Part shown: positions 1 to 64,000 of the stretch, in pieces
How positions within the stretch are numbered: position 1 is the first letter of the stretch
Layout of the letters: every line of letters begins with the position of its first letter
From: Anaerolineae bacterium
Lineage (GTDB): Bacteria; Chloroflexota; Anaerolineae; Promineifilales; Promineifilaceae
Assembly (NCBI GenBank): GCA_023954475.1
Contig: JAMLHW010000009.1
Location: 1 to 64,000 of the forward strand
Direction: 5' to 3'
DNA: 64,000 bases
The notes under the pieces: model-generated
What the model saw: only the letters and a program-made list of their open reading frames with translations
Told to the model about the DNA's origin: nothing
Database searches by the model: none
Program-made: the position numbers and the translations under genes

Positions 1-1141
1 AATACGACAGATTGACCATGAACAATGAAAGAGCGGCTGCATTGGTGACGGCTGTTTTCTGGGTATTCATGAAATCTTCCAGACCCCAATACTGTTTGGC
101 GTCGCGGAAATTGAACTCGATTTGGAAACGCAAGCTGTAAAAATCGATGATGCATGCGTAATCCAGGTTCAAATCACTGCTGAAAAAAACGACATGCCCC
201 CGGTTACCAGTCTGGAGATTGGTTTTGACAATCACAACTACATTGAGCGGTTGGGCAAACTCCTTGTGCAGCATCTGCATCTGATAGACGTCAGTTCGCA
301 CCCCTTTTTCGGTTACGGTGGCTTGCCGATATGTGTCAGGAATGCGGGCATAGTCCAGCTTAGCCCCATACTTTTTCGGTGCTCCACGCCCGGCATAGGG
401 GCCATCATAATGGAAGTACAGGGCGGAATCGACCCGCAGTTTGGAGGTCAAATGCAACCCACATTGTCGTACCATTTGCAGGGCGTTGTTGTTGCCAAAA
501 TGACCATCCATCACGATATGCTCTAGTGGCAGCGTGCCCAGAATCAGCACGAGTAGCTTCTGTATCATCTGCTGAATCCGTGTCAGTTCCGCTGTCAGCG
601 TCACTTCGGTCTTATCCCGGTTCTTACTGCCTTTGGGTCGACCCGGCTTCCCTTTCTTCTGCTTCTTTTGCGCTTCCTTTTTTGCTTTCGCGGCTGCCTT
701 TTCTTCCTCGGTGCGCACCATCTGCTCCACCATAATGGGATAGGAGCGACGTTCCCCAACATGAATCAATGACAAGGCGAAGAAGGCCAGGCCAGGGACT
801 GGTTTCCCATACAACGAGGAAAAGAATCGGTCTAATCCGTATGTTTGCTTCCCTGCTTTGGTGACGATGCTTTCATCGCCGGCCAGAAGATAGGTGGCTT
901 CTGCATCAAACAGATGGTGCCGAAAGAACAGCCAGAATACAGTTGCCCAGGGAATGGCTGTATGGAAGAAGCGTTGTATGGTCCGGTAACTACCTCCTTT
1001 TTCTGCCCAGCGGGAGATACCCAACATGGTGACCCGTCCAGTCATTGCCAGCAGAGCAGGGACTATGACGCTCAATTGGCGGATCGTTGTCTTGGTCAAG
1101 CAAGGACTCAAACTCTGTAAAAGTGCTAGAATATCTGTCAT
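1..1141 (-). CDS. IS4-family DDE transposase, 3' part cut by window edge
   Basis: An open minus-strand frame runs from an ATG at 1141 to the window edge without a stop, at least 380 residues. It cuts and rejoins DNA at the ends of an insertion sequence. The three acidic residues are visible: Asp in LLAGDES near residue 95, Asp in IVMDGHFG near 210, and Glu in the block RFQIEFNFRDAK, which with the preceding Tyr fits the Y-R-E-K spacing (Y, 2, R, 3, E, 6, K) of the IS4 family. A Lys/Arg-rich insert near residues 155-180 separates the first two acidic motifs. The gene looks intact as far as it can be seen. Terminal inverted repeats could not be defined because the other end lies outside the window. 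It has no TCGGCCGA octamer, unlike nearly all genes to the right. Confidence 0.85.
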   Translation of the reverse strand, partial: MTDILALLQSLSPCLTKTTIRQLSVIVPALLAMTGRVTMLGISRWAEKGGSYRTIQRFFHTAIPWATVFWLFFRHHLFDAEATYLLAGDESIVTKAGKQTYGLDRFFSSLYGKPVPGLAFFALSLIHVGERRSYPIMVEQMVRTEEEKAAAKAKKEAQKKQKKGKPGRPKGSKNRDKTEVTLTAELTRIQQMIQKLLVLILGTLPLEHIVMDGHFGNNNALQMVRQCGLHLTSKLRVDSALYFHYDGPYAGRGAPKKYGAKLDYARIPDTYRQATVTEKGVRTDVYQMQMLHKEFAQPLNVVVIVKTNLQTGNRGHVVFFSSDLNLDYACIIDFYSLRFQIEFNFRDAKQYWGLEDFMNTQKTAVTNAAALSLFMVNLSY

Positions 1142-1206
1142 GAGCGATTGGTTGATCCGTGTTTTCTTCGTGGTTGTTGATAAACACGTATCTTACCCAA
1201 TCGCTC
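1142..1206. repeat. Long hairpin directly upstream of the transposase start
   Basis: A perfect 10-bp inverted repeat (gagcgattgg at 1142-1151 and ccaatcgctc at 1197-1206) encloses a second 7-bp pair (cgtgttt at 1158-1164, aaacacg at 1182-1188). It abuts the transposase ATG. Such structures near IS ends are often thought to limit read-through into transposase genes; that role is inferred here. Confidence 0.6.
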
Positions 1207-1292
1207 TTCCTACGCTATTTTTGGCGAAGGTATTGATTTTGACATGATGTTTCCCCCTTTGATTATTGAGTTACGTCAAGAAATTAGAGTGA

Positions 1293-2601
1293 CTATTTGG
1301 ACAGGTCAATGCTATAAGTTTGCCATTGGCGACCAAGACAAGCCCTGTCCAACAATTCCAGCATAAAGGTGGAGTCGGGTAATAATCGTGAACTTGAAGC
1401 ATTTACCCCTACGTCTATGAAAAGTCCATCTAACGATATGTTATCTTTTTGCGCTACAGTGATTTTTGCGACTATTCCGTGATCATATGGTGACCAGACA
1501 AAATCATGCCAGGAACTATTAGAGGGATTATGTTTAAACACTTGGATCAAACCATTATCAAAATCAATGATTGTTAATTCAGTTGAAGACACCAATTGTC
1601 CTGGATAATTTACAGTAGTTATTATTCCCAAATAGCGATTATCTGAACTCCATTGTGCATCAATACCCCATCGGTTCCCTTGTTCAGTAATGCTACCTAG
1701 ATCCAAGAGACAAGTATGTTTTGTGTCCATATCAGACAACAAAAATCCATGAATGTTATATTGTGCTAACCATCTTCCGTTAGAAGACCAAGCAAATTTA
1801 TATGCATCGTCAGAACTAAATGGAATCGAACTAAGCCCAATCTGGGATTTTTCATCAAACAGTTGCTTTACTTCCCCCGTGGATGTAAGAGATACTGGTG
1901 GCATTTGGGGTAATAAAGTCGTCACTTCCTGAAGCTTTGGATTTAAAGACAAATAGGCAGAGGCCAAATTAGTTTGTACAGTTTCGACAGAATTATTATC
2001 GCCTTGACTCAACTTCGCTTCCCACCCTTCTTCTGTTACATCAATGAACATAACCGCTTTTTCATTTTCTAACCATACAGGCTGACTAGGGATGTCGATC
2101 CTATCTGCGAAATGTTGAATCTCGCTATTGGTGATATTGATTGCAGAAATTGTCCCAAGGGATGCGTCACCAGTGCGTGAACACTAAAGACTGATTGTCT
2201 GGAAGCCAGTTTGCAATACCAAAGCCAAACATTTCTTGTTTTATAGGCAAGATTCTAAAATTAGTAGCCTTAAAGTGAGTCGCTTCCGATGAAACTAAAG
2301 GAATCTCGACAGGAGGTTTAAAATCACAAACTGGAGCACGGGCGGGGGGAGGTGCTGTTGCTGAGGCTGGAGTTGTGTTCTTTTGAGGCCCAGGGTAACC
2401 AGATTGCAACCGTTCTTCAACGAGTTGCTGTTCTGTTGCTGGATAAGCCTCTTGGACATGAGAGTCACCGACATCTGAATCTGGCATAGATTCGATGCCT
2501 GGTTCTAAAGATGGAGTACTACATGCAGTGAAAACTAGCATGATGAGTAATAACCAAATGGGAATACATAGCTTCTTGAAAAAAATGGATGTTCTTGTCA
2601 T
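1293..2601 (-). pseudogene. Lipoprotein with TolB/WD40-like repeats, frameshifted
   Basis: Two minus-strand frames form one protein of about 435 residues. The first (2601 to 2167) begins with a signal peptide and lipobox (LVFTAC), then a Ser/Pro/Thr/Ala-rich linker, then the start of a beta-propeller-like domain (NWLPDNQSLVF). The second frame is open from about 2190 down to 1293 and continues the same fold, with repeated units such as FAWSSNGRWLAQY and AQWSSDNRYLGII. One frameshift near 2170-2190 joins them. It would be an envelope-anchored protein of unknown ligand. It is the second minus-strand gene leftward from the integron integrase and lies just beyond an attC-like hairpin, so it may be a gene cassette. 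The break may be real decay or a sequence error. Confidence 0.6.
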
Positions 2602-2654
2602 TTTTTAGCTCCTTTTGACTGACATAGACTGACACAAACTATTATGCCAATTTT

Positions 2655-2710
2655 GGCAACCTAACGCCCGCTTCACCTGCCGATAGGTCAGGTGCAAGCC
2701 AGGCGGCGCG
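2655..2710 (-). other. attC-like recombination site (candidate)
   Basis: On the minus strand the site ends in GTTAGGT (2665-2659), which fits the integron core GTTRRRY. Inward it folds through CGCC/GGCG, GCTT/AAGC and a perfect CACCTG/CAGGTG stem (2674-2679 with 2689-2694) around a 9-nt loop, with unpaired bases between helices like the extrahelical bases of attC. It lies between two minus-strand genes and reads away from the integrase, as expected. The opposite core (RYYYAAC) is not recognisable, so the site may be degenerate. A further palindrome, TGCCAA-tt-TTGGCA, occupies 2645-2658. Confidence 0.5.
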
Positions 2711-2773
2711 GCGGTATCTGTACCTAGATTACAAGCCTAAAACTTACCATCTTTCTCATCCCAATCAATGTTA

Positions 2774-3127
2774 TCAAGCATTTTTCAGAAGCAAGTCGAT
2801 AAACACTAAAATCGCCCCGCCTACTTCTGGGTCAGGATCAATAATTCGATGTCCATATGGATTCCGAAAAACCGACATCACACCTGAATAAAGATCTCGA
2901 TATGCTTGGAGTTCATTGGCCTTTAGTTTTCCACTTAAGATTGATTTCTTGGGAGCGAAAATCAGATTTACAATGTTAGCACCAGTTGCGTTAGCGTCGA
3001 TGGTATCAATCTTGCCTAACTTTCTAAGTCGCTCTTCTAATACAACTGTAGCCATCCTAACTGCATTGTCCCACGTCTTTGGATCGTTGCCCGCATTACT
3101 AAGCGGAATTCTACATCTTTCCCACAA
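2774..3127 (-). CDS. TIGR02391 (Ymh)-like domain protein, possibly N-truncated
   Basis: A protein of 117 residues resembling the C-terminal part of the uncharacterised Ymh family (TIGR02391). It shows VVLEERLRKLG, then LKANELQAYRDL and the conserved FRNPYGHR block near residue 85. Family members are often longer, with an N-terminal part that is absent here. The only start in frame is TTG at 3127, and the frame is open only to an upstream stop near 3145, so the gene may be shortened or begin at a weak start. Function is unknown. It is the first gene leftward from the integrase and on the opposite strand, the position expected of a first cassette. It contains no TCGGCCGA octamer. Confidence 0.55.
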   Translation of the reverse strand: MWERCRIPLSNAGNDPKTWDNAVRMATVVLEERLRKLGKIDTIDANATGANIVNLIFAPKKSILSGKLKANELQAYRDLYSGVMSVFRNPYGHRIIDPDPEVGGAILVFIDLLLKNA

Positions 3128-3145
3128 CTCAGGGTCAAAGATGTT

Positions 3146-3774
3146 TTACTTCAGTTAAAGGAATCAAATGCCTGTTACAGCAGACAAATCTGGCTCATTG
3201 ACTTCTTGTATGGTTGAGTTTTTTCGAGCTCGCTTAACTGCATCAAGATTTGCAGTTTTCTTTATCGTCTGCCTCTTTTGCTTCCGGGTGCTCCACCTTT
3301 AACCCCCACCATTCCCTACAAAGTTCACGATATGATCTATTTCGCTGTTTATTTCTTCAAGCGTTAAAGATGTCAGAGGTTTTCATTCATGGAATTAGGC
3401 AATATAGGAAGGAAAATTTAAACTCGCCAGCGTCCGCCATTCCAGTTTGCATAAGCCCGCAAAATCTGTGTGCAGTTTTGTCGGCTTAGCTGTTGTTGGG
3501 ACGGCAGCCTGATTTAATTGCGCCTAAAATATATTTGACCGTCCCAACTAGTTATTCACCTGCACGCATCACCTGGGTAATCCGCTCCTATCGCATTTAT
3601 CCCGCAAAATCTGCAGCATAAACCCGCAAATCCGGTAAAATAGCTGCATAATTAGCATGGTAACAATCATATCGTGTGTTTATGCTGCACAACACGCAGT
3701 ATAAACCGTCAAAACGAGCAAAAACCGACTTCTTCATTGTACGCTCAATAATCGGCAAGTCAAGGCAATTTACT
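3146..3774. other. Non-coding interval beside the integron integrase; possible attI and promoter region
   Basis: No convincing gene is seen. A perfect 10-bp inverted repeat (gttgggacgg 3495-3504, ccgtcccaac 3539-3548) stands alone. Three imperfect direct repeats of the type ataarcccgcaaa occur at about 3451, 3619 and 3710. In integrons, attI and the promoters of intI and of the cassettes lie exactly here, and integrases bind direct repeats in attI, so this interval is the best candidate; no GTTRRRY crossover could be fixed with confidence. Short reading frames on both strands lack family resemblance. Confidence 0.4.
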
Positions 3775-4759
3775 ATGTCACAACCACCCAAACTACTCGA
3801 CCAGATGCGCCAGGCCATCCGGCTCCGCAACTACTCCTACGAGACAGAGAAATCGTACGTCCAATGGGTTAAACGGTACATATACTTTCACGACAAGCAA
3901 CACCCGGTGACGCTGGGTCGCGCACATGTCGAAGCGTTCCTGGCGGATCTGGCAGTGAAAGGCAATGTCGCCGCATCGACACAAAATCAGGCACTGAGCG
4001 CCCTGCTGTTTCTGTATGCCCACGTTCTCGATCAACCGCTGGGCAATGTCAGGGTACTGTGGGCCAACAAGCCGAAACGCCTGCCTATCGATGTGCTGAC
4101 GCAAGACGAAGTAGTCGCAGTCCTCGTGCAGATGATCGGCGTGCCGCGATTGGTAGCCGAGTTGCTCTACGGCAGCGGGTTACGCGTCAAAGAGGCGCTG
4201 CAACTCCGTGTGCAAGATGTTGACTTCGGACAACGGCAAACTCATCGTCCGCGACGGCAAGGGCCGGAAAGATCGGGTGACACCCCTGCCCGATGCTGTG
4301 ACAGCACGCTTGCAGGCTCAACTGGCACGCTGCCGCAAATTGCATCATCGCGACTTGCAGCAAGGCTATGGCTACGTCTCCCTTCCCGACGCATTGGCCA
4401 GGAAGTATCCGAATGCCGAACGCGACTGGATCTGGCAGTTCGTATTCCCTTCATCAAACTTGTCGCACAATCCGCGCGAGGACAATGAGCGTCTGTATCG
4501 CCACCACCTGCATGAGAGCACCATACAGCGCGCCGTCAAAGTCGCGGCACGCAAAGCCAAAATCGACAAGCGTGTCACCCCACACATCTTTCGGCACAGC
4601 TTCGCCACGCACCTGCTGGAACGCGGCACCGACATTCGCACCATTCAGGAGTTGCTGGGCCACTCGGATGTGCGCACTACCATGATCTACACGCATGTTG
4701 CCAATCGCGGCGCGTTCGGCGTGCGCAGTCCCCTGGACATGCTGCATTCGGCCGAATAG
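3775..4759 (+). pseudogene. intI: Integron integrase (IntI-type tyrosine recombinase), one frameshift
   Basis: A tyrosine recombinase of about 327 residues in two frames. The first covers 3775 to about 4227 (start MSQPPKLLDQ, then the SAM-like core-binding domain), the second about 4228 to 4759 (catalytic domain). Dropping one G in ttcggacaac near 4227 restores [16 protein letters not shown]. Catalytic residues are present: Arg in [11 protein letters not shown], His-x-x-Arg in [11 protein letters not shown], His in LLGHSDV and Tyr in TTMIYTHV. The segment [20 protein letters not shown] is the extra region that separates IntI from XerC/XerD, and the GVRSPLD tail is also IntI-like. Known IntI proteins insert and excise gene cassettes at attI and attC. 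The last codons contain the first TTCGGCCGAA of the window. An ATG at 3676 would extend the N-terminus but matches nothing in the family. The break could be a mutation or a sequencing error. Confidence 0.85.
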
Positions 4760-4819
4760 GTTTCGTCCACACCGGGTCATCGTGATGGCACGACCGCCTA
4801 AATTGCGTAAAATCGCTGC

Positions 4820-5475
4820 ATGAAGCCTGATTGGTCACGCAGCCGGCACGCAGGGGATCGCAGCAAAATAATGGTCATGGCCGCTCTCGTGGTGGGGGTG
4901 TGCGTCGGCTGGTTGCTGGTGCAGGGAATGGCAGCACCTTCGGCCGAATCTGCTGCCGGCCAGACCATTCCCACCGTGACACCCGCAACCCATAATCTGC
5001 CGCTCATCGTCTACAATCCCGCCACACCGACACCGGTCTGCCTGCCCTCGCCACCACTTCCGTCCAGCGACAGCGCCAATAGAGCGCGTATTGCGGCAGG
5101 CATTCAGCAGCAGCGCAGCGCCGCCGGGCTGGCTCTGCTGCAATCGCAGACCACCACCATCACCGCGATGGTCTACGGTAGTATCATGTTGCCGCTTCGC
5201 CGCATGGCGCCGAAGGTGCCACCGATGCCATGATCAACTGGTGGCTCAACAGTCCGCCGCACCGGGCGACGATTCTGTCGGCGGCGTATACCGATTTCGG
5301 CGTCGGTTATATGGTGCAGCCGGGCAGTGAATGGGGCCATTACTGGACGGTCGATTTCGGCCGACCGGCAGCCGCCCACACAACCGAAATGCCCTACCTC
5401 TGCCGCTACGAAACGAGCGGGCCGGACGGCGGCAGCATCCTGACGTTTGTCTCGGCCGAACCGTGCCCTGAGTAA
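4820..5475 (+). pseudogene. Secreted CAP/SCP-domain protein, broken
   Basis: The first frame (4820 to about 5190) gives a membrane or signal segment (VMAALVVGVCVGWLLV), a Pro/Thr-rich linker and the start of a CAP domain (RARIAAGIQQQRSAAG). The second frame (from about 5185) gives its end, with the typical WLNSPPHRATIL and GVGYM...YWTVDFGRP blocks. About 40 residues of the CAP core, including the expected HSxDMA and GENIA regions, are missing, and the frames do not join. So an internal deletion and a frameshift have occurred. CAP proteins are extracellular proteins of mostly unknown role. It follows intI closely on the same strand. Confidence 0.7.
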
Positions 5476-5576
5476 CATCACGCCATTTGCATGACGTTTC
5501 ACCATTGTCCCACAGCGCCGACCACGCGTATACTGGGGTTGAGCCGTATTGACCCTGCATTTGCCGGAGGCACAGC

Positions 5577-7103
5577 GTGAACCCTCACTACGACGACCTG
5601 AAACACCGTATCCGCGACATCTACGACATCGATTGCGCCCTGCGCCTGCTTCACTGGGACCAGAACACGATTTTGCCGGTGCATGCTGCGTCAGGACGCG
5701 CCCGCCAGCGTGCCACGCTGCAACGCATGTTGGAAGAGCGCTTTACCGACCCGGAAATCGGCCGACTCCTCGACCAACTCCAACCGTGGGCTGACGACAC
5801 ATGCCGACAACGACAGCGGCACAATGCGTTCCTGCACCATGTCGCACCATCTGTTGCTGCAAACGCCGCGTGCCCAAAGAGTTCATCGAGCGACGCAGCC
5901 GGCATCTCTCCGACACCTATCAGGCATGGACAAGAGCACGCGCCAACGACGATTTTGCCGCCGTTTTGCCCTATCTGGAGCGCACCCTCGAATTGAGGCC
6001 GCGAGTACGCCGCCTTCTTTCCGGAAGCCGAACACGTTCTCGATCCGGTGCTCGATCTCTCCGATCAGGGGTTGACCGCCGCCAACGTGCAAACGCTTTT
6101 TGCCGACCTGCGCACTGCGCTTGTACCGCTGGTGCAGGCGATCACCGTACAACCGCCACCGGACGACGCCTTTTTGCAGCAGCCGTTTGACACCGGCAAG
6201 CAAATCGCCTTTGCCAGGCAACTGACACAGGCGTTTGGCTTTGATTACGACGCCGGTTACATGGCGCCGACGCCCCATCCGTTCGCCATTCCGGTCGGGC
6301 CAAGTGATGTGCGCATCGCCTATCGACAGGGCGCGACCAAGTTCGACGATGTGCTGTTCGCCACGCTGCACGAAGCGGGACACGGCATTTACATGCAGGG
6401 CATTCGGCCGAATCTCGAAGTCACGCGCATCGAATATTGGGGCGGCTGGCTCTCGACCGGCGTCAACGAAAGCCAGGCGCGGTTGTGGGAAAATCTCGTC
6501 GGGCGCAGTCACGGCTTCTGGCAACATTTCTACCCGCGCCTGCAAGCCACATTCCCTGGGCAACTCGACGACATCCCGCTCGACCAATTTTATCGGGCCG
6601 TCAACAAAGTGACGCCGTCCCTGATCCGCGTCCGTGCCGACGAAGTAACCTACAACCTGCACATCATGATCCGCTTTGAGCTGGAAATGGCGCTGGTCGA
6701 AGGGCGGTTGGCGCTGCGCGATTTGCCGGATGCGTGGCGCGACGCTTATCAGCGCTATCTCGGCATCACCCCGACGGACGACAAAGACGGTGTGTTGCAG
6801 GATGTACACTGGTACGCCATCGGCATTGGCGGCTATTTCCAGAGCTACACGCTGGGCAATATTCTGAGCGCCCAGTTTTACGACGCTGCCGTCGCCGCAC
6901 ATCCCGAAATTTCGGCCGAAATCCAACACGGACAATGCACTACTCTGCACCGCTTCCTGCGCGAGCACATCTACCAGCACGGCTCCAAGTACGTGCTGGA
7001 CGAATTCACCCAACGTATCTGCGGCGGCCCCATCGACATTCAGCCTTACCTGCGCTACCTGCGCACCAAATACGGCGCACTCTACCATCTGGATAATGTA
7101 TGA
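5577..7103 (+). pseudogene. M32 family metallocarboxypeptidase, frameshifted
   Basis: Total length corresponds to about 508 residues, the normal size for thermostable carboxypeptidase Taq (M32), which removes C-terminal residues from peptides in the cytoplasm. The start is GTG 5577 behind a GGAGG. The N-terminus (LRLLHWDQNT) is in one frame, the part with QAWTRARANDDF in a second (about 5870-6000), and the rest in the first frame again from about 6002. At least two frameshifts are needed, one near 5800-5870 and one near 6000. The catalytic part is intact: HEAGH zinc motif near 6370, SDVRIAYR before it and IRVRADEVTYNLHI after it. The 3' end overlaps the GNAT gene by 4 bp. Full length and preserved motifs suggest a recent break or sequence errors. 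Confidence 0.8.
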
Positions 7104-7603
7104 TCGCGATTCGACCGGAACGTCCCGACGACTACGCTGCAATCCGGGCTGTTGAACGCGATGCATTCGGCCGAAAGGATGAAGCAGATCTCGTCGACAA
7201 GCTACGTGCAGCCGCTGCCGTCACGCTGTCGCTGGTCGCAGAAATGGACGACCACATTGTCGGCCACATCCTGTTTTCACCGATGACGCTAAACGGCAAA
7301 CCGGCCCCCGTCGTCGCCCTCGGCCCCGTTGCGGTGACGCCGGTGCACCAGAATACCGGGATTGGCGGCGCGTTGATCAGGGCTGGGCTGGCACGCTGCC
7401 GGGAAATGGGCAACGAAATCTGTGTTTTGCTCGGTCATCCCGGCTATTACCCGCGCTTTGGCTTTGTTGCGGCCGCAGCGCACGGTCTCACCAATAATCT
7501 GCATGTCTCCGGCGATCCGTTTATGGTTGTGGAACTGGTCGCCGGCACGCTGGTCCGAATACACGGTGAGGTCGCTTTTCACCCGGCATTTGACGAGGTG
7601 TAA
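7100..7603 (+). CDS. GNAT N-acetyltransferase, YhbS-like
   Basis: A 167-residue acetyltransferase of the GNAT fold, expected to move an acetyl group from acetyl-CoA to an amine. The N-terminus (IAIRPERPDDYAAIRAVE) is the usual first strand and helix. The acetyl-CoA loop is ALGPVAVTPVHQNTGIGGAL near residues 72-91, and GHPGYYPRFGF near 113-123 is typical of the YhbS subgroup. The ATG overlaps the M32 carboxypeptidase stop by 4 bp, so the two are co-translated if that gene is expressed. The substrate is not predictable. Confidence 0.85.
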   Translation: MIAIRPERPDDYAAIRAVERDAFGRKDEADLVDKLRAAAAVTLSLVAEMDDHIVGHILFSPMTLNGKPAPVVALGPVAVTPVHQNTGIGGALIRAGLARCREMGNEICVLLGHPGYYPRFGFVAAAAHGLTNNLHVSGDPFMVVELVAGTLVRIHGEVAFHPAFDEV

Positions 7604-7647
7604 CCTAGTGCAGCGGGTTGCCAACCTGCTCACCACACGGAGAAAAC

Positions 7648-7995
7648 ATGGAATTCAAACAATACTACGTCGCCTTTCTCAAGAAAGGTCCCAACTGGAC
7701 TGGCGATCCATCGCCTGAACTGGATGCGCTGCAAGCGCGTCACCAGGCGCATCTGCGTGTGCAAGGGGCAAGCGGTCAACTATTGCTGGCCGGGCCGGTG
7801 CAGCCGCACTTGCCGTCTGACATGCGCGGCATCAGCATCTTTGACGCAGCACAATTTGAGTCGCTGGAGGCTTGTATCGCCGGCGTGGAAGCCGATCCGA
7901 TGTTCCAGATCGGCCATCTGGCAGCCGACTACGTGACCTGGTACACGCCGGCGACATCGGTTGTGCATCACGGGATGAGTGACGCCGATGCATGA
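7648..7995 (+). CDS. YCII-related protein
   Basis: A 115-residue protein of the YCII family (dimeric alpha/beta barrel). It starts at ATG 7648 behind ACGGAGA. Family hallmarks are the opening EFKQYYVAFLKKGPNW, HQAHLRVQGASGQLLLAGPV near residues 32-52 and the acidic centre VEADPMFQ near 85. Members include small dehydrochlorinase-like and stress proteins, most without known function. Its stop overlaps the next start, so it is probably co-transcribed with the molybdopterin-domain protein. Confidence 0.8.
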   Translation: MEFKQYYVAFLKKGPNWTGDPSPELDALQARHQAHLRVQGASGQLLLAGPVQPHLPSDMRGISIFDAAQFESLEACIAGVEADPMFQIGHLAADYVTWYTPATSVVHHGMSDADA

Positions 7996-8458
7996 CGATC
8001 CACTGCAACCGCACAGCCACGAAAACAACAGCGAGCCGCCTTCGGCCGATGCCGGCATCGTCGTCACCACACCGGACGGCAAACAACAGATGTTTACGGT
8101 CGGCGAATTGCGCAAGCTGCCGCAGAGCGGCCTGCCTGCCTACACCATTGCGACCGATCACGGCGTCCACGGCCCGTACCGGCTGGGCGGCGTGGCGTTG
8201 CTCGATTTGGTGCATGCGGTGCTTTCGGCCGAAACGGGTTGGTCACAGATCGAAGTGATCAGCGGCGACGGCTTCGGCAATCGCATTTGGGCGCACGAAC
8301 TACAGCAACCAACGGCACACGGTCCCATTCTGCTCTGCCTGACCAGCGACGGGCAGCCGCTGAGCCGTGCCCACGGGCTGGTGCGCCTGATCGTCCCCAG
8401 CGAAACGGACAACGCGCTGCGCCAGATCAAGTGGGTACGTTCAATCCTCATCGCCTAA
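7988..8458 (+). CDS. Molybdopterin-binding-domain protein (sulfite oxidase fold)
   Basis: A protein of about 156 residues with the fold of the molybdopterin-binding domain of sulfite oxidase-type enzymes. The core shows VTTPDGKQQMFTVGELRKLP, GPYRLGGVALLDLV, a VISGDGFGNRI segment and the closing GLVRLIVPSE...IKWVRSIL. The cysteine that ligates molybdenum in catalytic members is not seen, so it may bind a cofactor differently or be structural. It has no signal peptide. ATG 7988 overlaps the preceding stop; an in-frame GTG at 7979 is an alternative. It contains two TCGGCCGA sites (8041 and 8225). Confidence 0.7.
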   Translation: MHDDPLQPHSHENNSEPPSADAGIVVTTPDGKQQMFTVGELRKLPQSGLPAYTIATDHGVHGPYRLGGVALLDLVHAVLSAETGWSQIEVISGDGFGNRIWAHELQQPTAHGPILLCLTSDGQPLSRAHGLVRLIVPSETDNALRQIKWVRSILIA

Positions 8459-8551
8459 AATACCGATTCCATTGAGCAATCCCCATCTACAGCCTATAAT
8501 GCAACTGTCTGATCCTGATTTGCAATCCACTTTCCCACAAAGGAGCTCGTC

Positions 8552-10897
8552 ATGCACCCTTCCCGTCGTGTTCTGCTATTCAGCTTGCTCGTATCCATTC
8601 TCGTTCTGATCACTGCGGTGGTCGCTTCGGCCGAATCCGGCCCCCAACTGACGCGCAGCAGTGAACGTGTTCCCGTCGCCGAACGATTGGCAGCCATCAC
8701 GGCCGATCTGGACCGCAGCGCCATTCCCAGCGGCATCCTGCACATCCCGGCGATTGCGACCGACACACTCTCCGGCAACGCGCTCTCACCTTCCAACTGG
8801 TACCAGGCATATCTCGAAATGCAGCGCAGCGTACTCGACGGTTCCGCTCTGGCAGCGCCGGCCGACGTGCGCGAAGCGGCCCGCACCGCCGCCCGTCAGG
8901 ACGCCATTCCGCTTGGCGTACTCCATTTTGAGTACCAGGCAGTGCGTCCCGATGCCGTTGAAAATGGCCTGATCATCGTCGATGGCGACCGCCTGCGCGA
9001 CGCCCCGGATCGCACTGAATCTCCCTACGAAACCCACCGGTTATTCGCTGTGGCACCGCTGTGGGAGCAGGTCTACGCCGGTATGGAGACGACATTTGCG
9101 CTGGATGACGCCTTCTTTTTTGGCAATCAGCCTACCCCCGACGCGTTGCGTATCGATTTGGGCGACGGTAGCGGCGTGCATGAACTGCGCTTTGGCGACA
9201 GCGTGACAGTGACGTATCCCGAAGCAGGTTCGGCCGAGATCACCGTCACCGCCCGCTTTGCCGACGGCAGCGAACAAACCGCCAGTGCAAATCTCGAAAT
9301 CCGGCCCAGTGTCCCCACCGAACCCGATGTAAGCTGGGAAAACCTCGTCGCCGCCCTGCCCTACCTCGGCGAAGCAGCCGTCTACGATGCGTACATTTTC
9401 TACGCCGACGGCCACACACAGATCGAGAAACCGTTGATCTTCGCCGAAGGATTTGATTTTGAGAACAGCATCAGTTGGCCCGAAGTGATTGCCATCGTGT
9501 CCGAATATGGGCTGGTCGATTCGCTGCTGGCCGACGGCTACGATTTGATCATCATGAATTTTGAAGACGGCACCGATTACGTGCAGCGCAACAGCTTCGC
9601 GCTGGTCGATTTGATCGAGCGCGTCAAGCTGGAGCAAGTCGGTGATGAGCCGCTGGTCGTCGGCGGAGCCAGCATGGGTGGCATTATCGGCCGCTATGCC
9701 CTGGCCTGGATGGAACAAAATAGCATGGATCACGACACACGCCTGCTGCTGACATTCGACACGCCCCACCAAACGGCCAATGTGCCGTTGGGCGTGCAGG
9801 AATGGGTCGCCTTCTTCTCCGGCTACAATGCTGACGCCGGTTTCTTCCTCGACGCGCTCGACGCACCGGCAGCGCGTCAATTGCTCGTCTACCACCACTT
9901 GTCCACGCCCGATCCGACGCAAGACGCACTTCGCGCCCAGATGTTTGCTGATCTGGCGGCTGTCGGCAATTATCCGGTTGAGCCGCGCCTCGTCGCCATT
10001 GCCAACGGCAGCGGTGCCGGTGCAGCCGGTGGGCAAACGGGCAACGGTGGCGCACCAATGCTGCCCGGTACGCAGATTGTCGATTGGGAGTACGGCATCA
10101 TCCTCGTCATCGATGTAACCGGGAATGTGTGGGCTGTGCCGGACATCGCGCCACAGACACAGATTTTGGAAGCGGCGGTCGATATTTTCCTCTTCTTCGG
10201 CGACAGCCTCAATGTGTACGCGGAAGGGACATTGCCTTATGACAACGCGCCGGGCGGTTTTCGGCCGACACAGCAGCAAATGTCAGAGTTCGATCCGACA
10301 TATGATTTCCTGGGCTTCGTCATCGAACTGGGCGACATCAACACCAACTTCCCCAACCATGCCTTTGTGCCGACAAACAGCGCTCTCGACGCCCGCGACA
10401 ACCAGGGCAATCCGCTCAATTTGTTCTACAACTTCAACGGCGACAACAACGCGCTCAAGCGGACGCCGTTTGATGCGATTTTCTTCCCGACAGGCGCCAA
10501 TGAGGAGCATGTGGTCGTTTCGGCCGAAAATGCCGCCTTCCTGCTCGAACAGCTCGCCATCACCACCGACGTCAGCGGCACGATTGAACCAATCGGTGCG
10601 CCGATCGTGATTCCGGCAAGCGGCGGATCGTTTCAATATGACCTGATGTTACAGAATAATATGAATGGAGTGGAATCGGCCGATATCAAGCTGGAAATTC
10701 GCAACAGCGGTGGCACAACCGTGCGCACCCTATTGCAACGAACTGTCAACCTGCAGCCTGCCGCCGCAATTGCGCGCACGCGCACGCAGCAAATCAGCGG
10801 CGTAGTCCCGGCCGGCGACTATACGCTGGTCTTCACTGTCGAATCAGACAGCGGCACAACAGAGAGCAGCTTCCCGTTTACCAAGCTGGCACCGTAA
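8552..10897 (+). CDS. Large secreted alpha/beta hydrolase (lipase/esterase-like)
   Basis: A 781-residue exported protein. A signal peptide (LLFSLLVSILVLITAVVASA) precedes a long region with a PKD/Ig-like segment (LRFGDSVTVTYPEAGSAEIT near 215-245). The hydrolase domain, about residues 290-680, carries the nucleophile elbow GASMGG near 373, a likely acid in TFDTPHQT near 410 and a possible His in EEHVVV near 650. The C-terminal about 100 residues look like a beta-sandwich. The natural substrate is unknown; ester or lipid hydrolysis outside the cell is inferred from the fold. The RBS aaaggag precedes the ATG. A bidirectional terminator follows. Confidence 0.75.
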   Translation: MHPSRRVLLFSLLVSILVLITAVVASAESGPQLTRSSERVPVAERLAAITADLDRSAIPSGILHIPAIATDTLSGNALSPSNWYQAYLEMQRSVLDGSALAAPADVREAARTAARQDAIPLGVLHFEYQAVRPDAVENGLIIVDGDRLRDAPDRTESPYETHRLFAVAPLWEQVYAGMETTFALDDAFFFGNQPTPDALRIDLGDGSGVHELRFGDSVTVTYPEAGSAEITVTARFADGSEQTASANLEIRPSVPTEPDVSWENLVAALPYLGEAAVYDAYIFYADGHTQIEKPLIFAEGFDFENSISWPEVIAIVSEYGLVDSLLADGYDLIIMNFEDGTDYVQRNSFALVDLIERVKLEQVGDEPLVVGGASMGGIIGRYALAWMEQNSMDHDTRLLLTFDTPHQTANVPLGVQEWVAFFSGYNADAGFFLDALDAPAARQLLVYHHLSTPDPTQDALRAQMFADLAAVGNYPVEPRLVAIANGSGAGAAGGQTGNGGAPMLPGTQIVDWEYGIILVIDVTGNVWAVPDIAPQTQILEAAVDIFLFFGDSLNVYAEGTLPYDNAPGGFRPTQQQMSEFDPTYDFLGFVIELGDINTNFPNHAFVPTNSALDARDNQGNPLNLFYNFNGDNNALKRTPFDAIFFPTGANEEHVVVSAENAAFLLEQLAITTDVSGTIEPIGAPIVIPASGGSFQYDLMLQNNMNGVESADIKLEIRNSGGTTVRTLLQRTVNLQPAAAIARTRTQQISGVVPAGDYTLVFTVESDSGTTESSFPFTKLAP

Positions 10898-10905
10898 CTA
10901 TGACA

Positions 10906-10948
10906 AAAAGGGGGTGACGCGGAGACTGATTTCTGTGTCACCCCTTTC
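10906..10948. terminator. Bidirectional rho-independent terminator
   Basis: GGGGTGAC (10911-10918) pairs perfectly with GTCACCCC (10937-10944), flanked by an A-run on the left and T-rich sequence on the right. It sits between two convergent genes and could serve both. Confidence 0.8.
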
Positions 10949-10966
10949 TGCGTTGTCCAGACGACC

Positions 10967-11299
10967 CTACGTCTTTTCTGCCAGACCCGGATCAATCTCT
11001 CGCAGCAGCGTCCACGTATAAATCCCCGTACTATGGCCGTCGCTCCATGTCGGCTGCAGCGCGTAGGACCCGACTGTCTGCAAACTCTCCAACTGCAAAT
11101 CGGTGACGGGCGCATTGGCGACGACTGAGCGCGGCGTCGCTTTACCCATATTGACGTGTCCACCCTTGCATTCGACGCAGGGACAGGCAATGCGCAGGCC
11201 ATCGAATGTAAACGTACTGGCAACGCCGTCATTCCAAGTAATCGTAATGGTGCGTTCAACGCGGTTGGCTTTGATGCCGGTGGGAAGATAGGTATTCAT
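10967..11299 (-). CDS. DUF971 (GBBH-like N-terminal domain) protein
   Basis: A 110-residue protein of the DUF971 family. Typical features are ITITWNDGVASTFTFDGLR at residues 18-36, a CPCVEC cluster near 39-44 that may bind metal, and the closing YALQPTWSDGHSTGIYTW. The same domain forms the N-terminus of gamma-butyrobetaine hydroxylase, where it binds zinc; stand-alone bacterial forms are often near iron-sulfur cluster genes. It is the last gene of the minus-strand group behind the TetR regulator. Confidence 0.85.
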   Translation of the reverse strand: MNTYLPTGIKANRVERTITITWNDGVASTFTFDGLRIACPCVECKGGHVNMGKATPRSVVANAPVTDLQLESLQTVGSYALQPTWSDGHSTGIYTWTLLREIDPGLAEKT

Positions 11300-11323
11300 G
11301 CTGCAATTCTAGCAAGAAACCGG

Positions 11324-11935
11324 TCAGAGCGGCAGATTCAGTTGCATTTGCATGGGCTGCGCTTCTGATTCGGCCGAACCGACCACCCGCCAGCCTGCTA
11401 AGTAAGCGCTTACCGACTGCGCAAAAGCTAAATCGAGGTCGCCGCCGCGCTGTAACTGGCGGTTCAACTCGAGCATCACAAAGCCGTGAATCAAGGCCAG
11501 CGCCCCCCGTAGCGCTGCCAACGACTGCCCGTCACCGGAAATTTGCGCCATAATGCGCTGAATCGGCAATACCATCTGCACGAGCAAATTCTCATCCGGG
11601 CGCTCATCCGGTGTTGTAAACGCCAGTACATACGTTTGTGGATGGGCATGGGCAAAGCGCCGATAGGCCAGCGCCAGCGCAAGAAATTGCGCCTCCGGAT
11701 CGGCCGAAGCATCTGTCGCAGTATCCAGTTCAGCAAAAAGCTGCGCCAGTGTCACTTCGTTGACAGCGCGAATCAAGGCCGCTTTGCTGTCCACATACCG
11801 ATACAACGATGGCGCTTTGACCCCCAATGCTGCGGCAACTTTGCCCAATGTCAACGTTGTCGCGCCCTGCACTTCCACCAGCGTGAGCGCTTGCGCCACA
11901 ATCGTGTCTCGATCAATTTGGCTGGGATATGGCAT
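11324..11935 (-). CDS. TetR family regulator
   Basis: A 203-residue repressor. The HTH is in residues 8-55 (TLTLGKVAAALGVKAPSLYRYV), and the C-terminal helical domain resembles the TetR_C_33 (WHG) type with YRRFAHAHPQTYVLAF. It is encoded 15 bp downstream of the DUF4260 gene on the same strand. A tandem palindrome in front of that gene is the likely operator, so the regulator probably represses its own operon. The ligand is unknown. Confidence 0.85.
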   Translation of the reverse strand: MPYPSQIDRDTIVAQALTLVEVQGATTLTLGKVAAALGVKAPSLYRYVDSKAALIRAVNEVTLAQLFAELDTATDASADPEAQFLALALAYRRFAHAHPQTYVLAFTTPDERPDENLLVQMVLPIQRIMAQISGDGQSLAALRGALALIHGFVMLELNRQLQRGGDLDLAFAQSVSAYLAGWRVVGSAESEAQPMQMQLNLPL

Positions 11936-11950
11936 CAGCTCCCTTCCAGA

Positions 11951-12316
11951 CTACACACGGCTCAAATGGGTATCGTGGCGTTGGTCGGAATATTTCAGCC
12001 CGTAGCCGACAGCGCGATCCATACCGATATGTGCCAACCAAATCAGGGCGAGTTGTACGCCGACAGGCCAGCCCAGCAGGAGTGCGACGATGCCGAGCAG
12101 TAGCGGTAACGTCAATGTATGCATGACATTGTATACGGCAATACCGACACCGCGATTGACGGCGTAGGGAATCAAGGCCAGGTCCGGCGCGAAGAAGAGG
12201 ATGGCAAACATTAGCCAACCATAGTCTGCGTAGGCATAAAGGGCGACCGAGGCGCTGAGGATGACGATACCTTCTAATCGCAACATGTTGGAGACCGACT
12301 TACTTTCGTTTTTCAT
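11951..12316 (-). CDS. DUF4260 membrane protein
   Basis: A membrane protein of about 121 residues with four predicted helices. DUF4260 hallmarks are FFAPDLALIPYAVN, YNVMHTLTLPLLLG and the highly typical IWLAHIGMDRAVGYGLKYSD. The start is taken at ATG 12316 (KNESKSVSN), since the longer alternative from 12352 would run through the operator. Function is unknown; these genes often sit beside TetR-type regulators, as here. Confidence 0.8.
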   Translation of the reverse strand: MKNESKSVSNMLRLEGIVILSASVALYAYADYGWLMFAILFFAPDLALIPYAVNRGVGIAVYNVMHTLTLPLLLGIVALLLGWPVGVQLALIWLAHIGMDRAVGYGLKYSDQRHDTHLSRV

Positions 12317-12331
12317 GGCAAAATCCTTATA

Positions 12332-12368
12332 ACTAATATTGTTAATCTTCATGACTAATAATATTAGT
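12332..12368 (-). promoter_or_regulatory. Tandem palindromic operator of the DUF4260-tetR operon
   Basis: A perfect 15-bp palindrome ACTAATA-a-TATTAGT lies at 12354-12368. A related half-degenerate copy, ACTAATATTGTTAAT, lies 22 bp away at 12332-12346. They sit 16-52 bp upstream of the DUF4260 start. Two copies on nearly the same helical face are typical of TetR-type operators; binding by the adjacent regulator is inferred. Confidence 0.65.
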
Positions 12369-12472
12369 TTTCATTTGTTTTGTCAACCCCCACTATCAAA
12401 GATTGTGTCGATTGACATGTGTGGTAGGTTATAATAGGCGCATGATCCATGCGAACAACAGGATGATGCACT

Positions 12473-14461
12473 GTGCGACCGTCTGACTATCCGGTTGATC
12501 TCGACTACCTGAAGCGCTGCTGGGAACAGTATATGCGTGCGGGCGTATTGGATTCGGCCGAAAATGAGTCAGGCCGCGAGATCGATCCGCTGGTACTGGC
12601 ATCATGGCGACGCTGCCGGGCGCGACTCGATCCACACAGCATGGCACTGCCTGTGCGTCAGGCAAAAACGGCGCTGCAAACCTTGTTGGCGCAGCAAGCT
12701 GACATCATCACGCTCGCTCTGCCCCATCTCGAAGACATATGCGATTTTGCCGCTGGACAACACCTCATCGCCTTTCTGGCCGACCGAGCCGGCTGCCTGC
12801 TGGCAGTCGAGGCACACAATCAGGGTCGCGCATTTGCCGATAGTTGCGGCTTGCGCGTCGGTCATTATTGGGCAGAAGATCAGGCTGGTACAAATGCAAT
12901 CGCCCTGGCTTTGACAAACGCCATGCCGGTTCAGATTGTCGGGCCGGAACATTACGTGCATCGCTTACACGATTTGGTAACAGCGGCAGCCCCATTTCAC
13001 GACATCCATGGCCGTGTTGCCGGACTCATTGGCATCGCCTGCCCTGCCACCTACCTGTCTGCGCGCGATTTGCCCCTTGTCATGGCCACTAGCCGTGCCG
13101 TCAGCAATCAGTTACAGACCGAAAGTCTGGTCGATGAAACGCTGCAGCAGCTAACCCAGGTCAACACGATTCTGGGTGCTGTGACCGAAGGTGTCATCAT
13201 GTGGGACGAAGAAGGACGTATCCACCACTGCAACCGGCAGGCAGCGAAGATGTTTGGCACTGACACGGCACAATTGTTGGGCGCATTGTGGAATGACAAA
13301 TTGATTTGGCCTGAAGAACTGCGGCTGGCGGTACGGGCGAATGCCGATGTGGTGCGTGCAGAAAGCACGGTGCAACTCGATAACCGGCGCGTCACGTCAT
13401 TGGTGACCCTGCGTGCGATTAAAGGCGGCAAGGAGCAACCGCTGGGGTATGTGGCACTATTTCGGCCGATACAACAAATACGCCAACTGATTCACGAGCA
13501 GGTCGGCACCGAAGCCACATTTCGACTGGAAGACCTCGCCAGCCAGTCCCCTCCCCTGCAACGCGTGTTGCGACAGGCACACATCGCTGCCCGCGCCTCC
13601 ATTCCGGTACTCCTGATCGGCGAAAGTGGCGTCGGCAAAACTTATCTGGCCCAGGCAATCCACAACGGGGGACCACGTGCCAATCGCCCGTTCCTGTCTA
13701 TCAATTGCCGCGCGATCCCGCACGAATTGATGACGGCGGAATTACTCGGCATCGAACGCGGTGATTCACGTGCCGGTCGGCCGAGTAAATTCGAATTGGC
13801 AGACGGCGGCACGCTCATGCTCAATCAGTTGCACTATCTCACATTGGAACTGCAAACAGCGCTGCTCGAAGTCATCGATCGGCGGCAGTTGATGCGTCTC
13901 GGCGGCACGCGGCCCATCACGCTGAATGTGCGCATCATCGCCACGTTGCCCCCCAATGCCGACGATCTGGTTGCCGACGGAACGATTATTCCCGAGTTGT
14001 ATTACCGCTTTGGCGTCTTTCGCTTCGTCATGCCCCCCCTGCGGCAGCGCATCGAAGACATACCGCTGCTGGTCGAGCGAATTCTGGATCGGCTCAACGG
14101 TGACGGCCACACTGTCCGTGTCGCCGATGATGTGCTCACCGTCTGTGAACGCTATCCATGGCCGGGCAACGTGCGTGAATTGGAAAGTGTGCTGGAGCGT
14201 GCGCTGGCACAAAGCCGTGACGGTGTGATCCGGTCAGAGCATTTGCCCGAGAACGTTCGCACCAGTCGCGTACTACTCGATTCAACGCCAATTCCGAAAC
14301 CGGTCATCACCGTGGACGAAGCCGAACGCGAAGCAATCATGCGTGCCGGATATGCTTGCAATGGCGTCGTGACCCAGATGGCGCTGGAATTGGAAATCGG
14401 CCGAACCACCCTCTGGCGCAAAATGAAGCGCCTCAACATCTCCCCGCAACAATTCAAGTAA
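12473..14461 (+). CDS. dhaR: DhaR, transcriptional regulator of the dihydroxyacetone operon
   Basis: A 662-residue activator built as in E. coli DhaR: GAF-like sensor (about 55-210), PAS domain (225-335), AAA+ domain (350-600) and a Fis-type HTH (ending IGRTTLWRKMKRL...QFK). Walker A is intact (GESGVGKT, 383-390). Walker B is degenerate (GGTLMLNQL instead of an acidic pair), and the GAFTGA loop that contacts sigma-54 is absent. E. coli DhaR has the same peculiarities and works with sigma-70 promoters, with DhaK and DhaL as antagonistic co-regulators. The same is inferred here because dhaK and dhaL lie downstream. The start is GTG 12473 behind AGGA; the near-by ATGs are out of frame. A weak TATAAT is at 12430. 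Confidence 0.85.
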   Translation: MRPSDYPVDLDYLKRCWEQYMRAGVLDSAENESGREIDPLVLASWRRCRARLDPHSMALPVRQAKTALQTLLAQQADIITLALPHLEDICDFAAGQHLIAFLADRAGCLLAVEAHNQGRAFADSCGLRVGHYWAEDQAGTNAIALALTNAMPVQIVGPEHYVHRLHDLVTAAAPFHDIHGRVAGLIGIACPATYLSARDLPLVMATSRAVSNQLQTESLVDETLQQLTQVNTILGAVTEGVIMWDEEGRIHHCNRQAAKMFGTDTAQLLGALWNDKLIWPEELRLAVRANADVVRAESTVQLDNRRVTSLVTLRAIKGGKEQPLGYVALFRPIQQIRQLIHEQVGTEATFRLEDLASQSPPLQRVLRQAHIAARASIPVLLIGESGVGKTYLAQAIHNGGPRANRPFLSINCRAIPHELMTAELLGIERGDSRAGRPSKFELADGGTLMLNQLHYLTLELQTALLEVIDRRQLMRLGGTRPITLNVRIIATLPPNADDLVADGTIIPELYYRFGVFRFVMPPLRQRIEDIPLLVERILDRLNGDGHTVRVADDVLTVCERYPWPGNVRELESVLERALAQSRDGVIRSEHLPENVRTSRVLLDSTPIPKPVITVDEAEREAIMRAGYACNGVVTQMALELEIGRTTLWRKMKRLNISPQQFK

Positions 14462-14463
14462 CG

Positions 14464-14512
14464 CGTTTCATTTTGCAACATCGGTTCAATTTTGGCGTTT
14501 CATTGTGAAACG
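14464..14512 (+). promoter_or_regulatory. Two palindromic operator sites before glpF (probable DhaR boxes)
   Basis: A perfect 17-bp palindrome CGTTTCA-ttg-TGAAACG is at 14496-14512. A weaker copy CGTTTCA-tttt-GCAAC is at 14464-14479, about three helical turns away. They lie directly after dhaR and before the glp/dha genes, where an activator of this operon would bind. No sigma-54 type -24/-12 element was found in 14513-14847, which agrees with a sigma-70 promoter. The rest of that interval (335 bp) shows no gene. Confidence 0.6.
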
Positions 14513-14847
14513 TTTTTAATATCATAATTGTGTTAGCGCCACACTTCCGTATCATGGTCAATGGCGATTGGCTAAAATAGCTAAACACAGTTCGATAAAT
14601 GTGTACAGCATGCACGAAACCATGCCCTGGTGACATCGTGTCCCAATCGCTGCACAATCGGCATTGCTCACGGAGCATCTATATGCAACCGCTTCTGTCC
14701 CACCAACATACCTGCACACGCTTTCAACACCGTGTGCTTGGAGGTATCTGCCTATCGCATCATTTCATCCTACCCTCACCTCAGGCGACTTCAACGCAAA
14801 CCATGCAACCGACAACACATTTTTCTCAAACACAACAGGAGTGAAAC

Positions 14848-15576
14848 ATGGATAATTTGTTAGGTGAATTTCTGGGTACACTGTTCCTTGTACTGCTCGG
14901 CGATGCAGTTGTAGCCAACGTCATACTCAACAAGACGAAAGGCAACAACAGCGGCTGGATCGTGATTACCGCAGGGTGGTTTATCGCCGTTATGGTTGGC
15001 GTCTTTGTCTGCATATCGGCCGGCGCACCGCAGGGCGATATCAATCCCGCCGTCACATTCGGCAAATGGATTGTCTTCGGCACATACACAGCAGGCGAAG
15101 CGTTGGCCACAATGGCAGCACAGCTCATCGGCGCGTTTGTGGGCGCCATTATCGTTTGGCTGGCGTACTATCAACATTTCGACGATACAGAAGATCAAGG
15201 CGCTATTCTGGGCACATTTTCGACCGGCCCCGCTATCCGCTCCCCCCTGTGGAACAGCATGACGGAAATCATCGGCACAATCGTGCTGTTGGTTGGCGTC
15301 GGCGCCATTTTCGGCATTGCTAGCGGTGACCTCGGCCCTGCTGCCGGATTAGGCCCGTTCCTGGTTGGCGCACTGGTCTGGGGCATAGGCCTCTCGTTGG
15401 GTGGCCCCACTGGGTACGCCATCAACCCGGCACGCGATCTCGGCCCACGTATTGCCCATGCCATTTTGCCCATCAAGGGTAAAGGCGGTTCTGACTGGGG
15501 TTACTCATGGATTCCAGTGATTATGCCATTGATCGGTGGTTTGATCGGTGCCTTTATTTGGAGTGTCGTATTCTAG
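14848..15576 (+). CDS. glpF: Glycerol facilitator (MIP family channel)
   Basis: A 242-residue membrane channel with six helices and the two half-helix NPA boxes of the aquaporin family: DINPAVT near residue 66 and YAINPARDLGPR near 190. The Asp after the Arg in the second box is characteristic of glycerol-conducting members. It lets glycerol and dihydroxyacetone enter by diffusion. It begins the catabolic operon behind a clear AGGAG. Confidence 0.9.
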   Translation: MDNLLGEFLGTLFLVLLGDAVVANVILNKTKGNNSGWIVITAGWFIAVMVGVFVCISAGAPQGDINPAVTFGKWIVFGTYTAGEALATMAAQLIGAFVGAIIVWLAYYQHFDDTEDQGAILGTFSTGPAIRSPLWNSMTEIIGTIVLLVGVGAIFGIASGDLGPAAGLGPFLVGALVWGIGLSLGGPTGYAINPARDLGPRIAHAILPIKGKGGSDWGYSWIPVIMPLIGGLIGAFIWSVVF

Positions 15577-15677
15577 TCAACAATCCGAAGTGCAAAACGT
15601 GAACTCGTTCCAATTCGGGCTAAATTCGACGACAGTACAAAGCAAATATTGTGCTCATTTTCAGGAGAGAGCACCAC

Positions 15678-16748
15678 ATGAAAAAATTAATCAACGGTAT
15701 TGATGATGTTGTACGCGAACAGTTACAGGGAATGGCAGCAGCCCATCCTGAACTATCCGTACACATCGATCCACATTACATCGTACGCGGTGACGCGCCG
15801 GTAGCGGGCAAAGTTGCCGTCATCTCTGGTGGCGGTAGCGGTCACGAACCGATGCACGGCGGCTTTGTCGGTGTCGGTATGCTCGACGGTGCCTGCCCGG
15901 GCGAAGTGTTTACATCACCAACGCCAGACCAGATGTACGAATGCGGCATGGCTGCCAACAGCGGTGCAGGCGTTTTATTTTTGGTCAAAAACTACACAGG
16001 CGACGTCATGAACTTCGAGATGGCGGCTGAAATGTTGGCTGCCGAAGGCGTACCTGTTCAATCGATTTTGATCGATGATGATGTCGCTGTAAAGGACAGT
16101 CTCTACACAGCCGGACGGCGTGGTGTCGGGACGACGGTAATCATTGAAAAGATCGTCGGTGCAGCCGCTGAAGCCGGTTACAACCTGGATCAGTGTGCTG
16201 ATTTGGCCCGTAAGGTCAATAGTTATGGCCGCTCGATGGGCATGGCGTTAACCTCTTGCATCGTTCCGGCAGCCGGAAAGCCGACTTTTGATCTCGGTGA
16301 TGACGAGATTGAAATCGGTATTGGTATTCACGGGGAACCGGGTCAAAAACGGATGCCAATGACTTCGGCCGATGCGATTACAGAAATGATGGCGCTCGAA
16401 ATCATCGAGGACGACGCCTACACCCGCACCGTCCGCGAATGGGACACCGAAAACGGCATATGGGTTGAACTCGAACTCACCGATGAGCCATTGGCAGCCG
16501 GTGACAGCGTCATCGCTTTTGTCAACAGCATGGGCGGCACACCGGTCTCTGAACTGTATGCCGTCTACCGCAAGCTCGCCGCCGTCTGCGAGGACAAGGG
16601 CATCACCATAGCACGTAATCTGATTGGTCCATACATCACATCGCTGGAAATGCAGGGCTTCTCCATCACGTTGGTGAAAGTCGACGATGAGATATTGAAG
16701 TTCTGGGACGCGCCGGTAAATACACCTGGCTTGCGTTGGGGCGCTTAG
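15678..16748 (+). CDS. dhaK: Dihydroxyacetone kinase subunit DhaK
   Basis: A 356-residue subunit that binds dihydroxyacetone. The family's covalent-binding His is at residue 218 in GIGIHGEPG, the same number as in E. coli. The substrate site [16 protein letters not shown] is at 50-65. The start is ATG 15678 behind AGGAGAG. With DhaL and the phosphorelay protein DhaM it makes DHAP from dihydroxyacetone and PEP. It may also act on DhaR, as in E. coli. Confidence 0.93.
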
Positions 16749-16804
16749 CCGTCTGAATCGACAGGGTCGGCATGTTATCTGTGCTGACCTTGTCGCAAAA
16801 TCTC

Positions 16805-17434
<630 letters not shown>

Positions 17435-17487
17435 CAGCTAACAACCGTCATCCAATAGCAATATAAACACAACCACAGGAGCTAACT

Positions 17488-18996
17488 ATGGCTAAATACG
17501 TAGCCGCAATCGATCAAGGTACCACCAGCACCCGTTGCATGATTTTCAATCATGCCGGTGCATCGGTCGCCGTTGATCAAATGGAACACGAACAGATTTA
17601 CCCCAAACCAGGTTGGGTCGAACACGATCCAATGGAAATCTGGGCACGCACACAAGACGTCATCAAAGGCGCATTGCGCAAAGCCAACATCACGCACAAG
17701 GATATTGCCGCCGTTGGTATCACCAACCAGCGCGAGACGACTGTTGTGTGGGACAAAAACACGGGTAAACCACTGCACAACGCTGTCGTCTGGATGGACA
17801 CGCGTAATGGCAAACTAGTCGCCGATTTGACCGAAAAACTCGGTGGGCAGGATGCACTTCGGCCGAAAACCGGTCTGCCACTTGCCACCTACTTCTCCGG
17901 CCTCAAAGTCAAATGGCTGCTGGAAAACGTCCCCGCCGTACGCGAAGCTGCAGAAGCGGGCAACGCCCTGTTCGGCAACATCGACACCTGGGTCATCTGG
18001 AATCTGACCGGCGGCGTGCATGGCGGCGTCCATGTCACCGATGTGACCAACGCCAGCCGCACGATGCTCATGAATCTGGAAACCCTCGACTGGGATCCGG
18101 AACTGTGCGCTGCATTGAGCGTACCGATGAGCATGTTGCCTACCATCAAATCGTCCTCCGAAATATACGGATACACCTTGCCGGATGGCCCGTTTGGCGG
18201 ACGGCTGCCCGTTGCCGGTGACCTGGGCGACCAGCAAGCGGCGACTGTCGGCCAAGCATGCTTCTCCCCCGGCGAAGCCAAGAACACGTACGGAACCGGC
18301 TGCTTCATGATCATGAACACCGGCACCGAAATCGTGCCGTCTAACAATGGCCTGCTCTCCATCGTCTGCTACAAATTCGGCAATCAACCGGCTGTTTACG
18401 GATTGGAAGGTTCAATCGCCATCACCGGCGCACTCGTGCAGTGGTTGCGCGACAACCTGAAACTGATCGACTCTGCTCCGGAAGTTGAAAAATTAGCGGC
18501 AACGGTTGATGACAATGGCGGTATCTACTTCGTTCCGGCGTTCTCCGGCCTGTATGCACCATATTGGCGTGACGATGCGCGCGGTGCTATCGTCGGCATG
18601 ACTCGCTACGTCAATCGCGGCCACTTTGCCCGTGCAACACTGGAAGCTACCGCGTATCAGACACGCGAAGTTCTGGACGCGATGAATGCAGATTCAGGCG
18701 TTGATCTGACTGCGCTCAAGGTTGACGGCGGCATGGTCATGAATGAGATGCTGATGGAGTTCCAATCGGACGTGTTGGATGTTCCTGTGATTCGGCCGAA
18801 AGTTGCTGAAACCACCGCTCTCGGCGCAGCTTACGCAGCCGGTCTCGCCGTCGGCTTCTGGAAAAACACCGACGAAATGCGTGCGAACTGGGGCGAAGAC
18901 AAACGCTGGAATCCCGATCCGGACAGCAACGCCAGCACCGAACTCTACCGGATGTGGAAGAAAGCGGTCACCCGCACCTTTGACTGGGTCGAATAA
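17488..18996 (+). CDS. glpK: Glycerol kinase
   Basis: A 502-residue FGGY-family kinase, the normal length. The N-terminal ATP-site motif [12 protein letters not shown], the glycerol site ([12 protein letters not shown]) and the C-terminal [15 protein letters not shown] and [17 protein letters not shown] blocks are all present. It converts glycerol to sn-glycerol 3-phosphate in the cytoplasm for GlpABC. It has its own AGGAG, 54 bp after dhaL. Confidence 0.95.
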
Positions 18997-19009
18997 CGAC
19001 ATGCCTTGC

Positions 19010-19106
19010 GACGACAGTTGACACAAAGCCCTCCAAGCAACCACCCCAACTGTCGTCAGCCAATAAACCGCCGGTCACCTCGCATGTGTAAGGTGGTCGG
19101 CGGTTT
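19010..19106. terminator. Two strong hairpins between glpK and glpA
   Basis: GACGACAGTTG (19010-19020) pairs with CAACTGTCGTC (19047-19057). A second stem pairs AAACCGCCG-gt-CACCT (19065-19080) with AGGTG-gt-CGGCGGTTT (19091-19106). No long T-run follows, so they may be partial terminators or mRNA stabilisers that set glpK apart from glpABC. A possible -10 (tagaat) lies near 19122. Confidence 0.55.
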
Positions 19107-19236
19107 CTGCTTAACAGTTTGCTAGAATATTGATTAGGTGGCCAATTGGTTGACGGGAGTGCATTTATGGGCAACGATCCGGTCACAACCCATTTGACCA
19201 AATGACGATTCAGGCAACTTTAGGGGAGCAACCCGT

Positions 19237-21018
19237 ATGCACAAGCTACAAACTGAAGTTCTTGTTATTGGTGGCGGCGCAACCGGCACAGGCGTCGTCT
19301 GGGATGCGGCACTACGTGGTTTCAAGACGATCCTGGTCGAACGACGCGATCTGACACACGGTACGACCGGGCGGTTTCACGGCTTGCTGCATAGCGGCGG
19401 ACGGTATGCCGTCAAAGATCCGCATGGCGCGGAAGAATGCATTCGCGAGAACCAAATTTTGCGCAAAACCCATGCCCATTGCATCGAAGATACCAGCGGT
19501 TTCTTTGTAGTCACGCCGGAAGATGAAGGTGACGATTACCCTGAGAAATTTGTAGCCGGATGCAATGCTGTGGGCATTCCCTGCAGCGAGATCCCTGTGG
19601 CAGAGGCATTGCGCCGGGAACCACTACTCAATCCGCGCATCAGCCGCGTTTTCGAAGTACCCGACGGTAGCGCTGACGGTTTTCTGGCAGCGCATGCGAC
19701 CGTCAACGCCGCCCGTGTCGCCGGCGCCCAAATCATGACCTACCACGAAGTGGACGAGTTGATCGTGGAAGAAAGAAGCGGCGAACGGCATGTCGTTGGC
19801 GCACGCGTACACAATGTCGTGACAGGCGAACACATCGTGATTTATGCCGATATCATCGTCAACGCAGCCGGTGCCTGGTCGGGCAAATTGGCTGCCATGG
19901 CCGGTGCCGAAGTCGTCATTTTGCCCAGCAAAGGTACGATGGTGGCAATGAATCATCGCCTGGTCAACACCGTCATCAATCGCTGTAAAATGCCGTCTGA
20001 CGGCGACATTCTCGTGCCCAGCCACACTGTATGCATTATCGGCACGACTTCAGTGACAGTTCCCAATCCGGAACCGTTGCGCATTGAGCCGTGGGAAGTG
20101 CAAAAAATGCTGGACGAAGGCGAAAAGATCGTGCCCGGTTTCAGCAAAGCGCGCGTTCTGCGTGCGTGGGCCGGCGTGCGACCGTTGTTTCAGGAAACAT
20201 ACACCGGCGGCGGACGCGATGTGACGCGCAAACTGGCGCTGCTCGACCACAGTCAGCGTGAGGGCATCAAAGGTTTTCTCACGATTACCGGTGGTAAATG
20301 GACAACGTTCCGACTGATGGCTGAAGCCACAGTAGACACGATTTGTGAACATCTGGGGACACAACGGCCTTGTACGACGGCGACGACGCCTGTTCCCGGC
20401 GCAGAGCAAGGAAATTATTGGGTCGGGCATCGGTTGCACGATGTCGAAGAACAACGTTTGCAGGGCGATTTGATTTGTGAATGTGAACTGGTAACGCGAA
20501 CGATGCTGGAAAACGCCGTGCAGCGCAATCCGGCTTTGACACTGGATGATCTACGGCGTGATGTACGGTTAGGTAAAGGGCCATGCCAGGGTGGATTCTG
20601 TACCTATCGCGCGGTTGGCATTCTTAACGAAATGGAGAGTGCCGGAAACTGGAATCACGATATGCTCGACGAATCGGCCGATACGATGCAGTGGAATGCT
20701 GCCCATTTGCAATCGCCGGCGCACAATTTGACGCGTGATGTCACCGCTGGAAATGGCAAGGGGCATTCGGCCGAATCGCCCACCGTCTTCAACCCCAACT
20801 TGCTTCTGCGCGACTTCCTGCAAGAGCGCTGGAAAGGGGTAACACCTGTCTTGTGGGGTCGCCAACTCAAACAGGAACGGCTCGACGAATTGATCTATCT
20901 GAGCTTGATGAACATCGATCATCTGCCGGATGACGAATTGGCGAGTCCTGTGACTGATTTTTACAATTTTGACACGACACCAGGCCCATTTGAACCGGAG
21001 CCAAAGAAGGTAGGCTAG
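19237..21018 (+). CDS. glpA: Anaerobic glycerol-3-phosphate dehydrogenase subunit A
   Basis: A 593-residue flavoprotein oxidising glycerol 3-phosphate to DHAP. FAD-binding is seen in EVLVIGGGATGTG at residues 7-19 and HGTTGRFHGLLHSGGRYAV near 44-62. The C-terminal part has a BFD-like cysteine set (CECE near 413 and GPCQGGFC near 448) that likely binds a [2Fe-2S] cluster. It is long like E. coli GlpA. An AGGGGAG precedes the ATG. It works with GlpB and GlpC, encoded next, to pass electrons to the quinone pool. Confidence 0.92.
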   Translation: MHKLQTEVLVIGGGATGTGVVWDAALRGFKTILVERRDLTHGTTGRFHGLLHSGGRYAVKDPHGAEECIRENQILRKTHAHCIEDTSGFFVVTPEDEGDDYPEKFVAGCNAVGIPCSEIPVAEALRREPLLNPRISRVFEVPDGSADGFLAAHATVNAARVAGAQIMTYHEVDELIVEERSGERHVVGARVHNVVTGEHIVIYADIIVNAAGAWSGKLAAMAGAEVVILPSKGTMVAMNHRLVNTVINRCKMPSDGDILVPSHTVCIIGTTSVTVPNPEPLRIEPWEVQKMLDEGEKIVPGFSKARVLRAWAGVRPLFQETYTGGGRDVTRKLALLDHSQREGIKGFLTITGGKWTTFRLMAEATVDTICEHLGTQRPCTTATTPVPGAEQGNYWVGHRLHDVEEQRLQGDLICECELVTRTMLENAVQRNPALTLDDLRRDVRLGKGPCQGGFCTYRAVGILNEMESAGNWNHDMLDESADTMQWNAAHLQSPAHNLTRDVTAGNGKGHSAESPTVFNPNLLLRDFLQERWKGVTPVLWGRQLKQERLDELIYLSLMNIDHLPDDELASPVTDFYNFDTTPGPFEPEPKKVG

Positions 21019-21100
21019 TTGGTTAGTTGGAAAGTTGGTTAGCTGGTTAGTGCTAATATCATCCAAACCAATCATCAAACTACCTGACCATCAAACTACC
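21019..21100. repeat. Intergenic element with 8-bp periodic repeats (glpA-glpB)
   Basis: After the glpA stop the sequence runs as 8-bp units: GTTGGTTA, GTTGGAAA, GTTGGTTA, GCTGGTTA. It is followed by a C/A-rich half with units such as AAACTACC that are partly complementary to the first half. The two halves can form a long imperfect hairpin. Elements of the same design lie at 36607-36680 and 40025-40092. Confidence 0.65.
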
Positions 21101-21113
21101 TTGAGGAGTTTCA

Positions 21114-22394
21114 ATGCTTGATTTAGTTGTTATCGGTGCAGGATTAAGCGGTTTGATGGCCGCCTACACAGCTGCGCAGTCGGGTCTCACCGTGCGTGTC
21201 ATCAATAAAGGGCTGGGCTCGATGCATTGGGGTGCGGGAACTGTCGATGTTCTCGGCTATGCACCCGACGCACCAGAGAAGCCGGTACAACATCCATTTA
21301 CAGCGCTTGCAAACCTGGTCGTGCAATATCCGGATCACCCGTATGGCTTGTTGTCCTCAGACGAGATTCGGGCGGGATTGGCCAGCTTTGTGGCTCTGAC
21401 AGAGGAGATTGGTCTGCCGTATCGCGGTTCGGCCGAATCCGATCAAAACCTATTCCTGCCTTCCCCTGCCGGTGCAGCGCGACCCGTTTATCTCGCGCCC
21501 GAAGCGCAATCAGCCGGCGACCTGAGCCGTTCGGAGCCGATGCTCATCGTCGGCTTCAAAGGTATGCGCGACTTCTTCCCTGATTTGATCGTACAAAATC
21601 TGGCAAAACAAGGACATCAGGCGCGGTCCGCCTTCCTGCCGTTGAGCCTTGTCACCGATCGCATCGATGCCAACACAGTCCATCTGGCTGAGGCATTGGA
21701 TGATCTGGAACGGCGCACGCGGCTGGGTCACGAACTGAAAAAGCTGGTCAAGATCGGCGAACGGATCGGTCTGCCGGCCATTCTGGGCATGAATGACCAC
21801 TCTGTTGTGATCGCCGATCTGGAGCGCTTAAGCGGTGTTCCTGTTTTCGAGATTCCGACATTGCCGCCAAGCGTGCCCGGCATTCGCCTGTACAAGGCGT
21901 TGCGCAGCCGGTTGTTGGAATTGGGTGTGCGCATTGAAGCAGGCATGGAAGTGGTATCGGCCGAAATGACAGCGCGACACAATGGAACGCCCGGTTCAAT
22001 CCAATCAGTAATAAGTGCAACCAGCGCCAGACCCTACAAACACCGCGCTCACAACTATTTGCTGGCAACGGGCGGTATACTCGGCGGCGGTTTCAACAGC
22101 GATCACACAGGCCACGTCTGGGAGACTATCTTCGATTTGCCCCTCACAGTGCCGCAAGATCGCAGCATGTGGTTTGCAAGCGGCTTTCTCAGCCCAACCG
22201 GGCACCCCATTTTTCATGGCGGCGTCGTCGTCAATGACGTGTTTCAACCGGTCGACGGCGGCAAACTGATTTTCAGCAACTTGTGGGTGGCAGGTAATAT
22301 TCTGGCCAACGCCGATCCGATTCTGGAACGCAGTCTGGAAGGGTCGGCCATCGTCACCGGTATCGCGGCAGGCAAGGCAATAGCAAACTTGTAG
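21114..22394 (+). CDS. glpB: Anaerobic glycerol-3-phosphate dehydrogenase subunit B
   Basis: A 426-residue FAD-binding protein. The dinucleotide motif VIGAGLSGLMAAYTAAQSG is at the N-terminus and the C-terminus ends NILANADPILERSLEGSAIVTGIAAG, typical of GlpB. Its place between glpA and glpC fixes the assignment. It forms the soluble catalytic unit with GlpA. RBS is GAGGAG. Confidence 0.92.
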   Translation: MLDLVVIGAGLSGLMAAYTAAQSGLTVRVINKGLGSMHWGAGTVDVLGYAPDAPEKPVQHPFTALANLVVQYPDHPYGLLSSDEIRAGLASFVALTEEIGLPYRGSAESDQNLFLPSPAGAARPVYLAPEAQSAGDLSRSEPMLIVGFKGMRDFFPDLIVQNLAKQGHQARSAFLPLSLVTDRIDANTVHLAEALDDLERRTRLGHELKKLVKIGERIGLPAILGMNDHSVVIADLERLSGVPVFEIPTLPPSVPGIRLYKALRSRLLELGVRIEAGMEVVSAEMTARHNGTPGSIQSVISATSARPYKHRAHNYLLATGGILGGGFNSDHTGHVWETIFDLPLTVPQDRSMWFASGFLSPTGHPIFHGGVVVNDVFQPVDGGKLIFSNLWVAGNILANADPILERSLEGSAIVTGIAAGKAIANL

Positions 22395-22408
22395 AGAAGG
22401 ATAGAAAT

Positions 22409-23674
22409 ATGCACACTGAATCCTGGCAGTCAGTTGGCCCCTCATTGGATGAATGCATCAAGTGCAATATTTGCACCAGCTATTGTCCGGTAGCGTCCGT
22501 GACCGATTTGTTTCCCGGACCGAAATATGCCGGGCCCCAGTCACAGCGCTTTCGTGAGAATGGGCAACCGCATTCACCCGATCACTCAGTCGATTATTGC
22601 TCCGGTTGTCGCGTCTGCAATGAGGTTTGCCCAACCGGTGTCAAAATTGCCGAAATCAATGCCCGCGCCCGCGCACACATGGCCGCTGAAGAAGGCATTC
22701 CGCTGCGCAACAGGCTGCTGGGACGCAATGAATTGCTGGGCAAAGTCGGCAGCATTGCACCGCCGTTAGCTAATTTTGGTTTGCACAATCAATTGAGTCG
22801 TGTGCTGGCAGACAAGGTATTTGGCATCGCGCAAGACTCCAAGTTACCGCGCTGGCCGAAGGGTGGCACTTTTGGTAAATGGGTCAAGAAAACGCAGGAT
22901 CAACGTCTGAAATCGGACAAAAAGGTCGTCTACTACCACGGCTGCGGGACAATGTATTATGAGCCGTTCATCGGTCAGGCAACGGTCGCCGTGCTGGAAC
23001 ACAATGGGTATGAAGTTATTGTGCCGCCTCAGAATTGCTGTGGGTTACCGCTGTTGAGCAACGGTGAATTTGATGAAGCGGAAAAATACCACGACAACAA
23101 TGTGAACAAACTCGTTGGATACGCACGCGATGGATTCGATATTATCGGTACGACGCCGAGCTGTACGCTGACGTTGAAAGAGGAAGCGCCGGAATTACTG
23201 GACAAACACGATGCCGACAGTACCGATTTGAAAATGGCAGTGTGGGATATTTTTGAATGGATCCGGGAACGATGGGAGGAAGGGGATTTCAGGACAGATT
23301 TTCGGCCGATAAACATGATCCTCCCCTACCATGCACCGTGCCAATACCGTGCCCATCGCGTCGGCAAGCCTGCGCTCGAAATCCTGCAACTGATCCCCGA
23401 ACTCGATGTACGCGAAAGCTGTGCCCGTTGCTGCGGCAGCGCCGGCACATACGGCTACAAAAAAGAGAAACATCTGATTGCAATGGCCGTGGGCAAAGAA
23501 CTGTTCGATTTCGTGGCGGTGCAGGGGCCGGGTGTAACGATGACTGCTTCCGACACCGAAACTTGCCGTTGGCAAATCGAATTGGGCACCGGATTGCCCA
23601 GTCGCCACCCAATCGAGATCGTCGCGGCAGCATACGGGCTGTACAATTTGGAGTCAAGACAACTAACCAATTAA
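22409..23674 (+). CDS. glpC: Anaerobic glycerol-3-phosphate dehydrogenase subunit C
   Basis: A 421-residue iron-sulfur subunit that anchors the dehydrogenase and carries electrons towards the quinone. Two [4Fe-4S] motifs are seen: CIKCNICTSYCP near residues 16-27 and CSGCRVCNEVCP near 66-77. Two CCG domains follow, with NCCGLPLLSNGEF near 210 and CARCCGSAGTYGYKKEK near 338. The start follows AGAAGGA, 15 bp after glpB. Confidence 0.92.
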   Translation: MHTESWQSVGPSLDECIKCNICTSYCPVASVTDLFPGPKYAGPQSQRFRENGQPHSPDHSVDYCSGCRVCNEVCPTGVKIAEINARARAHMAAEEGIPLRNRLLGRNELLGKVGSIAPPLANFGLHNQLSRVLADKVFGIAQDSKLPRWPKGGTFGKWVKKTQDQRLKSDKKVVYYHGCGTMYYEPFIGQATVAVLEHNGYEVIVPPQNCCGLPLLSNGEFDEAEKYHDNNVNKLVGYARDGFDIIGTTPSCTLTLKEEAPELLDKHDADSTDLKMAVWDIFEWIRERWEEGDFRTDFRPINMILPYHAPCQYRAHRVGKPALEILQLIPELDVRESCARCCGSAGTYGYKKEKHLIAMAVGKELFDFVAVQGPGVTMTASDTETCRWQIELGTGLPSRHPIEIVAAAYGLYNLESRQLTN

Positions 23675-23692
23675 CATCGCACTATTTGCACC

Positions 23693-23754
23693 GATCTGGG
23701 GTTTTGGATTCAGCGGTTTGTTCCATCCCATCAATCCCAACTATCTCCAGATCG
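23693..23754. repeat. Inverted repeat between glpC and dhaM fusion gene
   Basis: CGATCTGG (23693-23700) and CCAGATCG (23747-23754) are perfect complements 46 bp apart, with further G-rich and C-rich blocks inside. The right arm is followed by a T-rich stretch. It may weaken transcription before the phosphorelay gene. It may also be a worn member of the 8-bp periodic family. Confidence 0.5.
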
Positions 23755-23769
23755 TTTTGGTCTTATCTT

Positions 23770-26286
23770 ATGGTTTCTCTTGTAATCGTATCTCACAGTG
23801 AAACTTTGGCTAAAGGTGTGTGTGAACTGGCTAACCAGATGGCGCAGGGCCAAGTTGCGATTGCCGCCGCCGGTGGCATTGCTGACCCCGAAAACCCGAT
23901 TGGCACCGATCCAATGCGCGTCATGGAAGCCATTGAAGCGGTCTACAGCGATGACGGCGTTGTCGTCCTGATGGATTTGGGCAGCGCGTTGATGAGTGCC
24001 GAGATGGCGGTGGAATTTCTCACTCCGGAACAACAAGCGAATGTATTCTTGTGTGCCGCACCGCTGGTAGAAGGTGCTGTCTCAGCCGCGGTCACAGCTA
24101 TGTCAGGTGCTACACCGCAGCAAGTGATGGCTGAAGCGCAGTCAGCGCTGGCGGCAAAACAAGCCCAACTGGCTCCTTTGCTGGATGAAAGTATTGCGGC
24201 AACAATTGCCGAGGCTGAGCCATTGGCTGACGCGGTTGAACTGACGTTGACCGTGCCGAACAAGTTGGGACTGCATGCACGACCTGCGGCGAAATTGGTG
24301 GCGATTGTGAATCGATATTCGGCCGAAACGACCATCACCAAAGGGACAAAACGCGTCAACGCCAAGAGCATCAATCAAGTCGCCCTGCTTGCGGCAAAAC
24401 AAGGTGAAGCTATCGTCATTCGTGCGGCTGGTGATGGCGCAAAAGCGATGTTAGCCGAAATTCAAGCACTCGCTGAAAACAATTTCGGTGACCGCGACGG
24501 CGAGTTACCAGTCGCAACCGAATCATCGGTCAAGATGGTACCGGACGACAGCAACGGCATCGTCTACGGCTTACCTGCTTCGGACGGGATTGCCATTGGC
24601 CCCTTCATGCGCTATGAGCCGATGCTGCCGGAAATCGAAGAGCATTGTGTTGACAGTGCAGCGCTTGAGTGGGAACGGCTGCGCAACGCGATTGATGCAG
24701 CCGTGGCAGAACTGGAACAGGTACGCAAAGAAGCAGAAAAACAGGTTGGTTCGGCCGAATCCGCGATCTTTGAAGCCCATCAACTGATCCTCACCGATCC
24801 TGACCTCGACGGTAATGCCAAACGCATCATCGAAGAGCACTGCATCAACGCCGAAGCGGCCTGGTCTCAAGCTGTCAACACCACAGTTGACGCATACGAA
24901 GCACTCGATAACGACTACATGCGTGCCCGCGCAGTTGACGTCAAAGATGCTGGTCAACGTGTGCTGCGCCAACTCACAGGCGTCGAATTACCCCCATTGA
25001 CCTTTGAAGAACCGGCCATCCTCGTTGCCCGCGAATTATCTCCCTCTGATACGGCGCGTATGGAGCCAAAACACGTACTCGGTATCGTTACGGAAATTGG
25101 TGGAGCAACCAGCCATAGCGCAATTCTGGCGCGTGCGTTGAGCATTCCCGCTATTGTAGGTGCTGACAGCATACTCGAAAAACTGGCCGGCGAACAGGCA
25201 GACATCATCGCTATCGATGGCGGTAGTGGTCAAGTATGGCTTGATCCCGATGCGGCAACACTAGAGCAATTGCAAACGCGTCAGGAAACATGGTTGGCTG
25301 AACAAAAAGCGGCAAAACTGGCAGGTCAACAACCTGCCATCACGGCCGATGGTGTTCAATTTGAGATTGCGGCCAATATCGGCGGTCCGCACGATGTGTC
25401 CATTGCGCTGTCATTTGGGGCCGAAGCAGTCGGTTTGTTCCGTACCGAATTCCTGTTTATGGACCGGGACGAAGCACCAACAGAAGATGAGCAGGTTGCC
25501 GCCTATGTCGCCGCCGCACAAGCGCTTGGCGAGCGCTCACTGATCATTCGTACACTCGATGTCGGAGGTGACAAACCGATCAGTTACCTTAATATCGCCA
25601 AAGAAGAGAATCCATTCCTTGGATGGCGAGCAATACGCTATTGTCTCGACAACACGGAATTGTTCATGACACAACTGCGTGCTATCTGCCGCGCCGGAGT
25701 CAATCACAACGTCAAGGTCATGTTTCCCATGATCGCCACCTATGCGGAACTGCATCGCGCCAAAGCACTCCTTGGACTGGCGATGGCGGAACTGGATGTC
25801 GAAGGGGTTGCGGTCAACTACGACATGGAAGCTGGCATCATGATCGAGATACCATCGGCCGTTCAAGTAGCCGATCAGCTCGCCCAAATCGCCGATTTCT
25901 TCAGCATCGGCACCAATGATTTGACACAATATCTCATGGCAGCCGACCGGGGCAATGCCAAAGTTGCCGATTTAGCCAATGCGCTGCAACCAGCCGTCCT
26001 GCGAGCTATAAAACAGACAATAGATGCAGGTCACGCCAATGGCATTTGGGTAGGCATGTGCGGCGAACTGGCCGGCAATCCGCTGGCAACGCCGGTACTG
26101 GTCGGGCTCGGATTGGACGAGTTAAGCATGAGCGCTCCGGCAATTCCACAAGTCAAGCAAGCTATCCGCGAATTGGATACGAGAAAAGCACGCGAAATTG
26201 CCGAAACGGTTCTGACACTCGATTCGGCCGATCGGATTGCCTACTATCTGAACAACTTGTCACGACTCGATTACTTACCCCAATAG
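23770..26286 (+). CDS. dhaM: DhaM-HPr-Enzyme I fusion, complete PEP phosphorelay for dihydroxyacetone kinase
   Basis: A single 838-residue protein with three phosphotransfer parts. The DhaM (EIIA-like) domain is at 1-130 with active His9 in VIVSHSETLAKG. HPr is at about 155-240 with His169 in GLHARPAAK. A full-length Enzyme I is at about 265-838: the phospho-His449 in GGATSHSAILAR, then the PEP-binding barrel with GLFRTEFLFMDRD, SIGTNDLTQY and the Cys in MCGELAGNP near 764. E. coli DhaM carries only a truncated EI; here all PEP-utilising parts are present, so PEP to DhaL-ADP transfer needs no other PTS protein. ATG 23770 gives the family N-terminus; the open frame extends further upstream, but that part has no resemblance to anything and runs antisense-like through glpC. 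Confidence 0.93.
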   Translation: MVSLVIVSHSETLAKGVCELANQMAQGQVAIAAAGGIADPENPIGTDPMRVMEAIEAVYSDDGVVVLMDLGSALMSAEMAVEFLTPEQQANVFLCAAPLVEGAVSAAVTAMSGATPQQVMAEAQSALAAKQAQLAPLLDESIAATIAEAEPLADAVELTLTVPNKLGLHARPAAKLVAIVNRYSAETTITKGTKRVNAKSINQVALLAAKQGEAIVIRAAGDGAKAMLAEIQALAENNFGDRDGELPVATESSVKMVPDDSNGIVYGLPASDGIAIGPFMRYEPMLPEIEEHCVDSAALEWERLRNAIDAAVAELEQVRKEAEKQVGSAESAIFEAHQLILTDPDLDGNAKRIIEEHCINAEAAWSQAVNTTVDAYEALDNDYMRARAVDVKDAGQRVLRQLTGVELPPLTFEEPAILVARELSPSDTARMEPKHVLGIVTEIGGATSHSAILARALSIPAIVGADSILEKLAGEQADIIAIDGGSGQVWLDPDAATLEQLQTRQETWLAEQKAAKLAGQQPAITADGVQFEIAANIGGPHDVSIALSFGAEAVGLFRTEFLFMDRDEAPTEDEQVAAYVAAAQALGERSLIIRTLDVGGDKPISYLNIAKEENPFLGWRAIRYCLDNTELFMTQLRAICRAGVNHNVKVMFPMIATYAELHRAKALLGLAMAELDVEGVAVNYDMEAGIMIEIPSAVQVADQLAQIADFFSIGTNDLTQYLMAADRGNAKVADLANALQPAVLRAIKQTIDAGHANGIWVGMCGELAGNPLATPVLVGLGLDELSMSAPAIPQVKQAIRELDTRKAREIAETVLTLDSADRIAYYLNNLSRLDYLPQ

Positions 26287-26292
26287 GGCATT

Positions 26293-28260
26293 ATGACCCA
26301 CGAATTTGACGCGCCGACATTGCATTATTTGCGCTTGTTGGCCCAACAATATCCGACTATCCAGGCCGCTTCGACCGAAATCATCAACCTGACAGCCAAT
26401 CTCTCGCTGCCCAAAGAAACCGAGCACTTTTTATCAGACATCCACGGCGAACACGAAGCGTTTGCCCATGTTTTGCGCAACGGTTCCGGTGCGATCCGCA
26501 GGCGCATCGATGAAATCTTCGGCAATACGCTCTCTGACTTCACTCGCAGCAGTCTGGCGACGCTGATTTATTATCCCGAACAAAAGCTGCCGCTGATATT
26601 GCGCACGGTAGACAGTCATGACGAATGGTATCGACTGACACTGTTCCGACTGATTAAGCTGTGTCGCGTCATGTCATCCAAATACACGCGCTCAGCCGTG
26701 CGTGAAGCGCTGCCGGACGATTTTGCCTATATCGTCGAGGAATTACTACACGAACAAGAAGGTGTCGAAAACCGGCTTGTCTATTACCAAAGCATCATCG
26801 ACACGATTATCGACATCGGTCAGGCGCGGGCGTTCATTATTGCTTTGGCCGAGTTGATTCAGCGTCTGGCAATCACGCATTTGCACATCATCGGCGACAT
26901 CTATGATCGGGGACCAGGCGCTCATTTGATCATGGACATGCTCATGCAGCATTACGCAGTCGATGTCCAATGGGGCAATCATGACATTGTCTGGATGGGC
27001 GCGGCAGCGGGCAGTCAGGCATGTATCGCCAATGTGATCCGCGTCTGCCTGCGCTATTCCAACATGGAAACGCTGGAAACGGGCTATGCTATCAGTATCC
27101 TGCCCTTGGTGACGCTGGCGATGGATGTGTATGGCGATGATCCGTGCGACCAATTTCGGCCGAAACCCAATCCCAGCGAAGAGTTTACCGACAACGAAAT
27201 TGCCTTACTCTCACGCATGCATAAGGCTATCGCCATCATCCAGCTCAAACTTGAAGGCCAGATCATCAAGCGGCGACCACACTACCACATGGAGGATCGC
27301 TTGTTGCTGCATCACATCGACCACAAAAACGGCACAGTAACAGTCGGCGAAACGATCTATCCCCTGCAAGATACACATTTTCCGACCATCGATCCTGACG
27401 ACCCCTATGCGCTGACAGAACACGAGAAGAACGTCATCGACCGCTTGACTTTGTCCTTTGCCAACAGCGACCGCTTACAGCAGCACGTGCGTTTTCTACT
27501 CGCCAAAGGCAGCATGTATCTGACTTACAACGACAATCTGCTGTACCACGGCTGCATTCCCATGCATCCCGACGGTTCATTCATGAGCTTTGACACGGGC
27601 AGCGAAGCGCTTCAGGCTCGCGCCTTCATGGAACGCATCGATCGCTGGGTAAGACAGGGTTATTTTGCATCCGATCCGACACGCAAAGCATATGGTCAAG
27701 ATGCGATGTGGTATCTCTGGTGCGGGCCTGTGTCACCGATCTTTGGCAAGGATAAAATGGCGACATTCGAACGCTATTTTATCGCCGACAAAGCGACACA
27801 CAAGGAATCGCTCAATCCATACTTTGAGTTGCGCGAGCAAGAACCGTTTGCCGATGCGATTCTGCGCGAGTTTGGTCTCGATCCGGAAAGGGCACACATT
27901 GTCAACGGCCATGTACCGGTCAAAGTCAAGAAAGGCGAAAATCCGGTCAAAGCAAACGGTAAATTACTGGCAATTGACGGCGGTTTTGCCCGCGCTTATC
28001 AGGCTCAGACCGGCATCGCCGGCTATACATTGGTCTACAATTCGTATGGGCTGCTACTTTCGTCGCATGAGCCGTTTGAGTCACAGCGCAACGCGATTGA
28101 GGAGGAAGTTGACATCGACTCCAAGACATTTGTCCTGGAGTCGAATTACCAGCGCATCCGCGTTCGCGATACGGACGCAGGACGTGACATGAAGCGGCGG
28201 ATCGATGAGTTACAACAATTGCTGCAAGTATATCGTCGCGGCATTATCAAAGAATCTTGA
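26293..28260 (+). CDS. fbp: Fructose-1,6-bisphosphatase, class III
   Basis: A 655-residue metallophosphatase of the FBPase class III type known from Bacillota. The two-metal motifs are clear: DIHGEHEAF near residues 49-57, GDIYDRGPGAH near 202-212 and GNHDIVWMG near 229-237. It makes fructose 6-phosphate in gluconeogenesis. It starts 6 bp after the dhaM fusion, so it is co-transcribed with the glycerol genes and would drain triose phosphates to hexose. FBPase III outside Bacillota is less common but known. Confidence 0.93.
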   Translation: MTHEFDAPTLHYLRLLAQQYPTIQAASTEIINLTANLSLPKETEHFLSDIHGEHEAFAHVLRNGSGAIRRRIDEIFGNTLSDFTRSSLATLIYYPEQKLPLILRTVDSHDEWYRLTLFRLIKLCRVMSSKYTRSAVREALPDDFAYIVEELLHEQEGVENRLVYYQSIIDTIIDIGQARAFIIALAELIQRLAITHLHIIGDIYDRGPGAHLIMDMLMQHYAVDVQWGNHDIVWMGAAAGSQACIANVIRVCLRYSNMETLETGYAISILPLVTLAMDVYGDDPCDQFRPKPNPSEEFTDNEIALLSRMHKAIAIIQLKLEGQIIKRRPHYHMEDRLLLHHIDHKNGTVTVGETIYPLQDTHFPTIDPDDPYALTEHEKNVIDRLTLSFANSDRLQQHVRFLLAKGSMYLTYNDNLLYHGCIPMHPDGSFMSFDTGSEALQARAFMERIDRWVRQGYFASDPTRKAYGQDAMWYLWCGPVSPIFGKDKMATFERYFIADKATHKESLNPYFELREQEPFADAILREFGLDPERAHIVNGHVPVKVKKGENPVKANGKLLAIDGGFARAYQAQTGIAGYTLVYNSYGLLLSSHEPFESQRNAIEEEVDIDSKTFVLESNYQRIRVRDTDAGRDMKRRIDELQQLLQVYRRGIIKES

Positions 28261-28263
28261 ACC

Positions 28264-29148
28264 TTAGTCTCGTTCGCCGATGACGACATTGAGTGACTGC
28301 AATTCGCCACCGCGGATGATCGTAAACGGCGTTTTTTCGCCAATCCGCTCTGCACTCAACTGGGCCAGTAAATCATGGTGATTGCCGATAGACTGATTAG
28401 CCACGGCAACGAGCGTGTCGCCCATGACAACGCCGGCTTCATCGGCCGGACTACCCGATTCAACGCCGACCACCAGTAAACCCGCTTTCTGGCTGAGCTG
28501 CTCGCGAAAAGCGCGTGGCAACCGGACAATCTGCGTGCTGACGCCCAAATAACCGCGCCGGATGTGGCCGTGTTCGACAATTGCTGCGGCGGCATTCTGC
28601 ACGGTGCTGAATGGAATTGCGAGACTGACGCCGCGCATCAGGCCCGATGTGTTGAGTCCGACCATTTCCCCAGCCGTGTTGACCAGTGGGCCGCCGGAGA
28701 AGCCGGGATACATGATGACATCGGTCTGGACGTATTGGTCGATGACGCCACCCATGCCGGTGCGCCATTCACCACCAACGGCGCTGATGATGCCAAATGT
28801 GGCTTGCACCGTGCGCCCCGGTCGGCCGAGTGCGAGAACGATACTGCCCACCGGATCGACAGTAGCCGAAAATGGCATTTTGGCCAGATCGGCATCGGTT
28901 TTGAGAAAAGCGAGGTCGGTTGAGGGGTCGCGACCAATCATTTCGGCCGATGCCGTTTCGCCGCTCTCCAATCCAATGGTAATGGGACCGTCTGTGCGCA
29001 CGACATGGTGCGCGGTTGCAATGACGCCATCACCGAGCACGACACCCGTTGCACCGAGCCGCTTGCGGCCCTCAATGCGCACGATGTGAGGTGCAGTGGC
29101 AGTGACGATAGCGGCAAGTTCAGATGAAATTGTTTGTAATGTTGACAT
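28264..29148 (-). CDS. HtrA/DegP-like trypsin-fold protease with PDZ domain, no signal peptide
   Basis: A 294-residue protease-like protein. The triad is visible: His48 (ATAHHVV), Asp78 (STDLAFL) and Ser near 151 (GFSGGPL). A PDZ domain follows (GYLGVSTQIVRLP to the end), with SPADEAGVVMGDTLVAV. ATG 29148 is preceded by AAAGGA; the open frame upstream to 29316 overlaps the regulator gene and is not used. There is no signal peptide or membrane helix, which is unusual because most HtrA proteins act outside the cytoplasm. It lies 130 bp after the regulator gene on the same strand. Confidence 0.85.
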   Translation of the reverse strand: MSTLQTISSELAAIVTATAPHIVRIEGRKRLGATGVVLGDGVIATAHHVVRTDGPITIGLESGETASAEMIGRDPSTDLAFLKTDADLAKMPFSATVDPVGSIVLALGRPGRTVQATFGIISAVGGEWRTGMGGVIDQYVQTDVIMYPGFSGGPLVNTAGEMVGLNTSGLMRGVSLAIPFSTVQNAAAAIVEHGHIRRGYLGVSTQIVRLPRAFREQLSQKAGLLVVGVESGSPADEAGVVMGDTLVAVANQSIGNHHDLLAQLSAERIGEKTPFTIIRGGELQSLNVVIGERD

Positions 29149-29278
29149 GTGCAATCCTTTGTAGAGGGTAGATTTGTGTTGTTCGTGGTGTAAGGATAGC
29201 ACGGTGACTGATGCGGTTACATCGGCCGAAATGTGAGTGGCGACCTGCCTGTTTGGGCAGGTTACCCTGTCCATGCGG

Positions 29279-29893
29279 TTAAAGGGAGAGCAATCCGGCG
29301 CGAAGCGCGTTGACAACTGCTTCTGTTCGGCTTTGGGCAGCGAGTTTGGTCAGAACGGCGTTGACGTGAAACTTTACCGTGTGGTCGCTGATGTGCAGTG
29401 CCTGGGCGATGGCTTTGTTGGTCATGCCTTCGGCCAATTTTACGAGCACTTCGACTTCGCGTGGCGTCAATGGTTCAAGCGGCAACTCGTCAGATTCGGC
29501 CGAATCGGGCACAAGCGCTGCAACAAATTCAGGATCGATGACAGCAAATTCATGCGCAGCAGCCAGGAGAGCGGCTGTAAGCGAATCGGCCGAAACCGAT
29601 CGGCCGACAACTGACCGTACACCCTTGCCCCAGGCGACCAGAGCGGCTGCTTCATCCGGCACAATCGCTACGACGGGGATCGGTGTATCCGGGTCAGCCA
29701 AATCCGTGTCCATTTGCCGCCCCACATCCAGCAGTACCACATCCACCGCATAAATGGCAGCTTCATCAGCCCAGGATAACGCCGCATCCATTTGAACGGC
29801 AACGTCAACCAGGTCAGAATCGGCCAGCATCAAAGCCAGGCCGCTGCGAGCTAACGGATCAGGGGCGGCGATTAAGATACGAATCGGTTCCAC
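29279..29893 (-). CDS. NarL/LuxR-type response regulator with degenerate receiver
   Basis: A 204-residue regulator. The receiver domain (1-115) keeps a candidate phospho-acceptor Asp in VDVVLLDVG near 56 but lacks the usual Lys after the fifth strand (GVRSVVGRS instead). The C-terminal LuxR HTH is well conserved: LTPREVEVLVKLAEGMTNKAIAQAL and HISDHTVKFHVN. No histidine kinase is nearby. Three TCGGCCGA octamers lie within it, two of them 14 bp apart (29586 and 29600). Confidence 0.85.
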   Translation of the reverse strand: MEPIRILIAAPDPLARSGLALMLADSDLVDVAVQMDAALSWADEAAIYAVDVVLLDVGRQMDTDLADPDTPIPVVAIVPDEAAALVAWGKGVRSVVGRSVSADSLTAALLAAAHEFAVIDPEFVAALVPDSAESDELPLEPLTPREVEVLVKLAEGMTNKAIAQALHISDHTVKFHVNAVLTKLAAQSRTEAVVNALRAGLLSL

Positions 29894-29937
29894 GCTTAAA
29901 TTGTAAATCGGTCACATTAGAAACATAGTGGCAAGAA

Positions 29938-29972
29938 AAAAGCGAGGCTACACAATGGTAACCTCGCTTTAT
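29938..29972 (-). terminator. Rho-independent terminator of the M36 peptidase gene
   Basis: AAAGCGAGG (29939-29947) and CCTCGCTTT (29962-29970) are perfect complements. On the minus strand the stem is followed by a run of six T, directly downstream of the M36 gene. Confidence 0.85.
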
Positions 29973-30022
29973 TCAACTCAGTGCGCGGCTGTCAGGGCCG
30001 ACGCAGTCCGCTCAGTCCGAGC

Positions 30023-33000
30023 TTAGGGGCATTGACCGAGTACATAAGCCAACTCAGTCTGTTCGGCCGATGCATTCGGCAGCGCTTCCCACGGGAAACC
30101 CCAGAACGTCGCATAGCCCGCCCCACTGTCCTCGGTGGCCGCATTACCTGCATTGCCAGTCCACGTCACACTGGCACCATTGATAATGTCACTCCAGTTT
30201 GTAAATGGATACGCCAACGTATAATTGTTGATCGGTCCAGTCACAGTTGTTTGAGCGACATCACTTGTGGCCGACGTGACGCCGAGATAGTTGGTCATGA
30301 ACGCCGTCAATCCTCGATCATAGTAGTAATCCTGACTACTGATGAACAAACATCCGCCGGCATCGAGGTACGCACCCAGGGCAGCTTCACCAGCTGCTCC
30401 TGGCCCCGCAAAACCACCATACTCATCACCGGTGAACCAGATAACGGCGTCATAGAGGCTCAATTCGGCCGAATTTGGCTCATTGTCACTGTTTGCCGTA
30501 TCCCAAACGACATAGCTTTCACCAAGTGCGTCCAGTGCAGCAGTGTAAGTACCTTGTACATTGGGGCTGTTGTCATCGTCATCGACAAGCAAAATGCCCA
30601 ACGTATCACCAGTCGTGAACGCAACATCTTTGAACGAAATCCTGCGGCCACAATCATTGACTGCACGAACACCCCAATAATAGGTCGAAAGGGGATCGAG
30701 TGCCGATTGTGCAGTATAAGACGGTGATGTCAAACCAGTCGCGGCTTCGACCAGACTGCCGGACGGGTTACCGGCCACGGTATAGATCACAATGTCATAA
30801 GTCGCGTTTTGTGCGCCGGGTGTCCAAGAGAACGTGGGCAAACGCGAGACATCAGTGGAACCATTTGCCGGCATCGGGCTCGTCGCCTTGCCCGGTTTGT
30901 TATTGTAAACGTCCAGATTGACAACTGTACTTTCGTTGTTAGTACCATCATCACCGGTAACGGTAATGGCAAAAGCACCAACATCACTGGCAACGACATC
31001 CACTGTCATCGTGGTACTGTCCGGGAACGGCCCATTGACAGGATTTTGGCTCCAGGAAACAGTCGCACCGGCAGGCTCACCTGCAGCGCTCATCGTGACC
31101 GGGCCGACAAAGCCGGCGTTGACATCAATATTGTAGTCGACGCTGCCGCCGTTGAACGAACAAACAGACTCAGATGCCGGAGTCGCATTCAGAAAGTCAC
31201 AGGAAGCGGGAATGTCAAATGATTCTACTTCACCGCCAAGTCCGTTTCCGTTGTCATTGGCATTGACACCCAGACCGCGTTTGGCAAACGCTTCCCAGAG
31301 CAAACATTGATTGGCACCGCCGTAATGGACAACATCAGCCGCCAGGATCGCATCGCGTGCGTCCACAAAGCTGGGTGAGCATGGCTGCAATTTCAAACCT
31401 TCAAGCACCAGTTGCATTGCCATATTGTTGCCGCCGGTTCCATTGTAGAAGTCAGCATCATAGCCGTACTGGTCAATCAACGCCCAGGTCATTTCCCAGA
31501 TGATCGACGACCAACCCCAGCCAACTCCGTGCGGCACGATTTGGCTACTGACTTGACCGTAAGTGAAGTTGTTGACGCTAAAATCTGTGCTATAGGGCTG
31601 TGGGCGGATGCCGGGGCCCGTTGGCGGTTGACCAAATAGCCATGTGCCTACGCCGCGTGAGTCTGTGCCCATATCACCGGGTTCGATTGTCATGACGATA
31701 CCGGCCCAGTCGCTCCACCCTTCACCAGCCTGCTCACTATTATTGAGGCAGCTCGTAGTCGATGGACCACCCGTCAAACGAATGGAAACACCATGCCAGT
31801 ATTCGTGGACAATGACGAGATTGTCGAGATCGCCGTCGCGTGCCGGTGACACGTTGCCACAAGTATACATCTGCATACGCGGATTTTGTCCGTCAACCAA
31901 TGTCAGCATATTGGCGTTGCAGGAACCGGAGCCATCTTGCGCTTCAGCGTTGACCGAGTCGCTACCAAGCCCACCGTTGCCATAGTTGTTTTCCTGGAAA
32001 TTGCCGCTGGCTTCATCAAACCCGTATTCGTACCAGACATCGTGAATGATGTTGTTCCAGTAGAACAGATTGGTGATCGCCGCCGCCTCATATGTATCGG
32101 GTGACTGGTTCAAATCGATGGGGAAATCACAGTTGAGCGTCGGCCCACAGTCGGGTTGGAATCCGGGATTGTTACCGTCTTCGTAAGCGTCGACATTGTT
32201 ACCCTTGGTGACAGTGTACTCGGCACCTGCAGCACCGTTGGTATCGTGCCAGCCAAAGGGTGATGCTGATGTTGCCGGATTGACTTCCAATGTACGTGGG
32301 CCATGGCCTGGGCTCTCTACCGGCATGGCATAGACGTTGTATTGGTCTGGGGCTGTCGGCGCAAATGGATCATCCTGCGCAAATAATGTTGTGGCGCTTT
32401 TACCGTCGGCATGCCAGTTATCGTGAACAACGTAATTGTATTTGTCCAGGATTTCGCCTGTGGCAGCGTCTGCCCGAATACTCCAGTAGTTCTGGGCATC
32501 GAGTTCAAAGATGTCCATATTCCAGGTCAAGGCTAAGCTGCCGTCGGCTAAAGGCTGGTAGACAAGTCGTACCGGAATGTTTTCCAGCGATATACCGCCT
32601 GTGCTGAGCATGGCTGACTGGTCTGCACCAGCCGGGGCCTCAATGACGCGCAATGGTTCAGTAATGGTGTAGCGCATCTGATCGGCGACTGCTGCGACGG
32701 CGTCGATAGCTGAAATAGTTAGTGCGGCACTGTTAACCTGATTCGCAGCGTCGGAAACGAAGCGATTGCCTGCCAACAGAATGTTGCCATCGGCCGTTAC
32801 ATTAATTACCGTGATGGCGTTGAAAATCTGAATGCCGTTCAGGTTTTGTTGTAGATAAACGTGGGTAACGCCACTGGTCGCGCTGGTAACTGTGTCAGTT
32901 ACAGATACATCAGCCAAATCGCTGGTCGTCAAGCCCCAGGCAGCACGCTGGCTGGCAACGTGGTTGAGGGCGATGTCACGGGCGTTACTGGATTCGGCCG

Positions 33001-33106
33001 AATCTCTGCCTTGCGCAAACGTCGAACTTGCCAGCACTAAAGTCAATACGAGAAGCAATCCGGCCACGATTGTGACCACGATAGGCGCTCTTGATTTTGG
33101 ATTCAC
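30023..33106 (-). CDS. Secreted M36 (fungalysin-type) metallopeptidase
   Basis: An exported zinc peptidase of about 1027 residues. A signal segment (VVTIVAGLLLVLTLVLASS) is followed by an FTP/PepSY-like propeptide and the M36 catalytic domain (about 270-640) with zinc motif HEYWHGVSIRLTGG near 434 and the third ligand in EGWSDWAG near 462. The fourth motif residue is Trp where Thr or Gly is usual. After it come Ig- or FnIII-like modules (SPMPANGSTDVSRLPTFSW) and a C-terminal domain starting GILLVDDDDNSP, like the DJ-1/PfpI-type fold. GTG 33106 is chosen because GAGGAG sits just upstream; TTG 33130 has no such site. Only two octamers lie within it, with a 2.5-kb stretch free of them. Confidence 0.88.
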   Translation of the reverse strand: MNPKSRAPIVVTIVAGLLLVLTLVLASSTFAQGRDSAESSNARDIALNHVASQRAAWGLTTSDLADVSVTDTVTSATSGVTHVYLQQNLNGIQIFNAITVINVTADGNILLAGNRFVSDAANQVNSAALTISAIDAVAAVADQMRYTITEPLRVIEAPAGADQSAMLSTGGISLENIPVRLVYQPLADGSLALTWNMDIFELDAQNYWSIRADAATGEILDKYNYVVHDNWHADGKSATTLFAQDDPFAPTAPDQYNVYAMPVESPGHGPRTLEVNPATSASPFGWHDTNGAAGAEYTVTKGNNVDAYEDGNNPGFQPDCGPTLNCDFPIDLNQSPDTYEAAAITNLFYWNNIIHDVWYEYGFDEASGNFQENNYGNGGLGSDSVNAEAQDGSGSCNANMLTLVDGQNPRMQMYTCGNVSPARDGDLDNLVIVHEYWHGVSIRLTGGPSTTSCLNNSEQAGEGWSDWAGIVMTIEPGDMGTDSRGVGTWLFGQPPTGPGIRPQPYSTDFSVNNFTYGQVSSQIVPHGVGWGWSSIIWEMTWALIDQYGYDADFYNGTGGNNMAMQLVLEGLKLQPCSPSFVDARDAILAADVVHYGGANQCLLWEAFAKRGLGVNANDNGNGLGGEVESFDIPASCDFLNATPASESVCSFNGGSVDYNIDVNAGFVGPVTMSAAGEPAGATVSWSQNPVNGPFPDSTTMTVDVVASDVGAFAITVTGDDGTNNESTVVNLDVYNNKPGKATSPMPANGSTDVSRLPTFSWTPGAQNATYDIVIYTVAGNPSGSLVEAATGLTSPSYTAQSALDPLSTYYWGVRAVNDCGRRISFKDVAFTTGDTLGILLVDDDDNSPNVQGTYTAALDALGESYVVWDTANSDNEPNSAELSLYDAVIWFTGDEYGGFAGPGAAGEAALGAYLDAGGCLFISSQDYYYDRGLTAFMTNYLGVTSATSDVAQTTVTGPINNYTLAYPFTNWSDIINGASVTWTGNAGNAATEDSGAGYATFWGFPWEALPNASAEQTELAYVLGQCP

Positions 33107-33572
33107 TACAATCTCCTCATGTGTGTTCAAAACAGGTCTAGGATGTTATTTTGACATCGTAAAACATCAAAGTGCGTCTGTGGCGAAAGGATCTCGGGTT
33201 TACATTTAGACCATGCAACCTCCTCAAAGCGACCAGAAACACATGCGATAACCTGTAGGTTGGCAACAGGAAATTCTAATTGCCATAGGTATGCATTTCA
33301 ATTGTCGACAACTGGATGATCGATAAGCTCGTACAAGGGAAAATGGTGTTTGCACACAGATTTACCCAACTACCGTATTGGTGCAGAGTGACAACAAGTT
33401 TGTGCAGCTTTCGTTAATTCGAAATTTGATGGAAGTCCGTTTTCCTACATTGTACAAGTCTGTAGAAGCAAACGCATTATAGGGTGATAGGTGCGCCTTG
33501 TCAATCACTCGATTGTACTAAAGTCGGGATTGATTTTCGGCCGAAAACATCTGATTTGAGACAAACTATAGC
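33107..33572. other. Intergenic region upstream of the M36 gene
   Basis: 466 bp with no supported gene. It is A/T-richer than its surroundings. On the minus strand GAGGAGG precedes an ATG near 33222 that is followed after one codon by a stop. One TTCGGCCGAA lies at 33537. The M36 promoter must be here, but no clear -35/-10 pair could be fixed. Confidence 0.4.
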
Positions 33573-33908
33573 TTATGGCAATGATGCCAGCACGACTTGC
33601 AGTAGCCACAAAGCGACCATGCCCGCGCCAATGGTCAACAGCACGTTTTTCGTGCGCCAGGCCACACCTATCGCCAATACGCCGGCCAACAAACGCGCAT
33701 TGCCAAGCGACACATCCAACACGCCGGTAGGCAGCAGCAACTCAGGGACGATGATGGCCGTGAGGACGGCAACGGGCACATAGCGCAATGCCTGGCGCAT
33801 ACGTGACGTAAGCGGCAATCTGTCTTGCAGCGCTATGGGCACGAGTCGAATCCCGTAGGTGATCAGACCCATACCGATGACAGCAAGCCACAGTTGCGTT
33901 GTGCTCAT
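33573..33908 (-). CDS. azlD: AzlD-family branched-chain amino-acid export subunit
   Basis: A 111-residue protein with about four membrane helices, of AzlD type (GMGLITYGIRLVPIAL; LRYVPVAVLTAIIVPELL). With AzlC it exports branched-chain amino acids or analogues. Its ATG overlaps the azlC stop by 4 bp, so the two are co-translated. Confidence 0.85.
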   Translation of the reverse strand: MSTTQLWLAVIGMGLITYGIRLVPIALQDRLPLTSRMRQALRYVPVAVLTAIIVPELLLPTGVLDVSLGNARLLAGVLAIGVAWRTKNVLLTIGAGMVALWLLQVVLASLP

Positions 33909-34717
33909 CGACCTGCTCCGTGTGTTTCACTTCGGCCGAACCGTGTTTCAACCAGCACACCGGCGACGATGCCCGTCAATGCCGCCAGCAGCAAACCGAG
34001 CTTGTACGGCAACGAGAAGGTCAACACAGCGACCACACCAGCGGTCAGTGCAGCGATCAGATTCGGCCGATTGCCCAGCGCCGGTACGATCAAGCCGATA
34101 AACGTCAACGCCAACGTAAAATCCAGCGCCCAACTCACCGGAATCTGGGCGCCCAGAAAAATACCGGCTGCCGTACTCAGTTGCCACACCGTCCACAATG
34201 TCAATCCTGCACCGAGATAGTAAAAGTGCTTGTGGCGCGGTGAAACTGTGTCGTCATCATAATGCAAAGCTGCCATCACATAGGCTTCATCGGTGAGCAG
34301 GTAAGCGAGAACAGCCCGCCACAACCTGGACAACTGGCGAATGTGGGGCGCAACCGATGCGCTGTAAAGCATATGGCGTAAATTGACGACAAATGTAGTC
34401 AGCCAGAGTACAGCGAGCGGTGTGCCAACGCCAATCAACTGCACACCGATAAACTGGGATGATCCGGCAAATACAATCGATGACATGCCCTGTGCTAGCA
34501 TCGGTGGCAGCCCGGCGGCCAACGCCAATACGCCATAAATCATGCCAAATGGAACAACACCGACGGCGATGGGCAGTTCGGCCCTAATACCGCTTCTGAA
34601 TTCAGCGGATCGCGTTGGTGAAGCTGATCTACGGTGCTGTGCGGTTTCGTCAGCCAAGATGGGACGATAATAACAATGTGAGGAGGACAATGCCAGACCG
34701 AATATGACAAACATCAT
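33905..34717 (-). CDS. azlC: AzlC-family branched-chain amino-acid exporter
   Basis: A membrane protein of up to 270 residues with the AzlC signature (PIAVGVVPFGMIYGVLA, SSIVFAGSSQFIGVQLIG, VVNLRHMLYSASVAPH). A cytoplasmic stretch of about 40 residues precedes the first helix. The true start may be internal, since the first 20 residues from 34717 are not family-like. It lies upstream of azlD and is divergent from the acyl-CoA synthetase gene. Confidence 0.85.
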   Translation of the reverse strand: MMFVIFGLALSSSHCYYRPILADETAQHRRSASPTRSAEFRSGIRAELPIAVGVVPFGMIYGVLALAAGLPPMLAQGMSSIVFAGSSQFIGVQLIGVGTPLAVLWLTTFVVNLRHMLYSASVAPHIRQLSRLWRAVLAYLLTDEAYVMAALHYDDDTVSPRHKHFYYLGAGLTLWTVWQLSTAAGIFLGAQIPVSWALDFTLALTFIGLIVPALGNRPNLIAALTAGVVAVLTFSLPYKLGLLLAALTGIVAGVLVETRFGRSETHGAGR

Positions 34718-34853
34718 GCGCCAGACATGTAGAACGCTACTTCTTTTGCATGAGAACGTCGTGCTACTCTACAGATGATTGGGGGACTGTGCCACAGCGC
34801 CAAATTCATAGCAGCCAAACAGTCCGTAGGTAAACACGCATGGGAGGTGAGCT

Positions 34854-36608
34854 ATGGCTTTTCACAGAGTCATCGATCCGGTGACTACCCACACTATTCG
34901 GCCGAATTTACTCAATTATCACGCAACCCGGGCAACGTTCACGTGGGATGAGATTGCGGCCGAACTTGATTTCCTGCCCGGCGGGAGCGGTCTCAACATT
35001 GCCCACGAAGCTGTGACCCGCCACGCAAACAATGCCCACAGCGAACAAGTCGCCATCCGCTGGATCAGCAAACACGACGCCATCTACGATTTCACCTATG
35101 CCGATGTCGAAGAGGAAAGCAATCGCTTTGCCAACGTATTGCAAGAGCTTGGTATTGGCAAAGGTGAGCGCGTATTTGTCCTCGCCGGGCGCATTCCCGC
35201 ACTCTACTTTGCAGCATTGGGCACACTCAAAAACACGAGTGTATTCTGTCCGCTCTTTTCCGCATTTGGTCCGGAACCGATTTTGCAGCGCATGCAGCGT
35301 GGCGACGCCCGCGTTTTGTTGACGACACAGAAGTTGTTCAAGCGCAAAGTCAAAGAGATTCTTTCTGAACTGCCTGATCTGAAGTTTGTACTGATAGCCG
35401 ATATCGATGAACACATTTCTGATCATATCTTGTCATTGCCGCTATTGATGGACACAGTTTCGGCCGAATTCGTCATTCCACCCACCGATCCCGAGGACAT
35501 GGCCATCTTGCACTTCACCAGCGGCACAACTGGCATGCCCAAAGGCGCCGTCCATGTCCACAACGCCGTTTACCACCATTACATGACAGCCAAATACGCC
35601 CTTGATCTGCATCCGAATGATGTATTCTGGTGCACGGCTGATCCGGGCTGGGTGACCGGCACAAGCTACGGCATCATCGCTCCGCTCCTGCACGGCGTCA
35701 CCAACATCATCGACGAAGCCGAATTCGATGCGCAGCGCTGGTACCGCATTCTCGAAGAACAGCGAGTAACGGTTTGGTACACGGCGCCAACCGCAATCCG
35801 GCGGCTGATGCGACTCGATTTCGATCCGCTTGAGGAATTCGATCTGAGTCATCTGCGCTTCGTCGCCAGCGTCGGCGAACCACTCAATCCGGAGGCTGTT
35901 GTTTGGGGGCGCGACGTGCTCGACCTGACCATCCACGACAACTGGTGGCAGACTGAAACGGGCGGCATCATGATTGCCAATTTCGCCGGTCAGGAAGTGC
36001 GCCCCGGCTCAATGGGGCGACCGCTGCCGGGCATTGAAGCGGCAATTGTGCGCCGCATCAACAGTGAAACGGTTCAGGTGATTGAGAAACCGAATGTAGA
36101 CGGCGATCTGGCTCTCAAACCGGGCTGGCCGTCAATGTATCGGGCTTATCTGCACGACCAGGCACGCTACGACAAATGTTTTGTCGATGGCTGGTACCTA
36201 AGTGGTGACCTGGCTTATCGCGACGAAGACGGCTACTTCTGGTTTGTCGGTCGAGCCGACGACATTATCAAGACATCGGGCCACATGGTTGGACCTTTCG
36301 AGGTGGAAAGTGCGCTAATGGAGCATCCGGCAGTCGCTGAAGCCGGCGTCATCGGCGTCCCCAATGATGTGATTGGCGAGTTAGTCAAGGCATTTGTGGC
36401 GCTTAAACCAGGCTATGTGGCCAGTGATGAGTTGAATCGCGAGTTGTTGGGTTTCGGCCGAAAGAAGCTCGGTTCAGCCGTTGCCCCCAAAGAGATCGAA
36501 TTCAGGGACACCCTGCCCAAGACACGCAGCGGCAAAATCATGCGCCGCCTGCTCAAGGCTTGGGAACTGGGTTTGCCTGAAGGTGACGTGTCAACACTGG
36601 AGGATTGA
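34854..36608 (+). CDS. acsA: Acyl-CoA synthetase, AcsA-type (acetate or short-chain acid)
   Basis: A 584-residue AMP-forming ligase, near the length of Bacillus AcsA. The phosphate-binding loop [11 protein letters not shown] is near 220, the adenylate motif [10 protein letters not shown] near 362, [22 protein letters not shown] near 450 and the catalytic Lys in [10 protein letters not shown] near 562. The TETGG and tryptophan pattern fits acetate or propionate. It leads a same-strand set with an E1/E2 complex and an acyl carrier protein, so the product may feed that group. RBS is GGAGGTGA. Confidence 0.88.
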
Positions 36609-36680
36609 TAGTTGGATCGTCGGGAGGTTGGATGGGTGGAAAGAACCACCTACCAAACCAGCTAACTATCCAACCGATCC
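36607..36680. repeat. Intergenic element with 8-bp periodic repeats (acsA-E1 alpha)
   Basis: The spacer reads as 8-bp units ATAGTTGG, ATCGTCGG, GAGGTTGG, ATGGGTGG, then complementary units including AACTATCC. It can fold into GGTTGGAT (36626-36633) with ATCCAACC (36668-36675), and inside it GGTGG (36635-36639) with CCACC (36646-36650). It ends just before the E1 alpha RBS. Confidence 0.7.
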
Positions 36681-36695
36681 CAACAGGAGTTCATT

Positions 36696-37703
36696 ATGAA
36701 AACCAATCTCACTTTACCCGAAATGACGGTCGAGATTGATCGCGAACACGGGCTACATCTGTTGCATCAGATGTTACGCATCCGGCGCTTCGAGGAAAAA
36801 TCGGCCGAATTGTACACACAACAAAAGATTCGCGGTTTCCTGCACCTTTACATTGGCGAAGAAGCCGTCGCCGTCGGCGTGATGGAAAATCTCGATCCAG
36901 ACGACAACGTCCTCGCCACCTATCGCGAACACGGTCAGGCGTTGGCGCGTGGCGTCTCAATGGGCGCTGTGATGGCCGAAATGTACGGCAAACAGGAAGG
37001 TTGCGCCCGCGGTCGCGGCGGATCAATGCACCTCTTCGACAAAGAGACGCGCTTCTTCGGTGGCAATGCCATCGTCGGCGGCCATTTGCCGCTGGCAGTC
37101 GGTATGGCGCTGGCAGACAAAATGCGCGGCGATAATCGCGTCACCTGCATCTTCTTCGGCGACGGCGCCGTGGCTGAAGGCGAGTTCCACGAGGCACTCA
37201 ACCTGTCCGCACTCTGGGATCTGCCCGTTCTATTCGTCTGTGAAAACAACCGCTACGGCATGGGTACGGCACTCGAACTGAGCCATTCCGTGACTGATTT
37301 AGCCGCGAAAGCTGCAGCCTACGGCATGGCTGCTGCCTCAGTCAACGGCATGGACGTGCTGGCGATGCATGCTGCCGCACGCGAAGCGGTGACAGCGATT
37401 CGGCATGGCGGCAGCCCCTGGTTCATTGAGGCGCGCACCTACCGCTTCCGCGCCCATTCGATGTTTGACGCGGAACTGTACCGCGAGAAGACAGAGGTCG
37501 AAGAATGGAAAGGACTCGACCCGATTCAGAGCTTGATCCGCACGCTAAAAGAGCGCGATTTGATCACCGATGATGACATCAACCAGTTGGAATTAATGGT
37601 CGGTATCGAAGTCGATGAAGGTGTGCGCTTTGCCGAAGATGGCACATGGGAGCCAGTAGAAGACCTCGAACGCTTCGTCTACTGGGAGGAGGCAGTCGCA
37701 TGA
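36696..37703 (+). CDS. 2-oxoacid (pyruvate/acetoin) dehydrogenase E1 alpha
   Basis: A 335-residue thiamine diphosphate subunit. It has the E1 alpha fold with [29 protein letters not shown], and the ThDP motif [15 protein letters not shown]...[10 protein letters not shown] near 155-190. The length and the motifs fit pyruvate or acetoin dehydrogenase. It decarboxylates the 2-oxo acid (or cleaves acetoin) and passes the acyl group to E2. The stop overlaps the E1 beta start (ATGA). No E3 gene lies in the window. Confidence 0.9.
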
Positions 37704-38731
37704 TTACCAAAACCAAACCAAACAACCTGCTCGTAACACCCGGTGTCGAAACGTACACGTTGACCTATCGTGAAGCTGTGCGTGAGGCGATGCGCGAGGC
37801 GATGTTGCGCGACGAGCGCGTCTTCCTCATGGGTGAAGATGTCGGCAACTACGGGGGCTGTTTTGCCGTTAGCATGGGCATGCTCGAAGAGTTTGGCCCA
37901 ATGCGCGTGCGTGATACTCCGCTGTCAGAATCTGGTTTTACCGGGGCTGGCATTGGCGCGGCACTGAACGGCATGCGCCCCATCGTTGAAGTGATGACGT
38001 GCAATTTCAGCCTGCTGGCAATGGATCAGATCGTCAATAATGCGGCGACGATCCTGCACATGTCTGGTGGCCTGTTCAACGTCCCGCTCGTAATTCGCAC
38101 GGCAACTGGCGGTGGCAAACAGTTGGCAGCCCAACATTCGCATAGCTGGGAAGGCTGGTATGCACACGTTCCCGGCCTGAAAGTTATCGCTCCGGCAACG
38201 GTCGAAGATGCTCGCTGCATGTTGTGGACCGCTCTCGAAGACCCCAATCCGGTCATGATTTTCGAGAATTCGCTGCTCTACAACTTGAAAGGCGAGATTC
38301 CCGTCGACCCGCAGCCAATCGACATCGACAAGGCACGCATCCGACGTTATGGCGATGATATTTCGATCATCACCTTCGGCCGATCACTGTTCAAAGTGCT
38401 CGACGCCGCTGAAATTCTGGCGGAAGAAGGTATCGAATGTGAGGTGATCGACCTGCGCTCTTTGCGCCCGCTGGACGACGAGACATACATCGATTCGGTC
38501 GTGAAAACCAACCGCGCACTCGTGGTTGATGAAGGGTGGAAAAGCGTCGGCATTTCGGCCGAAATCTCTGCCCGCATCATGGAGCAGGCATTCTACGACC
38601 TAGATATGCCGGTCGAGCGCGTTTGCGGCGTTGAAGTCCCGATTCCGTATGCCAAACACATGGAAGAAGCGTCGCTGCCACAAGTCGAAGATATCGCAGC
38701 AGCCGTGCGCAGGATGGTGGATCATGGGTAA
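37700..38731 (+). CDS. 2-oxoacid (pyruvate/acetoin) dehydrogenase E1 beta
   Basis: A 343-residue partner of E1 alpha. Typical segments are [58 protein letters not shown] and [16 protein letters not shown]. The start at ATG 37700 overlaps the E1 alpha stop by 4 bp; the open frame continues upstream but would lie in E1 alpha. The stop overlaps E2 by 8 bp. Confidence 0.92.
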
Positions 38732-40025
38732 CTTCGTCATGCCCAGTTTGGGCGCGGACATGGAAGTCGGCACGCTGGCGTCGTGGCTGGTCAAGGTCGG
38801 CGACGAGGTCAAACGCGGTGCGGTGATCGCGGAAGTCGAAACCGCTAAAGGATTGATCGAGATTGAAGTGTTTGAAGACGGCGTCATCACCGACATTCTG
38901 GTCGAAACGGATGTGGAAGTGCCGGTTGGTACGGTGTTGGCTGAGATTCGGCCGATTGGAGAACCGGTCGCAGTCGAAGAAGTCAAGCCAGTTCCTGTTT
39001 CGGCCGAAGAAGCCCATCCGATGGACCACCGACCGCTGATCAAACGGACGAATGGCACAGCGGCGGTAAAGCGTACAAATGGTCGCAAATCCAGGAAGCG
39101 CATCAAGGCGTCGCCAGTGGCTCAACGATTGGCCCGGGAATTGGGCATCGATTTGGCAAACGTAGTCGGAACAGGACCAAACGGCGTCATCAACAAAGAA
39201 GATGTCGAACAGGCGGCCCAGGTGAAACAACCACCGGTCATTGAAGCACCTCCCCCACCCCAAAAGCCTGCTGTTGAGAAGCGAGAGTTTCTGGTTCAAA
39301 AAACCGACAAAGCGGATAAAGTGGCAGTAAAAGCCGCGGAGAAAGCAAAAGCTGAAAAGGCGGCGCTTTCGATGAGGCAAGCCATTGCGGCCGCCATGGC
39401 ACGATCCAACCGCGACATACCGCACTACTACCTCGAAACCGACATCGACATGAGCGCAATACAGGCATGGCTAGCGGCCGAAAATCTGAAACGCTCGCTT
39501 CGCGAACGGCTGTTGCCCGTGGTGCCGCTGATCAAAGCGACCGCGCTGGCGTTGGCCAAAGTGCCGGTGCTCAATGGGTTCTGGCTCGAGGACGAATTGC
39601 AGGCACAAGAGGCGATCAACATCGGCTTTGCGATTGCGCTGCGTACAGGTGGACTGGTAACCCCGGCTTTGTTCAACGTCGATTGCAAGAGTGTGGACGA
39701 GATCATGGCGGACCTGAGCGACCTGATTCGGCGCACGCGTGCCGGTCGTCTGCGTAGTTCGGAGTTGACTGATGCGACGGTAACGTTGACCAGTCTCGGC
39801 GACATGGGCGTACGCAAAGTGTACGGCGTGATTTATCCGCCACAGGTGGCGCTCGTTGGTTTCGGCAAAGTGATGGATCGTCCGTGGGCTGTCAATGGCT
39901 TGCTGGGCGTTCGGCCGATAATGACGGCCACCATCGCCGGAGACCATCGCGCCACAGACGGACGTGTCGGGGCGCAATTCCTCGACGAATTGGACAAACT
40001 TTTACAGGCGCCGGAGGCGTTGTGA
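38724..40025 (+). CDS. Dihydrolipoamide acyltransferase E2
   Basis: A 433-residue core subunit. One lipoyl domain (1-80) has Lys42 in [12 protein letters not shown] as the lipoylated residue. A peripheral subunit-binding domain (about 130-165) reads [21 protein letters not shown], and the acyltransferase domain (about 215-430) ends with [18 protein letters not shown], holding the catalytic His and Asp. A Lys/Ala/Glu-rich linker joins the domains. The start is ATG 38724 inside the end of E1 beta. It accepts the acyl group from E1 and passes it to CoA, or possibly to another pantetheine such as the ACP encoded next. Confidence 0.92.
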
Positions 40026-40092
40026 AATAGTTGGGAGGTTGGATAGCTGGATGGGTTGAGCGAACTCACCAACTATCTAACCATCTAACCGG
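40025..40092. repeat. Intergenic element with 8-bp periodic repeats (E2-ACP)
   Basis: Units of 8 bp run ATAGTTGG, GAGGTTGG, ATAGCTGG, ATGGGTTG, then AGCGAACT, CACCAACT, ATCTAACC, ATCTAACC. GGTTGGATAG (40037-40046) pairs with CTATCTAACC (40073-40082) with one G-T pair. The design is the same as at 36607-36680 in the same gene set. Confidence 0.7.
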
Positions 40093-40123
40093 CAAACAAT
40101 CGAACTAAACCGAAGGTTTCACC

Positions 40124-40381
40124 ATGAAAATTGCAACAATCTCACGAGACGAACTCACACTGAAAATCTTTGATCTGCTGGCGATGATCGCGCCGGAGGC
40201 TGATTTTGACGATTTGGACCCAAATGTCGATATGCGCGATGAACTGGACATCGATTCGTTCGATTTTCTCAATTTCCTGATTGATTTGAACGACGAGGTC
40301 GGTGTCGAAATTCCAGAGGCTGACTACGGCAAACTGGTGTCATTGAACGATTTGCTCGACTATCTATTGGCGCGTATGTAG
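40124..40381 (+). CDS. Acyl carrier protein
   Basis: An 85-residue acidic four-helix carrier. Ser45 in DELDIDSFDFLNF is the expected phosphopantetheine site. It is not in a fatty-acid synthesis cluster but directly follows E1 alpha, E1 beta and E2, preceded by an AMP-forming ligase. This suggests a dedicated carrier for the acyl product of the dehydrogenase or for the ligase. The hairpin element at 40025-40092 separates it from E2. Confidence 0.85.
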   Translation: MKIATISRDELTLKIFDLLAMIAPEADFDDLDPNVDMRDELDIDSFDFLNFLIDLNDEVGVEIPEADYGKLVSLNDLLDYLLARM

Positions 40382-40503
40382 ATCCGATTGTCTACCTGTT
40401 CCTAAACGGGGAAGCGTCCCACATGACACGCGCCTGGACTCATCACAATCGAATGATGGGGATTTGCGCAGTGATGCATCACTGATGCGTCCTGCAACGA
40501 GGT

Positions 40504-40923
40504 ATGGCGATGAAAAACAAAGTTAATCCCGGGTTGAAAGGAACGTTTTGGGTGCATGCACTCATCGCCGGTGTCTTCGGATTGATTTTCCTGTTCATTC
40601 CGGAGCAATACGGTGAGTGGGCTGCATGGGATATGAGCGATGCAGCGTATCGGCTGATCGGCGCTTTTGTTGTGGCGCTTGCGGTGTCATCGGTGCTGGC
40701 GGCCCTGGCTGAAGAGTGGATCGAAGTGCGGATCAAGGTCGGCTTGGAACTGGTCTGGACAGCATTGGCGATCGTCGTCATGATTTGGGCATTGCTCACC
40801 GATCAGGTGTCATCAACAGGCTGGTTGTTCGTCGCGATCTTCACCATCTTCTTTGTCGTGTTCGGTTACTACGGTTTAGTCGAACGCCGGGAAGAGGCAG
40901 AACTGCAACTGGCTGTTGAATAG
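40504..40923 (+). CDS. Small membrane protein, four helices, unknown function
   Basis: A 139-residue protein with four hydrophobic segments: WVHALIAGVFGLIFLFI, LIGAFVVALAVSSVLAAL, LVWTALAIVVMIWALL and LFVAIFTIFFVVFGYYGLV. It ends in an acidic cytoplasmic tail (ERREEAELQL). I do not recognise a family; the pattern recalls small HdeD- or DUF-type membrane proteins. The start may be ATG 40504 or 40510, with a weak CGAGG upstream. Two TTCGGCCGAA copies follow the stop within 50 bp. Confidence 0.65.
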   Translation: MAMKNKVNPGLKGTFWVHALIAGVFGLIFLFIPEQYGEWAAWDMSDAAYRLIGAFVVALAVSSVLAALAEEWIEVRIKVGLELVWTALAIVVMIWALLTDQVSSTGWLFVAIFTIFFVVFGYYGLVERREEAELQLAVE

Positions 40924-41109
40924 ATAGAATATGGTTCGGCCGAAATCTAGTGAAGTGATTTCGGCCGAATTATCATCCCGCAACCAATCTTCGATTTGAT
41001 CGTGGTATTGGTCGCTGTCTCCGCTACAATTGTCGCAGTTGTCAATGGATATTGACAAGCAACATTCGGCCGAATCCGTTTTGAAAATATAGCATCCAGG
41101 TAATTCCCC

Positions 41110-41520
41110 ATGCAAACAACACTCAACCATATCCAAATCAATGTGCGATCAGAAAACCTGAGCTTCTACGCCGACTTATTCGAGCAGTTAGGTTGGCAAA
41201 CGCTCTACGCCGACGGTTCGATGCTCGGTATCGGCGATACAAACCGCAGTTCTGTCTGGTTTATCGGCCGAATCAAAGACGTGATCAACGATTACGACGG
41301 CCCTGGTATGAATCACCTGGCAATCGGCACTGCGACGCAAGCAGATGTGAATGTGATGGCCGCTTATTTGACCGGACGCGGTGTCTCGCTGCTCTTCGAC
41401 ACACCACGCCATCGACCCGAATTTGCCGCCGCTCCAGATCAAACCTATTACCAGATCATGTTTGAATCGCCGGACAGGATTCTGTTTGAAGTCGTTTACA
41501 CCGGCGTACGCGACAACTGA
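41110..41520 (+). CDS. VOC-family (glyoxalase/dioxygenase fold) protein
   Basis: A 136-residue single VOC domain. It begins TLNHIQINVRSENLSFYADLFEQLGW with a possible metal His, has MNHLAIGTATQADV near the middle with a second His, and ends YYQIMFESPDRILFEVVY with a Glu. Three ligands allow metal binding, as in glyoxalase I or ring-cleaving enzymes. The reaction cannot be told. The upstream intergenic stretch carries three TTCGGCCGAA copies between 40934 and 41073. Confidence 0.8.
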   Translation: MQTTLNHIQINVRSENLSFYADLFEQLGWQTLYADGSMLGIGDTNRSSVWFIGRIKDVINDYDGPGMNHLAIGTATQADVNVMAAYLTGRGVSLLFDTPRHRPEFAAAPDQTYYQIMFESPDRILFEVVYTGVRDN

Positions 41521-41639
41521 GAGACGGCGCAAACAGACATTTGGCAATCAGCAACTATCGGCCGATAATGGCTGTTGTGCAACTGTCACGCCCTGAGCCG
41601 CGTAGAGTATGCGCCGGGCGTGACCCGCACAGCAGCATC

Positions 41640-42962
41640 ATGCAAACAATCGCAACACCCCCTTCAGCGCTCCTGCCCCCGACCTGGTCGGCCGAACACA
41701 TTTTCAGTCTGGCCCCAACGCTGACCGTAGCCAAGTCCAGCCAAACAACAGCAGCATCGACACGCTGGCGCGAATTGAGTCGTGACGATGTACGCATTTG
41801 GGGCGTTTATCCCTACAACCTGCAATCCGTCATTCAGACATCGGTCAACCTCAACACCTTTGCGACAGCTTGCTCCTGCACCAATCGTGGCCGGCCATGC
41901 AGCCATATCCTCGCGCTCATGCTGATTGCGCTCGATCAACCCGAGCGGTTTACGGTTGGCCCGGCGCCAGACTGGCACGTCGATGCGGCCACCACAGCCA
42001 AAGACAAAGAGGACATGGGCCAGGCAGACACCGAATCAGACCGACTGGGTCAAATGCAGACAGGCATGGTTGAACTCGAAACATGGCTGGGTGACATGAT
42101 TCATCAGGGGCTTGCTGAATTGCCCAATCGACCGAAATCCTACTGGCAGCGCATGATCGACCGGCTCACCGATGCGCGTGCGCACGAAGTCGCCCAGCAA
42201 CTACGCGAAATTTCAACAATTCCCAACTCCAATCCCGACTGGCCCGATCACTTGCTCAGACAAATCGGCCGACTGTATTTACTCACGCAGGGATTCCGCC
42301 ACATCGACCAGCTCCCAGTCGTCAACCGTGCCGACTTGTTGGCCGCCGTGGGCTGGACACCACCGCTCAATCCGGCTGACCGTGTTGCTGACCGCTGGGT
42401 CGTACTGGGATCGTCCATTCGGCCGATGGCCCGGCAACAGCTGCAACAAACCTGGCTGTTCGGCTGCAATTCCGAACGCTTTGCGCTCCACGAACAAATC
42501 ATTCGTCACACAGACCCCGTGCAGTTTTTGTTACCGGGCGGCGCGACATTTGCAACGACTCTTACATTTAGCCACAGCGCCCATCCGCTCCACGCCCGCT
42601 TGCCGTTGCCCACAATGATCACCATTGACACACCTGATCTAGACAAGCTCGGCTCATCCATAACGGAAGCACACCGACGTTATCGCAACGCCGTGAGTGT
42701 CAATCCGTGGCTGCGCCGTTTTCCGATGTTACTCTCACAAATCACACCAACACTTCAGTTCGAACAATGGGAAGTGCATGGCAATGATGGGGCGCGTCTT
42801 CCCCTGCCGCCAGATTTCGGCATGGGCTGGCACCTGCTGGCGTTTAGCGGCGGACGTCCATTGACTCTGATCGGTGAATGGGACGGCACACATCTGCACC
42901 CGCTCACCGTTTACACAGCAGATGACTGGATCGATTTGCGCACGCTGCGAGCCATTCGATGA
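41640..42962 (+). CDS. SWIM zinc-finger protein
   Basis: A protein of about 440 residues whose N-terminal part has a SWIM finger: Cys78, Cys80, Cys87 and His89 in CSCTNRGRPCSHILAL. SWIM fingers bind nucleic acid or protein. The remaining part is mostly helical with conserved Trp and no recognised enzyme motif. ATG 41640 is chosen; ATG 41568 is possible but its first 24 residues are not family-like. It overlaps the DUF5691 gene by 4 bp and resembles the SWIM member of an AAA+/SWIM/VWA set known in several phyla (E. coli yehQ region). Confidence 0.8.
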   Translation: MQTIATPPSALLPPTWSAEHIFSLAPTLTVAKSSQTTAASTRWRELSRDDVRIWGVYPYNLQSVIQTSVNLNTFATACSCTNRGRPCSHILALMLIALDQPERFTVGPAPDWHVDAATTAKDKEDMGQADTESDRLGQMQTGMVELETWLGDMIHQGLAELPNRPKSYWQRMIDRLTDARAHEVAQQLREISTIPNSNPDWPDHLLRQIGRLYLLTQGFRHIDQLPVVNRADLLAAVGWTPPLNPADRVADRWVVLGSSIRPMARQQLQQTWLFGCNSERFALHEQIIRHTDPVQFLLPGGATFATTLTFSHSAHPLHARLPLPTMITIDTPDLDKLGSSITEAHRRYRNAVSVNPWLRRFPMLLSQITPTLQFEQWEVHGNDGARLPLPPDFGMGWHLLAFSGGRPLTLIGEWDGTHLHPLTVYTADDWIDLRTLRAIR

Positions 42963-44485
42963 GTGATCAACGTCCTTTCGTTCAGACAGCCCTGCTCGGC
43001 ACACGCCGCGCAGCCGTTCCGCCAGTGGACGATGAATTAGCAGCCGTGTTAAAGCTGGAATCAGACCAACCGGCTACCGCGCTGCTCGCCGCTGCCGGTG
43101 CACAGGCATTCCACGAACAAGCGGGTACTTTGCCCGCAGTGTGGGATGATTCGGCCGAATCATCCATCGCACCACCTGACACACGGCCACAATGCAATGC
43201 GCGTGCCACCCGTTTTCTCACCACCATGCTCGAAGGGTCGCTGCGCACCAGCTTGCCCGAATTTCTCACCGCTCTCAATGAGCGGCAACTGCGTGCACCA
43301 GAACGACAGCTACCCGCTCTGCTGGCCCACGGTGCCCGACATGCCCCGCAACGCGCTGACATCGTGACTGTACTGGGCGCGCGCGGTGTTTGGCTGGCGG
43401 GACACAATTCGGCATGGGCCTACGCATCGGCCGAAGGGCAATCGTGGCCAGGTTTGACAGCCCAATGGCGCAGAGGCGACTTGAATGCACGGCTGGCGCT
43501 CCTCCAGCAGTGGCGTGAAACCGATCCTGCTGTGGGCCGCAACCTGCTTGCATTGACCTGGAAACGCGATCCCGATAACACGCGACTGCGCCAACTTAGA
43601 GCATTGAAAACGGGATTGAGTCTGGACGACGAGCCGCTGCTGGAAGCGGCACTCGACGACCGCTACCATCTCGTGCGCCGTGAAGCGGCAACTTTGCTGT
43701 CGGCACTGCCGCAATCCCGCTTCGGCAAACGCATGATCGACCACATCGGCCGAATTGTGGCCTGGACACCTGACCAACCGACACAAATTACGCTGACCTT
43801 CAGCGACCCCACACCAGCCATGCTGCGCGACGGCCTCCCGCACAATGCCGACATCAAACTTGCGCGGCTGCGCGAAAAACAAATCGTGCATATGATCGGC
43901 GCTGTTGCGCTCGATCATTGGACAACGACATGGCAGACCACACCCGATGCCGTCATCACCGCCATAGCCACCACCCGCTGGCAGCGCACGCTGACCACCG
44001 GCTTCACGCACGCCGCCCTGCGACAACGGCAGCCCGATTGGGCCGCCGCCATACTGAACCACAGCAGTCCAACGTCTCAGACTGACCAATTGATTGCTGT
44101 ATTGCCGCCAGACATGGTGCGGAAACGCATTCGCACTCTGGCCGACAATTCGGCCGATACGCAGCCGCTCGACAGTGACAAACCGCTGCTCGCCTTGTTA
44201 CAATACGGTGAGCACGCTGTGGACGAAGCAATCGGCCGAATCTGGCTCCGACTCATCGCCGTTCATATTAAAAACGATGCCCAACCAGAACGGATCAAGC
44301 CCCGGTTACGCGCCGCCATCATTAAGCTCGCTCGCACCATGCCGACAACACTGGCCGTCGAGTCACAGGATTATCTCTGGCCGACACTGAACAGCAACCC
44401 GGCATGGCAAGCGTTGATCAACGAATTCCTGCGCATCATCACATTCCGGCGCGACATGCTGGCAACACTGGAGCCAACCACATAA
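42959..44485 (+). CDS. DUF5691 family protein
   Basis: A 508-residue protein of the DUF5691 family. It is alpha-helical, rich in Ala, Leu, Arg and Gln, and looks like a HEAT-type repeat in places (DDRYHLVRREAATLLSALPQSRFGKRM near 230-256). No catalytic motif is seen. Its opening FVQTALLGTRRAAVP is typical of the family. It is translationally coupled to the SWIM gene and followed 41 bp later by an AAA+ ATPase, the neighbourhood in which this family is normally found. Role unknown. Confidence 0.75.
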   Translation: MSDQRPFVQTALLGTRRAAVPPVDDELAAVLKLESDQPATALLAAAGAQAFHEQAGTLPAVWDDSAESSIAPPDTRPQCNARATRFLTTMLEGSLRTSLPEFLTALNERQLRAPERQLPALLAHGARHAPQRADIVTVLGARGVWLAGHNSAWAYASAEGQSWPGLTAQWRRGDLNARLALLQQWRETDPAVGRNLLALTWKRDPDNTRLRQLRALKTGLSLDDEPLLEAALDDRYHLVRREAATLLSALPQSRFGKRMIDHIGRIVAWTPDQPTQITLTFSDPTPAMLRDGLPHNADIKLARLREKQIVHMIGAVALDHWTTTWQTTPDAVITAIATTRWQRTLTTGFTHAALRQRQPDWAAAILNHSSPTSQTDQLIAVLPPDMVRKRIRTLADNSADTQPLDSDKPLLALLQYGEHAVDEAIGRIWLRLIAVHIKNDAQPERIKPRLRAAIIKLARTMPTTLAVESQDYLWPTLNSNPAWQALINEFLRIITFRRDMLATLEPTT

Positions 44486-44526
44486 TTTGTGCAAACAACC
44501 TGGTTTCACCACACCAAGGACCTGTC

Positions 44527-45606
44527 ATGACATCCATTTTGCGCGCTCATGCCGAACAACAATATGCTATTGAACTCGATGCGTTGGCACGTTCTGACCA
44601 ACGCCTACGGCCACCGAACTGGCGCTTGTCGCCATGGGCTGTCGCCACCTATCTGCTGGGCGGCACACTGGACGACGGCTTTGAAATCACGCCGAAGTAC
44701 ATCGGCAACGGTCGCCTGATCGAGATTGCCATTGCCACATTGACCACTGATCGCGCTTTACTGCTCATGGGCATCCCCGGCACAGGTAAAACCTGGGTTT
44801 CGGAGCATTTGGCGGCTGCCATTTCCGGCGATTCCACGCTACTCGTTCAGGGGACGGCTGGGACAGCCGAGGAAGCGATTCGCTACGGGTGGAATTACGC
44901 CAGCCTGATTGCACGCGGTCCGTCAGAAGATGCGCTCGTACACAGCCCTGTCATGCGTGCCATGCAAAACGGCCAGATTGCACGTGTGGAAGAATTGACG
45001 CGCATTCCGGCTGACGTACAAGACGCTCTGATAACCATTCTCTCTGAGAAACTGCTGCCGATCCCGGAACTGAATACGGAAGTGCAAGCGGTGCAAGGAT
45101 TTAACGTCATCGCCACAGCCAATGATCGCGACCGGGGCGTCAATGATCTGTCGAGCGCTCTCAAGCGTCGCTTTAATACAGTCGTGCTGCCGCTGCCCGC
45201 TTCGGCCGATGAGGAAGTGCGCATCGTCAGCAAACGGGTTGCGGAAATGGGCAGCGCACTGGCGTTGCCCGTCGAAACACCGGCCCTCGACGAAATCCGG
45301 CGCGTCGTCACCATCTTCCGCGAACTGCGCAGCGGATTGACCACCGACGGCAAATCGCGCCTCAAATCACCGTCGAGCACACTCAGCACAGCCGAGGCGA
45401 TCTCTGTCGTCAACAGCGGGTTGGCGCTGGCCGCTCATTTTGGTGACGGCATGTTAAATGCTCAAGACTTGGCAGCCGGATTGACGGGCGCAGTCGTCAA
45501 AGACCCTGTCCATGACCAGGTAATTTGGCGCGAATATCTGGAAACGGTCGTCCGTGACCGTGACGATTGGGCTGACCTGTACCGTGCCTGTCGTGATTTG
45601 GCGTAA
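44527..45606 (+). CDS. MoxR-like AAA+ ATPase (YehL type)
   Basis: A 359-residue AAA+ ATPase. Walker A is GIPGTGKT at 82-89. The Walker B position reads QIARVEELTRIPADVQDAL near 150-168, with Glu-Glu instead of Asp-Glu. Sensor and arginine-finger region is ATANDRDRGVNDLSSALKRRF. The start at ATG 44527 follows CAAGGA. MoxR-type ATPases remodel protein complexes together with VWA proteins; in related sets a DUF5682 and a VWA gene follow, but here a CitE-like gene comes next. Confidence 0.85.
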   Translation: MTSILRAHAEQQYAIELDALARSDQRLRPPNWRLSPWAVATYLLGGTLDDGFEITPKYIGNGRLIEIAIATLTTDRALLLMGIPGTGKTWVSEHLAAAISGDSTLLVQGTAGTAEEAIRYGWNYASLIARGPSEDALVHSPVMRAMQNGQIARVEELTRIPADVQDALITILSEKLLPIPELNTEVQAVQGFNVIATANDRDRGVNDLSSALKRRFNTVVLPLPASADEEVRIVSKRVAEMGSALALPVETPALDEIRRVVTIFRELRSGLTTDGKSRLKSPSSTLSTAEAISVVNSGLALAAHFGDGMLNAQDLAAGLTGAVVKDPVHDQVIWREYLETVVRDRDDWADLYRACRDLA

Positions 45607-45696
45607 ACGCAAACGACTACGGCAGCCGCTAAAACCGGTCGAATGCCGGGCTGATTTCCGTTACAATAGAACCATCACCCATCGTCAGGAGTCGCC

Positions 45697-46935
45697 ATGC
45701 ACGCCGATCTGATCGCTCTAGCCGAAGCTGCCCGTGAAACGTTGTTGCAGACAACGGACATGCTTTCGGCCGAATTGCCCCTCAAATTCCTGCGCCAGCA
45801 AGCCCAATACACCACGCCCGCTTCCAACTTCAAGCTCGCCAATGGCGCCGCCGGTTCAGGCTTTGCGCCGACCATGCGCATTCTGGGCAAATACGACATC
45901 GGCGTCGCCGATCTGGCCGAGACGCTCGCAGTCGATGCAGCCACCATTGAAGCGCTGCTCGACAGCGATCCGCACGCGCCTTTGGTCATGATCGACGGCG
46001 AAGATGCGCAAGCGTTGAATGAAGAAACGGTCCAAATCGGCCGAAAAAACGCGGTCAAAGTCTTTCGCGAAGCCGATTGGGGACCGACATTGCGCTTTTA
46101 TCGCCCCAGCGGACTCAATCTGCCGTACGGTGCAGGCGATTTGGTGACCGTGCTGACGCAAGCGGCGGAAGGGTTGGATTCGGCCGAAAATTATCCCATC
46201 GACGGCATCATCTTCCCCAAAATCGAGCATGCGGCCGAAGTGGAATGGGTTTTCGACCTGCTAAGCAACATCGAACAGCGCATCGGCTTGCCACAAAACC
46301 AGATCAAGTTCCAGTTTCTGGTTGAATCGGGTTGGTCGGTCGCCAATCTGGCAGCCATTGCGCGTGCCGCCCTGCCACGCTTGACCGGCATCATCTTCGG
46401 CATTGCCGACTATTCGGCCGATCTCGCCCTGCCCGACATTCGTTACGACCATCCGGTGTGCGACTGGGCGCGGGCACACGTCGTCAACATGGCAGGGGCG
46501 GTCGGCGTACCGGCCATCGACGCAATGACGGTCAACTATCCGGTTGCAAGCCGGCAGTTGACAGACGCCCAAAACCGTCGGCACATTCTCGACCGGCTCA
46601 AAGAATGCTACGACGATACCCTGCACAGCATCGCGCTGGGTATGAGCGGCAAATGGGTCGGCCATCCGGCGCAACTGTTCGTCGTGCTACTCGCCTATCG
46701 CGTTGCTTTGTCCACCGGCACAATGCAAGCTGAGTTGGACAAAATACTGACCTACGAACAAGCTGTGCAAGCTAATATCGGCGCGACGATTATCGACGGC
46801 GTCATGAGCGACCGTGCCACGGACCGGCATGCGCGAGCGCGATTGCGGCAAGGTGTAGCGTTGGGACTGATTTCGGCCGAACTAGCGCTACGGCTGGGCA
46901 TCATCACAGAGCAGGAAGCGGATACTGTAGGGTAG
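45697..46935 (+). CDS. HpcH/HpaI aldolase (CitE-like) family protein
   Basis: A 412-residue TIM-barrel lyase-like protein, longer than typical malyl-CoA or citrate lyases of about 300 residues. The metal and CoA region is seen as PLVMIDGEDAQALN near 90, DGIIFPKIEHAAEVEWVF near 170, QFLVESGW near 207 and GIIFGIADYSADLALP near 230. The C-terminal about 100 residues are helical. It probably cleaves or forms a C-C bond in an acyl-CoA or 2-oxo acid. Two acyl-CoA dehydrogenases follow closely, which points to acyl-CoA metabolism. RBS is CAGGAG. Confidence 0.75.
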   Translation: MHADLIALAEAARETLLQTTDMLSAELPLKFLRQQAQYTTPASNFKLANGAAGSGFAPTMRILGKYDIGVADLAETLAVDAATIEALLDSDPHAPLVMIDGEDAQALNEETVQIGRKNAVKVFREADWGPTLRFYRPSGLNLPYGAGDLVTVLTQAAEGLDSAENYPIDGIIFPKIEHAAEVEWVFDLLSNIEQRIGLPQNQIKFQFLVESGWSVANLAAIARAALPRLTGIIFGIADYSADLALPDIRYDHPVCDWARAHVVNMAGAVGVPAIDAMTVNYPVASRQLTDAQNRRHILDRLKECYDDTLHSIALGMSGKWVGHPAQLFVVLLAYRVALSTGTMQAELDKILTYEQAVQANIGATIIDGVMSDRATDRHARARLRQGVALGLISAELALRLGIITEQEADTVG

Positions 46936-46958
46936 AGGATTGCGCTAGAGAAAGAGTT

Positions 46959-48125
46959 ATGAACTTCACACTTTCAAGCACACAACAAGAATTGGTTGCT
47001 TCTGCACGGACGTTTGCATTGGCGGAGGTCGCGCCGTTTGCCGCCCAATGGGACGCAGATGAAGCAGTGCCGCGCAGCCATGTGCAGAAACTCGCCGATG
47101 CGGGCTATTTCGGCATGACGCTACCAATTGAATACGGCGGGCGCGGGCTAACAACGCTCGATGCGATTCTGGTTATCGAGGAGATCGCCAAACAGTGCGC
47201 CATCAGCGGGCGTTTGATCGTCGATCACAACTTCGGCGCGGTCGGCACGATTCTCAACTTCGGCACAGAGGAGCAACGGCAGCGTGTTCTGCCCACCGTT
47301 GCACGTGGCGCAAAGCTGATCAGCATCGGCATGACTGAACCCGAAATCGGCTCGGCACTGACCGACTTGACGACAGCGGCACGCGTCGAAGGCGATACAA
47401 TTATACTCAACGGGCGCAAGCGCTGGATCACCGGCGCGGGTGAACGCGAATACACGCTGGTCTATGCCCGTTTTGACGCTGTACCGGGCGCAAAGGGAAT
47501 CGGGGCGTTGCTGGTCGAGCAGGGCTACCCCGGCTATCGACCCGGGCCACGCATTCCGACGCTGGGCGTGCGCGGCGTGCGTGAAGGGGAATTGATCTTC
47601 GAAGACGCACGGATTCCGCTCGCCAATCTGGTCGTGCCGCCGGGCAGTGGTTTCGGCCGATTGATGTCAGCCTACAACGGGCAGCGCGTCGGGGCGTCGG
47701 CAGTCGTGCTCGGTATCGCGCAGGGCGCATTCGATTATGCGCTGGCATATGCCGACAACCGCGAACAATTCGGCCGAAAATTGACCGATTTTCAGGCGAT
47801 TCAATTCAAATTGGCCGACATGACAATGGAACTGGAAGCAGCACGCTGGCTGATCTATCGCGCGGCGGCCAATGCCAAAAAGACCATCGCCGATCGCTAT
47901 GAGTCGAGCGTGTGCAAGGTGGTTTCGGCCGAAATGGCGATCCATGTGACTAATGCGGCGATGCAACTGCTGGGCGGCAACGGCTACAGCCGTGAACATC
48001 CGCTAGAGCGGATGCTGCGCGATGCCCGTATGTTCACCTTTGGCGGCGGCAGCAGCGAGATTCAGCGCATTGGCATCGCCTCACACATTCTGGGACGACC
48101 ACTGCCACAGCACCGCGAACCGTAG
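46959..48125 (+). CDS. Acyl-CoA dehydrogenase
   Basis: A 388-residue flavoenzyme of normal length. Family blocks are ISIGMTEPEIGSALTDLTTAA, GRKRWITGAGERE and FGRKLTDFQAIQFKLADM, with LLGGNGYSREHPLERMLRDARMFTFGGGSSEIQR at the end; the catalytic Glu position can be checked by alignment. It forms a trans double bond in an acyl-CoA. It lies 23 bp after the CitE-like gene. Substrate length is not predictable. Confidence 0.9.
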   Translation: MNFTLSSTQQELVASARTFALAEVAPFAAQWDADEAVPRSHVQKLADAGYFGMTLPIEYGGRGLTTLDAILVIEEIAKQCAISGRLIVDHNFGAVGTILNFGTEEQRQRVLPTVARGAKLISIGMTEPEIGSALTDLTTAARVEGDTIILNGRKRWITGAGEREYTLVYARFDAVPGAKGIGALLVEQGYPGYRPGPRIPTLGVRGVREGELIFEDARIPLANLVVPPGSGFGRLMSAYNGQRVGASAVVLGIAQGAFDYALAYADNREQFGRKLTDFQAIQFKLADMTMELEAARWLIYRAAANAKKTIADRYESSVCKVVSAEMAIHVTNAAMQLLGGNGYSREHPLERMLRDARMFTFGGGSSEIQRIGIASHILGRPLPQHREP

Positions 48126-48295
48126 GGCGGATTGCTAATCCGCCCACTACATCAGCCGGATTAATCCGGCGCAATCTCGTAGCCCGAGCATTCATGTCCG
48201 GGCGTTGATCGGATTTGCGGAACTGGCGACTTGGTCGACCAACATCGCCCGGAGATAAATCTCCGGGCTACAATGCGGCGCCCTATAAATGGGGC
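48125..48295. repeat. Cluster of five short palindromes between two acyl-CoA dehydrogenase genes
   Basis: Within 170 bp lie GGGCGGATT-gct-AATCCGCCC (48125-48145), GCCGGATTAATCCGGC (48155-48170), an imperfect GCCCGAGCAT/ATGTCCGGGC pair (48182-48203), GCCCGGAGAT-aa-ATCTCCGGGC (48247-48268) and a weaker GCCC/GGGC pair (48280-48295). They share GCCCGG/CCGGGC or GGCGGATT arms, like mobile palindromic (REP-like) units. No gene is present in this interval. Confidence 0.75.
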
Positions 48296-48317
48296 TGAAT
48301 ATCAACATGGGTGAATT

Positions 48318-49943
48318 ATGGATATTGATCTGCAATCGACACACTCTGCATTGAACGAAGCGGGCGGCATTGTTGATGAAGTTGCGAGCCGGTACGCGAA
48401 GTTGTGTGCAGTGGATGGCAAGATTTCGGCCGAATTGATCGACCAACACCAAATCAAACTCGTCACCCTCGCCCATCTCGCCACCCAACTTCAAGCTGCA
48501 GCCCAATTAACCCGACACGCGCACAACCAGCCGGCCAACGGTACATTGCGGCAACAACTGGTACGCAATTTGGCAGTTGTCAACGCTTCTACTGTGTTTG
48601 AGCAAGTTTACATCTGGTCACTACACGAAGAGACACTACCAAGTTTACTTACCAAAAGCATCAAAGCCGACCATGACACGGCATTGCTGGTACACACGAC
48701 AACATTGATCGATGAGACAGGCGGCGTTGGTGCGGATGATTTTTCGGCCGAACACCGCGCCGTGCGCTCCGCTTTCCGCCGTTTCGCCCGTGAACAAGTC
48801 GCGCCCATCGCCGAAGAGATTCACCGTGAAGACCGCGACGTACCGGAGTCGATCATCAGTGGATTGGCCCAAATGGGCTGCTTCGGTCTGTCCATCCCCG
48901 AACGGTACGGCGGCTTTCAGGACGATGCACATCCCGAACACATGACGATGGTCATTGCATCCGACGAATTGTCGCGTGCCTCATTCGGCACGGCAGGCAG
49001 CATTCCCACCCGCCCCGAATTGCTGGCTAAAGCACTGCTCAAAGGCGGCACAGAAGCGCAAAAGCAATCTTGGCTGCCGCGTATCGCATCGGGTGAACGA
49101 CAAGCCGCCGTTGCCATCACAGAACCGGATGCCGGGTCCGACGTGGCCCGTGTTAAGCTGGCCGCACGCAAAGTCGTCGGTGGCTGGCTGCTCAACGGCG
49201 AAAAAACGTGGTGTACGTTTGCCGGTCGCGCCGATGTACTCATGGTACTGGCCCGCACCGATCCTGACATGGAAAGCGGTCATCGCGGCCTGACCCTGTT
49301 CATGGTTGAAAAACCGGTCGCCGCAGGGCGTGAATTCGCGTTTCAGTTGGGCGACGGCAACCTGTCCGGACGCGCCATTCCAACGCTGGGGTATCGCGGC
49401 ATGCACTCGTTTGCGCTGGCGTTTGAGAATGTGTTTGTGCCAGACAGTCACGTCATCGGTGAGGAAAGCGGGATCGGACGCGGCTTTTATCTGCAAATGC
49501 ACGGTTTTTCCGGGAGTCGTTTGCAGACGGCGGCACGCGCTTTAGGTGTGATGACGGCGGCGTTTCAAGAGGCGCTGGCGTATGTGCAGGAGCGGGAGGT
49601 TTTCGGCCGAAAGTTGATCACCTATCCGCTCGTCCAGCATAAACTGGTCCACATGGCAGCCCGGATTCAGGCTGGTCGCCGTCTGACCTACCACGCGGCC
49701 GCCGAACTCAATGCCGGACGTGGTGCCGTGACAGCGGCGATGGCCAAGTTGTTGACGGGTAAATCGGCCGAATGGGTCACGCGGGAAGCATTGCAACTGC
49801 ACGGCGGCATGGGGTATGCTGAAGAATTCCCCGTATCGCGCCATTTTGTCGATGCGCGCGTGCTGTCGATCTTTGAAGGCGCCGAGGACGTGCTGGCGTT
49901 GCGCATTATCGCCCGCGCATTGCTGCGCGACGCATTAATCTAG
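48318..49943 (+). CDS. Acyl-CoA dehydrogenase with N-terminal extension (methylsuccinyl-CoA dehydrogenase-like)
   Basis: A 541-residue protein. The last about 390 residues are an acyl-CoA dehydrogenase (AITEPDAGSDVARVKLAAR, LNGEKTWCTFAGRADVL, FGRKLITYPLVQHKLVHMAAR, LQLHGGMGYAEEFPVSRHFVDARVLSIFEGAEDVLALR). The first about 150 residues are a helical extension. The same length and layout are known for methylsuccinyl-CoA dehydrogenase of the ethylmalonyl-CoA pathway, and a CitE-like lyase is nearby, but no crotonyl-CoA carboxylase/reductase or mutase gene is in the window. The substrate assignment is therefore an inference. Confidence 0.75.
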   Translation: MDIDLQSTHSALNEAGGIVDEVASRYAKLCAVDGKISAELIDQHQIKLVTLAHLATQLQAAAQLTRHAHNQPANGTLRQQLVRNLAVVNASTVFEQVYIWSLHEETLPSLLTKSIKADHDTALLVHTTTLIDETGGVGADDFSAEHRAVRSAFRRFAREQVAPIAEEIHREDRDVPESIISGLAQMGCFGLSIPERYGGFQDDAHPEHMTMVIASDELSRASFGTAGSIPTRPELLAKALLKGGTEAQKQSWLPRIASGERQAAVAITEPDAGSDVARVKLAARKVVGGWLLNGEKTWCTFAGRADVLMVLARTDPDMESGHRGLTLFMVEKPVAAGREFAFQLGDGNLSGRAIPTLGYRGMHSFALAFENVFVPDSHVIGEESGIGRGFYLQMHGFSGSRLQTAARALGVMTAAFQEALAYVQEREVFGRKLITYPLVQHKLVHMAARIQAGRRLTYHAAAELNAGRGAVTAAMAKLLTGKSAEWVTREALQLHGGMGYAEEFPVSRHFVDARVLSIFEGAEDVLALRIIARALLRDALI

Positions 49944-50068
49944 CCCTGGTGTGTTGATGGATACAAGACCAGTTCAAGCACCTATATTTCGGCCGAACAA
50001 TAGAGAAGTTTGGACTAAGCGCCACCTTGCAACACCGTTTGCGCTCAAACAAAGGCACAATATCAAAA

Positions 50069-50653
50069 TCAGGATTCTTGTTCTTTTTCGACACCGATCG
50101 AGACCGCAGATTTGTCAGATGAGTCCATTTCATCGTTTTTGGCAATCATCTCAGCTTCCTTGTTCATCTTACTCGACCAGGAACGCAAAGCCACAAATAC
50201 ACCGAGCGCAGCTATCGGCAGCGCAATGGCAATGCCGTAATTGAGCAGATTGGCCGTTTCGACGCCACCAGCAAACATGGCGCCCATGAAATTCACGGCC
50301 AGGACAACGACGGTTACGCCAATGAGATTGGTTTCTAGCTCTTCGGTGCTGCCAATTTTTAGCCAGCCGGGGAAATTTATCTCTTTGATAAAGAGCTGGA
50401 AAAACCCGACGGCCGTAATGAAGAGAACGGTACCGATGAGAAAAGTATGGACGTATTCAACCACTTCAAACACTACAATTCCCTGCTGATGCACCGATTC
50501 TACTTCGCTCGGAGTCAATCCCTCGACAACGAGCTCAAAAAGCAGTCTGATTAGTCCAATGCCACCGAAGACAAAGAAGAAGGCGGCCGCAAGAGCCAAC
50601 CCCAAAATAGGGATGATGATTAAATAACGTGTGCGCAGCAGGAATCGTGACAT
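50069..50653 (-). CDS. YqhA family (UPF0114) membrane protein
   Basis: A 194-residue protein with about four membrane helices. The UPF0114 marks are RFLLRTRYLIIIPILGL at the N-terminus, VEYVHTFLIGTVLFITAVG near 65 and ELETNLIGVTVVVLAVNFMGA near 105. It ends in a charged tail. Function is unknown. Confidence 0.85.
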   Translation of the reverse strand: MSRFLLRTRYLIIIPILGLALAAAFFFVFGGIGLIRLLFELVVEGLTPSEVESVHQQGIVVFEVVEYVHTFLIGTVLFITAVGFFQLFIKEINFPGWLKIGSTEELETNLIGVTVVVLAVNFMGAMFAGGVETANLLNYGIAIALPIAALGVFVALRSWSSKMNKEAEMIAKNDEMDSSDKSAVSIGVEKEQES

Positions 50654-50714
50654 TGAGCTAATCCTTCTATTGTGTGTTGACTATCTTTTGTATGCAATTG
50701 ATCACAATCTGTTT

Positions 50715-51509
50715 TTACAGCAAGCCATGATACAGGCCGCCGTCAACCTGCATCATGACACCGTTAACGTAGCTCGCCGCAGGTGAAACGAGGAACGCGG
50801 CCACTCGGCCGAATTCTTGCGGTGTCGCCATGCGTTTCAGCGGAATCGCACCGGTAACTTTCGCAGTTTCAGCGTCAATCGTGGTGCCATTCGTTTTGGC
50901 ACGGTTCTCAAAGATATATGTCACCCGCTCCGTGCTCGTCCAACCGGGTAAAATCGAATTGGCGCGAATCCCTTCCGGCCCTAATTCCTGCGACAATGCC
51001 TTGGTCAAGCCGACCACAGCCGGACGAATGACATTGGACAATAACAATCCGGTAATCGGTTCTTTGACAGAAATACTAGTAACCGTCAGAATGCTGGCTG
51101 CCTCACTTTGACGCAAATAGGGTAATGCCGCCTTGACCAATTGCGCTGCGCTCATCAAGGTCAAATCGATGCCGCGCTGCCATGCTTCCAAATCGGTCGA
51201 ATCAAAACTGCCGCCTGGTGGGCCGCCGGCATTGGTGATCAAAATGTCTAGCCCACCAAATTGCGCTATGGCGAACTCAACGAGGCGTTGATTATCGGCC
51301 GAATTCAGCACGTCCATTTGCATTGCCGCTACAGTGCGTTCACCAAACTGATCGCGCAACGTCTGCGTCGCTGCCGTCAACCGCTCCGCATCACGGCCAC
51401 AAATGACAACCCGTGCGCCTTCGCCCAACAATGCCTCTGCCGCCGCAAAGCCTAATCCCGACGACGACGCGACAACCAATGCAATTTTGTTCTGCAAACC
51501 TAAATCCAT
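50715..51509 (-). CDS. SDR-family oxidoreductase with altered catalytic YxxxK
   Basis: A 264-residue Rossmann protein. The nucleotide site reads VVASSSGLGFAAAEALL at 12-28, NAGG is at 90-93 and the Ser-containing strand is SILTVTSISVKEP near 140. Where the Tyr-x-x-x-Lys pair is expected the sequence is LLLSNVIRPAVVGLTKAL, so Tyr is replaced by Ser and Lys by Arg. A subgroup of SDR proteins shares this change and is annotated as oxidoreductase without proof. The end (GVMMQVDGGLYHGLL) is normal. Confidence 0.85.
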   Translation of the reverse strand: MDLGLQNKIALVVASSSGLGFAAAEALLGEGARVVICGRDAERLTAATQTLRDQFGERTVAAMQMDVLNSADNQRLVEFAIAQFGGLDILITNAGGPPGGSFDSTDLEAWQRGIDLTLMSAAQLVKAALPYLRQSEAASILTVTSISVKEPITGLLLSNVIRPAVVGLTKALSQELGPEGIRANSILPGWTSTERVTYIFENRAKTNGTTIDAETAKVTGAIPLKRMATPQEFGRVAAFLVSPAASYVNGVMMQVDGGLYHGLL

Positions 51510-51517
51510 GTCTCACC

Positions 51518-51585
51518 TCATCTCGGATGTCGGATGTCGGCATGAGTCTGCCTACTCCGAAATCGCACATCCCAAATCCGAATTC
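51518..51585. repeat. Intergenic element with 7-bp periodic repeats (guaA-SDR)
   Basis: Reading the plus strand in sevens gives TCTCGGA, TGTCGGA, TGTCGGC, then TCCGAAA, TCGCACA, TCCCAAA, TCCGAAT. The first and last thirds are partly complementary, so a hairpin with a central loop is possible. It resembles the 8-bp periodic elements elsewhere in the window but with a 7-bp period. Confidence 0.55.
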
Positions 51586-51588
51586 GCC

Positions 51589-53160
51589 CTATTCCCACTC
51601 GATTGTACCTGGCGGCTTAGAGGTCACATCGTAGACGACGCGATTGATGCCCTTGACCTCGTTGACAATGCGACGGCTGACCCTTGCCAGCAAATCGTAT
51701 GGTAGCCGCGCCCAATCGGCCGTCATGAAATCTTCCGTCGTCACCGCACGCAGCGTTATTACCTCTTCGTAAGTACGCCCGTCTCCCATAACACCGACGC
51801 TTTTTACCGGCAGCAGTACGGCAAATGCTTGCTGCGTACCGCGTCGCAACATGCTGTGCGCCGCCAACTCACCGGTGAAAATCGCATCCGCTTCGCGCAA
51901 TTTTTCCAGCCGTTCCCACGTAATTTCGCCGAGACAGCGAATAGCCAGTCCCGGCCCGGGAAACGGCTGCCGCCAGACGATACTCTCCGGCAAGCCCAAT
52001 TCTTCGCCAATACGGCGCACTTCGTCCTTGAAGCAGAGACGCAACGGCTCGACCAGTTCAAACGTCATATCATCAGGCAATCCACCGACATTGTGATGTG
52101 ATTTGATCGTATGCGCATCTGGTCGGTCTTTGGACGCACTCTCGATCACATCAGGGTAAATCGTGCCCTGTGCGAGAAAATTAATGTGGCCTAGTTTACG
52201 CGCTTCGCGCTCAAAGATGCGAATAAATTTCTCGCCAATGATCTTGCGTTTCTGTTCCGGATCGGTGACGCCTTCCAACGCTTCCAGATAGTCCTCAACA
52301 GAGTTAACGGCAACGAGGCGCATCCCCTGTTCGCGCTCAAATGTCTCGACCACTTGCGCCGCTTCGCCTTTGCGCAACATGCCGTGATCGACAAACACAC
52401 AGGTCAACTGGTCGCCGACCGCGCGGTGAATTAACGCGGCGACGACAGAGGAATCGACGCCACCGCTGAGACCAAGCACGACTTTGCCGCCGCCGACTTG
52501 CCGGCGAATGGCAGCGACCTGTTCGTCGATGTAGTTGGCCGGTGTCCAATCGGGCGTCGCGCCGCAAACATCGTGAACGAAGTTGCGCAGCAATGTGCCA
52601 CCTTGCGGCGTGTGGACGACTTCAGGATGGAATTGCACCGCGTAGAGTTGGCGTGTCAAATCGGCCGAAGCAACAAACGGCGCATTCTGACTGTGGGCCA
52701 GCGGCGCAAAACCAGGCGCGAGTTCATCGACCTTGTCACCGTGGCTCATCCAGACGCGCAGCGCCAGTTGCTCCGAATGCAGATCTTCATCATGGAGGCC
52801 GCGAAACAACGGGTGATTTTCCGCATCAATATAAACTGCTGCCGGACCGTATTCGCGCTTAACGCTGCGCCCGACTTTGCCGCCGAGTTGGTGCGTCAGC
52901 AACTGCATGCCGTAGCAGATACCCAGCACCGGCACCCCACTTTCGAGCACATAAGCGGGCAGCGTCGGTGCGCCGTCCTCATAAACGCTGTTGGGGCCAC
53001 CGCTAAGGATAAATCCCTTGGGCTGCAACGCCAATATGCGTTCGGGGTCGGTACGCCACGAAAACATTTCACAGTACACATTGGCGTCGCGCACGCGCCG
53101 TGCAATCAGTTGACTGGTTTGAGAACCGTAATCGAGGACCACAATCGTATCATGTGCCAT
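51589..53160 (-). CDS. guaA: GMP synthase (glutamine-hydrolysing)
   Basis: A 523-residue enzyme making GMP from XMP, ATP and glutamine. The amidotransferase domain has the nucleophile Cys in GICYGMQLL near residue 82 and the His-Glu pair in [11 protein letters not shown]. The ATP pyrophosphatase P-loop is [17 protein letters not shown] near 230. The C-terminal dimerisation domain ends [18 protein letters not shown], the conserved tail. It probably has its own promoter (a TATAAT on the minus strand near 53230). Confidence 0.96.
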
Positions 53161-53304
53161 GGCGCAACATCCCTACGTGCCCGCTTATTTTCGGCCGAAT
53201 CGTTCGCAATCCGATCCTTGGGCAAGCAGATTATAACACCAGATGATGCCGTTTTCTGCCCATTTGTGGCACGTAAGAACCGTTGCAACCCATTTTACAT
53301 TTGC

Positions 53305-53333
53305 TTGACGCACATCCTTTACCCGCCTATAAT
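53305..53333 (+). promoter_or_regulatory. Sigma-70 type promoter of the polyprenyl synthase gene
   Basis: TTGACG (53305-53310), a 17-bp spacer and TATAAT (53328-53333) form the best canonical promoter in the window. It lies 65 bp upstream of the polyprenyl synthase ATG. Confidence 0.75.
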
Positions 53334-53398
53334 TCGATGAATCATACAATGTGTTCAAAAAATATTGAAAGTTGTGAACACTAGTAAAAGGAAAAGCA

Positions 53399-54331
53399 AT
53401 GCTTGCAGCTCAACTCAACCAGGGTCTTGAATACGTAAATATGTCGTTGGTCAATGTGCTCGACAGCGACGTAGATACTTTGGCCGATGCGAGTCGACAC
53501 ATTATTCAGTCCGGTGGCAAACGGATTCGTCCCCAGGTCGCCATTCTTTCCTATCTGGCAGCGGGCGGTGATGATGTCCAGCACGTTGCCGACGCGGCAG
53601 CGGCACTGGAAATGGTGCATACAGCCACGCTCGTCCACGACGATATCAACGATCACAGCATGTTGCGGCGTGGCAAGGTGTCTGTTCATGCTCGCTGGGG
53701 GCGCACGTTTGCACTGCTGGCCGGCGACTACATGTTTGCCAAAGTGTATCAGATGATGGCTCGTTACGGCATTCGCTGTAATCAAATCATGTCGGACGCG
53801 TGCGTCAATCTGGTCGAAGGTGAAACATTGCAGGCGCTCGCCGCCAAAGCAGGCGATATGGATCGCGAAACGTACAAAACGATCATTGAGCGCAAAACAG
53901 CGAGCCTGTTTACTGCCGGCACGCAAATTGGCGCGATCGTGGCCGGAGCAACTGACGAAGTCATTGAAGCATTGGGCAATTACGGGCGCTATCTGGGCAT
54001 GACGTTTCAAGTTGTCGATGACATTCTCGATATCGTCGGCGATCCGGAGAAATTGGGTAAACCGGTTGGCCTGGATGTGACACAGAATCGCGGCGTCCTC
54101 GTGGCCGATGGCGCAGTGCCGAGCAACGGCGCCCCTTCCATTGCGGAGCCGGCCGATCCGATTGAAGCGCTGATGAACAAATTGCGCGAGTCGGGCGCGG
54201 TCGAAATCGCCCGTTTGCAGGCGCAGGAATTGGCGCAGCGTGCGCGTGAGGCGCTGACGATTGTGCCGCCGTCACCGGCGCGCGATGAACTGTATGATCT
54301 GGTCGATCTGGTCCTGGAACGGGATCGATAA
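53399..54331 (+). CDS. Trans-polyprenyl diphosphate synthase
   Basis: A 310-residue all-helical prenyltransferase. The two aspartate-rich motifs are in TLVHDDINDHSMLRRG (near 79-94) and FQVVDDILDIVGD (near 203-215); GGKRIRPQVAIL is near 40. It adds isoprene units to make the side chain of a quinone or the lipid carrier. The chain length cannot be read with confidence. It is followed by a hairpin terminator. Confidence 0.9.
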   Translation: MLAAQLNQGLEYVNMSLVNVLDSDVDTLADASRHIIQSGGKRIRPQVAILSYLAAGGDDVQHVADAAAALEMVHTATLVHDDINDHSMLRRGKVSVHARWGRTFALLAGDYMFAKVYQMMARYGIRCNQIMSDACVNLVEGETLQALAAKAGDMDRETYKTIIERKTASLFTAGTQIGAIVAGATDEVIEALGNYGRYLGMTFQVVDDILDIVGDPEKLGKPVGLDVTQNRGVLVADGAVPSNGAPSIAEPADPIEALMNKLRESGAVEIARLQAQELAQRAREALTIVPPSPARDELYDLVDLVLERDR

Positions 54332-54360
54332 TCGGCCGAATCACTTCTATTCACAATCCG

Positions 54361-54385
54361 CGGGTAGCCAACAGCTACCCGTTTT
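54361..54385 (+). terminator. Rho-independent terminator within the HAD gene leader
   Basis: CGGGTAGC (54361-54368) and GCTACCCG (54374-54381) form a perfect 8-bp stem with a 5-nt loop, followed by TTTT. It ends only 8 bp before the next ATG, so it must end the upstream transcript partially or be overridden. Confidence 0.8.
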
Positions 54386-54392
54386 GTGTCCT

Positions 54393-55025
54393 ATGAGCCA
54401 TTTTCAAACCATCATTTTTGATCTCGACGGAACCTTGTATCCGCGCAACTCGCCGGTCATGACCGAATTGGATCGGCGCATGGGTCTGTACATGGAGCGC
54501 GTGACCGGTTTGCCGCCTGCCGAAGCGCACACATTGCGCAAGCATTACTGGCGCACGTACGGCACGACGCTCAACGGATTGCAGAAATTCTATCATGTCG
54601 ATGCGGAAGATTATCTGGCGTATACGCACGGGTTTGACGCACGTGACCTGATTCGGCCGAATCCCGCGCTCAATGCCATGATCGCCCACCTGCCCCAACG
54701 CAAATTGATTTTCACCAACGGCACGCGTGAACACGCAGACAACATCCTGCGCGCTCTCGATCTGGAAAATGCGTTTGACGACGTGTTGTCGCTGCGCGAC
54801 TTCGACTATCGGCCGAAACCGGATCCCAAACCGTACGACGTATTGCGTCGGCGTTTGTTGCACGCGCCACAGCAAGCCGTATTTGTCGAAGACAGCGTCT
54901 ATAATCTGCCGCCTGCTCACGCAATGGGCATGACAACCGTGTGGCTGACACCTGATTCGGCCGATATACACGATGGTGTGGACTGCATCATCCACGATAT
55001 CATCGATCTCGAACAGTTTCTGTGA
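54393..55025 (+). CDS. HAD-family pyrimidine 5'-nucleotidase-like phosphatase
   Basis: A 210-residue HAD hydrolase of the Sdt1/pyrimidine 5'-nucleotidase type. Motif I is IIFDLDGTLYP at the N-terminus with both Asp residues, motif II is IFTNGTREHA near 107, and motifs III and IV are in RPKPDPKPYDVLRRR and FVEDSVYNL near 140-170. It dephosphorylates a small nucleotide or similar phosphate. ATG 54393 follows directly after a terminator hairpin. Confidence 0.85.
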   Translation: MSHFQTIIFDLDGTLYPRNSPVMTELDRRMGLYMERVTGLPPAEAHTLRKHYWRTYGTTLNGLQKFYHVDAEDYLAYTHGFDARDLIRPNPALNAMIAHLPQRKLIFTNGTREHADNILRALDLENAFDDVLSLRDFDYRPKPDPKPYDVLRRRLLHAPQQAVFVEDSVYNLPPAHAMGMTTVWLTPDSADIHDGVDCIIHDIIDLEQFL

Positions 55026-55101
55026 GCGAGCGGCTGCCTCTTGCCTCTGGCCTGCTGCCACGCTATAGTGGCAGTCAATTTACACGCATCGAGGAGATCG
55101 C

Positions 55102-55674
55102 ATGTTTTCACAACTTCTCAGTCGCATTCGCCGCAATCACGGCCTGGAACACGCTACTATCCACATGCTTAGCAAGCGGCACAGCGGCTTTAGCGCACAA
55201 GGTAACTCCAATCATCGCGGTTTTTATCTCAACATCTTCGGTAACATCAGTGAAGACGCCGTTCGCGCCGCCGTTCAGGAAGCATTCGACCGCTTGAAAA
55301 ACGGCGAATCAGAGTTAGCGGTGCATCCCAACTGCGGCACTGTGCTGCTGACAACGGCAACCATGACGACATTGGCTGCACAAGCTGCGTTTGCCGCAGA
55401 AGGTATGCGCCAAAAACGCACCAATCTCGACCCGATGCTGCTGGCGAGTGCGCTACCCAACGCCATTCTGGCGGCGGTGGTGGCGCTGATCATTTCGCGT
55501 CCGGTCGGTCTCTATCTGCAAAGAACCTACACAACGGAGGGTGATCTGGGCGACATGGAGATTGTGCGCGTGAGCCAAATTCGGCCGACGTTGGTTACGC
55601 GGATTTTCCAGGTGCTGTTGGCACAGCCCAATCGCAACACCGCCAACTCCTATTTCATTGAGACCATGGGCTAA
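55102..55674 (+). CDS. DUF6391 family protein
   Basis: A 190-residue protein. Its N-terminal motif RNHGLEHATIHML (near 13-25) is the mark of DUF6391; the HxxxH pattern could bind metal. A Ser/Gly segment and CGTVLLTTATMTTLAAQAAF follow, then one or two membrane helices (LLASALPNAILAAVVALII near 113-131). RBS is GAGGAG. Function is unknown. It lies between a phosphatase and an ExoVII-like gene on the same strand. Confidence 0.75.
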   Translation: MFSQLLSRIRRNHGLEHATIHMLSKRHSGFSAQGNSNHRGFYLNIFGNISEDAVRAAVQEAFDRLKNGESELAVHPNCGTVLLTTATMTTLAAQAAFAAEGMRQKRTNLDPMLLASALPNAILAAVVALIISRPVGLYLQRTYTTEGDLGDMEIVRVSQIRPTLVTRIFQVLLAQPNRNTANSYFIETMG

Positions 55675-55702
55675 ACGGCAGCCCGAGTTATTGTCTCGTC
55701 AA

Positions 55703-56659
55703 ATGGCCGACATTCACACACCCAGAACAATGATGGCGGTTTTCGCCAATGCGTTTCGTCTCGATTCGGAAACCTCCATTTTCCTGATTCAGGGCATTTT
55801 TCGGAACCAGAATCGAAGCGCCTACGGTAATTATTACTACGATCGTTTACGAGATGCCGCCACCGGGACAATCATCCGGATAAAACTTCCAGCCAGCATA
55901 AAACAGCAGCTCAGAGATGGTGATGTCTACACATTCAAAGGCATCATCGACAAAAGTGTGCGTGATGATGGCGTGATCGAACCGCTATTTATTGTGGTTG
56001 AGCTTCAAAATGATGTGACTGTAGACAATCAGCAGTCAGAAGCCATCGAGCGCGGATTAGCCCTTCAACGGCGCAAAGCCAATGCCGGTTTTCAGGATGT
56101 CGACAACACATTGCAGAGCAAACTGCGTCGCGGCATCAAACCACATCTCATCGTGATTCACGGCTCAACCAGTGAGGCCGTTGCCGACATAAAGGCTGCA
56201 CTCAACGACGCAGCCGCCAGTTACCGCCTCGATTGGTGTGCTATCAACATTACGGACCGTGACACCATTGTCAGCACGTTTACTGAGTTGCGCTCCAGTT
56301 CGGCCGATGCGATTGCCATTACGCGTGGAGGTGGGCTGGCACTTGAAATCTTTGATGATTTGCGTATTGCAGAAGCGGCTTTGCTCATCAAATCACCGTT
56401 GATCACGGCGATGGGCCACGCACGAGATGAAACTCTGCTGCAAAAGCTGGCTGACAAAGGGTTGGAAACACCGACAGCGCTAGGCAACTATCTGCGCTTG
56501 TGCGTCTCGGAAAGTCAACTCCAACAATTTGTGCCAGTTGTTTCGGCCGAAAAATCGACCTCTGCCTCTTCCAAGTCATCACAATCCTGGTGGTGGCTGA
56601 TCTTCGCCGTAGTCGTGACCCTGGCTATCGGCATTGTAATCGGCATGTATCTGCTGTAA
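55703..56659 (+). CDS. Membrane-anchored protein related to exonuclease VII large subunit
   Basis: A 318-residue protein that resembles the central part of XseA. An OB-like domain fills about residues 8-102. The catalytic-domain blocks then appear as KPHLIVIHGSTSEAV near 147, AIAITRGGGLALEIFDD near 203-219, SPLITAMGHARDETLLQKLAD near 231-251 and ETPTALGNYL near 255. The long coiled coil of normal XseA, which binds XseB, is missing. Instead a Ser-rich linker and one membrane helix (LIFAVVVTLAIGIVIGMYLL, 299-318) end the protein. No xseB is nearby. ATG 55703 is used because the upstream extension needs a TTG. Stop and holA start are 4 bp apart. Confidence 0.75.
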   Translation: MADIHTPRTMMAVFANAFRLDSETSIFLIQGIFRNQNRSAYGNYYYDRLRDAATGTIIRIKLPASIKQQLRDGDVYTFKGIIDKSVRDDGVIEPLFIVVELQNDVTVDNQQSEAIERGLALQRRKANAGFQDVDNTLQSKLRRGIKPHLIVIHGSTSEAVADIKAALNDAAASYRLDWCAINITDRDTIVSTFTELRSSSADAIAITRGGGLALEIFDDLRIAEAALLIKSPLITAMGHARDETLLQKLADKGLETPTALGNYLRLCVSESQLQQFVPVVSAEKSTSASSKSSQSWWWLIFAVVVTLAIGIVIGMYLL

Positions 56660-56663
56660 TCCC

Positions 56664-57620
56664 ATGTTTTACCTATTCCACGGCGACAACGCCCACGCGC
56701 AACAAGAAGCGCTCGCCATACTCCAGGCTAAATCAGGCGATGCGGACATGCTCGCGCTGAATACGACACGCCTCGACGGCAAAGGATTGTCGCTGAACAC
56801 GATTCGCAACACCAGCAGCGCCATGCCGTTCCTCTCACCAGTGCGTCTGGTCATCGTCGAGGATTATTTTGCCGGTAAACCGGCAAAAGAAGACGTCAAA
56901 GCGCTGGTCGACTGGTTGCCAACGATACCCCAATTTACACGGCTCGTTTTCCTCGAATCAAAGGCACTGCGTGCATCACATGCCGTACTAAAATTAGCTC
57001 GTGAAAAGGGTTCCAACGGTTACGAACGCGCCTATGACTTGCCGAAAGGTGGTCAACTCGACCGCTGGATTATGCAGCGGACGCAGGAAAAAGGGGCTGA
57101 GATCGCGCCACGTGCTGCCAATGTGCTGGCAACCAATGTGGGCAGCGATTTGTTTATACTCGACAATGAAATCGAGAAACTGGTTTTGTATCGCAATGGG
57201 CAAACAATTCGGCCGATTGACGTAGAAAAGCTGTCACCCTATGTCGCCGAAGCCAATATCTTCGACTTGGTCGACGCGTTAGGCAATCGCAATGGCCGCC
57301 AAGCAGCGCAATTGTTTCAGCACACACTTGACGACGGCATGGATCCATTCTATCTGTTTGCGATGTTTGTGCGTCAATTCAGGCTGCTGATTCAAGTCAA
57401 AGAATCGGCCGAAGCCGGGCTGCGACCGCCCGACATTGCCAAAGCACTCAAGCAACATCCCTTCGTCGTCGGCAAACTGTATCAGCAGGCAAAAAGCTTC
57501 TCAATAGCGCAACTGGAACAAATCTACGCGCACCTGCTCGATATCGACGTCCAGGTTAAAACAGGCAAGAGCGACATGACGACTTCACTCAGCTTGCTGG
57601 TTGCTGGACTCGCTGATTGA
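56664..57620 (+). CDS. holA: DNA polymerase III subunit delta
   Basis: A 318-residue clamp-loader subunit. The start MFYLFHGDNAHAQQEAL is the usual Walker-like N-terminus without a working P-loop. SPVRLVIVEDYF is near 60, and the C-terminal domain has QLFQHTLDDGMDPFYLFAMFVRQFRLLIQVKE near 215-245 and DIDVQVKTGKSDMTTSLSLLV at the end. It opens the sliding clamp at replication. It is coupled to the ExoVII-like gene upstream. Confidence 0.92.
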   Translation: MFYLFHGDNAHAQQEALAILQAKSGDADMLALNTTRLDGKGLSLNTIRNTSSAMPFLSPVRLVIVEDYFAGKPAKEDVKALVDWLPTIPQFTRLVFLESKALRASHAVLKLAREKGSNGYERAYDLPKGGQLDRWIMQRTQEKGAEIAPRAANVLATNVGSDLFILDNEIEKLVLYRNGQTIRPIDVEKLSPYVAEANIFDLVDALGNRNGRQAAQLFQHTLDDGMDPFYLFAMFVRQFRLLIQVKESAEAGLRPPDIAKALKQHPFVVGKLYQQAKSFSIAQLEQIYAHLLDIDVQVKTGKSDMTTSLSLLVAGLAD

Positions 57621-57677
57621 GAAGTGGCGATTTGAAGATCATCAGATGCCTCACTCTACCACTCTCTACCTCTCTCC

Positions 57678-59549
57678 CTACACACGATCGATCACATCGG
57701 CTACAAGGTCATATCGTCCAAACGCAGGCATGAGGTAGACACCGTGAATAATCGGCCGAATTTCAGCCACGATCTCTGCCGCAATCGCCACGCCCTCCGC
57801 TTGCGGGTCTGCCGCCGTATCCATCCGCTGCCGGTACATCTCAGGAATAATGATTCCCGGCACTTCATTGTGCAAAAACAGTGCATTGCGACTGTTAAAC
57901 AATGGCATAATGCCGGCAATCAGCGGCAACGTCAACGGGCCGTATTCCGCTTCGTACAACGCAATGAAATCGCGGGCCTGCTGTGCATCAAACACCGGCT
58001 GCGTCAACGCGAAATCAGCGCCGCTGCGAATCTTTTTTGCCAACAGCCTGGCTTCATGCTCCGGCTTCGCCGGGTTGAGCGACAATGCGCAGCCGACGAC
58101 AAAATTGGTCGGCTGATCCAGTTGCGCCCCGGCCTTGTCCAATCCACGATCAAATTGCTGTGAAATCAACTCGATCAAGCCGGTCGGTACGATGTCATAG
58201 CTGTCCATCGCCTCCGGATAATCGCCGATCCGCGCCGGATCACCCATGGTCACGAACAAATTGCGAATTCCCAGTGCATGGGCTGCTAACAAGTCGGACT
58301 GCACACGCAACAAGCTCCGGCCACGTGTCGGAAAATGCAGGATCGTCTCCAGGCCGATTTCTTTCTGGATGAGGTGCGCCGCCGCCCACGCACCCATACG
58401 CATCCGTGCCAGCGGCACATCGGCGACATCGAGGAAATTCGCACCGACTTCCTTGAGCATTTGCGCACCGGCCAGCATTTTCTGCGCGGCGATGCCTTTG
58501 GGTGGACGCATTTCTGCGGTAACGACAAATTCGCCGTTTGCCAACGCCCGCGCCAGGCGGGTCGGCGGATCGGCAGGAGCGGAATCTTGCTGTTCACCAT
58601 GTACAATGCGTACAACGGGCAATGCGACTGAACTGGCCTGTGGCGCATCCAGCGCTGCACGCATGGCGGCAATATGGCGCTGATCGGTGCCGCAACAACC
58701 GCCGACGATGGCAGCGCCGGCTTCGACGAACGCGTGTGTGTAGTCGGCAAAATAGGCAGGCGTCGCCGGATACATGACGCGGCCACCGGCTGTTTGTTCG
58801 GGCCAGCCGGCATTGGGCACGGCGGCGATGGGCGTGTCGGGAGCCAGTTCGCGCATGGTGACGATGAGGCGCAACACTTGTGCCGGGCCGCCGCTGCAGT
58901 TGACGCCAATAACATCCACATCGAGTGCGCTGAGTTTGATCGCAATTTCGGCCGAACCCAAACCCAACAGCGTGCGATCATCGCGTGAAAACGTCATCAT
59001 GACGATAATCGGCATGTCAGGTGCAACCTCACGCGCTGCATTCACAGACGCTTTGATTTCCATCAAATCCGACATCGTCTCGATTATCAGCAAATCGACA
59101 CCCAAACCATCAGACGGATTGACAAGTGCCTGAATCTGCTCGGTAAAAGCCAATTGCGCCTGCGGCAGCGGCACGCGGCCCAACGGTGCCAGGCGCACGC
59201 CAAGCGGCCCGACCGATCCTGCCAGCAAGATCGGCTTAAACGAACCGGCAATCACACGTCTGGCGACATTCACCGCTGCTGCGTTTACTTTGGTTACGCT
59301 GTCTTCAAGACCATGCTCAGCGAGCTTGAAACGATTGGCGCTGAAACTGTTTGTCTCAATGATGTCGGCTCCGGCGTCAATGTAGGCGCGATGAATAGCG
59401 GCCACAACCGCCGGTTGGCGACAGTTGAGAATGTCAAAACTCTGGTCCAACGCTACACCTCGACTGTGCAGGACGGTTCCCATTGCACCGTCGAGCAATA
59501 GAGCACCTTCTGCAAGTTTTTGGCGAAAGTCAATTCGATTCATATGCAC
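57678..59549 (-). CDS. Homocysteine S-methyltransferase / methylenetetrahydrofolate reductase fusion
   Basis: A 623-residue bifunctional enzyme like Bacillus YitJ. The N-terminal methyltransferase domain (1-300) shows LLLDGAMGTVL, the zinc cysteines in VIGVNCSGG near 208 and GGCCGTDQRH near 292. The C-terminal domain (about 330-623) is an FAD-dependent MTHFR (VTAEMRPPKG, LRVQSDLLAAHALGIRNLFVTMGDP). It reduces methylene-THF and may use the methyl group for methionine. ATG 59549 and ATG 59543 are both possible. It lies 6 bp after the LCP gene. Confidence 0.9.
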   Translation of the reverse strand: MHMNRIDFRQKLAEGALLLDGAMGTVLHSRGVALDQSFDILNCRQPAVVAAIHRAYIDAGADIIETNSFSANRFKLAEHGLEDSVTKVNAAAVNVARRVIAGSFKPILLAGSVGPLGVRLAPLGRVPLPQAQLAFTEQIQALVNPSDGLGVDLLIIETMSDLMEIKASVNAAREVAPDMPIIVMMTFSRDDRTLLGLGSAEIAIKLSALDVDVIGVNCSGGPAQVLRLIVTMRELAPDTPIAAVPNAGWPEQTAGGRVMYPATPAYFADYTHAFVEAGAAIVGGCCGTDQRHIAAMRAALDAPQASSVALPVVRIVHGEQQDSAPADPPTRLARALANGEFVVTAEMRPPKGIAAQKMLAGAQMLKEVGANFLDVADVPLARMRMGAWAAAHLIQKEIGLETILHFPTRGRSLLRVQSDLLAAHALGIRNLFVTMGDPARIGDYPEAMDSYDIVPTGLIELISQQFDRGLDKAGAQLDQPTNFVVGCALSLNPAKPEHEARLLAKKIRSGADFALTQPVFDAQQARDFIALYEAEYGPLTLPLIAGIMPLFNSRNALFLHNEVPGIIIPEMYRQRMDTAADPQAEGVAIAAEIVAEIRPIIHGVYLMPAFGRYDLVADVIDRV

Positions 59550-59555
59550 AACTCA

Positions 59556-60617
59556 TCAGCCATATAATTCTGCGATCAACGGCTGGACTTTCTCCGGCAG
59601 GAGGCGCAAGACGCTGCCGCCTCCCGGCGATGTCCAGCTTTCAACGTAAGTATAGTCTAGCACTTCTGACCGAATATGGTCAGTCGGAATATCAGAAGCA
59701 GTGCTAGCTATTACGAGGAGCTGGTCAAGAGTTAAGTCGGTGAAGATACCTTCTTCAAGCTGGCGGTAGAGTGTGGGCGCACGCAGCAGGAGATCGGCAA
59801 ATCCCAAAGTGGCGGCTTGACTGCGCAAGGCCATGATGATTTGTTGTTGACGTCGCGCTCGGCCGAAATCACTGTCACTGTGACGGGTACGCATGTATTT
59901 TAGCGCCATTTCGCCGTCCATTGTTTGGACACCGGCGGGAACATACAGCGGATCGTAACCGGTTCCGTGGTCAGGATACGTCGGATCATAGATTTCATAT
60001 GGGACATCGACGGTGACTCCGCCGAGGCTGTCGATGACATTCGTCACCGCCTGGAAATCGATCAGCAAATAGTGATCGACGGGAACACCGAGATTGGTGC
60101 GTAATGTTTCCATCGCCAGGGCAGCGCCTTCGGCCGAATTGCCGCTGCGTGCGCCGTTGAGAAACGCCGTATTGACCCGATTGACACCAATGCCCGGAAT
60201 ATCGACCCACAAGTCACGCGGAATCGACAACATTGACGCCGTTTCGGCACCGGGATCGATGGAAAGGAGCATCATGGTATCGGTACGCGAGATAAACGGC
60301 TGACCCGGCCGCCGGTCGATACCCATTACAAGTACATTGATGCGTTCGTCGTCTGCCAGCTCAGGCAATTCCGGCATTGTTACGGCAGGCAGCGCCGTCA
60401 TTTCGGCCGAACTAACTGTAATCATCGGTGGCACAGCGGCCAGCGCATCGTCGTCTACCAATGTTTCACTGTGCAGCGGATTGAGCGGACTTTGCAGCAT
60501 CGCCTCTGCAGTACGCACGACCAGCGCAGTGACAACACCAGCAGTAAACACAACTGCCAGAATGAGCGCATAGTAAAGCCAATTCGGTAAGATTTGTTTA
60601 GAACGATTCACAAACAC
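59556..60617 (-). CDS. LCP (LytR-CpsA-Psr) family cell-wall transferase
   Basis: A 353-residue membrane protein. One N-terminal helix (YYALILAVVFTAGVVTALVV) anchors an extracellular LCP domain with NVLVMGIDRRPGQPFISRTDTMMLLSID, SIPRDLWVDIPGIGVNRVNTAF, the phosphate-binding MRTRHSDSDFGRARRQQQII near 240, and DFQAVTNVIDSLGGVTVDV. These proteins attach polymers to peptidoglycan or other acceptors from lipid carriers. A TATAAT on the minus strand near 60675 may be its -10. Confidence 0.9.
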   Translation of the reverse strand: MFVNRSKQILPNWLYYALILAVVFTAGVVTALVVRTAEAMLQSPLNPLHSETLVDDDALAAVPPMITVSSAEMTALPAVTMPELPELADDERINVLVMGIDRRPGQPFISRTDTMMLLSIDPGAETASMLSIPRDLWVDIPGIGVNRVNTAFLNGARSGNSAEGAALAMETLRTNLGVPVDHYLLIDFQAVTNVIDSLGGVTVDVPYEIYDPTYPDHGTGYDPLYVPAGVQTMDGEMALKYMRTRHSDSDFGRARRQQQIIMALRSQAATLGFADLLLRAPTLYRQLEEGIFTDLTLDQLLVIASTASDIPTDHIRSEVLDYTYVESWTSPGGGSVLRLLPEKVQPLIAELYG

Positions 60618-60894
60618 TCCATACTGGTGACCAGCGGCATAAACCCGCTTTCATTTTTGATCGCCAACGGCTATTATAGTCACTTGCTCGGCCGCACGGT
60701 GGACGCTTGGTCTACCTCAGACCGCCGACTTCATGTCGCCGTCGGCCGATTTGGCGTTGACGACAGCCGCACGCAACACGCCATAGTACGTCGCTGCGTG
60801 ATGATTTGTTCATTTAATTGGATTCCGTTAATCAAGCCGTAACAATTATTTGGTATAATATTTATCATAAATTTAAGAGAAATACGCGACGACT

Positions 60895-61875
60895 ATGTCA
60901 TTTGACCGCTTTGGCCGCAACATCACCTATTTACGCATTTCCTTAACTGACAAGTGCAACTTGCGTTGCGTCTACTGCATGCCGGAAGACATGACCTTTC
61001 GGCCGCGCCACGAACTGCTGCAAGACGATGAAATCGGCCGATTGGTACGCATTTTCGCCCATCTGGGCTTCAACAAAATTCGTTTGACGGGCGGCGAACC
61101 GACTATTCGCAGTAATTTCATCGACATAGTCCGCGAGATTGCCGCCACGCCAGGCATTGAAACAGTGGCGATGACGACCAATGGTGTATTGCTCGGCGAT
61201 CTGGCCCAGCCGCTGGCAGACGCCGGGATGAGTCGCGTCAATGTCAGTATTGATACACTCGATCCGGAAAAATTCCACCGTATCACGCGCTGGGGGCATG
61301 TCGACGAAGTGTGGGACGGCATTCAGAAAGCCGAACGCGCCGGGCTGCAGATCAAGCTCAACTGTGTCGTCGTCCGCGGCTACAACGACGGGCAGGATGT
61401 CGTCGATCTGGCACGATTGACGCTGTCACATCCGTGGCAAGTGCGCTTTATCGAAATGATGCCGTTCGGCGATGTGGCGGACTTTCAACAAGCCGGCATG
61501 GTGACGGAAGAGGAATTGAGGGAGCGCATTTCGGCCGAACTTGGCCCCCTCACCTTGCAAAACGACGGGCAACTGGACGGCGAAGCACAACTGTACACAC
61601 TGGAAGACGCACCCGGTACGGTTGGTTTTATCAGCTCCATCAGCAAACCGTTTTGTGCCGGTTGTAATCGCGCCCGCTTAACGGCCGACGGCAAATTGCG
61701 CCTCTGTTTGCTACGCGAAAAAGAGGTTGATCTTCTGACGCCGCTGCGGGCTGGAGCCAGTGATCAAGAACTCATCCAAATCATTGAAGACGGTATCTGG
61801 CACAAACCGTGGGGCCATGATCTGGCGCATGATATTATTCCGCTGAACCGCGTGATGTCAGAAATCGGTGGGTGA
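60895..61875 (+). CDS. moaA: GTP 3',8-cyclase
   Basis: A 326-residue radical SAM enzyme, first step of molybdopterin synthesis. The SAM cluster cysteines are in DKCNLRCVYCMP near 18-29, the second cluster is CAGCNRARLTADGKLRLCL near 256-274, and the protein ends in the conserved Gly-Gly. FDRFGRNITYLRISLTDKC is the classic start. A TATAAT at 60855 may be its -10. No other mo-genes are adjacent, but a molybdopterin-domain protein is encoded at 7988. Confidence 0.95.
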   Translation: MSFDRFGRNITYLRISLTDKCNLRCVYCMPEDMTFRPRHELLQDDEIGRLVRIFAHLGFNKIRLTGGEPTIRSNFIDIVREIAATPGIETVAMTTNGVLLGDLAQPLADAGMSRVNVSIDTLDPEKFHRITRWGHVDEVWDGIQKAERAGLQIKLNCVVVRGYNDGQDVVDLARLTLSHPWQVRFIEMMPFGDVADFQQAGMVTEEELRERISAELGPLTLQNDGQLDGEAQLYTLEDAPGTVGFISSISKPFCAGCNRARLTADGKLRLCLLREKEVDLLTPLRAGASDQELIQIIEDGIWHKPWGHDLAHDIIPLNRVMSEIGG

Positions 61876-61878
61876 GAC

Positions 61879-62847
61879 CTACGTTTCGTCGTCCCATTTC
61901 TGCTGAACGAGATACAAGGGACGCTGCTTGACTTCATCGTAAATTCGGCCGAGATACTCCCCGATAATCCCCAGTGAAATAAGCTGTACACCGCCCAGAA
62001 AAAGCACAGCCACCAGCGTTGTCGCCTGTCCCAGCAGTTGGCCGCCAGGCGTCATCAAGCGCAGGATGATGACGGCAATAATCGCGAGCAGGCTGATTCC
62101 CGCTATCAGAAAACCCAGATACGTCGCAATTTGCAGCGGAAAATAAGAGAAACTAGTAATCGCATTGACGGCAAACGGCCCCATTTGGCGCACACTGGTG
62201 AATTTAGAGCTTCCGGCAACACGTGCAGCGCGATGATACTGGACACCCGTTTGCCGATAACCGACCCACGGCACCATGCCGCGCAGGAAGCGATTGCGCT
62301 CCGGCATGCGCTTGATCGCCTCGACGACACGTCGATCCATCAGACGAAAATCACCCGTATCAAGCGGAATGTCGATGCCGGTAATGCGGTCAATGATGCG
62401 GTAAAACGCTTTGGCCGTGCCCTTTTTGAACCACGTCTCCCCTTCCCGTGTGGCACGAATGCCGTAGACAACGTCGTAGCCTTCACGCCACTTGGCGATC
62501 ATGTCGGGGATGACTTCAGGCGGGTCCTGCAAATCGGCATCAATCAAGATGACGGCATCACCGCGGGCCATATCAAGACCAGCCGAAACAGCGACCTGAA
62601 AGCCAAAGTTACGTGAGAAGCTGAGCCCACGGACACGTGGATCGCGTGCATGGAGTTCGTTGATAATTTCGGCCGATTTATCCCGGCTGCCATCATCGAC
62701 CAAAATCAGTTCCCACGGCTCACCCATGCTTTCCAGCACGGCCGACACGCGTTCGTACAACAGATGTAGCACCGGTTCCTCATTATGAACAGGCGCAATG
62801 ACGGTAACAGTGAGTTTATCAGTGGCGGGCAAGGTCGTTTCTTCCAT
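61879..62847 (-). CDS. Family 2 glycosyltransferase (polyprenyl-phosphate type)
   Basis: A protein of about 322 residues. The GT-A domain has [62 protein letters not shown] with the DxD motif, and [11 protein letters not shown]. Two C-terminal membrane helices follow, as in DPM1/GtrB-like enzymes that load a sugar on polyprenyl phosphate. ATG 62847 is used; the frame continues upstream to 62952 but would overlap the next gene. Confidence 0.88.
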
Positions 62848-62930
62848 GGGTAATATACGTTGAGCAAGCAAATATGCTGGACTGCCTATTTTACACAACC
62901 GACTGCGCTTTGGCGCATTTTCGCGAGAAA

Positions 62931-63704
62931 CTATATCTCGACTTCGGCCCAAACACCCACATGATCAGATGGATACAACGTATCATCTTCAACGGCTGAC
63001 GCCAATCCAAATAACCCGCTGCGAAAAGCTTTCCCGGATGCCGACGACAGAAAAATATAGTCACGGCACTCACCGACACGGTGCGGCGTTGCCACGAGGG
63101 CTGTCGGAAAAGTCGCTGCCGGTTCGTGCCCATTTGTTGCGGCATGGGCCGACCGGTAACGATAAAACTGTTGTATGCGGCGCAGAGCTAACTGTCCAGG
63201 CACGTCTTCATAACTCCCGGCAACGATCTGGTACGCCACAGCGCCTGGACCATTGAGCCAACCCAGCAGCCTCATGATTTGCTTTTCACGCGTTTCATGT
63301 GCCCCGGGAGTGGGATTGAGCTGTACTGATACAAAATCGAGTGATTTGCCGTTGGACAGAACTGTATTGATGCGCAGCGCCATCCGACCGTCCTGGCCTA
63401 ACATTTGAGCATCGGCCGAAATGACGGGCAGTTTCGTCAACACACCCACCCCCTCTACCAAACCCCAGAGTGGATGGCGTCCTGATCGTTGCACCAGCTT
63501 GTATGGCGCATGTGATTGACCGCTCAGTCGCAAATTGAGTTGCTTGCATAGCCATTGTCCCTGACGCGCCACAATCGAAAGCTCCTGCAACGCTACCAGA
63601 TCGGGATTCACATCCAGCAGTGCTGACAGCAACACCTCGCGGCGCAACTGCCAGCGGTCCAGTCTGCGATGGACATTGAACGTAGCTACGCGAATCGTAG
63701 ACAT
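62931..63704 (-). CDS. Endonuclease/exonuclease/phosphatase (EEP) family protein, altered motifs
   Basis: A 257-residue protein of the EEP fold. It has the opening [13 protein letters not shown], the metal Glu in DLVALQELS near 38 and the final [14 protein letters not shown] with Asp-His. Two usual motifs are changed: the central His-Leu strand reads [12 protein letters not shown], with Gln for His, and the GD(F/S)N motif reads [10 protein letters not shown] without the Asp. It may therefore be a weak or inactive hydrolase, or bind a different metal. It has no signal peptide. Confidence 0.75.
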
Positions 63705-63740
63705 GACATGCGCTGAACAAGCTGTCGCCGTTTTGGCAAC

Positions 63741-64000
63741 CTAAGTGCGCGGTTGTGGTTGTAATGGCGGCCTATACGGAATGTAAACCATCTCGCCTGT
63801 GCCGGAAAGTTGTAGTTCAGTCTCCGAGGCACTGGTGATCACGAGGTTGTAACGGACGTAAATGTTCTGACCCAACTGTCCCAACCAGTTCAGTGAGTTG
63901 CCTACAGAGGAAATGGGGTATTGACTGGTACCAGAAAACTGCACTTCTCCGTTCGATGTGCCCTGGTACACCATCGTCGTGCCGGGTATGCGCTGACCGA
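63741..64000 (-). CDS. C-terminal end of an unknown protein, 5' part outside the window
   Basis: The minus-strand frame is open from the right edge to a stop at 63741, giving at least 86 residues. It is rich in Ser, Gly, Gln and Tyr with alternating hydrophobic residues (NIYVRYNLVITSAS, ELQLSGTGEMVYIPY), suggesting an extracellular beta-structure. I do not recognise a family. Confidence 0.5.
   Translation of the reverse strand, partial: GQRIPGTTMVYQGTSNGEVQFSGTSQYPISSVGNSLNWLGQLGQNIYVRYNLVITSASETELQLSGTGEMVYIPYRPPLQPQPRT

Follow-up and report, generated by a model that had tools for sequence, protein, structure and literature searches.

The 64,000-nucleotide stretch of Anaerolineae DNA analysed here (hereafter the window) encodes a 318-residue protein that joins the core of the exonuclease VII large subunit, XseA, to a predicted C-terminal membrane helix. 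Its membership of the XseA-core family and its anatomy are well supported, and its active site is apparently intact as judged by alignment; its nuclease activity, substrate, topology and role are what we infer. With a probability of about one half, we take it to be a horizontally acquired, XseB-independent, tail-anchored single-stranded DNA (ssDNA) exonuclease that belongs to a mobile branch of the family and would act at the membrane surface. The protein is a real variant of a known enzyme family in a housekeeping locus, undescribed as far as searchable papers show. Exonuclease VII degrades ssDNA and requires both of its subunits, and it has so far been treated as a single soluble XseA-XseB complex of DNA repair. 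The window comprises positions 1-64,000, forward strand, of contig JAMLHW010000009.1 from assembly GCA_023954475.1, whose GTDB lineage is Chloroflexota; Anaerolineae; Promineifilales; Promineifilaceae.

An XseA core with a predicted membrane tail

The XseA-like open reading frame lies on the + strand (55703..56659), with an ATG start at 55703, a stop codon ending at 56659 and an intact frame of 318 codons. Pfam Exonuc_VII_L (PF02601) matched its product with 53.0 bits (E 4.7e-14), passing the cut-off of 35.9, and this match covers residues 165-279 of the longer open frame and only positions 18-138 of the 315 in the profile. NCBIfam xseA (TIGR00237) matched with 56.1 bits (E 3.4e-15), which does not reach the 180-bit equivalog cut-off. 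The catalytic core, delimited by the Pfam match and alignment columns, occupies 56148..56494 (+) and includes D162, R208, H239, D242 and the TPT motif. Pfam's OB domain did not match the window protein on its own. When the protein and its relatives were combined into a family profile, the profile aligned to residues 6-272 of E. coli XseA (8txr; E 5.3e-19), a stretch that takes in the OB-fold; the corresponding N-terminal region lies at 55730..56050 (+), limits being approximate. The first-pass annotation, made from the DNA letters, had described this protein as keeping RGGG, GHxxDE-like and TPTA blocks while losing the coiled coil that binds XseB and gaining a membrane helix, and each of these points was borne out. 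The blocks are present as RGGG, GHARDE and TPTA, and both the XseB-binding coiled coil and the C-terminal XseA domain (for the domain layout, see PMC5684230) are absent, with 41 residues following the core.

The window protein ends in IFAVVVTLAIGIVIGMYLL at its extreme C-terminus. Its last 19 residues have a mean Kyte-Doolittle hydropathy of 2.72, and AlphaFold placed a helix at residues 295-316 (pLDDT about 82-85) within an otherwise poor model; the predicted tail anchor thus delimited by hydropathy and model is encoded at 56597..56656 (+). No such C-terminal hydrophobic tail occurs in any of the 58 canonical-set XseAs. Lysines and serines stand before the hydrophobic segment, an arrangement that would suit a cytoplasmic N-terminal part and a tail anchor. 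We infer this topology from hydropathy and the poor AlphaFold model. Two structure predictions were made, for the XseA-like and DUF6391 proteins, and both were poor (mean pLDDT 43.6 and 41.2, respectively). The former, computed from two input sequences, found 8txr as its best match in the PDB (E 1.1e-3, TM 0.18), which lends weak support to an XseA fold.

The locus between DUF6391 and holA

The XseA-like gene is flanked on the same strand by a DUF6391 membrane protein gene (55102..55674, +; PF19928, E 2.3e-39), which ends 28 bp upstream, and by holA, encoding the DNA polymerase III delta subunit (56664..57620, +; TIGR01128, E 1.4e-72), which begins after 4 bp, as had been noted before. The DUF6391 protein carries a hydrophobic segment at residues 113-131 (mean hydropathy 2.41), in agreement with its earlier description as membrane-bound. 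The shared strand, the short gaps and this hydrophobic segment are what one would expect if the XseA-like protein were part of a housekeeping DUF6391-XseA-holA operon working at a membrane replication fork, and a functional link to both neighbours had been suggested by the first-pass annotation. Gene order in relatives strongly disfavours such an operon. Of 59 relatives, 53 contain DUF6391, in a single copy per genome, and holA follows it directly on the same strand at 26 of the 29 other loci inspected, with gaps of -13 to 232 bp and no XseA-like gene; the distance is 989 bp in the window because the XseA-like gene lies between the two. DUF6391 and holA are therefore a conserved, tightly spaced pair in the class, into which the XseA-like gene is inserted in one genome only. 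The gene was also absent from the 55 other genomes of the order that were searched at E 1e-30. The operon was rejected on synteny, and we consider a housekeeping role of this kind very improbable.

Wider searches gave a similarly narrow distribution. Direct protein search of 58 relatives retrieved ordinary XseA only, with the exception of one genome (G057), and a profile scan of genome contigs with a two-sequence alignment returned the G057 record only. Across 400 Chloroflexota genomes, the short anchored form was found only in the source genome and G057, and renewed searches of 19 genomes with double matches yielded normal XseA only. The source genome itself encodes a complete XseA of 451 aa on another contig (C6); the gene is immediately followed by the only xseB of the genome. 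This separate pair, whose presence the first-pass annotation had proposed to check, indicates that the window gene is an addition and not the housekeeping enzyme.

Occurrence in one genome together with insertion into the DUF6391-holA pair supports acquisition from outside. Among nine neighbouring genes, the XseA-like gene has the lowest GC (0.508), GC3 and local codon fit, which agrees weakly with acquisition. No convincing flanking repeats were detected around the insertion, and an Rfam search gave no match.

The DUF6391-holA pairing links a membrane protein with the clamp-loader delta subunit. Common to the DUF6391 proteins are an invariant HxxEH close to the N-terminus and, further on, HPxCGT. 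In a profile-profile comparison with LuxS, HxxEH fell on HxxEH and CGT on CGx (71 columns, probability 45%, E 2.3e-4); the control comparison, with the XseA family, gave a probability of 0.1%. Pfam LuxS weakly matched five of 20 DUF6391 members, and nothing usable came from the DUF6391 structure model. From these similarities, DUF6391 could be a LuxS-like metal protein anchored in the membrane; the papers searched do not mention DUF6391.

Relatives on plasmids and the conservation of the active site

Plasmid and phage collections, searched at the protein level, contained relatives of the window protein on three Thermus thermophilus plasmids (one of the proteins being WP_202819410.1), Allomeiothermus silvanus pMESIL02 (WP_013159873.1), a Prevotella plasmid (WP_237827823.1), a Bacteroides ovatus plasmid (WP_032845083.1) and one human-gut contig. 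The plasmid relatives carry the plain annotation 'exodeoxyribonuclease VII large subunit'. They share the layout of the window protein, including the C-terminal helix in complete copies. Identity to the window protein is about 22-26% for the four proteins with accessions given above and about 22-29% over the relatives as a whole. All complete members end in a hydrophobic helix at most three residues from the C-terminus, with the Meiothermus protein being borderline. The linker that precedes this helix is of variable length, about 20 to 200 residues, and may take the form of a long coiled coil. The Bacteroides ovatus copy is shortened. An xseB is absent from all seven records that carry the accessory gene. 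The first-pass annotation had known of no described counterpart; this held for the literature searched, in which we found no description of such an anchored accessory XseA, but not for sequence collections, given these same-layout homologues on Thermus, Meiothermus, Prevotella and Bacteroides plasmids. The association with plasmids is partly search bias, because the sensitive profile search covered chromosomes of this phylum only. Profile scans of viral contigs gave no match, and no PADLOC model matched the XseA-like protein at E up to 1.

Phylogenetic analysis placed the window protein with the Thermus, Meiothermus, Prevotella, Bacteroides and gut-contig proteins in one accessory XseA clade (bootstrap/SH-aLRT 100/99). 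The tree also held 28 other XseA rows, all of them outside this clade; one badly cut row (L051) was left out. An HMM of the accessory clade built without the window protein gave the latter 184 bits, compared with 46 bits on the canonical HMM, while canonical XseAs score at most 67 bits on the accessory HMM. These results bear on whether the gene could have arisen by degradation of the xseA of its host and chance gain of a hydrophobic tail. That such a derivation is possible is shown by a protein from another Anaerolineae MAG (L006/L064; JAUZRW010000223.1, 69-992), which has an XseA core, a C-terminal membrane helix and no coiled coil, scores 213 bits on the canonical and 68 on the accessory HMM, and branches with canonical XseA, so that it probably reached the same layout independently. 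The window protein shows the opposite preference and clusters with the plasmid clade, apart from its own genome's XseA. Both the tree and the HMM built without the window protein refute the degraded-copy explanation, which we regard as hardly credible.

The condition of the relatives is relevant to another alternative, namely that the gene came in recently as a selfish element or cargo, has no role in this host and is decaying. Occurrence in a single genome would fit this, as would the fact that two of the three Thermus plasmid copies are broken (L067 5911-6888 and L071 5740-6660), one by a frameshift beyond the core, the other by loss of the N-terminal domain. On the other hand, the window frame is intact over its 318 codons with the catalytic residues all kept, and the Thermus pair (dN 0.18, dS 0.48) is under purifying selection, with dN/dS < 1. 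Taken together, we think decay of a functionless import unlikely.

The catalytic set of XseA, said to go back to Poleszak in 2012, reportedly comprises D155, R205, H238 and D241 (E. coli numbering). We aligned the window protein, the accessory relatives, E. coli XseA and 57 XseAs of Chloroflexota, and found that all four residues are kept in the window protein as D162, R208, H239 and D242; the Asp/Arg/His set that the first-pass annotation had asked for in a structural model is thus present by alignment, the model being poor. Apart from one gap, canonical XseA shows no variation in the D155, R205, G206-G208, H238 and D241 columns, and the equivalents of D155, R205 and H238 are kept in all nine family rows. 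In E. coli XseA, D155A abolishes function and serves as a catalytic mutant, while F63A is a DNA-binding mutant (PMC11077951); the title of the 8txr structure is ExoVII(H238A). The Bacteroidota accessory members have E at position 241 and one Thermus member has N; because D241 varies across the family, nuclease activity may differ among members. Nearly all canonical rows have F or W at position 63, and this aromatic is lost in the accessory clade, where the window protein has K or P, depending on the alignment. The changes at D241 and the loss of F/W63 suggest that some accessory members may not cut DNA.

The same changes could point to a catalytically inactive or weak protein that binds ssDNA at the membrane and holds plasmid or chromosomal DNA there, perhaps during partition or replication. 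This possibility gains from one Thermus copy, on a plasmid of 12.9 kb and six genes, that is preceded by genes for ParA and a ribbon-helix-helix protein. It loses from the invariance of D155, R205, GGG and H238 in all members, which binding alone would not demand, from the retention of D241 in the window protein and from the occurrence of ParA neighbours in only one of seven records. We therefore view a pure binder as improbable. Other neighbours of the relatives encode nucleases (PDDEXK_4 twice, one REase-ARP and one SNase, across three records). These neighbours vary from member to member, indicating that there is no conserved defence partner. The nuclease and ParA neighbours favour conflict or plasmid-linked roles, without settling which.

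On the human-gut contig, which is filed as 'Bacteriophage sp.' (L070 3253-6943), the anchored XseA-like gene is followed by genes for nucleases of the PDDEXK_4 and REase-ARP/PDDEXK_13 types. The contig resembles a defence island of Bacteroidales more than a phage.

Proposed role and comparison with known exonuclease VII

If the window protein is the tail-anchored exonuclease that we favour, its OB-like domain and catalytic core would be cytoplasmic, with a single C-terminal helix in the inner membrane. So anchored, the enzyme would trim or destroy ssDNA that enters by transformation, conjugation or phage, or that is exposed on membrane-associated replicons. ComEC is the channel for entering ssDNA, and the genome encodes it, although it is a common gene. 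Defence or plasmid competition would be a possible purpose. The membrane tail may stand in for the restraint otherwise provided by XseB and the XseA C-terminus. Such restraint would be needed because free excess XseA is toxic, as stated in a passage of PMC11077951 that cites Jung 2015.

A shortened anchored form on mobile elements would extend exonuclease VII from DNA repair to DNA entry or mobile-element conflict, and it would allow a direct test of the purpose of XseB and the XseA C-terminus. Such genes are now annotated as ordinary xseA and have hence been overlooked. More generally, XseB-free tail-anchored XseAs might constitute a distinct mobile class that guards against incoming ssDNA, in which the tail replaces XseB and whose layout evolved repeatedly, in bacteria as well as archaea; we regard this broader proposal as tentative and rather doubtful.

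Membrane tails occur in XseA proteins of several kinds. The Anaerolineae MAG protein described above resembles the window protein in anatomy but belongs to a different branch. Among haloarchaeal plasmid XseAs, a C-terminal membrane helix was present in all five checked, from Halorussus, Natrinema, Halanaeroarchaeum, Natronosalvus and Halosegnis (the set comprising loci L116 2389-3626, L117 1501-2738, L118 1501-2737, L119 1429-2864 and L120 1354-3000). In contrast to the window protein, these have a core of canonical type (for Halorussus, 257 bits on the canonical HMM), and an xseB is annotated directly downstream of each, so that an exonuclease VII of two subunits anchored in the membrane may be the usual form on haloarchaeal plasmids. 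A Rhodococcus plasmid XseA-like protein (L115 2335-3765) has two hydrophobic segments after the core and forms its own deep branch; its record contains no xseB. The haloarchaeal and Rhodococcus proteins take an intermediate place in the tree, with the accessory clade on one side and unanchored canonical XseAs on the other; the branches are long and their order is uncertain.

Compared with canonical XseA (TIGR00237, 8txr), the window protein follows the same order, from OB-fold to catalytic core, and differs in what comes within and after it. The canonical RGGGSxEDLW is replaced by the shorter RGGGLALEIFD, and the XseB-binding coiled coil and C-terminal domain are missing. Where canonical XseA continues into these parts, the window protein ends in its predicted membrane helix, and its gene has no adjoining xseB.
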